Shown: positions 1 to 64,000 of the stretch, piece by piece
Position numbering within the stretch: position 1 is the stretch's first letter
Layout of the letters: each line of letters begins with the position of its first letter
Assembly (NCBI GenBank): GCA_024195585.1
Contig: SWBL01000095.1
Span: 62,001 to 126,000, forward strand
DNA: 64,000 bases
From: Aureobasidium sp. EXF-3400
Lineage: Eukaryota > Ascomycota > Dothideomycetes > Dothideales > Saccotheciaceae
Reading direction: 5' to 3'
Notes under the pieces: generated by a model
Databases searched by the model: none
Told to the model about the DNA's origin: nothing
Seen by the model: only the letters and a program-made list of their open reading frames with translations
Translations under genes and position numbers: made by a program

Positions 1-878
1 AGTCAGGTCTCATTCCCTCAACACGGTGCCATGGGTATCGGATAGATACCTTTCGAGATCTGGGGCGGAAAACTTGACCGGCGGTCAATCCCAGATGTGG
101 ACACGGATAATGTTTCCCCAGATATCGGCCTTTGCTTTCCAAAATCAGCCATGACCGGCCCCCTTCTTCCGGCTCGGCATCCCGTACTGGCCTGTTCCCT
201 GCCGGAAGTTGACCGAGCACTACGCCACATGAGGTGTTGAGACAAGGACAGGCAAGTTGTCGATGTCGAGAAGATCCACCATCGATGGATGGAAGAAGCA
301 AGTCTGCATGAACTTTCAACAGAGCGCTGCAGAATCTATGCATCTCGGCAGCCGCAGAAAACACGAGTCCGCACGTTTTCAGCCAAGCACCGCAAGCACT
401 GAAGCCAATTTTCGAAGCGGCCTTGGATCTCTGCGTGTTCTGCAATGTACGTTCAGAAGGCTTCAGTTGGCCAAACTCAGCTTCCTCTCCTGCTGGTCAC
501 AAGCAAGGTTTTATAAAGTCAGCAAGCCATTATTACGACTTCAATCGTTGGAATCGCAAGGGGATAAATTCTTTTCCGAGGACGAAGCCTGGTACTAAAC
601 TTCTTGAAACGGTTTCGTAGGTATCCTTTTCGCCGACAGTTACCATTATCGGACGAACCGCGATCTGCCCTAGCACTGACTCGGCCTTGAACTCCACAAA
701 CACTCCACTAATCGAAATGCCGGGGTACGCCGCATCCCCAGTCCATGGTGTGTAGGATTTTGGTGGGGTTCAGGCGGAAAATTGTATCCTTTTAAATTCG
801 TCACGGCGCCCTGTTCCTTCCTTTCTCTCTCGTTCCTCTTTTTTGTGTCGAAAAGTTCACGAGTTTCCAGTCGCGACA
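1..878. other. Intergenic, upstream of sugar transporter
   Basis: No convincing gene. The open frames here lack recognisable domains. The stretch just before the transporter start is pyrimidine-rich, as is common in fungal promoters and leaders. Confidence 0.5.
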
Positions 879-2619
879 ATGTTCAAACGTTACGCCAAGG
901 ATCTGCCTGAAGAAGTTTTCAACTGGCGTCTTGGCTATGCAGTGCTTGGTATGCTTGGGCTTCCTTGAACAACCATTCCATGACTTGTGGCTAATGCTTA
1001 ACCAGTTTTCGGTCTTCTGGGCACTGCCCGTGGTCTTGACGAAGGTCTCATCGGAACCACTGCCTCTCAAAAATCGTTCAGTAAACAGTTTGGATTGAAG
1101 AACCCACACTTGTCAGCCAATGAGCAAGCCAACCTCCTTTCCAACATCACTTCGATGGTCCAATTGGGATCAATCTTCGGTGCCCTCTTCGCATTCCCCA
1201 TCACCGACCGCATTGGCAGACTTTGGGCTGTCAGAGAACTTTGCCTAGTCTGGGTCACCGGTATTGCCATTTTCCTTGGTGCTGCTGCCCATGGTAGTCT
1301 TGGAATGGTCTACGCCGGTAGATTCATCGCCGGCCTGGGTATTGGGCAGACAACAGTTGTCGCCCCCACATATCTTGCAGAAGTCGCCCCCAAGTCCATT
1401 CGTGGAATGTGTGTCGGTATCTTCTCCGGATCAGTCTACCTTGGCATCATGCTTGGATACTTCGCCTCGTACGGCACGTCGTTGCACATCAGTAACCACA
1501 ACGTCCTTCAATGGGTGATTCCCAACACGCTTCACCTCTACTTCGCTGCCATCATCTTCACCCTAAGCTTCTTCGCCATCGAAAGTCCCCGTTGGCTCAT
1601 CAAGACGAAGCAGCAGGGCAAGGCTGTTGACAACCTCTGCAGATTGCGTGGCCTTGGACAAGACCATGAGGTTGTGCAGGCAGAAATCATTGACATCAAC
1701 AGCCAACTTGAGCGCGAGCAGGAGGCCACTATGGGTGCTTCCAAGGTCGGTCTCCTTCGTGAACTGTTTGTCATGCCTTCAAACAGATACCGTATCTTCT
1801 TGGCTATCTTCGCTCAGCTGCTTGGTCAGTGGAGTGGTGCTGGTTCCATCACCGTCTACGCTCCTCAATACTTTGCGCTGATGGGCACGACTGGAACACA
1901 AGAGAAGCTCCTTGCTACCGGTATTTTCGGTCTTGTTAAGTTCATCAGTGCCCTCATCTGTGCCTTCTTCCTGGTTGACTTCATTGGTCGTAAGCGGTCT
2001 CTGAGCATTGGTATCACGATTCAATTCGTCGCTATGCTGTACATGGCCCTCTTCCTTACCATCGACAACACAATCGGAGACAAGGGCGATGTTCAAAGCG
2101 CCAGTCAGAAGCATGCCGCTCAGGGTGCCATTGCCATGATCTACTTCTCTGGATTCGGTTGGGCCATGGGTAAGTTTCTTATCTTCATCATTGTCAGACC
2201 ATTGCTAATAGTGTTTTCTAGGCTGGAACTCCATTCAGTACCTTATCAATGCAGAGATCTTCCCTCTCCGCTTGCGTGCTATCGGTGGATCCATTGCCAT
2301 GGCATTCCACTTCGTCAATCAATACGGCAACTCCAAGGCTGTACCTGAGATGTTTGTTGGCATGACCACTGCCGGAACCATGTACTTCTTCGCCGCCATC
2401 ACATTGGCGGGTCTCGCATGGGTATACTTCTTCCTGCCCGAGACTAGCGGTCGTTCTTTGGAGAGTTTGGATGCTGTCTTCGAGCTGCCATGGCACAAGA
2501 TCGGAAGATATGGAAGCAAGGTCGCTGTGTCGCCAACCTTGTACGAGAGCGAGAAGGATGGTATGGCAGAGAAGAACCAACAGGTGGAGTATCTGGAGAC
2601 GTCCCGCCAAGGAGCCTGA
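879..2619 (+). CDS. MFS sugar transporter (sugar porter family)
   Basis: Predicted plasma-membrane sugar/H+ symporter, 543 aa, with about 12 membrane helices. Exons 879-948, 1006-2169 and 2222-2619 join in frame across introns of 57 and 52 bp. The sequence shows sugar-porter signatures: ARGLDEGLIG near the first helix, DRIGRLWAV in loop 2-3, ESPRWL before the central loop, QLLGQWSGAGS in the substrate-binding helix, DFIGRKRSL in loop 8-9 and PETSGRSLE after the last helix. The chosen start (MFKRYAKDLPEE) gives the usual short cytosolic N-terminus. The first membrane helix needs exon 1, so a start inside exon 2 would be truncated. The family is known for hexose, pentose, rhamnose and quinate uptake; I cannot tell which substrate from sequence. 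A secreted plant-wall enzyme gene lies 1.2 kb downstream on the same strand, which would suit sugar uptake after wall digestion (inference). Confidence 0.9.
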
Positions 2620-3820
2620 TTTACGAGTTTCTACGAAATATGTTAGTAGCAAGCAATGGATTTGTAATTTCCACTTTCAGATCGTTCTTTCCACAATTCT
2701 TCGCATCGAACGTCCATATCTCTGTCTCATGGACGTAGTTATATCACACTTGCCGACCAGCTCAAATAGATGGGATGCGTCGCGTCTCAATCACAATAGG
2801 ATTGGTCTCTTGTTACTATCGATGTCGCCGAGCCGTGTCTGGTTTGCAGGGGTAGCTCTGCAAACATCGCTGACTCAGCAGACCAGGTGTCCCGCTCGCG
2901 TCCCTGACATGTACTTTTGTCCCTGCACTTTCTGTCTCTTTTTCTGCAACAACGTTGGAACCAACACTGACATGACGGTTTTCGACGATGTGACACCTCT
3001 CTAGCGTCGTGATGTTCCCACACATGTCTCCACGATCTCGAACGTGATTCATGTCTAGCCTTGTCACCCATCGCTTAGCTGTCTATACTCAACTTGAAAC
3101 AATCTACCCTTTTAACCAGCCGATGGCTGCGGGGCCCATCCAGCCGCTTCCATGAAAAATCGATCAATTGATGACATGCGCAGTCCTGCTTACTATCGTT
3201 CCTCGAGAAGCAATGAGATTATCGTTGCACGTATATATTGCGAAGGATCATTTGCATCAAGAGCTATCTCCCGGTAAATGACAACAAAGAAATCCTGGGG
3301 TCAATCTATTAGTCGGACGTACCACGCCTTGCCAGTGACTCGTGACAATGCTTCTCTACAAGTGTCGAATCGAACAAGCCTTGTCGGCCGAGCCAAAGTC
3401 ATACAAGCTTTAGCGATGGCGGTTTCAATGCAAGCCATGGCCAATTCGGCACCTCGAACGACGATATGGAGTGTTCTAAAGCCCATGGATGATTAGCAGA
3501 TCGCCCAGATTGTCGATCTTCGTCTTGCTTGCGAGGTCCTTGAGAATAATAATGGTTTGTGGAGGGGTACGTCCCTGAGCTGCTTCCTGACTTCTGCAGA
3601 TATGATGGCGTAACAGGGATGAGAACAAGGCTCGTAGAAAGCAACCTGGAGCGTATCATCAATACCACGGCCCGTACATCGTATCAACCCTCACGTCACG
3701 AGTGATGAACACGCATAAAATGTGTCGAGCGACTATATAAAGGACCAGGCAAGTTCGTCGTCACTTTCCCTTCCATCCACATCAACACCCTCAAGACCGA
3801 ACATCACTTCGCAGTTCATC
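2620..3820. other. Intergenic, GH45-like gene promoter
   Basis: No gene recognised. It holds the 3' region of the sugar transporter and the promoter of the downstream secreted enzyme. A GCGGGG hexamer near 3129-3134 fits the CreA carbon-repressor consensus (SYGGRG), a weak short match. Confidence 0.4.
3734..3742 (+). promoter_or_regulatory. TATA box of the GH45-like gene
   Basis: TATATAAAG lies 87 bp before the start codon at 3821 and is followed by a pyrimidine-rich leader. A strong TATA box suits an inducible secreted enzyme. Confidence 0.55.
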
Positions 3821-4611
3821 ATGCTTCTCAACGCTCTTCTTCTCTCCGTTGCTGCCTTCAGCTCCTCCGCCCAGGCAGCTCAAGCAGCATATGCTCAATG
3901 TGGAGGTCAAGGCTTCACCGGCGGCACTACTTGTGTCTCTGGCTACACCTGCGTCGTCAGCAACGCCTACTACTCCCAATGCCTTCCAGCTGCCAACGCC
4001 GTCAGCTCCGTTGCTTCGTCCAAGACCTCAGTCGCCCCAGTCTCGACCTCCCAAGCTGCTGGTGGTGGTAGCGGAGCAAGCAGTGGTACAACCTACAAGG
4101 CCTCGTTCACTCAGTATGGCAGTGGCGACAGCTTTGGCAGTGGAAACTGCAACACCGATACCACTGCATGTGGTTTCTACACTAGCGTTAGTCACACTCT
4201 TCTTCATCAGCGTCGCAATTGAACACGACCCTTGACGATACATAACAGCCTGGCTACTCAGCCGCACTCTCCCAGAACGCCTTTGGAGTCGGCCCTGGCG
4301 CTGGTGCCGGTCCCGCATGCGGTACCTGCTGGAAGCTGACCGCTGAGACCGACAGCAGCGGTAACAAGCTTTCCAACGCCGGAAACAGCATCGTCGTTCA
4401 GATCACCAACCTGTGTCCTGCGTCTGGAAACCCTCTGTGCAGCCAGAACGGTCTCACTGGTACCAACCAGTACGGCGCTAACCTCGACTTTGACTTGTGC
4501 ATCAACAGCGGTGCCAACACTGCCTTGTTTGGAAACTCTGGTGTTGGATTGGCTGTGGGTACTGCTGTGCAGGTTTCTTGCAGCGAGTGGACTGGTACTG
4601 TTGTTCACTAA
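3821..4611 (+). CDS. Secreted CBM1 + GH45/expansin-like double-psi beta-barrel protein
   Basis: Likely a secreted endoglucanase-V-like plant-wall protein, 242 aa. Exons are 3821-4186 and 4249-4611, with a 62-bp intron in phase 0. Residues 1-19 form a signal peptide. Residues about 24-57 are a fungal cellulose-binding module (CBM1) with the usual AQCGG start, four Cys and a YSQC end. A Ser/Ala/Gly-rich linker follows to about residue 90. Residues 92-242 are a cysteine-rich six-stranded barrel with PACGTCW, ITNLCP and an FDLC motif (203-206) whose Asp matches the HFD-type acid of GH45 subfamily C and expansins. The family cleaves or loosens beta-glucan; whether this copy is hydrolytic or only expansin-like cannot be decided here. 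The CBM is N-terminal, whereas classical GH45 enzymes often carry it at the C-terminus. Confidence 0.85.
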
Positions 4612-6052
4612 GCAGATCAATGCCAAAGGGAAGGTCGCTCGTCCATGTTCAGATTACAGTCCTTATCGATTTCTTCGCCATGATCGACACGGGTTCATGA
4701 TGTTTCAGGAGTGCTGGATACTCTCATTATCAGAAAGCAGATTGTACTCTCTATATTCATCTCTATCGCAAGTTCAATGGATATTTCGCCAGATGTACGC
4801 CCATGTTAGTCCTGTAATCATGCACTCAACGCGTCTGGTGTCACAAAGCCGCTGAGCAAGCAGCCAAGAACCTCATCAGACTAGATCCAAATCCAGTGCT
4901 TGTCGATACAGGCTCACTACATGCCCTCTGTGAATGATAAGTTTTCTCCATTACTGCCGGTTCCAATCCTCCGAAACCCACAAGCTGCATGAGCTAGACA
5001 GAGATCAATCTCAATGAGAACTCGATCAGGCAATGCATCACAGAGTCGATAGTGCCAAGTCGAAAGGTCTTGGACCTTCGCTGGTTATAGAATTCGAGGC
5101 AGTAGCGCTGGAACATGTCAAGTCTATACTGCTAGCAACAGCCTCTTCCCGAGGATGTCCAATGGCGAGGAGATTCTTTGAAGTAGTGGCTGCTATAGCA
5201 CAAAATGACTATAACAAAAGTTAGAAACCGACTGCATGCCGGATAGGTGAAGAAGCTGAACCAAAATAGAAGACGTGCGAGTGGATCCTGACCTTGAAGT
5301 ATGCATGATGAGGACCTAATATGTTCTTCGTCGTATAGCCGAGGTATGAGGAGCAGAAGGGCTGGAGAGAAGCCTATTTGATGTCTGCAACAGCTTGGTA
5401 CGCAGCATCAACAGAGTCACCAATGGTGGGATCGATACCGGGGCGTGTCACCCGTCACGTACGAGTCTCTTCGTGCATATCACTTCCATTGACGCCATCA
5501 GATTCAGCAGCTGCAAAAGCCGTGCCAAGTTTGATCGGTGACGACTTGAAAATGTGGTTCAAAATCTGCTTGATAGAATTTCCACTTATCGCTGGTGTAA
5601 ACAGATACGAATTCCATTGGACATTCTGCGAAGTGATTGCGCGGCATGGCCCTTCCTTTCCGTGATGTTTGTCTACTATGAATCTTTCAGCGCAACCATC
5701 CACCGTCTTTGTCCAAGAACTACGAGTAGGCTTCGTCTGCGCGTTCCTCATACTATTGCATTTTCAAGCTCAAAAACGCTGGGGCAAGTCGGGTTAAGTT
5801 CAATTTCAGTGTTTACGCAACCAAAAAGCTACTCTCACTGACCTACCGATGAATTCATCATCACGTGTGCAGACTTGTTCTCTCTGTACCTTACCCAAAA
5901 GAAGTAACAAGCACTTGAGTGGATGCGAAGCAAAGAATGGAACCATCATACCCAATGCAAACTGTGCGACGGCTAGGGAAGCGACGATCGGTAGAACATC
6001 CATGCGATTCATTAACCAGGTGCCTCAACCAGACTTTATATTTCTATCTCAT
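4612..6052. other. Intergenic with possible gene relic
   Basis: No intact gene. The only notable content is an open minus-strand frame at 5374-5751 interrupted by one stop, listed separately. The rest shows no repeats or RNA gene I can recognise. Confidence 0.4.
5374..5751 (-). pseudogene. Possible degenerate coding frame with one in-frame TGA
   Basis: A minus-strand frame from ATG at 5751 runs about 98 codons (ending GSDMHEETRT). It meets TGA at 5455-5457, then continues open in the same frame for 26 codons with protein-like composition (PGIDPTIGDSVDAAYQAV) to TAG. A CGA-to-TGA change would explain the interruption. No domain is recognised and no convincing intron removes the stop. It may be the C-terminal relic of a lost gene, or a chance frame. 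Confidence 0.25.
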
Positions 6053-7993
6053 CTAGTCCATTGGCACACGCATTCCTAGCCCAAACTCGCTAAACGCATC
6101 TGCGATTTCCATATGTTGTGTATGAGCAGCAGTGCGGACCGCGTCTTTGCCAAGGGCAAATGGTATCTCGTCTGGCTGGCATGTCGTGTTGGCCGGTGGC
6201 AGTTCGCCTGTCTGGAAGTATCGCCGGACATGTTGTGTAGTGCACTCGCTATACGCGGCCAACGAACAGTGACCTGCAGAGTTTTGGATCAACACTGAAC
6301 TGTTCTCTAGACGTTTCGCCATCTTGAAAGCATTGATTGAGGGTGTGACTGGGTCCTTCGTGTTTCCTATGAAGAGGATGGGATTGCTGGTGGATGCTTC
6401 CCAAGGTCCGTTGTAGCGATACTGCGCGCGCAGAGGATAGTGTATACATTGCATTCGAGTGACTGCCCATGTATCGCCGATAGTCGGGGAAACTTCTACG
6501 AGCTTTGTGACAAAGCTTGCAAACTCGGTGCGATTCTTCGAGGTTTGGTCATCGGCATCAGTACACAGGATTGCCATCTGGGCATCAAGATCGAACACCG
6601 GATCGACGGAGGTTGCTCGACAGCTCAAAGAATGATAAGGTTTCAATATCTGCGCGGAGTTTCTTCCGTCGCCCTTTTCCAGTTCGGCAATTGTGGTAGC
6701 CAGAGTCGGGAACATGCGTACAGGCTTGTACAGAGTCTGAAATATCAGCATTCGTAAGTCATGAGAGGTGATAACTTCTGGAATAGGGTCTACGACCGCC
6801 ACAGGATCGTAGCGGAGTTGCTCAATCACGCTGAGGGTTCTCTGCTCGACGTGTGGTGGTTCTGTTTGGCCATCCGAATTTGCCAGAGCGCAAGCAGGGT
6901 AGCCCGCATTCGCACAGTATTGGTAGAACGAATTCATGGTCTTCTCTGTGTCCATTAAGTCGGTGTACCATGCACCTTGTTGATTATCAATGACGTCGAC
7001 CACGCCATCAAGCACAAGACGCTCAACTCTGTCAGGGTACATTGCTGCAAATGTGCTCCCGATGTATGTTCCATAACTAAAGCCCCAATAGAGAACTTTC
7101 TCCTGGCCCTGGCGATACCTGGTGCGGTGTCGGTCCGTATCTTCCTGGACCTTCTGGAAATGTGTTCTTGACAGTTTTATTGCTTCATTTTCTCGCCATT
7201 CGCCATGTTTCTCTGCGATCTCCAATATGTCGCGTGCGACATAGGCAGTTGTGACGTATTGCTTGATGTCAGGTTCTTCACTTGTTACTGCACAGCTTTC
7301 GCCTTTGGCCTTAGACATAGCCCACATGCGACCAAAAGCGACATCAGAGGCGGTCAAAGATCCCAGCTCCCAATCGCGAATAGACCACACTTGTTCCAGG
7401 ATAGAATTTTCACGGAAACATGCCAGTTTGGGTGTCGAAAGACCAATTCCTCTTGGGTCAAATGAGATCAAGTCAAAATACTTTCCTTTTTGGTCATCTT
7501 TGGGCGCGTCAATCAGACTGCTTATCTGCTCTCCGGCCCTGAGCATGAAATTAACACCTCGTCCTCCAGGCCCACCTGGGTTCAAGATGACAACACCACC
7601 GTATTTGGGATGGGTGATGGGCACGACGGCTGGCTTTCGGACCAGAGCAAGAGTGACTGTGGCATTTGTCGTACCGTTCCAGTAGTCCATTGGCAAGGTC
7701 AAGCGAGCGCATTGATAATTCTGGTAACAAGGTTTGTATCTCAGCGATGTTGAGGGTTCCAGAGTTTCCCAGTCGAAAGTAGTGGTCAACGTAGGTTCTT
7801 CAACTGCAAATTGACTCGCCGCTGACGGGACAAGGTGTTTTAGTCCTCCTGACCAGTGATAAAGCAATGACAGAAGTAGGGCGGCTGTCAAAATCACATG
7901 TCGCCGGCGAAACTTGGTTATTCCAGATGAACTGAGATGCGTTACAGTAGCAGAGCGCAATTCTGTTGTTCCTAGCTTTTCAGGCGACATCAT
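6053..7993 (-). CDS. Membrane-anchored TAP-like alpha/beta-hydrolase (peptidase family)
   Basis: Single-exon gene for a 646-aa alpha/beta-hydrolase of the tripeptidyl-aminopeptidase type. After a basic cytosolic segment, residues about 32-46 form a hydrophobic anchor, so it is probably a type II membrane protein or is released into the secretory path. The oxyanion-region motif NPGGPGGRG is at about 138-146 and FDPRGIGLS at about 178-186. The nucleophile elbow GFSYGT has Ser306. The C-terminal TAP-like domain carries Asp in GNTKDPVTP and His in NSAGHCSL, completing the triad. The family removes N-terminal peptides or hydrolyses small esters and amides; the substrate here is unknown. Two ATG codons are adjacent at the start and the first is used. 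No intron is needed. Confidence 0.85.
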   Translation of the reverse strand: MMSPEKLGTTELRSATVTHLSSSGITKFRRRHVILTAALLLSLLYHWSGGLKHLVPSAASQFAVEEPTLTTTFDWETLEPSTSLRYKPCYQNYQCARLTLPMDYWNGTTNATVTLALVRKPAVVPITHPKYGGVVILNPGGPGGRGVNFMLRAGEQISSLIDAPKDDQKGKYFDLISFDPRGIGLSTPKLACFRENSILEQVWSIRDWELGSLTASDVAFGRMWAMSKAKGESCAVTSEEPDIKQYVTTAYVARDILEIAEKHGEWRENEAIKLSRTHFQKVQEDTDRHRTRYRQGQEKVLYWGFSYGTYIGSTFAAMYPDRVERLVLDGVVDVIDNQQGAWYTDLMDTEKTMNSFYQYCANAGYPACALANSDGQTEPPHVEQRTLSVIEQLRYDPVAVVDPIPEVITSHDLRMLIFQTLYKPVRMFPTLATTIAELEKGDGRNSAQILKPYHSLSCRATSVDPVFDLDAQMAILCTDADDQTSKNRTEFASFVTKLVEVSPTIGDTWAVTRMQCIHYPLRAQYRYNGPWEASTSNPILFIGNTKDPVTPSINAFKMAKRLENSSVLIQNSAGHCSLAAYSECTTQHVRRYFQTGELPPANTTCQPDEIPFALGKDAVRTAAHTQHMEIADAFSEFGLGMRVPMD

Positions 7994-8902
7994 GGTTTGT
8001 CGCAGGCAGCGATCTGAGCCGATTGAGCGGACAATGCACGTTGCTTTGATAGATAATGCAATGGGTCCGCCGACGACAATGATAGTGTGTAGATGTGTTC
8101 GAGACTTCAGGAAGAGCGCGAGTACTTCAAGGTTTCGAGCGGGGATTCACGAACATATAACTGCTGCCTTGAGGGCACAATCGCCTTCCTAACACGGAAA
8201 CATCGTAACGCCAGAGCAGACGACCCCGCGAATCCCTCACCGTCCACGATAAGCAATCCATGGTTCACCATATGAGGCGATTCGAGCCGACCATTATTGC
8301 ACGATAGAGCTATACAGCCACATCATGAAGAGCTGACAGCTCGACTCCGAGACGAAGGGTCCAATGAGAATGAATGAACTGAGTCATGCTGCTGAGGGTC
8401 CAAGACGACTGGATCAGTTCACGAAGCATCGAAGAAGGATGCCGCGAAGAGCTTGAGCTCTATCGGGATCCGACTACCGTCTGGTCGATAAAGGAACATG
8501 TTGTTGGAAGAGAAAGCAATGAGATAAAGCTGTCCGGGTGCCGAGGTATAAACTGTCGTCGCGTTTTCTTGGCGAGCCGGCAAACACGGCGCGATTGCCG
8601 TCCATCGATCCTTTCATGAACAAGGAAATCGCGCTCTTTGCGTGCGAGAAATGCCTGGCGAAGGATTATCAATCCTCAAGCATGGGTGGGCGCGCAATTG
8701 ATACGTCTTGTAATCACTGAATGCTCAGCGGTGATAACAGCCTTGATGATCACATTGATATTTGGTCCAGTTGCCGGAAGTACTCATTCCGGCTGTCACG
8801 AGGCAGTGATGATGCATAGAAGTACTTGAATGGACCCTTGGCCACCACAGGTCGCAACAAACATATCCTATCTTTCTACGAAAAAATCATATACAGCAGC
8901 CT
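7994..8902. other. Divergent intergenic region
   Basis: About 0.9 kb between divergently oriented genes, so it should hold both promoters. No RNA gene, repeat or additional coding region is supported. Confidence 0.4.
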
Positions 8903-9784
8903 ATGATGGAGAAGAGTGCAGCTATCACCAACCCTTCTGCGGTCAGACGTGACAGCGGCCGGCAGGCCGACCCGGACCTCCCAGGATATTCTCAAGCTTC
9001 TCGAGACGCCACAGTCTCCCCTGCAGTTGTGTCGCGCATGCCCTCTCACTCCAGAACAGTCTCAGATATTCCAACCTACTCCGATGCAGCGCTGAACACG
9101 AATATCCGCCCGGTCTACAATTTCGTGCGGGCATCACTCATCAGTTCCAAACTCCTTGTCCGCAGCAACAACATAGACAGATATTGTTTCGTTAACGATA
9201 GTCGCGGTCCAAGCTCAAAAGTCTGGATCCATGCTGGAGCTTCCAAAACGAACAAGGCATTAGGATGTCTGTCATTTCCAGAGGCGCACAACACTTTTCG
9301 CATTCATTGTGCCATGGTCAGTCACGGTGGCGATACAGATGGAACCATCATTGGATTGGATGACAAGAACTTCTTGTCTGCACCTCTGGTAGATGTGGTT
9401 GCTGGAATTGGTTATCCACATCCGAAAACCTTTGCCTTGAAGATACCGAGGGGATTGGATTTTCGCGCGAAGGAGCTCGTTTGGACGTATCGAGAAGGCG
9501 ATATCACTGGCCCAACTCCAGCACGATACGACTTACGTGATCGCAATATTGGAGATGCTCTCATTGCAAGTCTGACAAGCACAAAGGAGGGGAAGAAACG
9601 GACGGCAGTGCAGTGGTTCATCAACCCAGAGAGTGAATTGGAGCAGGCCGTTTTGATCATGTCTTGCATCGGGATTGTCACCAGATTGTCAAGGAAAGCA
9701 AAGTACTACGACGAAAAGTGGATGTATTCCAAATGGAGGTTTTTCTGGTGGATGACAACATTATCTGCTGTTGCCATCGCTTAG
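8903..9784 (+). CDS. Conserved-looking hypothetical protein, C-terminal hydrophobic end
   Basis: Intronless 293-aa open frame from ATG 8903. Residues 1-65 are polar and probably disordered. Residues about 70-255 read like one folded beta-rich domain, with YCFVNDSRGP, WIHAGAS, LGCLSFPEAHNTFRIHC, FALKIPRGLDF and ELVWTYREG followed by AVQWFINPESELEQAVL. The C-terminal about 20 residues (WRFFWWMTTLSAVAIA) could be a tail anchor. Strand spacing is reminiscent of tubby/LURP-type membrane-associated beta-barrels, but I do not recognise the family with confidence and assign no function. Codon use and the uninterrupted frame support a real gene. Confidence 0.65.
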   Translation: MMEKSAAITNPSAVRRDSGRQADPDLPGYSQASRDATVSPAVVSRMPSHSRTVSDIPTYSDAALNTNIRPVYNFVRASLISSKLLVRSNNIDRYCFVNDSRGPSSKVWIHAGASKTNKALGCLSFPEAHNTFRIHCAMVSHGGDTDGTIIGLDDKNFLSAPLVDVVAGIGYPHPKTFALKIPRGLDFRAKELVWTYREGDITGPTPARYDLRDRNIGDALIASLTSTKEGKKRTAVQWFINPESELEQAVLIMSCIGIVTRLSRKAKYYDEKWMYSKWRFFWWMTTLSAVAIA

Positions 9785-9921
9785 CTTATTATGAAATGAG
9801 TCAAGATCCCCTGTACTGATACCATATCGACAAGCCTTTATCTTGGTCTCAAATTATATCTGCCTTGCGCCTCTTCATTCGTACGCTCATTCATCTCATT
9901 ATCATTATCATCTTCGTCGTC

Positions 9922-10242
9922 CTAATCGTTTGCGTCTTCCGAGGCATTAAGTCGAGAAGCTGACATATCAGACCGGTCATCATCTCGACCAAGCCGAAGA
10001 CATTCCTCAACAGTGCTCATGGGTGTGGGTATCAGTACCTTGCCATCATCGTCAATAACACTCACCCTTATACCTGCATTCTTCAACATGCCAGCCACCA
10101 TGAACATCGAGAGAAGTTGATGCTTTTCGGCAACATTAGCTAGCTCGACGGTGTAGTACTTGAGCTCAAAGAATTTGAGCTTGTTGAATTTCTTCCTCGC
10201 TTCCAACGAATTGCAAGCATACCCTGTCATGTCTCCAACCAT
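9922..10242 (-). CDS. Possible small hypothetical protein or gene fragment
   Basis: A 106-aa minus frame with protein-like composition (FFELKYYTVELANVAEKH, GIRVSVIDDDGKVLIPTP) and an acidic tail. No domain is recognised. The 430 bp upstream on the same strand carry short frames broken by stops, so this may be the surviving 3' part of a larger gene. Expression evidence would be needed to keep it. Confidence 0.3.
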   Translation of the reverse strand: MVGDMTGYACNSLEARKKFNKLKFFELKYYTVELANVAEKHQLLSMFMVAGMLKNAGIRVSVIDDDGKVLIPTPMSTVEECLRLGRDDDRSDMSASRLNASEDAND

Positions 10243-10699
10243 GGCTTGTTAGCTCGAACTCTGACCACCCTTGTGATGGACAAAGTCGTGCTTGATGGGG
10301 GTCTCAACGTGTCGAAGACACTGAGACTAGCCCCACTAGAGCACCTTGAGATGATTGGCATGAAGGTGGTTCCCCTACGCAAGTACTTCACAGCGACCAG
10401 CTTTCTCAGGATTCTTGGACATCATTCATGGGCCACCGAAGGCCCTAGGTTTCCACAAGTATTATGCGCCATCAAGCCAGGAACACGGCCATCGAATTGC
10501 CTAAGACATGAATCAACGCGAGCGAGCAAGTGAAATGGTGCATTGTCGGCATGATTGCCAGCTGCGCAGATAGGAACGTTCTGCCATCTCACGCGTAGAT
10601 GAGTCAATTGTCAATCACCATACTAGGATTACTCTTATCCACTACATCTACTCGACAAAGGTCTCACTGCTTTCTAGAAAGCACCTCTGTTCCCGCTGC

Positions 10700-13600
10700 T
10701 CAGTATACTAGTTGGAGCGTCAGATCGCTCTGCCACGCGCCACCTGTCGTCACACCTTCGAGTCCTGTTATGTAGGTCACGTTGCCACCTGCCTTGACTT
10801 CAACAACAGAAGCCTCGCAAGCCGCGCCATCGACATGGAGCTTGATGTCTTTTGGCAGAGCCGATGCACCAGCGATGGTAATGTTCGCCAATGGAATGCC
10901 GTCTTGGAAGTCACCAGTGACCTTGGTAGACAACATGTTGTTTGCAAAGGAGATCTAACAAGATGGTTAATAAAGTTAGAGGGACGGGAGAACGAGTTCG
11001 ACATACCTCGACGTTCTTTGTCGCATTCTGAACGATGTTGATGCCGTCATCGAGATACAGCTCACCACTTGCCATACCGTCCTTGTCAAGGGCAATGAGC
11101 AAGCTCCAAGGACTCTTCCTGGAAGTGGCAGTCGTGTTCCCAGCTTTCTGGATTGGGATGATGTAGCCACCTCTAACGAAGATTGGTTGATGTTCAATGG
11201 GTGCACTCTGTGTCTTGTTCTCTCCAGGAGCGACATCGACCTTTGACAGAGTGTACCAGTCGTACCATATGGTTCCGGTCGCTACTCCTGGGAATACTCC
11301 TTGCACTGAGGTGGCGAGTGGTGCGAGCACTGGCGTCACCAATAGTGCTGGTCCGCTCATGAATTGGTTGTCGATGGCCTTGAGTGAAGCATCCTCTGGG
11401 AACTCCCAAGCCAAAGCTCGAAGCACTGTCTCGCCAGCCTTGTTTGCTTTGTGGAAAAGTGTATACGTGTACGGAAGCAAGGAGTAACGGATATTCATGA
11501 TGCGTCTAGTCGACTCGGCTGTCGTTGCCCAGCGATAGGCTTCTTGAGCAATGGTGTTGCGGTTGTTGTGGTTTCGATACCTAGATTCAAGCGTCAGTGG
11601 CAGGCTTTGCGTCGTCAGTCTCCTCAGACTCACATTGGAAACCATGCGCTCAATTGCATCCATCGTGTACACAACTCCATATCTGCGTTGCCATTGAAGC
11701 CGCAAGTCTCGACGCCAAAGTATGGAATACCAGCGATGGAGAATTGCAAGGCTTGCGAGATGCCGAAGTACATGTCTCCCCAGGCGGAGTTGGTGTCACC
11801 GCCTGTCACGAATTAGCATGTTGGCCTCAAGATTGTATCTTGATCTTGCTTACCCCAGTGACCAGCAAAGGCACCGCTTCCAGCGAAAGTGCTTCTAGCA
11901 ATGAACCATGGTCTCTTGCCTTCGTAAACTGCGACGAGCGCATTGTATGATGCATAGGCACTTAGATGGCCATAAAGGTTGTGCAGCTCATACTCAGTGC
12001 TATTATAAGGTCCGTCCAGATGTGTAGCATTAGGTGCAATAACCTGCTTCAACAGACTGTGACCAGGTAAGAAGTTGTTGATCGCATATGGAGGGAAGTT
12101 GAGGTTGCGAACGCCAGGAGTAGCAAGTGTACGTTCCAAAACAGGAGAAGGGGCAAGTGTCATCGATGGATATGCCAGCATTTGAGACGCTCTCGCCGCA
12201 CTAGCTGAAGCAGCTTCAGTCGCATTCGTGACATTAAACATCTCCGGATAACGATAATCCACCGCAATACTCGTGTTCGGATCTCCAGGCAATGCAAAAG
12301 GCACATGCACAGGATTCAAACTTCGCTGATATTGACCACAGCTTCCCGTACACCAAGAGGTGGGATCACTGACATCAAGCCAGAAGCCATCGAATGCCAA
12401 CGACTTGTGGAACTCGACAAATTGCTCTGTCCAGAATTGCTGGGCTTGTGGGACGGAGAAGTCGGGCCAGACGCTGAAGCCATTCCATTCCATGCCGTAG
12501 TATAAACTGTCGTTGCCGTTTCTGATGAAGACGTCGAGTTCATTGCCGCGGTCGAAAGGTGGGTATGCATCACTGGCATTCGTTGGGTCTGGGGCATAGA
12601 TATTTGGGTCTAAGATGGGCAAGTAGTATTGACCACGCGCGTGCAGCCAATCCAAGAACACTTTACCCTCGTCTGCTGGATAATTTGCATTGTGTGTGAA
12701 ATCCCTGTTCAGGTTGAGGTAATCGAGGTCGTTCATAATGCCTTCGAGTTGAATGTTTTGCTCGGCGTACAGTTCGACTACGTCTCGAAGGTTCGTCCAG
12801 TTCAAGTAGCTCCAGCGGCATTGATGGAATCCGAGTGCCCAGTAAGCTTGCATACCGGGCGTGTTGACTATGCCGACTTGGTATTGACTGATGACCTCTT
12901 TTGGCGTTGGGCCGCTGAGGAAGTAGAATTCAAAACTACCGCCAATGGTGCGGTATGTGATCGTATCTTCTCTGAGGAGCCAATCTTGACCATGTGCATT
13001 GCGAGCATATACACCATGAGAGGTAGATGTGCCATTGTCATAGCGAGTCTCGAGGTACACTGGATGCGTGCTATGTCCGTTGACGTCAGGCAACTGATCG
13101 TTGTCGAGGTTGTACGCGTTCCAGAAGGTCTGCGTGTAGTTGTTGCCTAGTCGAAAACAGTGGAAGGCTTCAGCAAAGCCATAAACATTGTAATCTGGAA
13201 CCATTGAGGTGACAAGCTCAAGAAACTGGTCTTCAAAAACAATTTTCTTGCCATATGTACTGAAGATTGTCTCACCAGATCCGACTCGAGTGACTTCGAA
13301 CTGGAAACTAGGGTTGTTGCTCCAAGAGAAAGCCAGATCGCTAGTAGCATTGCTACAGCCCGCCTCAGCTCCGGGTCGTGGAGTATAACGTTCATCAAGT
13401 ATATAGAGCGACTCATTGTGCGGAGCTAGGTACTTCGGAGTGATGCTGACGGCAAGTCTGGTCTGATTCTGATAATGAACAGACAGAACAAGATCTAGAA
13501 TATCATTACCGTAAACATTACAGGGTGTACCAGCCAGAGTCAAATCAGCCATGAGACCAGAACTGCTTTGTTGCACGTTGGAGGCCTTGTATCCAGGGCA

Positions 13601-13825
13601 CACATCTTGTGCATTGGGGGCACTAGTGTCGAGGACGTTTGGGAGAACACTTGGTGCGTTGTTGTAAGATGATGCTAGAGAAGGTTGCAAAGGGAATGCT
13701 GGAGGATATTGTGGTTTTTGAGCTGTGGTGTAGAGCGTCAAGCTAATAAGTTGCGACAATGCAGGACATTACATACCGTTAGCCAGCGCGGAGAACAGCG
13801 CTATGTGCACAAGAAACGAGAACAT
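10700..13825 (-). CDS. Secreted GH31 alpha-glucosidase-like enzyme
   Basis: Predicted secreted family-31 glycoside hydrolase of 971 aa. Five exons join in frame: 13777-13825, 11854-13722, 11634-11802, 11007-11580 and 10700-10954, with introns of 51-54 bp. Exon 1 encodes the signal peptide (MFSFLVHIALFSALANA). The catalytic barrel shows YWALGFHQCRWSY, the substrate-binding MNDLDYLNLNRDFT, the nucleophile segment DGFWLDVSDPTSWC (Asp466) and acid/base HWGGDTNSAW (Asp642). Family members release glucose or other alpha-linked sugars from oligosaccharides. Many N-x-S/T sites fit a secreted glycoprotein. One oddity is that the signature W-x-D-[ML]-N-E reads W-L-D-V-S-D here, so the family Glu is Asp469. 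An 18-bp promoter motif about 300 bp upstream is shared with the oxalate decarboxylase gene. Confidence 0.88.
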
Positions 13826-14265
13826 TCTGCCGAGCATACAGCTTATACAGCTACTAGACGACCGAATCAGACGGATGATGCTAGGAATATATAATCATGT
13901 CTGCCAGCTGTGTAAGACGTCATGAAATATCTTGTCACACGGCTGGTATGCTTGGTAAAAGCACTTCCAAGAACTCTCTCACCAATCAATCACGATCTTG
14001 CTGTTGATTTGAAATGAGCATAAAGCTGCTTGTAAAGGCAAGTCGGGGAACCGCATGTAAATTGACTTTTTTCCCCGCGCCATGCCATCATGGTGCCTGG
14101 AGATCTGCATGGCAGCACTCACGAAAACATGCGGGGCAATCTGATGGTGGGATCGATGGCAGGTCTTTTGTTCCCTTCAACCTTATAAATCAGATGGTCC
14201 ATGACTACTGGCTGGGTCTAAAATCAGCCGAAGCGCGTGGACGAAGAGTCTTACAAGATTGTCAC
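13826..14265. other. GH31 promoter / 3' region of hydrolase fusion gene
   Basis: About 440 bp upstream of the GH31 gene and downstream of the next minus-strand gene. It contains the motif at 14119-14136; otherwise nothing recognisable. Confidence 0.4.
14119..14136. promoter_or_regulatory. Shared promoter motif TCACGAAAACATGCGGGG
   Basis: Matches 35478-35495 at 17 of 18 positions. It lies about 295 bp before the GH31 start, and the other copy lies about 240 bp before the oxalate decarboxylase start. The terminal GCGGGG fits the CreA site consensus. Function is inferred only from position and identity. Confidence 0.3.
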
Positions 14266-15594
14266 CTAGTCATCGGCTTCTCGAATAGCAAATGCAAGCA
14301 TCTGATTCGACTCTACAGCGGACTCGTCGACCAGTTTCTGAGCAGTCTCCACACCAGCTGCTGGCACTCTGTATTCGAAGTGTTTGCCTGGTGCTGCAGT
14401 TTTACCCTCAATCGGGTATGAGAAAGGGAGATACTCCGGCAACAGACCAAGCTGAACAAGAGCAGTAGCTTGATCCCATGCGATATGCTCGTGGTACAAT
14501 CTGTCGCCTCGAATATTAACGATACTGGTGAATGGGAGGCGACACTTTTTTCCTGTTGGCGGTACACCAGGCAGCCTGTTATAGTGTCAGTATTGCGATT
14601 GGTTCAACAGTTTGGAGAATACCTACAGCCAATCGATCTCCCTATCATGGGTGAAGCTGAAGATGAACTCGTCGATGACCCGATCGATACCCACAGTTCG
14701 GCTAACCAACTCTAGAGCGGTATCTTCTGGATTGTTGAAGATGAAATGGTCACGGTAAAATTCCGTCAACCTAGCTCTCCCGATACCGCCAGTCAGCGTA
14801 GGAATATGGTTGACATAGGGTTCTTGAATCATAGTAGACATGGTCTTTTCCACCGCTCTTTCACCAAACTCGTACAGGCAGTGCTCTTCCCAAATCTCCT
14901 CGAGATCAAAGTAGGGTCCGCCGAGAATTGGTTTCAGGAAACTGAGTGTGCGTGTATGCGATACTGATGCCGATGAAGCGTGGAAAGACTTGTGTGCTGG
15001 GAGCACAAAGAATGGCTCGACATTAGGGTAATAGTAAGTCTTGTTCTTCTTCGAAGCATCCTTTCTGATTGGCATTGGTGGGTTGCCAGGTCTGTGGAAT
15101 AGTGTCGGTTTAGTACACTCAACCTCTGATGATCCGTAGACGACTATCGAGGCTATCTCTCGGGTTGCTTCCAATGCGTGAGAAACCTCAGCGGTCCATG
15201 AAGAGAGGTAGGCTGGTTCCTATCAGTACTACTATTTCAACAATACAGACATATACCACGAACCAATCAGACCAAACTTCTCGTTTCCATCAAAACTTGG
15301 AAGATTTCTGATGAAGGAGATGGTGTCGGATAGGGAATCCTCGAAGCTTTTTTGTAGCTTACTGAGATCCACCTGGGCGACAACAAAACTTTCTTCAGCC
15401 CATTTTTGTATTGGTGGAGGATCAATGCTGTCTGTCGAGGCATTTTTCGCAGCCTCCTGATCAATCAAGATAATCAGTGCTGGACCCTTGCCTGCTCTTG
15501 ACAGCGGCGGTTGCACCGTCACTGCAGGCGACACGCTGATGGCAGGCGCCAAAGGCAGCGACAGCGACTTGTCGATTTCGCTCATTGCCGACAT
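14266..15594 (-). CDS. Dienelactone-hydrolase-like / SnoaL-like fusion protein
   Basis: A 408-aa protein assembled from exons 15264-15594, 14627-15212 and 14266-14575. The N-terminal half (to about residue 230) resembles carboxymethylenebutenolidase/dienelactone hydrolase, with ALIILIDQEA, GNEKFGLI, IASIVVYGS and a late PAHKSFHA segment. The C-terminal half is an NTF2/SnoaL-like fold with LTEFYRDHFIFNNP, LVSRTVGIDRVIDEFIFSF, VPPTGKK, PFTSIVNIRGD and HEHIAWDQATALVQLG, which is typical of this fused fungal/bacterial family. The second intron (14576-14626) is clear. The first is less certain: the in-frame choice is 15213-15263 with donor GTTCGT, which leaves Y-L-S-S where the family has a Gly-x-[CS]-x-Gly elbow. 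Either the hydrolase centre is degenerate or the splice site differs. Substrate unknown. Confidence 0.75.
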
Positions 15595-16174
15595 GACAGT
15601 TACTGGTATTGCAGGTTAGGAGAAAATGATATTGAAATGGCCACTTTCCATCAACGAGGATGATAAGCGTGTCGGCTGTCCACTGCAGATCATTACTCAA
15701 AATCCAAGCCTCGCCGCAGCATAATGAGTAATTGATGATCTATTCACATTATGCAAGCATAAATCTGTATGACATAGTCATGAAGGATACAGATAGATGC
15801 ATATGCCGTCACAGTGTATTCATAGAAATGTAGAATACTCTTATAAAGAATGTGGTTTCCCTGGAGATAACCCTATCAATGGCTATCTCAAAGGCCAACC
15901 TTACATTCTAATCGCGAATGTGCGTCTCGATTGCTCATGTTATCCCCTTTGCTTTGGGGTAGAGAAGCGGTCAAATTCAAAGCTGTGACCGTGTTTAACA
16001 CACAGGGACGTGGTCAAAATGGCATTAATATTGCTAGCCATGACATCGTGGGCTATATACATTCATCATACCAAGAACAAGAAGAAAGACGACACATTCA
16101 TACAGCAGCACCGATTTCGAGGAGAGATTCGTAAATCAAACCTTGAACGGAGACAGGTCAGAACAAGATCGACT
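15595..16174. other. Intergenic with dispersed-repeat-like segment
   Basis: No gene. Positions 15808-15872 resemble 38178-38241 in the gene-poor region (about 75% by eye), as described in the findings. Confidence 0.4.
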
Positions 16175-17994
16175 TCACAATTCATGCTGGATGGAACGAC
16201 GGCGTACCTTGCTGCTGGCACTGCTTCCCTCATCGGGACCAAAACCCTTGGCAGCACCTGAACTAGGCACCTCGGTGACAGATTCTTGCTCGCTGGTTGC
16301 GTGGTCCACCATCTCGTATGGCTTCCAGAAATCCCTCTTCCCCTTTGCGGCGCGAACAACCCATGGAGGGAAGAGGCCGCCTTCGAGTCTCCAGGTCCAA
16401 GGCTCCTTGAACTGCTTGTCTTGGGGAACAAACTTGCCTCCGGAAGCCTTCTCAACGATATAGACGGTGGTGTTGATGAGGATGTAGGACAAGATACCAG
16501 CAATCAGACCGTAGGCAATCGAGTACGTGAAGGGCATGGTGGCTATGGTGAGGAATGCTGGAATGGCGTCGCCCATATAGCGCCAGTTGATATCGGCGGC
16601 AGACTTGGCCATCAGAGAGCCAATGATGATAAGTGTACCTCCAGTAGCCCAAGGGGGAATAGAAGCAAAGATCGGAGCAAAGAAGACAGAAATGAAAAAG
16701 CAGAGGCCAGTGACCATAGCTGCAATGCCAGTCTTACCACCTTCAGAGATACCAGCACCAGACTCGATAAATGCGGTAACGGGAGATGTACCGAAGAGAG
16801 AGCCAATCGAGATGCCAACGGCATCAACCAGGTAGGCGGTAGCACTACCCTCGAAATCCTGAGTCTTCTCGTCCATAACTCCAGCAAAGCGAGCCATGGC
16901 GTAAAGAGTACCAGTGCAGTCGAGAATATCGACATAGAGGAAGGTAATCAGAGCGAGACCAAACTGACCACCGTGAGAGCTGACATCCCATTCCTGAGCA
17001 GCAAGGATGTTCTTGATGGGGCGGAAGGTAACGACGTTCTTGAAGAAATCGAAACTGCTGTCGCCCAGCTCGGTGTGAGGAAAGTAGGTGACATCGGTAC
17101 CACGGGGCCAAGAGATAATGGAGACGAGCAGGATACCGGCAATGATTGCACCCTTAACGCGGAACATCATGAGGAAAACAGTCAAGAAGCCACCAAGGAA
17201 GATACCGATCCACATGGTGGGTGATCTCATCTTGTGGCTGGGGTCGCACATCAAGCCGTCGTTCACGGTGAGATACTGCTGAGAGCAGCCAGCAATCTCA
17301 AGAGGTGTGCTACTTGCGCCAGTAATAAGACCAACACCCGCACTGTATGAGAAACCGATGATTGTCAAATAAAGGCCAATACCGACACCAGTAGCCAACT
17401 TGATCGAAGTTGGGATGGCACGAGCAAGCCATTGACGGATACCCAGAAGTGTAAGAGCGACGAACAGAAGACCTTCAACGAAGACAGCGGTAAGAGCAAT
17501 TCTGTAGGGAACGAGACCAGTGCCGTTGAAGCCAACAACGGTGTAGGTGAAGTATGCGTTTATGCCCATACCAGGTGCCAGACCCAAGGGGAGGTTTGCG
17601 AACAGGCCCATGCAAAAGGAAGTCAAAGCGGAGATGGCTGCAGTTGCGGTAACAAGATCGCGACGGATCTCTTGCTTGCAGAGGTTGTATGCGACATCGG
17701 TGGCACAGGCGTCGAGGCTGGTAGGGGGGCAGACACAGGTACCGCCAGTATCTGAAACAACAGAGGAGTTGACGGCGATGATGTATGCCATGGCGAAGAA
17801 GGTAGCAAGACCAGCACGGATCTCGGTGAAGAAGAAAGATCCATCTCGCGAACGATGCTGTAAGAAAGCCATCAGCTTGAGAGTGTATGAGCACAACCAA
17901 AGGTAATGCTGACATGACCAGATCCCTCCAATCTGAAATACCTGCCAAACGCCGACTTGGCGATTGACTGGTTAGTCTTGTGAACCCAGCTCAT
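16175..17994 (-). CDS. azgA: AzgA-type adenine/hypoxanthine/guanine transporter
   Basis: Purine/H+ symporter of the plasma membrane, 587 aa with about 12-14 helices. Exon 1 is 17914-17994 (MSWVHKTNQSIAKSAFGRYF) and exon 2 is 16175-17857, separated by a 56-bp intron. The start recovers the conserved MSWV N-terminus of fungal AzgA. Diagnostic segments are RAGLATFFAMAYIIAVN, DTGGTCVC, GLAPGMGINAYFTY, VDILDCTGTLYAMARFAG and the substrate motif GTSPVTAFIESGAGISEGGKTG. In Aspergillus this family takes up purines as nitrogen sources. A late intron starting at the GTACGC just before the last codons is possible; it would shorten the tail by a few residues and place the stop near 16138. Confidence 0.92.
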
Positions 17995-20031
17995 CTTGAT
18001 CCAGAGTTATGAAGCTGTGAAACAAGACAGCAACGTGAGGGCGTGCTCGAAAGACGATGTGCTCGGAGTGGTACTGGAAAAAAAAAAATTGTCTACCACC
18101 AAGGTTGGGCTCGGGGTTATTTTCTATTGCTCGCCGAGCCATGGCCAAGAGATGTCTCTGCTTCACACCACGCGAGCAGTCTACGATAAGAGCATGCAAA
18201 GAAAGGGTCCCGACCGATGCTAAATGCGTAAATGGTATGCAAAAGGCGTCGCCAAGGTCTTGGACGAGGTCTTGGAAACGATTTCTTTTGCAGCAACGGC
18301 AGCATGTATGCTCGCCTATTGACTCATAGCTTTGGTCATATCAGATAGGGCCCGCGAAGGATTCCCCAGCAGAACACAGGTTTGGCCTTCGAACAAGCAG
18401 CTGTGACTGCTTTGTTTGCAAATGGTTGTCATCAAAATTCTTTTTGTCGTGCTCAGTGCGTAGGGCGCCAAGGAAGGATGGATCCACTGACTCGCTTCGT
18501 CGCTGAGTGGTTGGGCCAGCCACAAAGGAAACACTCCATCGACGACTGGCAGTGGTATATACCATCTTGAGGGAAGTCAAGGTGTCTCCAGGTTGTAACT
18601 GACGTCTGAGTGACCCCGCAATCGACTAGTGATGGCCATCATGGTACTAAGTTCGTCGACATCTCCGTGCGAGGTGGAGCCCCAAGGTGTATCGGCGTCC
18701 TCCGATGATGCTTATCACAACCTCAAGCATCTGCAGGACTGCCAGGAGGTACTGTATCCTTCTTGGAAGGCTGTAGGATTCCTTGGGAGTAGATCTGACT
18801 TTATGGGAATCCTTGGCTGTCGCTGCCTTATCTATGATTGTCGCGATTGCTGGTCGGAGGTGACCGGCTGCTTGAGGGAAGCTGATGCTGCAACCATTCT
18901 GGGCGACCAAGATACCTTTTTTACAATACGTGCAAGGCAGATCTGTTAGAGCAATGGGTTCGCAAACCGAGATTGGCATGAAGCAAGTTATTATGGAGAG
19001 TTAAGGAAAATGTTACCCCGAACGAACATGGAGATGCTGCCAAGACTTGACACATCTGAAGATGGATGTAGCATGAGGACCTTGATGACGGGGACCCTGG
19101 TCGAGAACACTCTTCACGTAGATTTTGTGCTCTGGAGATGTCGGTTTCTCGTACAGAGGGCTTATTGCAAGCAGCGGAGAATAGTGCCATCCTCACATAG
19201 CTGCGTGCTTGTTGATTGTATCATGTTCCGTATTCTCGAGTGACGACCAAGCACTGGCCTCGCTACAATATGCAAGCAGCCAAACGGGCTCAAAGCAATC
19301 GCAGGTTTGGTAACAAGAATTATTATCCTTTATGCACCGGCAAGCGCAGAAGGGTTCACAGTGGTCTCTTATGAATTGGCAAGAGATGGCTCAGAGTAAA
19401 GTAATTGAGATATTTGGATATATAGGTATGTATATAGAGCTGACATGCAGCCTTGTGCTTGGTGAGCTTTGAACCTACTGAGCATCATGTTAGCAGATGA
19501 CTCCTAGAATGCAGTCTTGATTTATGCAAGATGTGTGCTCCAAAAAGGATCAGAGAGCAAAAGGGCAGAATATGTTTGTCGACATGAATACATTCCGTAA
19601 GACTAATCGTAAAACATTCGTTCATCAGGTTGGAGAGGGGTGTTGTTGGTGATTAATGGGATAGTTGCGTGAAAGCTTACCTGGACTGTTGAAGCCTGTC
19701 TCTCGCATTCTGTATGCAGGGACAGGCAGTGCGCGAAGCAATTCGCAGAGCTGAAACCGAAGTTGTCATGTTGTAAAGGAGAGACGGAGGAGGAAAAGTC
19801 GAAATTTTGTAGGTCTGCGTGCACGGTCCGGCTTGCGCATGTGGTGAAAGCTCAGGGCTGGCTTGACACGTGACACGAGCTCGGCTCCGACAGAGCGCAA
19901 CCTGGGAAGGCGCGCGATCAGCCACTTGTTTGGTGAAGAGCAAACCGAGCAATCCTCCAGAACCAACCCCTTCCCTTGCGGCGGCAAACAAATAATAATA
20001 TATCCGTTACCCGCAAGTCGCGCCGCATACG
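17995..20031. other. 2-kb divergent intergenic region
   Basis: Lies between azgA (minus) and ARP8 (plus). It holds an A-run near 18080 and an AT-rich TATATAGG/TATATAG stretch near 19418-19440. Short open frames look random. No RNA gene or transposon is recognised. Confidence 0.4.
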
Positions 20032-22484
20032 ATGGCTTCATCTAATGGCCCGATGAATTCCCCCTTTGAATTGGTCCCCAAGGTCGTCAATAAGAAGAAT
20101 TACTATACGTTCGTCTCACCTCTCTTCCTACTCTTCCTATGCCCGGGCACATCAACAATCTGTCTACTTCGCGCCCACGCAAACCTGCCACTTTCTGTCT
20201 TTTTGTATCCCTTTCTTGTCGTTGTTTGTTGTTTGTTTCATGTAACATGATCCAATGCCCAAAGGAATCTATGAACGACAAGAGCGGTCGCATGGGTACA
20301 ATGGTCTGCTCGTTTGACGCGCATTATTGCTGACTTTTGTCTCTCTCATAGTGACTTTCTGAAGCGCGATGAGCAATTCCTCGCATTTCGCCTTCAAGGC
20401 GAGGAGAATCGCAATCGCATGATCAAAGCTGCGCGCGATAAGGACCGCGCAATGGCTCAGGCTGCTTCTAATGGAGTCTCGGCTGATGCTGCACAAGCTG
20501 AAATGGACGAAGATGCTGCTGAGGACGAGGCTGCTGAAGCTGAGGCCTTTGGCTCAAAGACAATTGTCATTCATCCCGGCAGTCGCAATCTACGTATTGG
20601 TCTTGCAACAGATGCCCTTCCCAAGACGATTCCGATGGTGATTGCACGCAAGGCTTCACATGCGGAAGATGAGGAACCTGGTGCTGAACCTCGGCCAAAG
20701 CGAGTCAAGCTGCAGGACGGTACGGCAGAGCCTGCTGGTGAAAGTGCATTCGGCGAAGATGTGTGTTAACCTGCTGCATCGAACGTCAAACAGAAACTAA
20801 CTCGAAAGCAGTTCTCAAAGGAATACAGTAGCATGGCAGCTGACTTCAAAATCTATCGTCGTAACAACAAACGCAGAGTCTTGCCTAACTCGCGTGAACT
20901 TGTCGTCAACTGGAACTCGCGCAATGCTCCGGAAACCATTTCTGAACACAACGATCCTCAGCGTGTTGACTGGACAGAAATCGCATCACCCGCACCCGAA
21001 TACTTCACTGGACATGCAGCTCTGCGGATACCACAACATTCCAAGCCTCGATACAGACTCTACTGGCCGCTCAAGTATGGTTGGCTCAACGAACAGGACT
21101 ACTCGAGCAAATCTAGCTTACTCCGCGACTTCTTCGGCATCATCGAGGAGGCCATCAAGAACGAGCTTCACCTGAATCGCAAGAAGGACTGGGCACAGTA
21201 CTCTTGCGTGTTCATCATTCCCGATCTGTACGAGAAAGTGTTTGTAACATCTATCCTTGAAGAAATGTTCCGGGATTTTGGTTTCCAGCGCGTTTGCTTC
21301 ATTCAAGAGAGTCTGGCAGCAACTTTTGGAGCTGGATACTCGAGCAGTTGTATTGTTGATGTTGGTGCGCAGAAGACTTCCATCTGCTGCGTTGAGGAAG
21401 GCATGTGCGTCGAGAACTCTCGCATGAACCTGAAGTTTGGTGGAGAGGACGTTACAGAGACATTCATCAAGATGATGCTCTACGACCACTTCAATTATGC
21501 CAACATGAATCTGCTGAGGAGACACGACTACCTACTGGCGGAAGAGCTGAAGCAGAAATTCTGCACGCTCGAGGATGCGCATATCAGCGTACAGCTCTAT
21601 GAGTTCCATCTACGTGCTTTCGGCCAAGACACTCGCAAATACCAGTTCAAGACGTACGATGAAGTCATGCTGGCACCTATGGTACGTATTGAAGCATCTC
21701 TGACCTTGGCTTTTTGATTGACATTCTGCAGGGTTTCTTCAGGCCAACAATCTTTGATCATTCAGACAAGCTTACGGGCAGACGCAAGCTCATCGGTCGA
21801 TCTACTGACACGTACGACGATAAGCCTAATGACCCCATGTCACTTGCTCAATTACAGGTCTACAAATACTCGTCCGACAATGTTCCTTCAGCTGTGGCGG
21901 AACCAACGAGTACACCAGCACCTGGCGGTGTGCCTGCAACACCTAGCAAACCTTTGAATCTGGACCGCCTAACGCATTTGGCTGATGTAGCCGAAAGTAC
22001 GCCTCGCTCATCTCCAGCAGGATCGCCTGGTCCTGACGAGACGGCAACTCCAGTACCAGGCGCTGGAGACGCAACGCCAGCTGTAGCAGGTGCCGGGATC
22101 GAAGGCGCACAGCCGGATACTGAGGACGTGCTGCCTGTGATGCCCTTGGATCAAGCAATCGTCACATGCATTACTGAAGGCGCCAAGGGCGACGAGAAGA
22201 AGACTCGTGACTTCTTAGGCGGTATCATGGTGATCGGAGGCGGCAGCAAGACTTACAACTTCAACGTCTATCTCGAGCAGAGGCTTCGCGCACTACAACC
22301 AAACTTCCAGAAGGAAATCTTGGTTGGACCTCCACCCAGAGAATTGGACCCTCAGGTTCTAGTGTGGAAGGGCGGCAGTGTGTTTGGCAAGATGAGAGGC
22401 ACGAATGATAGCTGGATCGGACAATTGGAGTTTGACAGACTGGGTGCCAGGATCTTGAACCAGAAGTGTATGTGGGCATACTAG
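20032..22484 (+). CDS. ARP8: Actin-related protein 8, INO80 chromatin remodeller subunit
   Basis: Nuclear actin-related protein of 702 aa; in the INO80 complex Arp8 binds nucleosome and linker DNA with Arp4 and actin. Exons are 20032-20108, 20352-20760, 20812-21681 and 21732-22484, all in frame. The first intron is 243 bp, about five times the local norm. Visible features are IVIHPGSRNLRIGLATDALP (start of the actin fold), a charged insert, SSCIVDVGAQKTSICCVEEG with LKFGGEDVTE (phosphate-binding region), DWAQYSCVFIIPD and a terminal GGIMVIGGGSKTYNFNVYLEQRL with VWKGGSVFGKM. A Pro/Thr-rich insert lies around residues 500-590. A Glu/Ala-rich acidic segment in exon 2 precedes the actin fold. Confidence 0.92.
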
Positions 22485-22884
22485 TGAAAGCAGACGCATG
22501 GAAAAATTAGAACAGAAGCGCAAAAAGTGAGAGAATCAGAGCTCGTCGCACGGAAATGGGGATTGTCAGCTCTACATGGCTGTTTGCAGTTCTCACGACA
22601 TTTAATACATGGAACCAGTCGCTCATATTATTCAAAAAATGCTTGACATCAAGGTGCTCATGCTGACTCTTAGAATCGGAAGGCGAAAACCGACGAGAAG
22701 CGTGTGTGGTGTGCAACTGTGGGGCATCGGCCGGTCTCGGGGTCGGATTGACGTGACTGCCCGCAAAATAAACCCTGGGACAATTGACTCACACACGCTG
22801 CAACTGCTTGGGACCGACTCGTCTTTTGTTCAACAGAAATCGCTATCCATCCTTCTCCCTCCATCACACACCTCCACATCAATC
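22485..22884. other. Short intergenic region, LYS1 promoter
   Basis: About 400 bp between co-oriented genes. Two TGACT motifs occur (near 22662 and 22803, the second as GGGACCGACTC-flanking sequence), loosely like Gcn4/CpcA half-sites expected before a lysine gene. These are short weak matches. Confidence 0.3.
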
Positions 22885-24066
22885 ATGTCGTATCCTACTC
22901 TACACCTGCGCGCAGAGGTATCTACACCCGCCAGCACCTCCAACACTGTCCACCTAGCTAATGCTGTCTTGTAGACCAAGCCGCTCGAGCACCGCTCAGC
23001 GCTGACTCCCACCACGGCCAAGGCCCTGATGGACGAGGGCTACCCCGTCAACATCGAGCGCAGCAGCCTGAGCATCTTCCCCGACTCCGAGTTCGAGAAG
23101 GTTGGCGCCAACATGGTGCCCGAGGGCAGCTGGACTGAAGCCCCCACCGATCACATCATTGTCGGTCTCAAGGAGCTTCCTGAAGAGACATTCCCCCTCA
23201 AGCACACACACGTCCAATTCGCACACTGCTACAAGGGCCAGGGTGGTTGGGAAGAGGTGCTCGCTCGTTTCCCCCGTGGCGGTGGTACACTTTACGACCT
23301 CGAGTTCTTGCAGGACGAGCAGGGACGTCGTGTAGCAGCTTTCGGCTTCCACGCTGGTTTCGCTGGTGCTGCATTGGCTGTTCAGGCTTGGGCACACCAG
23401 TTGGTTGAGGGTGCTGGCAAGCCTCTAGAAGGTGTCAAGCCCTTCGCCAACGAGGGTCTGCTGGTTGCCGACGTCAAGAAGAGCTTGGAGAAGGGTGAGC
23501 AGAAGGTCGGCCGTAAGCCCAGAGCTTTGGTCATGGGCGCCTTGGGTCGCTGCGGTAGAGGTGCCGTCGACCTGCTGCAGAAGGTTGGCGTGCCCGAGGA
23601 GAACATCATCAAGTGGGACATGGCCGAGACACAGAACCGCCCTGGTCCCTACCCCGAGATTCTCGACAGCGACATCTTTGTCAACTGCATCTACCTCTCT
23701 CAACCCATCCCTCCATTCATCGAGCCCGCTCAGCTCAACTCAGAACAGCGCAAGCTCAGCGTTGTCTGCGACGTCAGCTGCGACACCACCAATCCCCACA
23801 ACCCCATTCCGATCTACGACATCAACACAACTTTCGACAAGCCCACCGTTCCCGTCAAGATCACTACCGGTCCGCCGCTGTGTGTCATCTCGATCGACCA
23901 CTTGCCTTCGCTGCTTCCTCGTGAGGCTTCAGAAGCTTTCAGCGATGCTCTGTTGCCCAGTCTGAGAACACTCAAGGACAGAAAGAGCACGAGAGTGTGG
24001 CAGGAGGCTGAGAAGCTGTTTGACGACAAGGTCAAGACCCTGCCTCAGGAGAAACTACAGGTTTAG
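22885..24066 (+). CDS. LYS1: Saccharopine dehydrogenase (NAD+, L-lysine-forming)
   Basis: Last enzyme of fungal alpha-aminoadipate lysine synthesis; it oxidises saccharopine to lysine and 2-oxoglutarate with NAD+. The protein has 374 aa, the usual length for monomeric fungal Lys1. Exon 1 (22885-22917) encodes only MSYPTLHLRAE; exon 2 (22975-24066) has the rest. Seen are ETKPLEHRSALTP at the N-terminus, HVQFAHCYKGQGGWEEVL around the active site, GRRVAAFGFHAGFAGAA, the nucleotide-binding MGALGRCGRGAVDLL and VCDVSCDTTNPHNPIPIY. The tail EKLQV lacks a peroxisomal PTS1 signal, unlike yeast Lys1. Codon bias is strong, consistent with high expression. Confidence 0.95.
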
Positions 24067-25149
24067 ATCTAGCTGTTTGGAAAGAGATTCTGGAAACTGC
24101 ATGACGACATGTTTGTATTAGGATTAAAAGTATTAGATCTCACGTATGACTTAGATGTATGGATGTCATTTATCCGCTGTTTCATGGTTCTAGCTCGTAA
24201 GCAGATGGTGCTAGGAATGTCTACCTCGTCTACAACCCCTGGTAGAAGAAATGGTTCATTGATCTCTTCTGTACTGTCGCAACCCAAAGAAAGCATCGAC
24301 ACAAGACAACAGCCGTAAATCTTCGAAATCAAGTGACGCGGGTCTACCGAGAAGTGCAGACAAACAGGGAGCGTCAGAGTTTGTGGCTCTCGCATCCACG
24401 TTCAACATCTGAACGACATATTATAGCACAACAACCTAGGACAAAAACTCTTAACCATTTTGTAAGCAATCTACACCATCACGCTCTGTTCTGTCCACAC
24501 ACCAGACTGTCATGAACCAGTTGTGAGTGCAGAATGGTGGTTAAAGATGTTAATTATTTTCAAACAGGGTGTTAGGGTTAGCAAGAGCGAAGCGCGTCTA
24601 AGCGGTTAGCACCGAGGCTCCTGCTAGGTGCTGAGTCTAGCCGCAACGTGGCTGCCTGCACCTCGTCGGTTGAAGGTGCAGGCAGCCACTGAGCGCAAGA
24701 TAAGACGTCTCCTGGTTGTGTGAGAAGAAAACCATAGGTATCCAACGACAAGTTACAGTGGCAGACGTCGCACAAGGTGTGTCTTTGTTCGGTCTTTTTT
24801 TCCGGACGAGTTGAGTAACGTAACCTTGGGCGGGCAACAAGCCGTCACCGCGGCAGGCTTCGTCGCTTCAATTCCCAGCGGCCGAATGACGATGTCGTCG
24901 ATCTAGACCAAAGCCAAAGGCATCTAGACTGGCCCGAGCTCTTTGATCGCGTTCGACGGGTACATCATGGGAGAGAATGCATATTGCGTATGGCATTTTG
25001 GCAGACTTGACAAGAAGAAGGCGACCTGAGGCGCCTGTCTAGCAACAGTCAACCGCATCTGCAACGACGTCGACGAGCGCCATCTCGACTGTCAAGCTAA
25101 AGGCCCTCCGCTGCGACGCTCCTTTCGTACGACGAGCAGCGCCGTCGTC
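24067..25149. other. Intergenic with strong hairpin
   Basis: About 1.1 kb between LYS1 and the histidine kinase. It holds the 16-bp inverted repeat at 24648-24689 and a short TTAGGGTTAG tract near 24569. No gene is supported. Confidence 0.45.
24648..24689. repeat. Perfect 16-bp inverted repeat with 10-nt loop
   Basis: The arm GTGGCTGCCTGCACCT (24648-24663) is followed by a 10-nt loop and its exact reverse complement (24674-24689). A weaker 6-bp pair (AGCACC...GGTGCT, 24609-24632) lies just before. It could form a cruciform or RNA hairpin. The position, about 580 bp after LYS1 and 460 bp before the kinase start, does not settle a role. Confidence 0.75.
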
Positions 25150-28100
25150 ATGTCACCTTCTGCTCCAACCGCCTTTGCGGCCAAGTACGATGGTGAAATC
25201 GAAGGCGTCAGGGCGCGCGAGTTCTACAAGCATGTCAAGATCCAGGATTGCCTTCAGCCACTGTTTACTGACCCCGCACTTGCAGATACTATGAACCCTT
25301 TGACAACCTCATGAAAACGAGCAATGAGAACATCAACTCTGGTTCACAAGGTCGCGCCGCCTCTTTCGACGATGCCCTCGCTGCTTATGCCCAGTTTATC
25401 TGCCTGCGACTGCGCATCAGTCGCTGTCTCGTTTCCTGCTTCGATCGCAACCACCAATACATCCTGGCCGAAGCCACTCCAACTCTCGATCTTAGGACTT
25501 CCAAGGCCGATGATCCCAACGACGACCTATGGATGGGCTCAGGCATCCAAGAACGTGGCACACACCTGTGTGAGCGCACTCTTGAGCTGGCCGACGAGAA
25601 GGTAGACGATACCCACGATGGCATCTTTGTAGTGCCCAACATCGCAGTAGACGACTGGTACAAGAGCCACAAGCTGCACGTCACTGTGCCTGATCAGACT
25701 TGTTTCTACGCTGGCACCGCCATCCGGAGTCCCTATGGCCCTGTCATTGGCGTCATCTCCATTCTAGACACCAAGCCCAGAGACGGTTTCTCGGATTCAG
25801 ACAAAAGTTTCCTCCAACACATGTCAGACACCATCATGTCTCATCTCGACATGGTCAGATCGAAAGAAGAACATCGCCGTACATCCCAGATGGTCGTTGG
25901 TTTGGGCTCCTTTGTAGAGGGCAAGGATCACGTTGATATGGATATGCATTCCAAAACCCTGCCCAAGAGCAGCCACGTCGAACATCAAGGTACCCCTCCT
26001 CCAACTCCTGGAGCTTCCACTTCCAGGCCGCCAGAACTGGCCCATATCCAACAAGAGAATCCACCCATGGATCCAGGGAAACTTAACGACATGGACGATA
26101 ATCTCAGCTTTGAAAATCTCCAAGCTCAAATGTTATCGACCGACGTTAAATCTACTTTCCAACGTGCTGCTGGAATCATCAAAAATGCTATCGATGTTGA
26201 AGGTGTCGTGTTTCTCGATGCTTCTGTCGGAAGCTTCGGCGCTCTAGTCCAGTCGGTGCCTGCTGCCTCTGACGACGACGCTGCTTCTTACTTCACTCGC
26301 AATGCTGCCTCTAACAAGGAGTGTCATGTCTTGGGAAGCGCAGGCGAAACCGATCCCAATCTCTCTATTACCGAAGGATTCTTGCACTCTTTCTTGACTC
26401 GCTACGGCCAAGGGAGAATTTTCAACATCGACCCCAAAGAGATTGAGCTGCACATGACGCAGCCCAGATCACCCGACGAGTCGGAGGACTTTGGCCAAAA
26501 GGTCGAGCCGGAAGAGGATCAGCATCCAGACGACGAGACGCGAGAACAAGTGCGTCAACAGAGACAAAAAGACCTCGCCGACCTGAAGCGCTTGTTTCCA
26601 ACAGCTCGTTCTCTAGCATTTGTTCCCATGTGGGATGACCACAGAATGCGTTGGTTTTGTGGTGGCATCATTTGGTCTAACAGGGCGATACGTTTGCTGC
26701 ACAAGGACTCTGAGTTGAGCTTTCTGCGAGCCTTCGGAATGGCAATCATGTCCGAGGTTGCCAAGCTTGACACCGCCATGGCAGATAAAACCAAATCTGA
26801 TTTGCTCAACAGCATCAGCCACGAGCTTCGTAGCCCCTTGCATGGTATCCTGGGCAGTATAGAATGTTTGGAGTCATCGGACCTTGATCCCATGCAACAC
26901 GGTTTGGTTGAGACTGTCGAAACCTGTGGACGCACACTTCTGGATACTATCAACCACCTGCTCGACTTCAGCAAGATTAACAACTTTACCCGTAACAAGT
27001 CTAAGCGTCAGAAGAATTCCGAGACAAGACAGGCCGACATGTTGAGTCTCGACTCAACCGTACACTTGCCTACAATCACCGAAGAAGCCCTGGAAACTGT
27101 CGTTGCAGGCTACACCTCCGCTGCAAGTTCTCGTCAAGAGTCAAACGCCAACCAGGCATCCAAGCATACCCACATGACCCCTGATCGGGACGTGAAGGTC
27201 ATTGTTGACATCGAGGCTAAAGATCACGAAAACTGGCTGCTTTGTTCCGAAGGAGGAGCGTGGAAGCGTTTAGTCATGAACTTGGTAAGCATGCTAACAT
27301 TTGGACGGAACGGAATCTAGATACTGACCTCATTCACAGACTGGCAATAGCTTGAAGTACACGAACGACGGTTTCATCTCCGTACATCTCGCTTCTCAGG
27401 AATTACCGAGAGATGGCGAAGGACTCAAGAGAAGCCGTGTCACATTGACCATCAGAGACACCGGCAGAGGTATGTCTAAGGAATACCTGCAGAATCATTT
27501 GTTCAGACCTTTTGCACAAGAGGACCCTCTCAACCCTGGAGCAGGACTCGGCCTTTCTATGGTGCGGCACATTGTCAGCAATCTTGGTGGTGAGATATAC
27601 GTAGAATCCGAGTTGAACAAGGGCACCGAAATCCGCGTCGAGGTCATCATGATGAATCCAGTTTCGGGCCCAGAAGCGAATGACGAAGCCTTTGTCATGA
27701 CTGAAGCAGCACAAAAGCTTCATGGCATCAAGACAGCATTTATAGATCCTCCGGTTAATGGGGAATGTTCGGCTCAAAGATCACTTCGCAAAGCGCTCGA
27801 CAAGCAATGCTGGGGTTGGTTCAAGATGGAGTTCAATACTGTCAGTGGAGTAGACAAAGTCGGAGATGCAGCAGTGGTGCTTATAACATGTCGCAAACTG
27901 CTGGACCTCAAAGAAGAGCTGGTCAAGCTCAACAGACCAGTCATAGTCCTCTGCGAAAGCAATATACGACTTCGACAGGCGTACCTCGCGAGCGAAACAC
28001 TTCGAAAGGCAGTCACGACCGAGTTCATTGCACAACCCTACGGACCTCGCAAACTGGCACGCGCGTTTGTAACGTGTAAAGAGCTACAATCACCACAGCT

Positions 28101-28680
28101 GGAGGATATCGTCTTGTATCGAGATACGGAACTCACGACGCTGCCGAGCATGCCCGCCTCGGATGCCCGAGAACATGATGACAAGCAACCGTCACACTCG
28201 CACGAACTGACGACATCACGGGTCACACCCAGCCAGGGCAAAGCAGCAGCCGAAGAGACAAAGGGCTCGGCAGAACAGGCAGACGGACCCAGACCTCTAC
28301 GCCTTCTCCTTGTCGACGACAACAAGATTAATCTCCAATTGCTGGTGCGCTACTGCAAATCGAAAAAACACGATTACGCGACAGCAGAAGATGGCGTGGA
28401 AGCTGTGGAGGCCTTTTGCTCGCATCAACAAAATGCAGCGACCAAGTTTGATTTCATCTGCATGGACATCTCGATGCCGAGGATGGATGGATTGGAAGCT
28501 ACGAGGAGAATCCGTTCTTTTGAACAGAGCAATGGCATGGAAGCGAGCAAGGTCATTGCATTGACGGGATTGGCGAGTGCAGAAGCACAGCAGGAGGCAT
28601 TTTCATCTGGAGTTGATCAGTTCATGACCAAGCCTGTGCGACTAAAAGAGTTGGGTGAGGTGTTGGCTGGCAGACGATGA
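25150..28680 (+). CDS. GAF-domain hybrid histidine kinase
   Basis: Hybrid two-component sensor kinase of 1139 aa. Exons are 25150-25229, 25286-27284 and 27340-28680. The first intron appears to be GC-AG (GCATGT...TTGCAG, 56 bp), restoring REFYK/YYEPFDNLMKTSNE in frame; no GT donor does so. A GAF-like domain spans about residues 55-220 (FICLRLRISRCLVSCF, FYAGTAIRSPYGPVIG). The HisKA H-box ISHELRSPLHGILG has His539. The HATPase domain has TGNSLKYTNDG, RDTGRGM and GAGLGLSMV. The C-terminal receiver has LLVDDNKIN, the phospho-acceptor Asp1069 in CMDISMPRMDG, and Lys in MTKPV. Signal probably passes His to Asp, then to a phosphotransfer protein encoded elsewhere. The input ligand is unknown, and no transmembrane helix is seen, suggesting a soluble sensor. 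Confidence 0.9.
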
Positions 28681-29813
28681 TTTCATTCTGTTTTCTTCTC
28701 ATTTCTTTGTTACGATGACATTTTGTGTTTATGCGAAAATAAGATCATGTGGCATGATGGACGGCAGGGCAGAGGTTGAAAGATGTCACTCAGCGGGTAT
28801 GGACAACGAAAAAACGGTCCAGTCATTTTCTCGTTATGGCAATTCGACTTTTCGCATGCAAAGGTATAGCAAAAACGAAAGATACCCGAGGATACCCATT
28901 GATGGGGAAACGGTTTATGGGCTGGCTCAGGAGCTGTTGTTTATTGAGGGTGTACGAACGGGTTGTGCAGCCCTATGATTGTAACTATTATGGATTTGTC
29001 CCAGCACTTTGGATAGAACAACAACGAAATCGAAATGAAGTTCAGGATCTAATATACTTTGGTGTATCGCAATGATGAAAGTTTTTGCGAGATATGAGCG
29101 AGATTTGTATGGATGCTGTCAATTTAGAAGATCGGGGCCATGGTAGAATAATTCAAGATGTTTGATGGGTGGGTTTGACAGCAATCGGTAAAAGGCGTTC
29201 TTTCATTTCTGGTTGAGTTGCGGGAGGGGCCGTCTTGTTGGTAACTACCTGGCCAAAGAAGAAAGAGCACTCTCGGGAACGTTTGTTTGGGTTGGAAGTG
29301 GGAAAGAACAGGCTGATGAGGTTTGATGATTTTATTGGGAAGTTGCGACGACGGGAAATCAAAGTGGCTTGGCTCGGACTGTGGAAATTGCTTTGAAGGA
29401 GTGGGAACCAATGGGAGACGTCACTTTTTAGGTTCTGGTTTGAGTGTTTCAGTTTGGCATTTGCGCAGCAGTCGGTAGCAGGCCTGGTAAGAAGAGGTCT
29501 GGTGCCATTTTGTGGACTGAAGGCCGATGTTTTGATGGTCTGTGGATGCTTCGGCCTTTGTGTGTTGGATGTTGCTTGGTTGTTGCAAGTTGCAGGAGCT
29601 TGCTGACGTTTTGCACGGCTTTGCTTTCTTCCTCTCATCAGCTTCGATCTACCACCAAACACAACAAGACACAACAACGCCAATACACGAAAAACACTTT
29701 GGATGCTCGATGCCCGGAGCTTCGGTCGACAGCGCTTATACGAAACACAAACATGAGTCCAAGTCTACTCCTGAAATTCGTATAGACATCGCAGCAGCAC
29801 TGGAAGAAGCACC
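28681..29813. other. Intergenic, TBC gene promoter and leader
   Basis: About 1.1 kb. A 176-codon minus frame at 29153-29683 has low-complexity composition and no domain, so I do not call it. The last about 170 bp are rich in CACAACA, typical of a fungal leader. Confidence 0.4.
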
Positions 29814-32225
29814 ATGAGCCGAACCATGGCTCCCACGGCTTCAATCAATGCCGTCCTCGCCAACCAGCATTACCACGCCCAGCAGCAGCAGCGACAGGAG
29901 ACGCCCGACTCGCCCGTCTCTCCTTCGCAGCCTACCACGCCGCAGTTTTCATGGCCGCGCAGAGTCCGCAGCCCTGAACCTCATCTCCCGCTGCGCAAGG
30001 CCTCGCCCGAGCGCCTGCGACAGAGGATGCCCAGCTTGCCCACCACAAAGACCAGACAGAAGCCTGCCAACTTGTTCATCACCACTGATGCTGGTAAAGA
30101 GGCTTTGAAACCTGCGACTGCTGGCAGTGTCGCTCCGCCGCACAGCTCGAGGGTCAATGTCAAGAGCAACAAGTGGTGGGAGAACACCGACGATGAGAAG
30201 AGTCCTGCCCGTCAACGCAACTTTTCAAATGTCGAGCCTCGTTCGCGTCCTCGTGAACTCTCCATCGCCGGCGCTACGCTGAAGCGACAGGGTAGTTGGC
30301 CTCTGGAAGACAATAGCCCAGTCTCAATGCCTGTACCTGAAATGGACCGCAACGAAACGCGAACCAGCTATCGCTCGCAAATGACATCGACAAGTAGCCA
30401 CATGGACTCGACGTCGGGTACAGCACGCAGTAGTATTGCAACCGCCGACAGCTCTGTTTCGGACTGTGTCAAGATTGACTATGTCGACGATGAGGATGAC
30501 GCAGATGACAACATGTCTCGCTATGAAGATGATTTGTTGGATATGTACATTGCTGGTTTCGGCACACCTGTCAACCTCAGTGTCGACTTGCGCGAGTCGA
30601 TGCGGAAGTCGATGCGTTTGAGTATGGCCAACTCTCGTACAAATAGTTTCTTGCATGCTCCCAAGAGCTCTGTCGATACGCTGGGTGTGCGTCCTGGCAC
30701 GTCGCCGTCTGGGAGCGAAGTTGGAGGTGGCTCGCACCGACGCAGTCATTCTGCTAGCATGGTTGATCGTAAGAGTATCCTTGCAGATGCCAATCTTACT
30801 CCCTTCGACAGGAACAACAAACCTACCTTGTCGCACAGCAGAACCTCGACTCAGATCTTGTCTGGCCGCGACTTGCCCTCCGAACCGCTCTCTGCACCGC
30901 CACCTACCGTCGAGCCTTCTCCCGTCCTGTCTCCCATCATTGGCTCACCCGTGAGCACCAGCATTCCTTTGCCTCCTTCGAAACCCGTTCCTCGCGATCG
31001 CTATGGCTTCAAGAAGACTTCTCTTCACATTGCTGTTGAAGATTTTGACGCATGGGAGAAAGAGTACAACATCCATCTCGAAAGAAGACGGAATAAGTGG
31101 AATATCTTGATGAAGCAATTTGGCTACACGACTGAGAACCCCACACGTTTCCCCACCAAATCCGAAAAGATCAAGAGATATGTGAGAAAGGGGATACCAC
31201 CGGACTGGCGAGGCGCTGCTTGGTTTTGGTATGCTGGCGGTCCCAAGAAGTTGGCTGAAGACCCTGGGTTATATTGGAATTTGCTCAAGAAGGTCAACCA
31301 GGGCGAGCTGAGCGACAATGACCGTGAGCACATCGAACGCGATCTCAATCGTACATTCCCAGACAACGACCGCTTCAAACCTGACAATCGACCCACAACC
31401 TCAGAGCAGAGCCGTGGTATTGGCGAAACTGAGAACGAGACTCCGATGATCAAGGCTCTGAGACGAGTGTTGCAAGCCTTTGCTGTTCACAACCCAAGTA
31501 TAGGATACTGTCAGAGTCTGAACTTCATCGCCGGCCTCCTGCTCTTGTTCCTCAAGGAAGACGAAGAAAAGGCATTCATCCTACTGAACGTCGTGACCAC
31601 TGAACATCTTCCTGGTACTCACGGTGTAGCATTAGAAGGAGCCAACATCGACATTGCAGTTCTCATGACCTCTATCAAGGAATCTCTTCCTGCCATCTGG
31701 GCAAAACTAGACGACAAGCCGGGCACACCAGGCGCTGGAGGCGTACCTCGATTACCCACTGTCAGTCTGGCAACAACAGCATGGTTCATGTCCCTCTTCG
31801 TCGGCACTCTCCCCATCGAATGCGTCCTCCGCGTGTGGGACTGTCTCTTCTTCGAAGGTAGCAAAACCCTCTTCCGCGTCGCCCTCGCCATCTTCAAATC
31901 CTCGGAACAAACCATCAAAGCCGTCTCTGACCCCATGGAAATTTTTCAACTTGTGCAATCCTTGCCTAGAGGAATGTTGGACGCCAACGCGCTCATGGAG
32001 ACATGTTTCCGCAAACGAGGAGGCTTTGGAGGGTTGAGTCAGGATGTTGTGGAGAAGAGGAGGGAGGAAGGAAGGGTTGCTACTAGGAATGGGAGGACGC
32101 TTACGGTTAGTGAGGGCAGCGGTAGAGGAAGATTAGGTGGGGGTGATGGAGATGCTGGGAGAAGGAGCTTTATGAGGGCGAAGAGTAAAACTCGGTTTTC
32201 GAGAAGGCAGACTAAGGGGTCGTAG
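29814..32225 (+). CDS. TBC-domain Rab GTPase-activating protein
   Basis: Intronless gene for an 803-aa Rab-GAP that would turn off a Rab GTPase in membrane traffic. Residues 1-400 are Ser/Pro-rich and probably disordered. An acidic patch lies near 220-245. The TBC domain runs from about 455 to 720, starting YVRKGIPPDWRGAAW. It keeps both catalytic fingers: Arg513 in IERDLNRTFPDN and Gln567 in GYCQSLNFIAG. The following RVWDCLFFEGSKTLFRVAL is the standard motif C region. The layout resembles yeast Gyp2/Msb3/Msb4-type fungal proteins, but orthology is not certain. The basic C-terminal tail (RAKSKTRFSRRQTKGS) may aid membrane or partner binding. A second ATG lies five codons in. Confidence 0.88.
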   Translation: MSRTMAPTASINAVLANQHYHAQQQQRQETPDSPVSPSQPTTPQFSWPRRVRSPEPHLPLRKASPERLRQRMPSLPTTKTRQKPANLFITTDAGKEALKPATAGSVAPPHSSRVNVKSNKWWENTDDEKSPARQRNFSNVEPRSRPRELSIAGATLKRQGSWPLEDNSPVSMPVPEMDRNETRTSYRSQMTSTSSHMDSTSGTARSSIATADSSVSDCVKIDYVDDEDDADDNMSRYEDDLLDMYIAGFGTPVNLSVDLRESMRKSMRLSMANSRTNSFLHAPKSSVDTLGVRPGTSPSGSEVGGGSHRRSHSASMVDRKSILADANLTPFDRNNKPTLSHSRTSTQILSGRDLPSEPLSAPPPTVEPSPVLSPIIGSPVSTSIPLPPSKPVPRDRYGFKKTSLHIAVEDFDAWEKEYNIHLERRRNKWNILMKQFGYTTENPTRFPTKSEKIKRYVRKGIPPDWRGAAWFWYAGGPKKLAEDPGLYWNLLKKVNQGELSDNDREHIERDLNRTFPDNDRFKPDNRPTTSEQSRGIGETENETPMIKALRRVLQAFAVHNPSIGYCQSLNFIAGLLLLFLKEDEEKAFILLNVVTTEHLPGTHGVALEGANIDIAVLMTSIKESLPAIWAKLDDKPGTPGAGGVPRLPTVSLATTAWFMSLFVGTLPIECVLRVWDCLFFEGSKTLFRVALAIFKSSEQTIKAVSDPMEIFQLVQSLPRGMLDANALMETCFRKRGGFGGLSQDVVEKRREEGRVATRNGRTLTVSEGSGRGRLGGGDGDAGRRSFMRAKSKTRFSRRQTKGS

Positions 32226-33900
32226 ATGAGGGATTTGCTCTTATGAGGCCTGTGTTGCTTTGGAGAGCTCCTATTCTTGGAAGTTTTGAGACTTTGTCGG
32301 TTGGATACAAAGATTCTCACTTTTCTTCTTGTTTTCTTTCTTCTTGACACTTGTTTGTCACAATCTTGTGGATATACATACATATTTTCTTGGCATGGCG
32401 TTTTTTTCTATCAAGGAGTAATTAGGCTTGGTTCATGCATTCCAGACAACACAAATGTCTAATCAAGGCTATCTCATATGCGTCAACTCTGCCTTTTTTG
32501 AACAACGCTTAAAGTGAGTTTCTCTTTGCTTAATTCCACCTTTTTGGGGTTCCAATCTTGTTTTTACTCGCCCTAGTCTCATCTCGTTCACTTTTCGACT
32601 GAGTCGTTTATATTCACTTGTCAGTGGTTTTTCAGCTCTATATATAAGAAAGGCTCTCTTAATCTTCTGCCCAACTTTTTTTTTCCTTTTTTGCAATAAA
32701 TGCCACCGAGCCACTTGTTTATTCTCTGGAGCTGCTGTCTCCTAAGGATACGGAGATGATATTGGCTTTGTAACAAGCAAGCACTAGGTACATGAGCAGG
32801 TCGGAAATGATGCTTTTCTCGGCTATGTTACTTGGTCTGTTAATGGGGTTATGTGGGGTTTCAAGGTTGTGGGTTGTGAAGAGGAAGGATGGGAAGGGGA
32901 AGCATAGGAAGGGGAGAGACGGGAGGGGGGGGAAGGATGAGGATGGGAACAGGAAGGGGAGAGAGGGCAAGGATGGGAAGGGGAGAGTAGACAGGGGGAG
33001 GGATGGGAAGGATGGAAGAGAAACCTTGAGTGTCTTATAAACATGACAAAGCTCGAATTGCGAATGTGTCTAGATAAAGAACTACTCTGGTATTTTGGTC
33101 AAGCATGCTGAAAGTAGCAAGTTGACCGCATCTGCATTTGAGCGAGGGGATGATCAGGTGCTGTTTTGTTTGATTTGTTCTCATTTGTTTTAAGTTGTTA
33201 GCTCTAAATTAATAAAGAAGAATAAGTACTATAAAGATTGTCGGTAGGGCAGTTTCCACCAAGAAGATAACACCTCAACTAAAGAGCTCTTTTGTATTAC
33301 TTACATCTGCTCTTTGCATAAACACAGCTCTTGTATCCAATTCACTAGCCTTTGACTACAATGCCCAAGAACAAAACATCACCATCATCGACAGTTAAAC
33401 GACGCTTGGTTCTGGACATCAAACTCGAAAACAACATTGCAGGCATCAATCACCGGCTGTTGAAGTCGGCTTCCAAGTCGGCTTCCAAGTCGGGTCTTGT
33501 GTTACTACAAGGCAGAGCCAGGCCACAATGAGCAAGGAAGGTACATAAACAAAACTAGAGGCTATTGCCATCTCCAGCGAGAACAGTTTCTTTCTCGCTA
33601 GCGGGTTGTGCAGTTGTTCAAGTTTTAGCATATGGGAAGCAGGAAGAAGAGCAGGAAGGGAAAGGGATCTGAAGGGCCTCTTTGTTGAGGGGTGTGAGGC
33701 AGAGTGAGTCAAGCGGAGAAGACGTGCAGTTGCGCTTCCCGAGGGAAAGAAGAAGGATAAGGGGTACTAGGTGAGATAACATGTCTATGCAGAAACCCTC
33801 TTTTACATATCTATAGCTAACAGTGTGGACAATCCTTGGTTCATGGTATAGCAAAGCTCCTTCGGATATGCCTCTCTATCCTCTGCAATCTTGCTTTGTC
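32226..33900. other. Convergent intergenic region with polypurine tract
   Basis: About 1.7 kb between 3' ends of convergent genes. It contains the purine tract at 32876-33016. A 56-codon ORF at 33361-33531 (plus) includes a short tandem repeat of AAGTCGGCTTCC and has no recognised domain. No other gene seen. Confidence 0.4.
32876..33016 (+). repeat. Polypurine low-complexity tract (GGGAAGGGGA-like)
   Basis: About 140 bp, almost all purines on the plus strand, composed of imperfect GGGAAGG/GGATGGGAAGGGGA units. It arose by slippage or unequal exchange and may form triplex or G-rich structures. Confidence 0.7.
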
Positions 33901-35238
33901 TCACAGCAATTCCTCCAATGCTTTGTGCATATCACTCATCGACCTCGTCTTCCTGACCGGCGCCTTAACAGCAGTCTTGTCCTTACTCAAACTCTTGAGG
34001 AACTTCTCTCTATTGCCGCCGACCAGGTTCAAGTGCTCAGCTACAGTAGTAGCAGGTGTCTGTGCCAACCACTGCTCAGTACTGAAATCCTCAAACTTGC
34101 TCGCTCTAAACATTTCCAGCATCTCCACTGGCTCTGTGCCAATGTTTTCGACGTAATGTGCATTGTTCTTTGGCACAATGCCTACATCTCCAGCTTGATA
34201 GTTGAACGTTCTTGCATTCCCAGACGCAGCGAAAATCGTTACTCGAGCGTGTCCACGTAGGAAAAATGACCATTCGTCGGCGTTGGGGTGCCAGTGCATT
34301 TCTCTCAAACAACCAGGATTGATGATTACATGTGCTGCTGCTGTCGTTTTCGAGATAGGAAAATTGGAAGTGTCTGTGATGCGTACCTCGCCTCCTGGAA
34401 ACTTTTTTGGTGTTTGGGCGAGCATCCGATGGGTGAAGCGGTGTTTTGAAGGTGTACCCACATTTTTGCGGTCAGACTCTAAAGACCCAGGAATCGTGCC
34501 TTGGAAAATGTATTTTTCCTTCTCGGAGAGCAAATCAAAGATCTTTTCGTCGACGCGGAAGTTTTTCGCTAGGATTGACTTGGGCGTTCTTGCAATGTAA
34601 TCAGTAAGCAAAAACGTACTATCCTCTGAAAAGGTTCCATCGTCAAAGATCAGAAGGAATTCAACGCCTTCTTCGCCTGTTCCTTGAATACCGTGTGGAA
34701 ATCCGGTGGGGAAGTACCATAAATCGCCTTCGGAGAGGTCATCGATGTAGGAACCGCCTTCAAGGTCGAGGACACTGATGCGGCAGGTGCCTTTGATGAT
34801 ATATGCCCATTCGGATTCGTTGTGCCAGTGCAATTCGCGGTAGACTCCTGGGCCGAGACGCATGTTCACGCCTGCGAGTTCCTTTGAGGTAGGAAGTTCG
34901 CGGACGGTGGTTTCCCTTGCCCAGCCGCCTTCTTCGAGACGGACGTGGGAGTCTGTGAAGGACCTGTGGTGGTTGGTTTAGCGAAGGACATGATAATTTA
35001 GGCGCTGAGTTGGTACGAACCACTTCATGTTTGGCATCTTGCCATGGTCTGTTTCTGGTGGACAGACGGTATCTGGCTCTTGACGCATGCGGTCTGGGTT
35101 CTGAGGTCCAAGGATGTCATTGCCTTTCTTGCCGCGTCGAGGCATGGGACTGTAATCTTCTGTCAACGATGGATCTTTGAATTGATCGTTACAGTACTGA
35201 CACTGAGTCTTCTCCATGTTCGACCTTCTCAAACGCAT
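33901..35238 (-). CDS. Bicupin oxalate decarboxylase
   Basis: Mn-dependent two-cupin enzyme converting oxalate to formate and CO2, 426 aa from ATG 35238. Exons are 35021-35238 and 33901-34963, with a 57-bp intron splitting a Trp codon. Cupin 1 has ELHWHNESEWAY and a later FPHG. Cupin 2 has EMHWHPNADEWSFF and NAHYVEN; both keep the His-x-His...Glu...His metal set. The lid reads SEDST, close to the SENST lid whose Glu is the decarboxylase proton donor, so decarboxylase rather than oxidase is favoured. The start is uncertain: ATG at 35215 or 35145 (MPRRGKKGNDILG) may be used, and the longer form has an odd CQYCNDQF segment. No signal peptide is seen, suggesting an intracellular enzyme. A separate short upstream ORF starts at 35308. 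Confidence 0.87.
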
Positions 35239-36001
35239 CCAGAGCCTCGAGCAGCTTCAAGCTGGCAGCTCGTCTTTCTTCGAGAACGCTCTTTGGAAAT
35301 TTGGTCATTGTGAGTGGTGAGTCGTGTCAATGTTCAGGAATGTGTCAATGTCAATCTTCAAGAGAGCATCCAAGGTGTAAATACTCTTCAATGAGATGTT
35401 CAGAATGATGACTGGATCATGCTGTCAACATGAACGTTGTGTTTGATCTGCCGGTTATTGGTCTGAGGGTGAGTACGTCATGAAAACATGCGGGGAAGCC
35501 GCGAATGCATGCATCCATGTTCGGGGTCGAGTTCCGGGGTTTGACACATTTTCCTTCTCTCCTGTTTATGCTGTTGGTTAGTGAGACGATATGAGAGAAT
35601 TAGCAAGGGACGAACCCAATCGAAAGGCAGAATAACCTGGCCTCTACGAAGATTTGCGTCGCCGTACGAGACTATTTCTTGATTCGATGCGCCATCAAGG
35701 TAGGCAAAGCTTGAGGACGGAATGCTAAGGGAGAACAAATGCCTTCCAGCACTTTACTCTGAAGTTAACCATAAATCTAACAAACATATCAACAATCCTT
35801 GCCGTAGCTTCCACGGCCCGGATTCCATTATAAGAATGTGTTTGCAGATGTCACATCCACGAAATATCTTGCTGGCAGCTGGCTGTGGGCTTGTTTTTCT
35901 CTGCGACATTGATGACGACGGTGCACGGACGCAAAATTGTCTTTGGCAAAATCAATGACCAGCACCATCCTTTCAGCTTTTTTGCAAACACAGCAACCAC
36001 C
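35239..36001. other. Divergent promoter region
   Basis: About 760 bp between the oxalate decarboxylase and DUF1275 genes, so probably both promoters. It contains the motif at 35478-35495. Confidence 0.45.
35478..35495. promoter_or_regulatory. Shared promoter motif TCATGAAAACATGCGGGG
   Basis: One mismatch in 18 to the copy at 14119-14136 in the GH31 promoter. It includes a CreA-like GCGGGG. Located about 240 bp upstream of the oxalate decarboxylase start. Confidence 0.3.
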
Positions 36002-36836
36002 ATGCCGGACGTCGAGGATAACCAAGGACAAGGGAAGAGCCGTATGAGCTCGGTGCGGGATCACTTCGACGCAGAACTTACAGAATCATGGGGCGACTCG
36101 GTCCTTATCGCCAGTAGCTTCATCACTGGTCTACTGGACTCGGCGGTATTCAATGTGTGGAACTGCTTCGTTTCGATGCAGACGGGTAAGATATGTCATC
36201 CATATCAGAGAACCCTCACGACTAACGTCGGCAGGTAATACACTTTATCTCGGTCTTGGTGTTTCTGGGCAACCCAAATCATCGCCATGGCGCTGGGCGA
36301 AGTCTGGAATGTCCATCATTTCATTCGTGATGGGCGCATTCATCTTCAGCCGCTTCATGAGATATCTTGGACCTCTTCGCCGAAGTACACTGGTATACTC
36401 TTGGTTAATCCAGGCTGTGTTGATATACATCTGCGCCGTCCTGGAAAACACTGGTGTCGTTCCCAACAATGCAGGCGACGTTTTGCCCGACAACTTCATC
36501 GTCCTTTTGCCCTTAGGCCTGTTATCGGTGCAATCCGCCGGCCAAATGGCCATGTCGAGGATTCTCGGTTATGGCGAAGTCACCAGTGTCGTCCTAACAA
36601 GCTCATACTTTGATTTTGCTTTTGACGACAAAGTGTTCGACGGACCAACTCGTAACGTTAAACGCAACCGCCGATTAGGAAGCATGCTGATGGTGGTTTT
36701 GGGTGCCATTACCGGTGGCTTTTTAACCCAGGACGAAGATATCTCGAAGGTTTTGTGGTTTGCCGGATCGCTCAAAGTCGCAATCGCAATCTTATGGATG
36801 TTCTGGAAGTCGAAGGGATCAGTTAGATTGGAATAA
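36002..36836 (+). CDS. DUF1275 (YoaK-like) integral membrane protein
   Basis: A 261-aa polytopic membrane protein of the DUF1275/YoaK family, which is widespread in bacteria and fungi but of unknown biochemical role. Exons are 36002-36185 and 36235-36836; a 49-bp intron interrupts the family motif MQTGNTLYLGLG, a strong check on the splice. Other family segments are SFITGLLDSAVFNVWNCFVSMQTG, MGAFIFSRF and SAGQMAMSRILGYGEVTSVVLTS. About six hydrophobic helices are visible, with loops rich in charged residues. It is transcribed away from the oxalate decarboxylase gene. Confidence 0.85.
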
Positions 36837-36869
36837 TGAAGTCCACGTGGCTCGAGTCAATGGAAGGAG

Positions 36870-37310
36870 AGGTTGACAGATGCCATCAGAGAGCGAGATT
36901 GGCAGTCGTAGTGGTGCTCGTCAATATCCGGCCCGACATGACTCTGAAGCTTATCCAACAACATGGGCATGAGCCCTAATCGTCAACAATTTGATATCTC
37001 CTCACCTGACTCCGTATCAATGTCCACGGGGATTCCGTTTGTGTAGCGCGTGTGCCTTCAAACAGCATTTTGTGGTGCTCACGAAGCTGCTCCTCGGCTT
37101 CATTAAACCTGACAAAACCAAAGCCTGTCAAGAAAATTTCAGCGCCGTGACTGAGTCGTACATGTCCGAGTGTAATGCACGCCATCCCGGTGGTCGCGCA
37201 AGTCGATCTTCACTATAATCTCCAGACTGTCTCCATCATTTGAGTAGATCCTTCGCTTCGAGATGACCTTGAACAATTACCGGTGGCCCAATTCCGGAGT
37301 GGATTCCTGT
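36870..37310 (-). pseudogene. Coding-like minus-strand fragments, possible broken gene
   Basis: Three adjoining minus-strand frames look protein-like: one with RRIYSNDGDSLEIIVKID, one with GFGFVRFNEAEEQLREHH, and one with MPMLLDKLQSHVGPDIDE. Candidate introns linking them are short or frame-breaking. No single convincing model emerged and no family is recognised. It may be a small multi-exon gene or a relic. Confidence 0.25.
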
Positions 37311-38149
37311 ATGACATGTTGGTTCATCATATATGGGACTTTTTTTTGCTTACAAACGAAAGAGGTGATTTTTTTGCTTATGCTAGTATCAGAAAGACAC
37401 AGTTGCCTCCGGCAGCAGTGGCGTGGCCAAAGAGAGCCGATAGAATGTCGCTTTTGGTGGGCACTATCCTGCTTCTTGATGGTGTTGTGCATTTCCAGAG
37501 TTACGATGTAACAGTCTTGAGCACATGGGCACCGATTGCCACGAAGGAGTGACCTGTCGTTCCTTACTCGTGTTGCGAATGCGCACTTCGCGTCCAGTGA
37601 TTTGACTTTGACAGAAGATTTGATCATTTCGGCATTCTTGTCAAGATTGTGCAGCGCACATTCGATCGCGCGGTTCTTTGAAAGACATCACTCCACTCCA
37701 GTCCGAGGATCATATGCAGCTGCTTCGTACGTATCGGGCGGAATCCCAAGGGGTTGTCTCATCCTTTCGCACATTTATCCACCGTAATGTTTGGTAAAGA
37801 GGGGGGAGTAAAGTGTGAGACAGGGTCGGTAGGGCAGTACGGCAAAAGTCGAAGGTTTGGTTTGGTAAAAAAGCCACCGACGCCACGGCCCACCCAAACA
37901 CTTCGGTCCCTTTGGACCCTCTCTTTAGCCTTCGCTTATGGAAACACAAGACAACATCGCTTTCAGTTGCCTATGTCTGGTGCAGTGTTATTGTAAGCGT
38001 ACATGCAAGAATATCTCCACTGCTTGGTGACTTTCATGACATTATGTCGACAGCCTAGCGCTAAATCTATGAATAGGCCGAGCAACCGGTATGATCTACA
38101 AGGGGGATCTGCGAGACTAAAGTCTGCAACCTTCGACTGAAGGGAATGG

Positions 38150-38300
38150 ATACAATTCTCCCCGTGTGCGAAAGACAGTCACAGTGTAGCTATAGAAATG
38201 CACAGTACTTTGAGAAGAATGTAGTTTCTACAGAGAGAACCTGATGGAAAAGCGATTAGTTGCAGATTGTGACTGTCTACAGCACACGGGGATGATGTAT
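38150..38300. mobile_element. MITE-like hairpin element (putative)
   Basis: CCCCGTGTGCGAAAGACAGTCAC (positions 38160-38182, shown only as the arm) pairs with 38269-38291 at 20 of 23 positions, and weaker pairing continues on both sides. The approximately 132-bp unit has no coding capacity. The inner part resembles 15808-15872. No clear target-site duplication was found, so the mobile origin is inferred. Confidence 0.4.
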
Positions 38301-39650
38301 GTCATTTTTAACTGTCTTGGAGTCACTTTACTACGAAATTCGAAGTCTCACGAAGAGCAAAGAAGACTTGAATAGATACGGAGCTTGAATCGACTTCGAG
38401 ACGAGTATCAGTAGTTGTTCAATGGCGTGCGGACCTCACACCGTTCACAACGTCTCTGCATGGTCAACAGATGCTTAACATGTACACATGTTGAGAACAG
38501 AGCGGATCTTGTGCTTGGCGTTGTACCGATCAAGAAGTCCGAGCGCTTGCACACACTCTAAATCGACTCCTCTGTGGAGAGAGAAAAACGAATCCTTCCG
38601 CGCACTCGCGCCCTACTCTTAGCTTCCATCCCGAGTTTCCCGAGAAGAAGAGGAGAACGCGAGCCTTGCCAGAACGATCCCGATGTGCTTCTCAAGAAGG
38701 TAGGTGATGTATCACTCGGAGTGTTGATCATTTCTTCCATGCGAGGACCATGCGAAGCTATTGCTCCAGTATCGACAAAACCTTCCGCTCTGCTCGTCCG
38801 ATACCTGCTTACACGAGGTCACCATGCATGAACCGTCGACTTGCAGAAAACCTTCTCCATCTACAAACGGTCGAACAACAGACTCTCGCAGTTGAATCGT
38901 AGAAGCTCACTCAAGTCTCACTCCCATTCAACTCCCCAGCATTCCCAAAGCTTCTAAGCAAAGGTTTCACTTCGAAACACGAGTTAGCGTCGAAAACGTT
39001 CATTCTTTGACTGAAGCCATCCAGTCAGAAACCAACGGGTCCAGCCATGGTCCGAGTCAGCTGGATCAATTCGGATCTTTCTTGCCGCAGTACCTGAACG
39101 CCATCTTTTCTGGGACGGCACGGGCTGGTCCTGCAAAAGGTTAGGTCCCGTCTCTAGAGGTTCCATGCCTTTGACTTTGTCTGCCAAAATAGTGCCCCAT
39201 CTGCACGTCGTGCACTGTCTAATTTCGAAACATCATCGGGATCCATTATTACCACGCCAAGTTCGTCTACACAGGGCCCGGACGGCAGGTGCAGACAGGA
39301 GACTATTGTCTCACCTTGCGATTTGAGATCTCACTCACCTGCCAAGAAAGTCTGTGAGTACAGCGTCAGTGGTATGAGGTCCGTCCGTGATGAGCCTATG
39401 CTACTGTGAGCATGGTACACAGCCTCGAGGTGGACATTGCTTTACGGATGAGAACGATCGGGTCCCAAAATGGTTGCATCACTCAGATCGAGAGCCGAAA
39501 ACATCAACTGGAGTGTAAGTAGAGCCTCTAGAGGTGAGTTTGGTATAAGAATCACCACCTCCCACCACTACCAAACACCTCCTCATCACTATCATCCGCT
39601 TTCTTTTCTCATCTACCTGTTCCTTCGTTCTATCAGGTATCATTTCAAAG

Positions 39651-41275
39651 ATGCGTTCTACCGCCTTCGCTTTGGCCGCCGTTGCTGGCATGGCCGCTGC
39701 CTCTCCCATGCCCCAGGACCTCGACTTCTCTATGCTGGACTCCGCTCCTGAGGTCGCTACTGGGCCTACTGGTGTCGCCGTCGTCGAGGAGGCTTCCATT
39801 GCTAGCACTGTTGCCGTCAGCACTGTTGCTACTGCCAGCGCTACTGCCACCGCTGGCGCCAAGCGTGACCTTGAGAAGCGTACCTTCGGTCTCTTGAACC
39901 CCTGGTACTTCTACAAGGGTCTCGAGTGTGAGATCTTCCACAACTGCGGCAGCCAGGGCAGCTCCCAGCAGGGCTGGGGCTGTGGCAAGCCTACTCAGAC
40001 CAGCGCTACCTGGTCCCTGATCACCACCTCTGCTCCTCCCACCAACCTTCCTGCCTACTCTTACAGCACCCCCTCGGGCTCTTCTACCGCTGATGCCGTC
40101 ACTGGCTCTTCCTCCGCTGCTGTTTCGACCTCCAGCTCGGCTGCTGGCACTACTACTCAGGCTCCCAGCACTACTGCTGATTCTAGCGCCCCCTGCCCTA
40201 CCAGCCCCGAGGAGGGCACCTACTGTGGGTTCATCAACCCAGAAGATGCGTGCGCGCCTCAACCTGCAAGATTTCTCCTTTCCAATCTTCTCAGGATACA
40301 ATGCTAACTAAGTTTCAGGGTGGCTACGGTCCTCAGGTCCAGCCCGACACTGTCGACGCTTTCTACTCTTACGCTCCTTTCCACTCCATGGCATCTGCTG
40401 CCCCTACTGTCGTCCCCAGCTCGGACAAGACTCAGTACACTCAGGTCTTCAAGGACCTTGACGCTGCCGTCTCTGCTAACTCCTACATTGGTCTTTACAC
40501 CTTGACCTCCTACAACGCCCAGGAGTGCGCTGCCAAGTGTGATGACACTGACCTCTGCACTTCGTTCAACATCTACATTGAGCGTGACCCCAGCCTTGCC
40601 CCTGCCAACAACGACAACACCACCTACACTCCTTGGGAGACTTACTGCCCTAACCCCTCTTCCATCACCAACTACAAGTGCACTCTCTGGGGATCTACTC
40701 TCTCTGCCGATCTCGCCACCAACAAGGGCGACTACCGCGAGCAGTTCCAGACTGTCATCACCGGCTCCGATGCCTACGACAAGACCAACGTCACCACTCC
40801 TTCTTGCTCGGTCCCTGATGCTCCTGCCAGCAGCTCCGCCATCGCTTCTTCCGTTGTTTCTCCTTCCAAGCCCACTGGCCCTGCCGCTCCTCCCGCTGGT
40901 GGCCCCAAGAAGCCTACCCTGAAGCCCGGCCAGAACTGCGGCCCCAAGGCCATCTCCGCCCCCAAGTACCACATGGGCAGCAAGTTCATCCCCGGTCCCT
41001 TCAACCCCCAGGTCTGCGCCAACTACGCCATTGAGCAGAACACCTTCAACCGCAACGCCGCCGTCAAGGCCGGCAAGCACAGCTACACCCCTTGCAAGAT
41101 GTTCAACTCGTACTTCTTGCACAAGGACAACAAGCCTTTCGGTACTTACTGCTCGCTGTTCGGCGCTGCTCTCGACCACAACAAGTACGCTACTTTCGGT
41201 GGCAGTGGTTCCTACCAGACTCACCAGTCTTGGACTTTCGAGTTTGAGTTTGATGTTAGCTACTCCAGATGTTAA
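39651..41275 (+). CDS. Abundant-type secreted protein with Kex2 sites, Cys-rich
   Basis: A 523-aa secreted protein of a family I do not recognise by name. Exons are 39651-40265 and 40319-41275. The 53-bp intron appears to be GC-AG (GCAAGA...TTTCAG) with a good CTAAC branch site; it joins DACAPQP to GGYGPQVQPDTV in frame. Residues 1-17 form a signal peptide. Lys-Arg sites at 71-72 and 76-77 suggest Kex2 removal of a propeptide. Ser/Thr-rich stretches near residues 120-190 and Pro-rich linkers near 400 separate two cysteine-containing regions (for example ECAAKCDDTDLCTSFNIY, which resembles a PAN/apple-like Cys pattern). Codon use is extremely biased toward C-ending codons, suggesting very high expression. 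Probably a cell-wall or extracellular protein. Confidence 0.8.
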
Positions 41276-42214
41276 ATTATCTGTGAGGGGACTTCGTTTC
41301 CTGGAATATGGAACGATTGGAGAAGAAAGGAGAACTAATTACTATCATTAATATTCACAAAGCACGTCCTTGATGGAGTGTCTCCGAGAAAGAGAGGACA
41401 AAGGGATAAAGCAACAGAACTATCATTAATATCACGAGCCCCTGTACAAAATTTTAGCATTCTATTTAGCCAGATTTACGAATCAATTCATTGTTTACAT
41501 TCAACATACTTGCTCCAAATATGCTACTCAAGAATTACATCTGATGCAATGCATGATATCTTCCAAGAAAAAAAAAAGCGGGATCTTGAGAGTTTAATGA
41601 AGCCTTTTGCCATATCAGACTTTCCTTGAAGCGCTTCTTCTATGAACATCGTTGTGCAGCTCGACAGCTGCTGCATCGAATAAACTTTCAGAATGAAGAT
41701 ACGCGTCGGTCGCGGCAGAAGAGATGAGTTGCCAGCTTGTTGGCTGCGATTAACACCCATGGGATTCTCAAGGCACCGTCGGTGCGACACAAAGATTGAG
41801 TATTAAGAAACGCATTGCTGAGGGTTTGTCACTTTATAGCACATGGAGAAGAGGGTTGTGCACAATTGATAAGTCGGAAGTTGCGAGGTCTCAAATAGTC
41901 AAAACACCTTCGTTCTTTCCTTTCAAGATGATGCTGGTAGACTCCAAGAATTGACACTCCACAGGAAAGTGCTTATGACCCGGTGCCTTCCTCAGAGCTC
42001 CAATTCTGCAAACAGCAGAACTCCTTGTTGCCTCGTGCTCGGAGCGGGTCATTGCGTGTTCAAGCAAGTTCCGGCTCACTTCTGCACTGCGTTTGCACGC
42101 TACCCTTTGTGGGCATTTGTACCATCAACTTGCTTTCACTTCCACTTTTTCAACCCTTCAACTTGACACACTCAATCTTCTAATCCCAGCACATCCTCCA
42201 CCACGCATCACAAG
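41276..42214. other. Intergenic
   Basis: About 940 bp, AT-richer near the 5' part. ACTATCATTAATAT occurs twice (41340-41353 and 41419-41432). No gene or RNA supported. Confidence 0.4.
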
Positions 42215-43405
42215 ATGGCGTTGCCTGGCATCGAAGGATTCAAGAATGTGTACGAAATTCTGGAAGCTGTGTCAGCTGGCGACAAAGTCAGACTCCGTCG
42301 CGCTGCACGCAAGATCCGTCTCGTCTTGATGTGTGCCGACGACACTTGTCTGAGCGAAGAGCACCGCGCCTGTTTGACTGCCATCCTCGGTCTTCTGGTG
42401 ACCGACTGGGACGAAGCTGAGGTGAGCTGTCCCTAATGATTGCAAACATTACCAGCACTGACAGCCTGAATAGAAACTCCGTCTCGAGGCAGCTCAATCA
42501 TACCTTCATGTACGCGCCAAGGCAGCTCTCTGCTGCGAGAACGCCATTGCTCGTGTCGAAAACAAGTTGCGCCACCTCCTGCTGGAAGAGCTCAACGGCA
42601 AACAGAACAAATACACACCTCCTGGAAAGACCTTGAAGAGCATTAAAGTCCGCAATGAGCGCGAAGCGAAGCAGAACTTGCAAGAGCTTGGCCTGGAATT
42701 CAGATACCCCTTGTTGAAGAAGTATCCTGAACGCGCCTTTGCTCACTCCGCCTTGAAAGATGTGCTTGAAGGAAGAGCCCTCGAACAGGTAAGTCAAGAA
42801 CTTACAAGTTGTGATACACTGCTGACTCGATTCAGAAATTCAACGGCTTTGTCGAAGTTGAAGATGCGGATCTGCTGGACTTCCTCTTTGACGGCTATTT
42901 CGAAGCACTCTCGGCGCATCACAAGATGGACGCTCTCAACGACTTCGACCCTGACATCGACGAGGCTCCCATTGCCACTTTCTCCAAGACAGAAACTTCA
43001 ACTACTGTATCCCAGCCCAAGATCCTGTCGTCCGAGGAAGCCGAGCGCAAGAGAGTCAAGAACAAGAAGCGCAACCTGCGTAAGAGAGTCGCCGAGAAGG
43101 CTAAGAAGAAGGAGAATGTCGCTTCGACCTCCGCACCTGAGGTTGAAGCCAACGCCGAGCCCAAGGTGAAGCTGGAGTCAAGCATGGCTCTTATCAAGAT
43201 CAGCTCGTCGTCGGAAAGTCCGTCGTCAGACAACGATGCACTTCCAAAGATCAAGTTTGTTCCCCAGCCCAAGGACAAGGTTTGGATGAGGCATCCTTGT
43301 TTGAGCTCGGAAGAATGTAACGACTTCTTCACACAGCTCCAGGAGGCTATGCTTCGCGTGCCTACAGCCAACTTGGAGAGACGTGTTTATGGTTCCCAGA
43401 CTTGA
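42215..43405 (+). CDS. Hypothetical basic protein, probably nuclear
   Basis: Three exons (42215-42421, 42474-42788, 42836-43405) give 363 aa in frame. The first about 200 residues are mostly helical and charged (AGDKVRLRRAARKIRLVLM, AKAALCCENAIARVENKLR). The middle part has a strongly basic helix, KRVKNKKRNLRKRVAEKAKKK split by a few residues, fitting a nuclear or nucleolar signal. The tail has a Ser-rich stretch and VWMRHPCLSSEECNDFFTQL. No known domain is recognised. Regular introns and consistent codon use support a real gene. Confidence 0.7.
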
Positions 43406-43841
43406 TCGCTCAGTGAAAATGCAGAGGACTGCCACGGAGGGTTATTTGCTAAGTCTGCAAGATTAGAGACCTCGAGCGGGTTTGGAATTTTAGAAGCTGG
43501 GCATGGCTTTGTACAGTAGTTCCATCACGTATTGAAGACTTGTGTTCGTCGCGACGCGTATCACTGTTCCATGTTCGTTGGTCACCAACATTGCATACAT
43601 GTGTGTCGCACGCAATTGATGGGTTAAGAACAAGCATGTTGAATCGCCTGCACTTCTTCGCGGGTATATATGGGCAGTAGATGCACGAGAAGTTGAAGGA
43701 AAGAACTCTCGAGGAGGACAGAAATTGGGTTGAATCCGCGGGCTTGGCAAATGTCACAGACAAAGGCACACTCGATCCAAAAACAACTTCATTTCATCAA
43801 GGAAATACATCTCTCCTGATCTCACTGACTCAAAGTCCTTC
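43406..43841. other. Convergent intergenic region
   Basis: About 440 bp between convergent gene ends. Nothing recognised. Confidence 0.4.
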
Positions 43842-44825
43842 CTATGGACTGCTTGCAGGACGCCAGCGATTAGCCAGAGCAGCATTGTGGCCAACCTTGT
43901 TGTGGATGCCGACGAGTACGGTGCCCTTCTTGCCGACACTCACATCTCCAATCTTCTGCTTCACGTCCGACACCTCTTCGACATTACTTATTCCGACGGC
44001 GCCATAGCCCAATTCTGCGATGGTGACGTTTCCGATATCCTGGTTGGTTCGAGTCGCGACCGATGACTTTGCGACGTACTCGCTCACGGTCGCAAATTGA
44101 CTGACCACCATACGGGCTCGAGAGATATCGCGGAGTTCTTCTTCGACTCTTTCTACGTCGTCGATGTCGCCAGTATCTTCCGACTGCTTTTTGACGATCT
44201 GGAGTCGTTCCTCCTCTGGTCGCAGACCCTCGATCACAGCTCTTTGAGCAGCCAGGAGTCTGGTAGCCTCTCTTTCTTGCGTCATCAGCTCGAAGATACG
44301 TTCTGTGGTGCGCGTGTTCTCGACCTGCCCTTGTCTACGAATCGTCAGCGTTTCAAGTCGACCAGAAGACGACTGGTCTACGTACAAGGCACAACAGTTC
44401 AAGGCCAACATCACCGTGTCCTTACAACTACCCAGTTGTACGGATAGCTGAGCCATCTTAGTACTGTGTAAGACGACGTTAATGTTGTCGAGGAAAGACA
44501 GTTTGTCGCCGGACATTGAGTGTCTGGTCCATTGTTTCAAGGTAGACGCGAAGTTCTCGCAAACAGTCTTTAGCGTTTTCAATGCCTGAGATAGTCTGGA
44601 TTCGTCCAACAATTTATGCCAAGTTGTTGTCTGTCCGCCACTATCCAAGATCTTCTCGAGGTGACGAACGACCGACTCGGTATCGTTGAGCTCGGCTCTT
44701 ATCTGACAGACTGCTGTGGGTGCGCTTTCGATCTTGTCGATCAAGTCGATAGTTGCGTGTATCGCGTGGGCAGCAGCGGCGACGATGCCAACCACACCAG
44801 CTACAATGCTGAACGGATCGGTCAT
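43842..44825 (-). CDS. HeLo-like (PigL_N-type) protein with C-terminal amyloid-like repeats
   Basis: Intronless 327-aa protein, inferred executor partner of the adjacent NLR. Residues 1-130 match the fungal STAND/HeLo-like N-terminal domain (PigL_N type): MTDPFSIVAGVVGIVAAAAH followed by amphipathic helices. Related HeLo domains insert into membranes and trigger cell death when multimerised. Residues about 160-255 are predicted coiled coil, Glu/Arg-rich. The C-terminus has two pseudo-repeats 28 residues apart: 264-282 (IGNVTIAELGYGAVGISNV) and 292-310 (IGDVSVGKKGTVLVGIHNK). Both align gaplessly with residues 12-30 of the divergent NLR. This is the two-repeat layout of the HET-s/HET-S prion-forming domain. 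Function is inferred from architecture and neighbour, not shown. Confidence 0.8.
   Translation of the reverse strand: MTDPFSIVAGVVGIVAAAAHAIHATIDLIDKIESAPTAVCQIRAELNDTESVVRHLEKILDSGGQTTTWHKLLDESRLSQALKTLKTVCENFASTLKQWTRHSMSGDKLSFLDNINVVLHSTKMAQLSVQLGSCKDTVMLALNCCALYVDQSSSGRLETLTIRRQGQVENTRTTERIFELMTQEREATRLLAAQRAVIEGLRPEEERLQIVKKQSEDTGDIDDVERVEEELRDISRARMVVSQFATVSEYVAKSSVATRTNQDIGNVTIAELGYGAVGISNVEEVSDVKQKIGDVSVGKKGTVLVGIHNKVGHNAALANRWRPASSP
43893..44036 (-). other. Two amyloid-motif pseudo-repeats in the HeLo-like protein
   Basis: Encodes residues 264-311. The shared pattern with the NLR copy is I-G-[DN]-V-[TS]-[LIV]-x7-[FV]-G-I-x-N. The second repeat also shows V-G-K-x-x-x-V-L-[VI]-G, close to the R2 segment of HET-s. 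Confidence 0.65.
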
Positions 44826-45153
44826 CTGAACGATGAATGCGATAGTTCGTGGGAAGCAGACGCTACACCAGATGCTCGAGCGTGTCGGATTGTTGGCTAC
44901 ACGAGGCTGAAGTTGGGGCGGTATAGCCGTAAGCGCTTGTGGCGTTCATGCAGATTGCTGATCCGTCGCATGTGAGGGGCCTGATCGGCCTCAAAAATAC
45001 ACTCATGCCTCCCAAACTACTTTGATCAGCGTCGCACATCCCAGTACACTGAATTGGCTAGCACTATTGGCGTCATCCTGCCAGTTGCCTTGCAACGCAT
45101 TTCGAATGCTTGTCCATCCATCGTGCGTATAGTCTTTGTCAGTACTGCCAACA
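44826..45153. promoter_or_regulatory. Shared divergent promoter of HeLo-like and NLR genes
   Basis: A 328-bp gap separates the two start codons, so both genes probably share regulatory DNA. Such head-to-head pairing keeps receptor and executor linked in inheritance. Confidence 0.55.
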
Positions 45154-48084
45154 ATGTCGGACCATCCTCGGCCCATAGAGCAATGGATCGGAGATGTGAC
45201 TCTGGGCGACAATTCGACCGCAAATTTTGGCATCTTCAACCATCAAGTTGCTCAAGAACAGCGAAGTGCACAGCAAGCCTTGTTCTTTCGAGAGATGTAC
45301 AATCGACTGCATGAAATCTCAGGTGCATCCCCCGGCACTTGTTCTTGGATCCTCGAAAACCAAACTCTCAGGGATTGGCAGAATGCGCCATTCGGACTCC
45401 TTTGGCTCAAGGGCACGCCTGGTGTTGGCAAATCCACCATCATGAAATACCTGTGGAATCACTTTTCTCTGTATACTAGCTCGGGAACTAGCTCGGAACT
45501 ACGAATCACGGCATCTTTTTTCTGCCATGGCCGAGGAGTTGATGTTCAGAAATCTTCATCTGGTGTTTATCGCTCCTTGCTGCATCAGATCGTCCAGCAA
45601 GTGCCCTCGTTATCGGAAGATCTTGAGGAGAAGTTCCAGAATCATTGCAAACCACGAGGACCACATGGCTCTGCCTGGGATTGGACGGAGTCTGAGCTGA
45701 AGAGTCTCACACAGGACCATCTTCTTAGGTCTTGTTGTGATTCTGAACTGCTTATCCTTGTTGATGCTCTCGACGAGTGCGGAGAGGATAGCGGCCGGGA
45801 GCTCCTTGCTTTCTTCCGAGATCTCGTCACCGCTTCCGAAGCACAGAATGGCCGTGGATTTAAGATATGCGTTTCATCCAGACATTATCCACTTGTCCGA
45901 TCAGATGTGTTATACCAGATCATCGTGGATGGGAAGAACTTAGCAGATATCCGAACATACGTCGCTCGGAAGCTCGACTCTTACTGCAAAAGCGTTCAAA
46001 GATACGATGAATTGTTGTCTTCTATAGCTTCAAGAGCTGGAGAGAACTTCCAGTGGTGCGTTCTGGTGGTTGCAAGGGTTGTCCGATTCCTGGAAAGCAG
46101 GAAGCCTGTGGAACTTATATTGCAGGAAATCCAAGAAACACCTCAGGAACTATTTCAGTTGTATCGCCAGATTGTCCGGTCGTATTTAGACGATACGAGA
46201 GTCAATCTACGGGATAAAAAGCAGTTCTCTGATCTGTTCCAGTGGATGGCTCTTGCGAAACAGCCACTCACAGTCCCTCAGTTAAGATATGCTCTATGGG
46301 TCGATCATTCCGAACTATACGCCTTGCAACAGACACCGTACGTCGATCTGCATGAGGATGGTTCCCCTGGTCCAGATATTGAATACCTGTCTTGCGGACT
46401 CGTAAGAACGATCATGGCTAAAGGATCGGATTACTTCTTGGGGCCTCGCTATAGTCGTCCTGTGGTTGAGTTCATCCATCATTCAGTCCAGGAGTACTTT
46501 GTCAGCGGGCCGGGCATCCGAGAGCTCCGAGGTCCTGATCAAGCGACAACAGCCACACGCATGGCAGCACTCGAAATTGTAAGAACATGCGTCAAGTCTG
46601 TCCTTCTGTCTCAACCACAAGCAGAAGCTCATGCTCGACATCCGCTGCTCGCTTACGCTTTGGACTACATGTTCGACCATGCTCGAACAGCTGAAGAAGG
46701 ACAGCCAGCGCAGGACGATCTTCTGAAGATACTAAACTTTCCGCAAGATAATATTGTAACGAAGATGGCAGAGTTTGATTGTTCTAGGTGGTGGGAGGTG
46801 TACAACTTGAATCCAAGCCTCTTGCACATTGCGGCATATTTCGACATTCCCAATCTTGTCAGCTGCGTACTCGATCTGGCACCTGAAATGAGCATCAACG
46901 CTCGCAGTCCGATAGGAAGAACAGCACTACACGTTTCTGCAGCAAAGGGCAGTCGCAGCGTTATGGATAGACTTCTCGACATCAGTGAACCTTTCACATT
47001 GAAGTCGATGATACCTCGGCGGAGACGGGGATTGAGGGTTCTAGATTTGAACGTCCGCGACGATTTCATGAAACTTACACCAATGATGATAGCTGCTCGA
47101 GTCGGCCATGGCAGGATCGTGGAGCGACTTATTCAGACGCGAAGAGCAGACTTGAACGCAAAAGATCGTGATGGTGTCACGGCATTGCATTCGGCAATCA
47201 AGAATGGGCACATGGATACAGCCAAGGTCTTGTTGCGTAATGGAGCAAACACGCGGGCTAGAGACCGATATGGGGAAACTCCATTGTCACTTGCCTTAAC
47301 GCGAGCGTTGGGAAGACTCGATGCATTCCCAAGTTCCATGGCCATTTTCTGGTCTATTCTTCCTCAAGCCAGGCAAGACTTGTACTCGAGAAGATACTAC
47401 AACGAAAGTCAGTGGCTATTGCCCATACCTCCAGGTCCTGGACCTATTCCCAAACCATCGCCGTTGCAAGAGGGACTCTCAAGTGAAAGAGGCTACGAGT
47501 TCGCACAAGGTCTGCTTGATCGTGGTTTTGACCCTCACACCCCAGACGAATATGGTTGTGTCTGGTTCTTATATCTTAGCGGTAAAGCAAATTCTACGGT
47601 TCTGGATTTACTAAAAGCGCTTCCCGGAGCTAACATAAACTTCAAAGATAGAGATGGCCGAACACTTCTCGCGCGACTAGCGTCCTATCCGTATATTCCT
47701 AACTGGCTGTTTTATGATGTCCTCGAGATCCCTGAAGTGGATTTCCAGACGAGGGACAAGTACGGGAAGACTCTATTAATCATTGCAGCTGAAGAAGGTT
47801 CTTTTGAGGTGTTCAAATTCCTGCTGGCAGATTGCAGATCTGATCCCCAAGCAGTAGACCGGAAAAAGTTGTGTGCGCTAGACTACGCGAGAAAACGGAG
47901 AGATGCTGCTCGGGAAAAACTCACTGTAGCAGAAGCTAAGAAGCTGCGTGAAGAAGGCTTCTACCGCGATCAGTTGAATGAAGCGTCCAGAATTGTCGAG
48001 TTACTGGATGAATACTCCTATCTTGGACGAAGGTCTATCCATTCGCGGCAACTTGCGGCAAGCTCTCGTGGGATTCAACCCTGA
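45154..48084 (+). CDS. NACHT-ankyrin NLR with N-terminal amyloid-like motif
   Basis: Intronless 976-aa NOD-like receptor (STAND ATPase), a probable sensor of non-self or pathogen cues. The first ATG in frame is 45154; the frame is also open upstream. Residues 12-30 (IGDVTLGDNSTANFGIFNH) form a single copy of the motif found twice in the neighbouring HeLo-like protein. The NACHT domain follows, with Walker A GTPGVGKST (87-95) and Walker B LLILVDALDE (199-208). Ankyrin repeats occupy the C-terminal half (GRTALHVSAAKG, DGVTALHSAIKNGHMDTAKV, YGETPLSLAL, YGKTLLIIAAEEGSFEVFKF). No effector domain of its own is present, so it should act through the partner. Ligand-driven oligomerisation would template the partner's amyloid fold (inference by analogy with NWD2 of Podospora). 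Confidence 0.9.
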   Translation: MSDHPRPIEQWIGDVTLGDNSTANFGIFNHQVAQEQRSAQQALFFREMYNRLHEISGASPGTCSWILENQTLRDWQNAPFGLLWLKGTPGVGKSTIMKYLWNHFSLYTSSGTSSELRITASFFCHGRGVDVQKSSSGVYRSLLHQIVQQVPSLSEDLEEKFQNHCKPRGPHGSAWDWTESELKSLTQDHLLRSCCDSELLILVDALDECGEDSGRELLAFFRDLVTASEAQNGRGFKICVSSRHYPLVRSDVLYQIIVDGKNLADIRTYVARKLDSYCKSVQRYDELLSSIASRAGENFQWCVLVVARVVRFLESRKPVELILQEIQETPQELFQLYRQIVRSYLDDTRVNLRDKKQFSDLFQWMALAKQPLTVPQLRYALWVDHSELYALQQTPYVDLHEDGSPGPDIEYLSCGLVRTIMAKGSDYFLGPRYSRPVVEFIHHSVQEYFVSGPGIRELRGPDQATTATRMAALEIVRTCVKSVLLSQPQAEAHARHPLLAYALDYMFDHARTAEEGQPAQDDLLKILNFPQDNIVTKMAEFDCSRWWEVYNLNPSLLHIAAYFDIPNLVSCVLDLAPEMSINARSPIGRTALHVSAAKGSRSVMDRLLDISEPFTLKSMIPRRRRGLRVLDLNVRDDFMKLTPMMIAARVGHGRIVERLIQTRRADLNAKDRDGVTALHSAIKNGHMDTAKVLLRNGANTRARDRYGETPLSLALTRALGRLDAFPSSMAIFWSILPQARQDLYSRRYYNESQWLLPIPPGPGPIPKPSPLQEGLSSERGYEFAQGLLDRGFDPHTPDEYGCVWFLYLSGKANSTVLDLLKALPGANINFKDRDGRTLLARLASYPYIPNWLFYDVLEIPEVDFQTRDKYGKTLLIIAAEEGSFEVFKFLLADCRSDPQAVDRKKLCALDYARKRRDAAREKLTVAEAKKLREEGFYRDQLNEASRIVELLDEYSYLGRRSIHSRQLAASSRGIQP
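45187..45243 (+). other. Receptor copy of the shared amyloid motif
   Basis: Codes for NLR residues 12-30, placed before the NACHT domain as in NWD2-type receptors. Six positions (I, G, V, G, I, N) are identical in all three copies. Confidence 0.65.
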
Positions 48085-48135
48085 GACCTCTCCATTCTTT
48101 TGTTCTTCGCACTCGGACACCGAACCTTGGCACAA

Positions 48136-49711
48136 TTACAGCCTAAGTTTCTTCCACTTCCACAAAGCGCCCCAACCACCAAACACTGATGCGAGCCCTG
48201 TGAATACGATGAGCGGACCATAGCTTGACTGGACTCCGAACCCACTACCAACAATTCCGCCATATTTCTCAGTGCCAGCTTTCAGTAATGGTACACCAAC
48301 CAACCCTCCAGCAACATAACCGATGCCTCTGGCGCCATTCAGCAAGCCATAAACCATACCTGAATCGATTGCCTCGTTTGATTGTCTCGCTTCACTCTCG
48401 AGATCATTCATCAAGCCTCCCCACGTCGCACTATATCCTCCGGCGAAGAAGCCAAAAGTGATGGAAAAGAGAACCAGCGTTGCCAGGTTACCTTGAGTGG
48501 TCAAACCCCAGAGAAGGAAAGCGCTCAATGCCGAGCTCAAGCCAGAAATACAGGTGACAGTTGTGGCTGAGAGTGTGAAATGCTTGTTCTCACTCAAGTA
48601 GCCAAAGAATGAGGATGAAGCAATGCCAGGAATGTTGAATAGTGTGAGCAAGAGCGTTGCAGAAGTCTGAGAGAGCTTGGCGACTTCGCTGGCGTAGGTG
48701 TTGAGGTATGTTTGTGGTATTCCGTAACCGGCGGATTGTAGGATGATGGCTACGCAGTAGATGTAGATGGTTCGATGATGCAGGAAGTGCCAGGGGATTT
48801 TGCGGGTTCTGGGCGTGTCTGTTGTTCTTGCGTCTTGCTCGGCGTCAACTCCTTCGCTCGCTTCTTGTGTTGCTACAGCCAAAGCTGAGGGGTGTGTTGG
48901 AACCAGAAGAATTGTGAATACACTTGTACCAGCGACCAAGACTGCCCAGATCCTGAGCGTGAAGCGAAAACCATGCTGATCCAGAAGCCCGGAGAACAGA
49001 AAAGGACACACTGAACCAACAATATTCTTGCAGGATAGCGTAATCCCATAGGCCAACGCTCGATGACTCGTCTTGTACCACTCACCTAAAGACAAAGTCA
49101 TAGGACTGAAAACCAGAGCCGATCCAAACGCAGCAAAGACGCCTTGCGTAAACACCAGATGCCAGACATTGGTGCTGAAGCTCGACAACAAGTAACTCAC
49201 ACAGGCAATGACAGTACCCAGCAAAGCAGCAGTCTGACGATATCGAGCCCATCGCTTGGTGAAAAGGGCAAAGAGAAAAGGCATGGAGAGGTACATGACT
49301 CCATTGGAAGTCATACCGATTATACCGGTCAAGTCATGGCTTCCTTGTAAAGTCCAGTGTTTGAGGTAGTATTCTTGGAAGATACCGTAGCTCATTGCAA
49401 AGCCTGGAGTATGCTGATGTTAGGCTATGCGCAAGATGTGGATTTTTTGCGAGATACTACAATTGGGCCTAGGCAGTGTTGAGATAACTGTGGGAGAAAG
49501 ACTTACCCCATATAGGAAGTTGCAAAACGGCGGACCCAAGAAGGACGCATGCCATCTTTCTGCTTGAGCCAACTCGTCTGCGTGGACTATGTTCGGTGCT
49601 AGTCAAGCTTTCATCGTGGTCAATGACTTGGAACTCTGTTTCAAGTCGTGAAGCTGAGCTCGGCTGAGCTTGGAGCTCAATCGCTTGACCAGGACCTTCG
49701 CTTTTTGCCAT
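48136..49711 (-). CDS. MFS transporter, monocarboxylate-transporter-like
   Basis: Membrane transporter of 490 aa from ATG 49711. Exons are 49507-49711 and 48136-49403, separated by a 103-bp intron that joins LPIWG to FAMSYGIFQEYY in frame, the typical first-helix region of fungal MCT-like MFS proteins. About 12 helices are visible. The cytosolic N-terminus is polar (SPRRRVGSSRK). A further in-frame ATG lies at 49780, but a TATATA element at about 49803-49810 would put transcription start close to it, so I prefer 49711. Substrate unknown; relatives move monocarboxylates, riboflavin or secondary metabolites. Its end is 51 bp from the end of the convergent NLR gene. Confidence 0.82.
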
Positions 49712-49780
49712 GATTGGTGTCGAGCGTGAAGCATTCAACTTGCTAGTCTTTCCATGTGATGAATGTGCAAAGAATAACAT

Positions 49781-50178
49781 GGAAGGTCATGCGACATAAG
49801 TATGGTATATATCCGATGACTCAGTGATATGTACATGAGGGGTTCTGACCAATGAGCGTTTGTGGGATTCCCGATCTTGAACCTACGCAACTTACATCTA
49901 CGATCTTTCTTTCATCGCTCGACGGCAACTCTAGAGGTGCGATGGATGTGCTCAAGTGCATATACCTAGATTGAAGGCTCGAAGTTCGAACGAGATGCTC
50001 GACCTCGTCCAGTAGGATGGTTTAAGCTAAACGATGGACATATAGCAAAAGAGGTAGGAGGCAAGAAGAGCCCTTTCTCCCACATCTTTCTCTTATGACA
50101 ATAACACAATTCATATCTTTAGAATTATTCATTTGATGTCATATTCATATTCATAACAAACATAACCATCATCCTTCT
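49781..50178. other. Intergenic
   Basis: About 400 bp between two minus-strand genes. It contains the TATATA element of the MFS gene and an AT-rich 3' region of the small repeat protein gene. Confidence 0.4.
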
Positions 50179-50552
50179 TTACAGACCAAGATGGTTAGGG
50201 TTACCTCCACTAGCAGGAGCACCACCACCACTTGAACTTCCTCCGGTAGCGCTCTTAGCACTATCTCCAAGTCCTATTTCTTGCCATCAGCTGCTGACTC
50301 TTTTCCACTGGAAACTCTTTGACATACCCTTGGTGGTGTCACCAACACCCTTGGTAGCAGAGTTGACGGTATCGCTAGCGCCCTTTCCAACGCCTTGGAC
50401 GGTGTTGCCGACGGTATCGGTGAGGCCTTTGCCGGTCTTGCCTACTGTGTCTGTGAGACCGCCGAGAGCACCTTTTTTCGCGTTGGATTAGCTGTTTGTG
50501 ACAGAATGGGAGGGCTACCAGAGCAGGAGGTGGATACCTTTGTTGTCAGACA
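50179..50552 (-). CDS. Small LEA/CsbD-like 11-mer repeat protein
   Basis: An 84-aa protein hidden by two introns. Exons are 50537-50552, 50328-50471 and 50179-50273 (introns 65 and 54 bp, both GT-AG, all joined in frame). The start is MSDNKGALG. The body is built of 11-residue units: GLTDTVGKTGK, GLTDTVGNTVQ, GVGKGASDTVN, SATKGVGDTTK and a partial GLGDSAKS. A Gly/Ser-rich tail ends GGNPNHLGL. Such hydrophilic 11-mer repeats are seen in group-3 LEA and CsbD-like stress proteins that form amphipathic helices on drying or at membranes. Function is inferred from composition. A TATATATATA box lies about 90 bp upstream, with a (GCAG)n tract beyond it. Confidence 0.75.
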
Positions 50553-51229
50553 TGATTGCTTGGGTATAAGATAAAACAAGATTGAGGGAAATTGTGTAAA
50601 GTGGAAGGACAGAGCCTGGAAGAAAGAGTAGATGGTGGTATATATATATGCTAGTACTTGCACGAGAGAGATGAGGTGCAGGCAGGCAGGCAGGCAGGCA
50701 GGCAGGCTGAAATATGCCGGACACACGTCACTTCAGACAGGGATGTTTGCTCCTCAATGATCTACGCGGCATGGCATACTCGCAGTGCATGTTCCTGGCA
50801 GGTACTACATCCAGTAATCTCCAGCCACACTTTACTTCCCATCGATCCAATCAATAGCCACGGCGGTGGCCGGAAACAAGTCCATGCTGCACGCAACAGA
50901 CTCTAGACTTCTCGTCAATTGAACAGAGCACAGCTGGACCTCCGGTAGCTCGATGTCACGAACGTGTCACTTCGCGGCAGAGATACTGACGCCTTTGCTC
51001 GAAAACAAGGAAACAGATGAGGGGAAGGTTGGAGCTCTCCTCCCGCACGACGTCAATTCAGGGAAAGGTGGGGTATGGCATGTCAGGAACACGACGCTCT
51101 CGTCATTGTGCACAACAACCATCTGTAAGAATATCAATGTGCATAGTATTATGTATATAGAAATAGCCAAAAATCAAACTACTTGTGAACTGTCAAGCCT
51201 CCCAGAGTATTGAAAATATGGCTGGCAAA
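50553..51229. other. Promoter of small repeat protein; 3' region of phosphatase
   Basis: Holds TATA-like TATATATATA at 50639-50649 and the (GCAG)n microsatellite. The remainder shows no gene. Confidence 0.45.
50678..50707 (+). repeat. (GCAG)n microsatellite
   Basis: Seven and a half perfect GCAG units, 125-155 bp upstream of the small repeat protein start. Copy number probably varies between strains. Confidence 0.9.
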
Positions 51230-53163
51230 TTAACAAGCCCAGTTCTTATGCACCCACTCGCTAAGCACATCCGTGAAACTCATGCCATCGAATGTGGTCT
51301 CTACATCCTCAACTCCATAGCTTTCACCCAGGAACCTCAAGGCTAGAAGAATCCAGCGCTCGATGAACTCATTGTATACAATATCCACAGTTTCGAGATC
51401 TTTCTTGTCGGATGGCAGATTCACTTCTGCTTGAATGCAGTTGGGAACATCGTAGAAGCGGATGGGAGCGTGGATTGTGTCGTCGCCGTCTTTGCCTGCA
51501 TCGTCGATTGTTGTGTAGCCCGGCACGAGAGGAGTGTCATGTTTTCCACGTCCAGCGGCTTTCAAGACTTCTTGCCCAAATTCACGTTGGAGGGTTTCGT
51601 CAAGGGTTGTATCGTCTTCGATCTCTTGTTGGGTCCAGCTTGTGACGGGTGGTTTTGGCGGTGCGAGTTCCCAGAGATTGCGAGGAGTGAATTTGCCTAG
51701 GTCTCTGTGGACGGCGCTCATGACCATCATTTCTGATAGGAGGATCTTGCCCTCGTTGTTGAGCAATTGCAGCAATTGCCTTGCTGCTTTGTAAGGCACG
51801 TTCTTCAGTCTGTGAAAGCCGCTTGTGAATGGCGAGACAAGGAATGTGGTATCAATGGTGAAGGGCCCTTCAAAGATGTCGAAACGCATAGCACCAGTGT
51901 TGGTGATGACGAGTTGAGGTGACTTGGTCGCGTTCCGAGCAGTATCAGGCAGGACTTCGTTCTCAAGCCAAGTCAAGATATTCGAGTCTGAAGGATAGGG
52001 AGCTCTGTTAAGCCAGTAGTCTCTAGGAGCACAGCCATATGTATGATCGAGATTCAGATGTTTTCTGGCAGCTGAGATAGATGCAGATACATTGCGTCCA
52101 GCTTCGGTAGGGAAGGTAGTTTCGTTCTTGCCAGAGTGGCGATGCAGTGAGTAGAGGTTGTTGTCGATGTAGCGACGCTTGAACTCGGGAGTCGCAGCGA
52201 CTTCAGAACTGTTCTTGTGGTGGTCGAGACCAGAAATGGACATGAAGCCAAGGGTTTCCATGTAACGACCACTTTCGAGACCGTAGGAAATCTTGTCGAA
52301 CTTGTGGTAATCCCTGATATGGGTGTGTCCACCGAAGAAAGCGATTGGAGTATCCCATGCTACGCTGCGGATAGCTTTGTAAATGGCATCAAACTCGTGC
52401 GAATCGGAGACAGGTACATGTCCAGCGACGACGAAAAGGTCAACATCCTTTTCGCGAATAGCATCTTGGAACCACTTCTCCTTGATAGTGTCTTCTACTC
52501 GCTGAACGACGGTGTTGTTGGCGTTACCCTGAAAGTTGAATAGGAAGCCAAAGGCCATGATCCTGATACCTTGATTCTTGGTGGTGAACTTTCTGTACCT
52601 CTGTGCAAGAGGTTGCAATTTCCCGGTATCCGGGTTGTAGATGTCTAGATTGGAAGCAATGTAGGCCTCCTTGAAGTTGGGTACGGTGTAATAATACTCA
52701 TTGTCAGACGAGTTCTTCTTATAGAGTTCGTGGTTGCCCGAGGTGATGATGTCTATGTTTTGGTGTTTGAAGATGTCAAACGTGTATTGTCCCTTGGGGT
52801 TTGATGCATCATAAAGACCATTGCCTTCTACTCGGTCGCCCGTGTCTACGAGCAGAAGATCACTGCCATCGTTATCGGCTTTCTGGCGGAGATGATGAGC
52901 AAAAGAGATGTAATCGCCCCAGTCAGCAGAATACTGAGGCCTAAATTGTCATGTCAGGCAAGTTTTCCATGAGTACAAGCACAACAGACTCACTCCTGCA
53001 GGTGGCCGCCATGCCAACCATGTGTATCTGTTGTCGCCAAGAAGTTCAATTGACCCCAAGGCAATTCTCGCAAAGGAGCTTTGACTGGCTCAGGAGCCGA
53101 AGGTTGGGCAGCAAGCACCGCTGGAGCCAGGGCTATAGAAAGCCAAAAGTTGTCGAATATCAT
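51230..53163 (-). CDS. Secreted calcineurin-like metallophosphatase (5'-nucleotidase/UshA type)
   Basis: A 626-aa secreted or vacuolar phosphoesterase. Exons are 52994-53163 and 51230-52940, with a 53-bp intron splitting a Glu codon. Residues 1-18 form a signal peptide (MIFDNFWLSIALAPAVLA). The metal-binding motifs are in order: TTDTHGWHGG (Asp, His), VDTGDRVEGNG, TSGNHELY, VVAGHVPVSD and FGGHTHIRDYH. The C-terminal half resembles the 5'-nucleotidase substrate domain (VITNTGAMRFDIFEGPF). The family includes yeast YHR202W-like proteins, whose substrates are poorly defined; nucleotide or phosphate scavenging is plausible. An upstream in-frame ATG at 53193 would bury the signal peptide, so 53163 is chosen. 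Confidence 0.87.
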
Positions 53164-53375
53164 TGTTTTTGTCGCGGTTAATGAGAGATACACAACGGGC
53201 CATTCGGGTGGTTTTTGGTCGCGTCGCTGCCAAGCACGTCATGCGTTGCTGCGCGAGTCAGACACTGAAAGCTCGGACGTTTCTGAATGGCGGACCTCGA
53301 CTTTCGTCAGAGGCCGAAACAGTTTCGCAAGCTGCAGTCTTATCTTCTCACAATAGCAATTGTCCACCCAACACG

Positions 53376-54318
53376 ATGCATTCACGATCGCCTTCGCCGA
53401 GACGTGATGCTGCATCTCGCAGTCCGTACTCTAGAGCTTCGCGCTCGCCGTCGCGCACACCCCGCCGCTCAATCTCTCCTCGACCATCACCTAGCCCGCA
53501 ACGCCGCAGCAGATCTCGCACACGCACACGCAGTCCCGCTCACTCGCGCAGTCGCAGCCGTTCCCATCGCGCTCGTAGCACATCTCGAGGCCGCGACCGC
53601 AGTCCCACGCCTCCAATGCCTCGAAGCTCAAAAGTGAGTTAATGCTTCGCTGCTCTGTACGTTTCACAGCAAGCTAACATACTCTACACAGATTGTGATT
53701 GAGAAGTTGACGAAAAACGTCACACCCGCCCACCTGAACGAAATTTTCAGCACATATGGCGCTATTGCCGATCTCGACATGCCATTAAACAAATCCTTCA
53801 ACACAAATCGCGGAACCGCATACGTTCTATACACAACACCAGAGGCCGCCGAGCGTGCGATAGCACACATGCACGAAGGCCAATTGGACGGCGCGAAAAT
53901 CGGCGTTAGCATCGTGTTACCGCGTCGCAGATTCAGCAGATCTCCACCCGCAAGACGTCCACCACCAAACCGCTTCGGAGAGCCACACAGATACAGGGAT
54001 ATGGCCGTTGCAGCAGCAGGAGGAAGAGGTGGAGGTGGCAGGGGAGGGAGAAGACGAGGCGATGATGGAGATACCTATCGTCCCGGTCCTGCAAGAGATG
54101 CACCACCCAGAAACAGGAGTCGTAGCCCGAGAAGCAGGAGCCCGAGCCGCAGGAGCCTGAGCAAAAGTCGCAGTAGAAGTTTGACGCGCAGCCCTCCACC
54201 CAGGAGAAGAGGAGGAAGCCCTAGAGGAGGAGGTAGAGGTGGCGGTAGACGCAGGAGCCCGAGTTACAGCAGTTACGGCTCGCGCAGCAGAAGCAGAAGC
54301 AGAGACCGCAGACGATGA
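53376..54318 (+). CDS. RNPS1-like SR protein (RRM between RS domains)
   Basis: Nuclear RNA-binding protein of 294 aa, like RNPS1 of the exon-junction/ASAP complex, linking splicing with mRNA quality control. Exons are 53376-53633 and 53692-54318 (58-bp intron, phase 0). Residues 1-85 are an Arg/Ser-rich region. A single RRM at about 87-165 has IVIEKLTKNVTPAHLNEIF (RNP2 side) and GTAYVLYTTPEAAERAI (RNP1 region). Then follow RGG-type glycine-arginine stretches and a long C-terminal RS domain ending RSRSRDRRR. The start codon is the first ATG of the frame and lies 213 bp from the divergent phosphatase start. Confidence 0.87.
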
Positions 54319-54819
54319 ACACTCCACTTGACCGCAACGAATCAGTTGCTTCGCAGGAACGCTTGGAAAACATGGACCAGCCGCAGTTTCGATACACACC
54401 GGACCTTCCGAGTCAAATGATCCAGCAGTGTCGCGACCAGGTGCTCGTATTGGCATTTGGTGGGATCTCACTGTCCTCGGCTATAGAAGTCATCAGAGGC
54501 ACATTAGAGGCCAAAAGCAAGATCAGAGACGAGGCAAGTGGAGTCAAAGAGCACAAAGCATCACGACATCACTCGGCCCAAACATTCCGTACCAAAGGCA
54601 TTGCAGGATGAACTAGATGCACGAATCAAGACTAGAGCCCACTGCTGCTAATTGCAATGTCAAAAGGACACATGCTGACCAAGGTTATAGAAAAAATTAG
54701 ATGAAAAAATGCTATCGAATAAACTACAAGAAAAACATCCGTCCTATGCATACCTATATGTAACCATGCCCAAACCCCCATCCATAACGCCAGCACAAAA
54801 TCAAAGTCATAGTGTGAGC

Positions 54820-56766
54820 TCATAGATCAGTCTTGATGTTGCTTCCATCAGCATGTTGCCACTCCTTGCACTTGCCCACATAATTCCTCTTCAAACACTT
54901 CTTGTGGATTGAGGTGGGCTTGGATTTTGAATCTGTAGGAGAGGGATCAACACAGATGAAGCCATACCACTCTTTCGATGTGCACTTATGAGAGGCAGTG
55001 GATGTGTCTGACACCGAAGTGCTTGTTGAAGATTGCTTGGTCGAGGTAATCGAGTCATGGCAACCAAACCATCCGGGTGTTTTGCACGTGGTACTGGAAG
55101 TCGTAGTTGTCGCTGAAGAGGAAGATGATGTGGCAACAGTTGAAGTTGTGGTGACAGTCGGCGCGGGAGCAGGTGTGGCAAGGCCACTGGTCTCGGTCGT
55201 TGTAATCGTCGTCGTCTGTTCTTCGCGGCATCCGAACCAGCCAGGCGAGAGACAAGTCGTCGTCGTGATTGTTTCTGTCGTCGTCACAGGTACCGTGGTA
55301 CTGCTAGTCTCGTCTAAGCATCCCCACCAACCAGGCGTCTTGCATGTTTCTGTCCTAGTACTTGTGGTTGATGTTGTAGAGGAAGAGGAGCTAGTTGTAG
55401 TTTCGGTGCCGTTGCTTTCGAAAAACTTCCACTCATAGCAATCGATGCAGTCTTCGTCTCGTTTGCACGAAGGTACAGTATCGTATTTTTGAATTACATC
55501 GTGGATGACATTGCTGATCTTATGAGTACCAATTGCCTGTCTCCAGCCAAAGTCTGCGACTGTGTCGTAAGTACATGTGCTTCCGGTATGGCAATTTCCC
55601 TGGAAAGCGTATCCACCGATGGTGCAGCCAGAAAACGCAGTGTTGCAGGTTCCGTCATAAATAGGATCCGCAGTGTGCCCGAAATGATAGGCGCCAGTGT
55701 GAGGACGCTTCTTGTGGTCACCGATGTGATATCCCGGAGGGGTGGGAAGGCCAAGACGACTGGCAGCAAGTGCTTCAGGGAATGTCTCGAATGTGACGGT
55801 AGGCAATCCAAAGGTTAGGCCGAGCAGCGACGTAACAACACCACCTAGCGAATGGCCGGTCAACCAGATATCTGCATTAGGATAGAGCTCGGTGACATTG
55901 TGGTATAGATCCTGAGCAGCTTGGTAGTAATTAGCTTTGTTCCGGAGGTTTTTGACTAGGCAGGTCGAGTTGCAAGTGAATGCTGATGTCTGACAGTCGC
56001 AGACTTGCTTCCACATAGGCTGACCGCCCTGACCGCAGCAACAGCTTCCAAACAAGTTATCATTGAGCTTGTCGTTTCCGGTCGTGTCTGCACCATCAAA
56101 GACAGCGGGCGAGGTTCCCTTCAGGCCAATAATAACAGTCTTGTTTTCGGTATCGGCGAAGATGTGGCCGCGCAAGCCGTCGCTCTCCCACCCAAAGTCC
56201 TCAGTGTAGTTGAAACCTCCTCCAACGTCGATCCAGTCACCAGTATGTGGTTTGAGAACGTAGGCGTTGGAAGCCATACGGGCAAAACTCAAGATAGTCT
56301 GCTTGTCGGTGATATTTGGGCCGTCTATCTCGTCCATGGACCAAGCAGAGGCGGGTAGAGAGACAGCTTCTCCACGCATCTGGCCAGCTTCCAGCAGACG
56401 ATCGATGGTAGAGCGACGGCGATCGGCTAGGCGTTCTATGGTCATGGGACCTGAGTTGGTACGGTATGAGTCGGTGGGCGAGACGGTGACAGCATAGTCG
56501 GCGTCGTCATCTTGGATGTGCTCGAGGGTGGTAGCGGAAGTGACATGGACCTTTCTCAGGAGGTTCGGGTACTGGTGTGAGCCCTTGTGGAAGATGTGCC
56601 TCAGAGTGAAATCATGTTGTCGTGATGGAGCAGGGGTGTTATCGATGGGGATGGGAGGCAGCAGCAAGGCGTCTTGGGGACTCTGGCGGCGAGCAGCTGT
56701 GGCGGGCTCGACGGCGAGTGAAGATAAGGCGAGTAGGTGAAGCAGAAAGTCGGAGCTGCTCCTCAT
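54820..56766 (-). CDS. ATG15: Autophagic lipase Atg15 with Cys/Trp repeat tail
   Basis: Vacuolar phospholipase that lyses autophagic and MVB vesicle membranes, 648 aa, intronless. Residues about 6-24 form the signal anchor that targets the MVB route. The lipase-3 core has VIIGLKGTSP, the nucleophile elbow GHSLGG with Ser306, YHFGHTADPIYDGTC and DFGWRQAIGTHKISNVIHDV. The family ending DEDCIDCYEWKFF follows. The about 200-residue C-terminal extension has Thr/Ser-rich linkers and repeated C-x-[ST]-P-G-W-x-G-C units (CKTPGWWGC, CLSPGWFGC, CKTPGWFGC) plus a divergent CTSKEWYGFIC. Related tails occur in other filamentous fungi but not in yeast. Their role is not known to me. Confidence 0.92.
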   Translation of the reverse strand: MRSSSDFLLHLLALSSLAVEPATAARRQSPQDALLLPPIPIDNTPAPSRQHDFTLRHIFHKGSHQYPNLLRKVHVTSATTLEHIQDDDADYAVTVSPTDSYRTNSGPMTIERLADRRRSTIDRLLEAGQMRGEAVSLPASAWSMDEIDGPNITDKQTILSFARMASNAYVLKPHTGDWIDVGGGFNYTEDFGWESDGLRGHIFADTENKTVIIGLKGTSPAVFDGADTTGNDKLNDNLFGSCCCGQGGQPMWKQVCDCQTSAFTCNSTCLVKNLRNKANYYQAAQDLYHNVTELYPNADIWLTGHSLGGVVTSLLGLTFGLPTVTFETFPEALAASRLGLPTPPGYHIGDHKKRPHTGAYHFGHTADPIYDGTCNTAFSGCTIGGYAFQGNCHTGSTCTYDTVADFGWRQAIGTHKISNVIHDVIQKYDTVPSCKRDEDCIDCYEWKFFESNGTETTTSSSSSTTSTTSTRTETCKTPGWWGCLDETSSTTVPVTTTETITTTTCLSPGWFGCREEQTTTITTTETSGLATPAPAPTVTTTSTVATSSSSSATTTTSSTTCKTPGWFGCHDSITSTKQSSTSTSVSDTSTASHKCTSKEWYGFICVDPSPTDSKSKPTSIHKKCLKRNYVGKCKEWQHADGSNIKTDL

Positions 56767-57203
56767 TGTGGTTCTGCAGAGGGAGAGAGGGCTCGAGATG
56801 TTGTTGAAGAGCAGCTACTCGGATAACATAGCGATTAGGGTAGATGATTCGGTGCCCTTGTGTCATGCGGGCACAACGGGTACATTAGTGGGAAACATCT
56901 GGGGTTTTCTTGGCATCTGTCATGGACAAAGCGAAAGCCACAGACAAGATGAACGCGCGGATTCCGCAACTGTGGCTCGACACGAAGGTGGGGTCTGTCC
57001 GAGTCAACACTTCACACTGAGGGCACACGACATAACCACAACCAAGTCCCATGATTTTCCCTTCCGCTGCCTTGTGATGCACCTTGCATGAGTCTGTCAC
57101 TACTCTCGACCTCGACTATACGGCCCTTCCTTCCCCGACGTCCTCGGTGAAGTTTCCAAAGCCTGCCGCCCGTCGCCCAGTACAGACCCTGCAGATCACA
57201 AAC
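56767..57203. other. Divergent promoter, ATG15 / VPS9-domain gene
   Basis: About 440 bp between start codons. The frame of the VPS9 gene is open back to 57084 without ATG, so this part is probably leader. Confidence 0.45.
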
Positions 57204-59426
57204 ATGTCCAACTCGTCCTCTCCAAAACAGGCCCCCAGGCCACGCCCACTACATATATCCAGATCCTTCACTCGTTTGGACCCAAATCCCGAATCTCTCC
57301 CGGCCTCGCCGTCTCGTGCGAGAGCTAGTACTATCCAGACCATCCCGGAAGCAAAGGATCTGACCTCTTTCTCCCACGGCGATGTCTTTGAATCTGTCGA
57401 CGAGGAAAAGGCCGAGGAACCTGCAATCAATGTTCCTCCCACATTTGACCAACTTCCCATCGAGATCCGTAGTCTGAGCGAGCGCTTTCTCAAGTCTCTG
57501 TCTGCCAGGACCCACGCCAACCCTCTGAACATTGATACCATCTCCGATCTATTCCAGGATTTCTACGAGCAAGCCGAGTCCCACATCTCGACCCATATCG
57601 CCACCCTCTCCATTCGCCTATCTAGAGAGAAATCCCCTTCCCGCTCCGCTGCTACAAAAGCACTTGGGGGTGCACTCAGGGCCAGGAAACAAAGCATTGA
57701 ACAGACCACCTCTACAAATGGCCAGGGCGAACAACAGATGCTGACTGCTTCTGAAGTTGCCGATCGTCGCAAGGCTCGCAAGGATCTGGAGATACAAAGG
57801 CTCGCCTTGGAAGAAGCTGTCGAAAGAGCTGTGTGTGAAAAGGTCTACGACCGCATATATAGACATAGAAGTGCCGATGATGAAGAGAGAGATGCAAAGC
57901 TCAGATCAAGAACTGCTGCCTTGTCGCTGGTCGGCATCGGCCTGAAAGAGCTACATGTCGACATTGACCCAGCCAAGGGCAATGGTCTTCCAACCGATGA
58001 AAAAGAGTTACATGATGAAATCTTCAAGCTGCTGGCCCCAGCTAGAGACCATCTCCAACGTATGGACGACCAACGCTACCCCTTAGGAAAGCTGCAGATG
58101 CTCACCGAGGCTCACAAGAGCATTGTTGAAACACTATCTCGCATATTCCCTTCCTCTTCATCTGCTGATGAAGTCCTCCCCACGCTCATCTACACTCTGA
58201 TGACTTCACCTCCGGAAACAATAAACGTCATCAGCAACTTGCACTTTATCCAGCTTTTCCGCGCACGCGCAAAGGTCGATGGCGAAGCTGCTTACTGTCT
58301 GGTCAATCTCGAGGCTGCCATCTCGTTCCTTGAGACAGTCGATTTAGCTTCCCTAAGAGCCGATGAGGCTTCTCAGGGTGGCTTCAAACAAGAAACCCGT
58401 AGTGAGAAACCCACAGACTTTGCACGTCCATCCAGTTCCAAATCCCTTGCCCCTGGCTTGACAACAACATCAGCCACTTCTTCAGACCTTAGTCCAGGGG
58501 ACACTTCCCTCAAACCCCTTCCTTCCCAAGCTTCCTTGAGCAATTCGCCCCGACCAGGATTCTCTCAGCGACGCCTATCATCACTGATACAAGCACAAGC
58601 CGAACGCATTGAAGCTGGTCGAGATGAACTTATGAATTCCGCTGATCAGGCCTTTGACGCCATCAATTCGACCCTCGAGAACAGCTTCAAGTTTCTGTTT
58701 GGCCGTATGAAAGAGCAAGGAGCCGGGACCGAAGACTCTCCCATTGTGATGCCTCGAACTCTCGAAGACGCCCGTAAGCTTGTCAGTTCACCACCTCTAG
58801 TACCCATGGACAGCCATCCAAGCTTTGCCGAGACACTGTCCTCAAGTCCTTCAGCAGAACCGCTTTCGGCTCCTAGGGTCGACAACACTATGCTGAATCT
58901 AGTTGGTGGTCGTTTGCGCGAACGCAGCGTAGACAGCAACCGCAGCACAGGCAGCGGCAAGCGTGTCATCTTTGCGGAAAAGTCAATCACTGCCGCACTA
59001 CCCAACAGTTCCATCTCATCCTCGCTTCCCACACAATCCGCTGTCGAATCCATGGGCAACCTCATGAATTCCATCAACCCCCTATCACGTTTCGGCGGCT
59101 TTGGCAAATTCGGCCGTTCCGCGTCTGGCAGCGGCGCTTCCACCCCTTCCACACCTGCTGCTTCCTCTGCTGCCATTGCTGAGAAGACCAAGCAATTGGG
59201 ACATATCCCCGAATCCGAAAAATCTCCTGCTCAGAACAACAACGTACAAGCAGAAACAGATCTGGATGCCCTGGAGGCACTAGCACAGTTGAAAAAGGCA
59301 ACTCCCCCGATCCAAAAGTTTGTCGATGCGAAGAGTGCTTCGGAGTTGAGAATTGGTGATGTAGAAGAGTTGTTGAGGGATTATCAGCGATTGGCTGCTT
59401 TGATCAGAGAAACTGTCACCTTATAG
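57204..59426 (+). CDS. VPS9-domain Rab5-type guanine exchange factor
   Basis: Intronless gene of 740 aa from ATG 57204, the first in-frame ATG. Residues 1-85 are Ser/Pro-rich. A helical region follows (about 95-260, with LEIQRLALEEAVERAVCEKVYDRI). The VPS9 core covers about 245-385, with VGIGLKELHVDID, SADEVLPTLIYTLMTSPPETI and the substrate helix AAYCLVNLEAAISFLETVDLASL. The family activates Rab5/Ypt51 on endosomes. The C-terminal half is Ser/Pro-rich and probably disordered, ending with the helix VEELLRDYQRLAALIRETV. It resembles yeast Vps9/Muk1 more by domain than by overall layout. Confidence 0.87.
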   Translation: MSNSSSPKQAPRPRPLHISRSFTRLDPNPESLPASPSRARASTIQTIPEAKDLTSFSHGDVFESVDEEKAEEPAINVPPTFDQLPIEIRSLSERFLKSLSARTHANPLNIDTISDLFQDFYEQAESHISTHIATLSIRLSREKSPSRSAATKALGGALRARKQSIEQTTSTNGQGEQQMLTASEVADRRKARKDLEIQRLALEEAVERAVCEKVYDRIYRHRSADDEERDAKLRSRTAALSLVGIGLKELHVDIDPAKGNGLPTDEKELHDEIFKLLAPARDHLQRMDDQRYPLGKLQMLTEAHKSIVETLSRIFPSSSSADEVLPTLIYTLMTSPPETINVISNLHFIQLFRARAKVDGEAAYCLVNLEAAISFLETVDLASLRADEASQGGFKQETRSEKPTDFARPSSSKSLAPGLTTTSATSSDLSPGDTSLKPLPSQASLSNSPRPGFSQRRLSSLIQAQAERIEAGRDELMNSADQAFDAINSTLENSFKFLFGRMKEQGAGTEDSPIVMPRTLEDARKLVSSPPLVPMDSHPSFAETLSSSPSAEPLSAPRVDNTMLNLVGGRLRERSVDSNRSTGSGKRVIFAEKSITAALPNSSISSSLPTQSAVESMGNLMNSINPLSRFGGFGKFGRSASGSGASTPSTPAASSAAIAEKTKQLGHIPESEKSPAQNNNVQAETDLDALEALAQLKKATPPIQKFVDAKSASELRIGDVEELLRDYQRLAALIRETVTL

Positions 59427-59877
59427 ACTTGTTTTGTGTTTCTTCCTGGGTGTGTTTTGACTTTTGAGGGTTGGGCGTCTCTTGGGTAGCATTTTGGTCA
59501 AAGGGTTTGTTGGTGTACAAGGCGTATGGATTGGAACTTTGTTGGCTATGGAGCCTGCGTGGGATTCAGGGGTGTAGCACAAAATGCCTATTTCGAGGAT
59601 AGAGGATCTAAGTAAAAATTGTATTTTGGCATATACGGTATGCCCTTTTATATCAAAGCCGCTTTTCCCGACAGCTGGTGCTTGTCGGTCATCGAAGGGA
59701 TAAATGATGTGGAGGCCGGGTCTTTCTGATATCCCTCGTCTTTTTGGGCATCTCGGAACCGCCTTTCCCTGTCCCACGTCAAAATTTCGACTACAGTACC
59801 CACAGCACAAAAGGTATTACAAGTAGCTCGACTCATTGATTTCCCCTTTCGTTAGATCACTCGAAACCCTCCCACCA
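59427..59877. other. Convergent intergenic region
   Basis: About 450 bp between convergent genes; nothing recognised. Confidence 0.4.
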
Positions 59878-61436
59878 TCAAGAAGCCAACTTAAACTCGC
59901 CCATCTCCCTCTCAAACCCACCAACCTGCATCTCCTGGTTTCCCCCACTCCTGCCTCCCATCTCCGCAACCCTATCCACCAATTCCAATTTTCTCTCTCT
60001 AGCTCTTTCTGTTCTCAACTCATAAACCGTAGATAGATTTACCAGCAACGCAGGAAACAAGACCTCGTCTTCTGTTACCAAAGCCTCTAGGATTTCTGAT
60101 GCCAGAGTGACGTTGTTGGTGTAGAGGTATGCGATGGCGAGGTTGTGTTTTAGGAGTGGGTTCGAGGGATACTGCTCAGTGAGGGAGAGTAAAGATGACA
60201 GCGCGAGAGAGTAGGAGGAAGTTGAGAAGTGCAAGAGGGTTTCCAGGATTTGGGATTGCAGGGTTGAGGATGGTGTTGGGGGTGAGTAGGAAGATAGGCA
60301 TTTTTTCGCTGCTTGCGTATCCCCGATCTTGAGCAAAAGCAGTGTTTTCCTCATACACATTTTGCCGTTTGTGTCGTCGTCTGCATTGTCAGTACTTCCA
60401 GCAGCAGCAAAAGACAGAGTGTCCAAATGTCGTTTTGCAGTTTCCAATTCCCCCATCTCGATGAGTTCACCAGCAACCCTGAGTCCCAAATCGCCTAATC
60501 TGTATTTCCAAAGCTTAAACGCGGTATCGTCTTTTTCCACTCGCGCTTTTTGAGCCAGAACACGACATTCAGAACTCAAACCGTACAATCCCATAATAGC
60601 CCTTCTGTGCAGATCCGCAGTGCCCAGGACCGAGAGTTTGAGAAGTAATAACCGTAACGACCAAGGCACTTGCATCAGAAAAATTTCGCGATGAGGACGG
60701 GTGTAGGAACTACTTTCCCTTGCCAGTAACTCAGATAAAGGTTTTGCTTCTTTGGCGGCTAGAGAGCTTTGGTTGCAGAGTACCAAGCAAGAAAACCTTG
60801 TATACAGCAGTTCGAAGATTCTTTGAGTGGAAGAGGGAGTAATAGACCCGGAAGTCAGGATATCGGTGGCTTTGTCTGCGGCGTGGAGGAATCGCCGATT
60901 AGACAATAGGGTTTCTAGATCTGTGTCTGGGGCTGGTTGGGTGGAGGAGTCGAGAAAAGGAGAAGCGAGGTGGGTAGTCGGTACAGGAGCGTACAGAGAA
61001 GGACGAAGCAGCAGAGAAAGATCCAGTTGCATGGTTCTCGCTGCAGGGCTTTTGGAACGCGTCCGTACTGCTGCGGGATTCTGTTGGACGACGGGAGAGA
61101 GTAGAGACGAGGCAGGCGATGCTGTTCGCACGGGCATGGAAGTGGGTGCTGGTGAGGGCGGCAATGCGGTTTGTAGTGCTGGTGTTGGTGGTTGGAAGCT
61201 CGGTATAGCTCTTTGAGCGATCGCTATCAGCTTTATTGTCTTTTCGAGAAATGGTTTGCTTGCCAACTCACGATACGTCTACATCCAAAGGACCCTTTGT
61301 GCTACGCCGTGGCATTGCGACTAGCCATGTGTTAGCTGTTTATTGGGGTTCGCGAGGGACTCAAGGTCATACCGCGTCTGGTGTCGCTCGACGGATACCT
61401 GGAGTGCCCCTGCTCGGGTCTTTGTGGTGCGGCCAT
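59878..61436 (-). CDS. TRAPPC12-like TRAPP complex subunit (TPR protein)
   Basis: A 481-aa protein matching the fungal TRAPPC12 family, part of the TRAPP vesicle-tethering complex in ER-Golgi traffic. Exons are 61373-61436, 61272-61320 and 59878-61210, joined in frame; the two 5' exons are very short. The N-terminus carries the family-type KGPLDVDVS segment. A Pro/Ala-rich linker leads to DLSLLLRPSLYAPV, typical of this family. The rest is a TPR-like helical array (FLHAADKATDIL, LRVAGELIEMGELETAKRHL, NPLLKHNLAIAYLYTNNVTLASEILEAL, each quoted in part). An in-frame ATG inside intron 2 would give a shorter product starting MASKPFLEK, but the conserved N-terminus favours the spliced form. Confidence 0.8.
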
Positions 61437-62055
61437 GTCTGATAGGTGGTTTGCAAGGTATGAGGGGGAGATGGTGTTCTGAATGTTGTTTGTGACGTCC
61501 TGATGCTTATCTCCTTTTATCGCCGGCTATACCAGTAATTTCTTGCTACCTAGGACACCCTGCCTATATCTGCTGTCCATGATACATTCGATATCAGCCG
61601 TCCAGTAGCAACCGAACTGTTGCAAAACAGAATAGCGACAGCTAGAATGCTTGTAATTCATGGCAAGTACACTCACGTTGTGTGTCCTGTTCAATTGAGT
61701 GAAGCTCTGGGAAGGCTCGTACAGCCATGGTTGCTCTTGAAACACTTTTCATCATAAGATTAACTATCGCGCTTCGAAACACATTTTTGGAGATATGTAT
61801 CTATTTGGATGCTTTTATGGTATCCAACTCGAACAGAACAAGATTGAAAAATGTACGCTAGAGTATGGAAAGAGCCAACAGCAAGAAGCCCCGTTACACT
61901 CCTGATTGCACCAATGCCTTACACCCCTATCCTTTCGCATCCATCTTGAAACCCATATCCATAAAGAGTTGACGCTTCTTTTTTTTTAATACAAATCGGC
62001 GCGAGCTTCGTGTAACATTAATCGAGGCATTCGTTGCGTGGGAATTTGCGTAAAA
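61437..62055. other. Intergenic
   Basis: About 620 bp upstream of the TRAPPC12-like gene and downstream of RER1. A T-run at 61979-61987 lies in the RER1 3' region. Nothing else recognised. Confidence 0.4.
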
Positions 62056-62874
62056 TCAGTTGCTGTTCTTGGCACCGTAGTTCTTCTTGCCAAAGTCCCA
62101 TGGGACGTATCTGTACTCTGTGAATTTGTTTGTTAGCTCTCAACAATCTGACAGTATATATAGCTCGGAATCTCTTACTCAGCATGTGCTGGATCTGGCG
62201 GCGCATGGTCAAGACGACGAGAATCAACCAGTAGACAACAAGAACAGGCCAGAAGACTGGCAAGTTGAAAATCTCGCTCCATGAACACAAGAAACCAATG
62301 ACAATAGCGCGGGTGGCTGCGTGCCAGAACTTGAACTCGGGAAGACGGCGCACAAACGGCTTGAACTCATCGGTCGACTTTGTGGGAAGGTCTCCACTAC
62401 TGCCTTCTTCCATGTCCTCGGTGGACTCGAGACCGGGATCAAACTTGGGCGAGATGAAAGCGAGGAATAGGTTCAGGAGGTAGATGCCCAGAGAGTATGC
62501 GACTTCGGATCAAAAGTGTTAGAAAGGCTCGTGCTCGGACATGATAGGTAGGATGTTCATACCAATATACCAGCCTTGAGCGAAGAAGATGCGCAAAGCG
62601 AACATGACGAAGATAACACCAGTTCCAATCCAGCGATATGTCTTGTAGGGTGTTGACTTGTCCAGGTAGGATTGGTAAAGCTGCATTAGAAGCATGATTC
62701 TTAGCCTATACTCTGGTATGCGTATTGTCGGTCGCACATGGACACAAGACAAACAAGGTCCATCTCTTTTCCAGGTGTCTATGGGTTGACAGGGGCGAAG
62801 AAGCTCACCATTCCGGCTCTTGTTGTTTGGGCACTGACGGCCGCAAAGGGAGTATCGGGTTCAGGGCTGTCCAT
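62056..62874 (-). CDS. RER1: Rer1 ER-retrieval receptor
   Basis: Golgi membrane protein that returns escaped ER membrane proteins in COPI vesicles; 189 aa, the normal family length. Four exons: 62809-62874, 62563-62680, 62179-62502 and 62056-62117, with introns of 128, 60 and 61 bp. All junctions restore conserved segments: LYQSYLDKSTPYKTYRW, GWYIVAYSLGIYLLNLFLAF, PEFKFWHAATRAI and the terminal HMLKYRYVPWDFGKKNYG. Four hydrophobic helices are visible. The acidic loop (ESTEDMEEGSSGDLP) before EFKPFVRRLPEFKFW is typical of fungal Rer1. Confidence 0.93.
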
Positions 62875-63286
62875 GATGGGACGGAGACGATGCGAGTCGG
62901 GCTGAATCTTGAATAGTTCGATCGCAGTCGGTATGCGACGAGGTTGCTGAGGGTGCGGCGACAAAAAGCAGGGGTTTGTTGATGTGAACAGGTGTTGGCG
63001 GGCAACCGCTGGAACTAGCAACTCGTTCGCTCAGCCTCAATGCGTGGCGGTACATACATGCACAGACCACACGCCCTCTAGCCACTCTGAATGCTTACCA
63101 TCTACAATTCACAAGAAAACAGGCACCAACTTTCATAATCCTAGAAACATTTGCAATATCCATCAGAGCCCAAATAACGACAGAGGTATCATCAAGCAAA
63201 CCGCCCAACCACACCAGTCCAAACGCCATGATCATGCCAGACCATCCGACACGACCAATTCGTCAAGCCATTATAAGCATCCCTCT
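62875..63286. other. Intergenic, RER1 promoter
   Basis: About 410 bp between co-oriented minus-strand genes. No feature recognised. Confidence 0.4.
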
Positions 63287-63999
63287 TTACTCGTCGAGGT
63301 CCATCTCTTCCACCTTCGTTTCGAGATCTTCACCGTACTTCTCATCATCAGCACCCATCTCCTCCCTTTCCTGCTCCTCACATTCTCTTTCAACCTCCTG
63401 AGCCACAAACTCTTCGTAGCCCTCGAGACTGCTCTGAATGTGTACCTTGAACTTGATAATGTCGTTCAGCATGCGCTCAAGCTCCGTGTGCAGCTCTTCG
63501 CGAAGTGCTGAAGATGCTACTGTCAACTGCTCATATTCGAGGTTGGTGTTCATTTCGCGTTGCTCCATCAGCTGCACTGATTCTGTAAGTCCAGCACGCA
63601 TCCTGGCGAGCTCCTTTTCCATCTTCTCGATTTGCGCATCCGAAGCCATCTTTTGCGAGTTCGTGATCTGTTGCATGTTAGTAAGAATGCTCGCGTACTC
63701 GCGGCTCCGCTGTGAATTACCTCTTTCGTCTTTTCAAACTCGTCCTCCGCAGCGCGTACGCGATGCTCCAGCGTCTCCGTCTCGGCCTTCTTGTCTCCAA
63801 TGGCTTCCTTGATCTTGTCGAGTAGATCTTGGTTGTTCATGTCAGCCTCAAGAGCGTTGTTTCTGCGTTCGCTAATCTCTTTTCGGAGATTGATCATGTT
63901 GCTCTTGAGGCTGCCTCGGACATCCAGATTCAGCAAGTGATGCGGTTGATATCCAGTGCCTGTCTCCGCTAGTAGGCGATCAGAGTCTTGTGGTTGCTC
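63287..63999 (-). CDS. NDC80: Ndc80/Hec1 kinetochore protein, C-terminal part (cut by window edge)
   Basis: C-terminal about 219 residues of the kinetochore microtubule-binding protein Ndc80; the N-terminal calponin-homology part lies beyond the right edge. Exons are from the edge to 63721 and 63667-63287, with a 53-bp GT-AG intron in phase 0. The sequence is nearly all coiled coil: [36 protein letters not shown] and [20 protein letters not shown]. It ends with the region that joins Spc24/Spc25 ([19 protein letters not shown]), then an acidic tail. The segment [18 protein letters not shown] agrees with fungal Ndc80. Confidence 0.88.
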
Positions 64000-64000
64000 G

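Follow-up and report, generated by a model that had tools for sequence, protein, structure and literature searches.

The window, a stretch of 64,000 nucleotides of Aureobasidium sp. EXF-3400 DNA, harbours two divergent neighbouring genes encoding an NLR receptor and a HeLo-like effector, which share a short motif and clearly constitute a new HRAM-type NLR/effector pair, a somewhat unusual member of a known fungal cell-death system. Its closest match is the FNT1/HELLF (HeLo-like) kind, nearer than NWD2/HET-S. The genes, the domains, the identity and register of the motif, its conservation, the predicted strand pattern and a paralogous pair were computed directly, and the two genes very probably form an amyloid-signalling cell-death module, which would work by the mechanism proposed below.

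Gene pair and shared motif

The following features were found in the window:
43410..48146, no strand: interval holding the pair (4.7 kb), with no counterpart at the corresponding site of contig C334
43842..44825, minus strand: HeLo-like effector gene, ORF of 327 aa, probably 310 aa once spliced
44385..44822, minus strand: HeLo-like (PF17111) helical domain, residues 2-147
44335..44385, minus strand: probable 51-nt intron (GTACGT...CTGAC...TAG), whose splicing yields ..CALQGQ.. as in homologue gene models
43986..44048, minus strand: r1, the first of the two HRAM-type repeats in the effector, at ORF residues 260-280 (243-263 in the spliced form)
43902..43964, minus strand: r2, the second of these repeats, at ORF residues 288-308 (271-291 in the spliced form)
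44826..45153, no strand: 328 bp separating the start codons, upstream of both genes
45154..48084, plus strand: NLR receptor gene, single open frame of 976 aa, with Pfam NPHP3_N and ankyrin repeats
45175..45237, plus strand: r0, the one HRAM-type motif of the NLR (21 residues), at residues 8-28
45334..45882, plus strand: STAND NTPase domain of the NPHP3_N/NACHT type (residues 61-243), its P-loop near residue 90
47083..47301, plus strand: best-scoring ankyrin stretch, residues 644-716

The positions of the two ATGs, 328 bp apart, bore out the head-to-head gap and both ORFs (44825..43842 and 45154..48084) given in a preliminary description of this DNA, and its layout of one motif on the receptor and two on the executor was confirmed. 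In the NLR, Pfam detected NPHP3_N at residues 61-243 (2.1e-32, 113 bits) and three to four ankyrin stretches in the C-terminal part, while NACHT itself (PF05729) scored 20.5 bits, below its cut-off of 26.7. The protein thus presents the STAND NTPase and the superstructure-forming repeats (ankyrin) of a fungal NLR (STAND). The effector N-terminus matched the HeLo-like family PF17111 (45.8 bits vs. a cut-off of 27.2), but HeLo (PF14479) gave no match in the Pfam search of the effector and the gene was not among the eight PF14479 places found, so the HeLo-type N-terminus proposed earlier holds as HeLo-like and not as HeLo. Moreover, the canonical HET-s prion domain (PF11558) was not matched by the effector at E<=10, and a genome search with it returned nothing, its control being likewise silent.

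Residues 147-164 of the effector ORF correspond to a probable GT..AG intron with CTGAC inside. The stretch it encodes was absent from 23 of the 27 homologue rows (17 of them 310 aa long and two 311) and kept in four (P0003, P0004, P0005 and P0015), so the 51-nt intron is likely, though not proven. The spliced effector would have 310 aa, with the 19-residue repeats beginning at residues 247 and 275.

The 19-residue segments start at residue 12 of the NLR and at residues 264 and 292 of the effector ORF. The preliminary description had aligned them without gaps on six identical residues (I, G, V, G, I and N), which was confirmed, and had missed a seventh, the glutamine: in HRAM numbering, Q3, I5, G6, V8, G19, I20 and N22 are identical in r0, r1 and r2, and all three have hydrophobic residues at positions 5, 8, 10 and 18 followed by G19. 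Position 16 is A in r0, G in r1 and V in r2, which does not follow the general HRAM preference for a hydrophobic residue there. The repeats r1 and r2 are separated by a loop of 7 residues (period 28). In shuffle tests on the terminal stretches, picked because the preliminary description had named them, the best 19-mer between NLR residues 1-60 and the last 90 effector residues scored 42, a value that none of 5000 shuffles attained; the two effector repeats compared with each other scored 36 (attained in 4 of 5000), and the three-way motif scored 104, reached in 0 of 3000 composition-preserving shuffles (mean 24, maximum 72).

The HRAM pattern with Q3 (Q at 3, hydrophobic 5, 8, 10 and 18, G19) appeared in the two proteins solely at residues 8, 260 and 288, the first being the only HRAM-pattern match in the 976 residues of the NLR. 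A total of 17 occurrences were found in the 77,999 21-mers of the ORFs examined (redundant loci included), 12 of which belong to three pairs and their copies and five lie elsewhere. An NLR homologue, P0032, has a second match at residue 89, presumably by chance. Furthermore, r0 is nearest to r2 (r0-r2 41 vs. r0-r1 24), with r2 position 1 entered as M in alignment A1, where GTG was taken as a start, the actual residue being V288; the paralogous pair described below gave the same order (29 vs. 16).

Conservation, predicted structure and genomic context

A search with the effector tail found 28 proteins, all from Aureobasidium wherever the source gave an organism name; distant relatives may be missed, as this search needs exact 5-residue words. 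The alignment A2 comprised 28 rows (the window effector and 27 homologues, 25 named Aureobasidium), with P0029 and P0031 left out, and pairwise identities were taken from 24 rows (276 pairs) after dropping the short rows P0012, P0027, P0028 and P0030. The core motif positions were fixed in the 28 rows, whereas the killer domain diverges. In particular, Q3, the hydrophobic residues at 5, 8, 10 and 18 and G19 appeared in 28/28 rows in both repeats, K/R at 15 appeared in none of the 28 in either repeat, and a hydrophobic residue at 16 was present in two rows in r1 and nine in r2. Conserved extras outside the HRAM core were S21-N22 of r1 and H-N..A..W in the tail. As its gene model stands, P0029 joins histidine-kinase/receiver domains to an effector tail. 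Searching with the NLR N-terminus gave one homologue among six candidates, and the receptors that would partner the remaining effectors therefore did not come to light.

AlphaFold2 predicted two equal three-strand rungs for the effector tail, with modest scores. The top Foldseek chain for the tail was the HET-s amyloid, not significant, and the HELLF amyloid was found by one of several profiles (E 0.011). The full effector model is that of homologue P0006 (310 aa) and not of the window protein; in this model the N-terminal domain resembles the four-helix executioner domain of MLKL, with Cbl bundles scoring a similar Z, and no MLKL chain appeared in the sequence-search listing for the effector.

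The window pair was found as one copy in the genome, and on C334 the genes flanking it lie 190 bp apart with the pair absent. A paralogous pair with the same motif layout is carried on C7, where the NLR has an in-frame stop; its left flank matched elsewhere over 71 bases only, on C365, and its right flank had no match elsewhere in the genome search. A third pair is tentatively recognized. Head-to-head pairs on C8 and C100 were considered as further members and rejected for sharing a different motif, which matched no Pfam motif family at E<=1.

Relation to known systems

FNT1/HELLF of Podospora anserina resembles the pair in the HeLo-like N-terminal domain, the two C-terminal repeats, Q at 3, G at 19 and the G-I after the arch in HELLF repeat 1, with a repeat period of 27 vs. 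28 here by our own alignment, counted by eye. HELLF also has an adjacent NLR gene with one r0, as here (PMC7885112). On the other hand, FNT1 is NB-ARC-TPR while the present NLR is NPHP3_N/NACHT with ankyrin, HELLF has Q at 18 where the Aureobasidium family has V/I, and prion behaviour is shown for HELLF only. The resemblance to NWD2/HET-S of the same fungus, proposed earlier, stands for the adjacent divergent genes, with a single copy of the motif in the receptor and a pair of copies in its partner (PMC3321046, PMC4518210), but not beyond, as HET-S has a HeLo domain instead of PF17111, NWD2 has WD repeats instead of ankyrin, and the closest kind is HELLF.

Within the HRAMs, the pair resembles subfamily HRAM2 in Q3, hydrophobic 5, 8, 10 and 18, G19, two short-loop repeats and an adjacent NLR with r0 (PMC4518210). 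According to the same source, loops between 21-residue repeats span 6 to 18 residues in 154 of 155 published cases, a range including the 7 found here, and an adjacent NLR gene with a single N-terminal copy, as here, is common (98/155). It also reports a preference for K/R at 15, no absolute rule, and a hydrophobic residue at 16, general and not absolute, neither of which is seen here; by its text, HRAM2 r0 apparently tends toward r1, while r0 here tends toward r2.

The preliminary description had suggested a separate motif subclass from the period of 28 residues and the G-I, and both reasons fall because both have precedents, the first in the published loops and the HELLF period and the second in HELLF repeat 1. 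Nevertheless, the motif may belong to a subclass of its own, given the lack of K/R at 15, the G mostly found at 16 and the closeness of the receptor copy to r2, and Q3 without K/R15 or hydrophobic 16 gives better grounds for it. No publication combining Aureobasidium, HET-s and amyloid was found in a search whose scope excludes most subscription papers and supplementary data sets, and the part seen of PMC11412873, which treats NACHT families in Dothideomycetes, describes no such pair.

Proposed mechanism, alternatives and significance

By analogy with NWD2/HET-S and FNT1/HELLF, the NLR would sense a ligand through its ankyrin region and oligomerise via the STAND NTPase domain, and the clustered r0 motifs would take the HET-s-type beta-solenoid rung fold. 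This rung would template the flexible C-terminal tail of the effector, r1 and r2 stacking as two rungs, after which the MLKL-like helical domain would expose a hydrophobic N-terminal helix that inserts into the membrane, killing the cell. This reading is supported by the HRAM register, the 1 + 2 layout in divergent adjacent genes, the motif conservation among homologues and the paralogous pair of equal layout; the predicted two-rung beta structure and the modelled MLKL-like domain are also consistent with it.

A non-amyloid docking peptide, by which the NLR and the effector bind without a cross-beta template, is improbable: short conserved terminal segments also serve ordinary docking, and S21-N22 of r1 and the H-N..A..W tail hint at further constraints, but two tandem effector copies facing one NLR copy in the HRAM register, charge-opposed repeats, the predicted stacked rungs and the similarity to the HELLF amyloid argue against it. 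Still less probable is decay or loss of activity, with the pair surviving in this strain by chance, as the single copy, the empty site on C334 and the stop in the C7 NLR would suggest, since both window ORFs are intact and the core motif is kept in 28 rows despite divergence elsewhere. Finally, G, V and I abound in the three segments, and HRAM-like patterns, when Q3 is not required, occur at a low rate (87/77,999 21-mers, pair members included), but a low-complexity or chance likeness of such tails is scarcely credible given the triple score, unreached by shuffling, and the same arrangement on C7.

A wider proposal, rather doubtful at present, extends the amyloid-signalling reading to an HRAM subclass confined to Aureobasidium, which would be marked by Q3, G6 and G19-I20, an uncharged position 15 and, in most cases, G at 16, and to a presence/absence pair acting as a strain-recognition or incompatibility switch, its killer domain diversifying strongly while the two repeats stay near-fixed, possibly by recombination, and single copy in a genome seemingly with two diverged gene sets. 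With the empty site at hand, simple genotyping could show whether presence or absence of the pair matters for recognition. Overall, an apparently undescribed amyloid-signalling pair is added to Aureobasidium, and its family, in which a single motif occurs in many natural versions and the killer domain varies on its own, is a useful collection for studying which residues determine barriers to cross-seeding.

Gene structure of the pair

The two genes under study lie head to head on opposite strands, with the following features:
45154 (ATG)..48084, + strand: NLR gene, uninterrupted frame of 976 aa
NLR residues 61-243, + strand: NPHP3_N domain (Pfam)
44825..43842, - strand: effector ORF

Ankyrin repeats were also found in the NLR (Pfam), and the N-terminal domain of the effector matched PF17111 (HeLo-like) with 45.8 bits. 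Moreover, about 17 residues of the effector ORF, corresponding to a 51-nt GT..AG segment, were absent from 23 of the 27 homologues aligned with it and kept in four, and removal of this segment gave a 310-aa effector with the same junction as in the homologues. In the paralogous gene on contig C7, stops break the equivalent place, as expected of an intron. The segment is a probable intron.

The shared motif and its conservation

The preliminary description had reported three segments with common residues, and these were recovered as one 21-residue motif near the NLR N-terminus (r0) and two C-terminal effector repeats (r1 and r2), with Q3, I5, G6, V8, G19, I20 and N22 identical in all three; their chance likeness was rejected by a shuffle test. 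In the 21-residue frame of the HET-s-related amyloid motifs (HRAMs), the described core comprises hydrophobic positions 5, 8, 10, 16 and 18 together with G19, Q3 being a mark of the subfamily HRAM2 (PMC4518210). The loop between r1 and r2 was of 7 residues, within the published 6–18 (PMC4518210).

For the 28 aligned effectors (window effector plus 27 homologues, 25 of them named Aureobasidium), Q3, V/I18 and G19 were invariant in both repeats, and I5 was present in 28/28 (r1) and 27/28 (r2). Opposed repeat charges, reported for several non-core positions (PMC4518210), occurred in the window effector at positions 4 and 12, and over the 28 rows, which are related and not independent, at positions 4 (25 rows), 12 (18) and 7 (8). 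Departures from the described HRAMs were the lack of K/R at position 15 in either repeat (0/28), a hydrophobic position 16 in just 2/28 (r1) and 9/28 (r2), and three acidic residues in r0. Furthermore, r0 was nearer to r2 in the window pair, while the apparent tendency in HRAM2, as far as described there, is the opposite (PMC4518210).

Among the 24 full rows, mean pairwise identity was higher in r1 (0.85) and r2 (0.80) than in the HeLo-like domain (0.65, minimum 0.41), and was 0.61 in the stretch from that domain to the tail. Six of the 276 pairs, all A. pullulans-named, combined an identity below 0.6 in the HeLo-like domain with one above 0.9 in the tail, a pattern suggestive of exchange between alleles or copies by recombination or gene conversion. 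In particular, the A. pullulans effector P0021 had a HeLo-like domain 48–49% identical to those of P0022–P0026 and a tail 92–94% identical, a contrast suggesting recombination between domain and motif. Separately, P0029 (65 member sequences, A. pullulans) joined a histidine-kinase/receiver-type protein to the effector tail, being either a genuine fusion or a gene-model error.

Related pairs and genomic setting

PF17111 exceeded the cut-off at five places in the genome (window, C7, C565, C8 and C100, the last four being other contigs of the assembly), and at each an NLR-type frame lay in head-to-head orientation. Two of them were:
C7:84500-92500: effector 2030-3006 (locus numbering), - strand; NLR from 3297 (locus numbering), + strand; paralogous to the window pair
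C565:3000-12000: head-to-head HeLo-like/NLR pair with r1, r2 and a putative r0

The C7 proteins were about 48–50% (effector) and 47% (NLR) identical to those of the window, with motif identities of 14/21 (r1-r1), 11/21 (r2-r2) and 11/21 (r0-r0), which assigns this paralogous pair, by sequence, to the same motif class; its NLR has an in-frame stop between the NACHT and ankyrin parts. The three C565 segments could be placed in the register of the HRAMs; r0, which has K/R15 as does r2, lies in a short first exon deduced by eye. C565 is only tentatively a third pair of this motif type because its r0 scored low with its own r1 and r2 (9 and 13), below the 36 of its r1 with the C7 r0. The C8 and C100 effector tails had a common D-N-S-x-Q-[IF]-I-G segment, other than the window motif and with no HRAM register by eye, and a Q-I-I stretch occurred near the NLR N-terminus; this segment is possibly another amyloid motif. 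On C396, a stop-to-stop frame of 307 aa (6115-7035, locus numbering) had a strong PF14479 (HeLo) domain, and no NLR frame was recognised by eye within the 8 kb read.

The window pair lies within 4737 bases between alignable flanks (43410-48146), the left neighbour gene ending at about 43405 and the right one, an MFS transporter gene, having its 3′ end at 48136. Both flanking genes were present on contig C334 (DNA 73% and 77% identical), 190 bases apart and without the pair, as an empty site. The pair was either gained in the window or lost on C334. The second gene leftward of the pair had its C334 match in the opposite orientation, and therefore the region is also rearranged; the C334 segment may be paralogous, not allelic, to the window region.

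The assembly comprises 53.4 Mb in 717 contigs, and a distant 3.4-kb stretch of the window had a second copy on C6 (79% identical), as might be expected if the genome held two diverged sets of genes. Full-coverage effector relatives were 65–86% identical when named Aureobasidium melanogenum and 46–61% when named A. pullulans, which places the host in Aureobasidium or a near relative of it; for A. melanogenum, haploids of about 25 Mb and diploids above 46 Mb, of hybrid origin, have been described (PMC9535773).

Relation to known NLR/effector pairs

Overall, the sequence identifies the pair as an HRAM-type NLR/HeLo-like pair with a few departures from the described subfamilies. This reading depends on neither the tentative C565 pair nor the probable intron. 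By analogy, it would work like NWD2/HET-S and FNT1/HELLF, from which we infer the steps of the mechanism that go beyond sequence and prediction.
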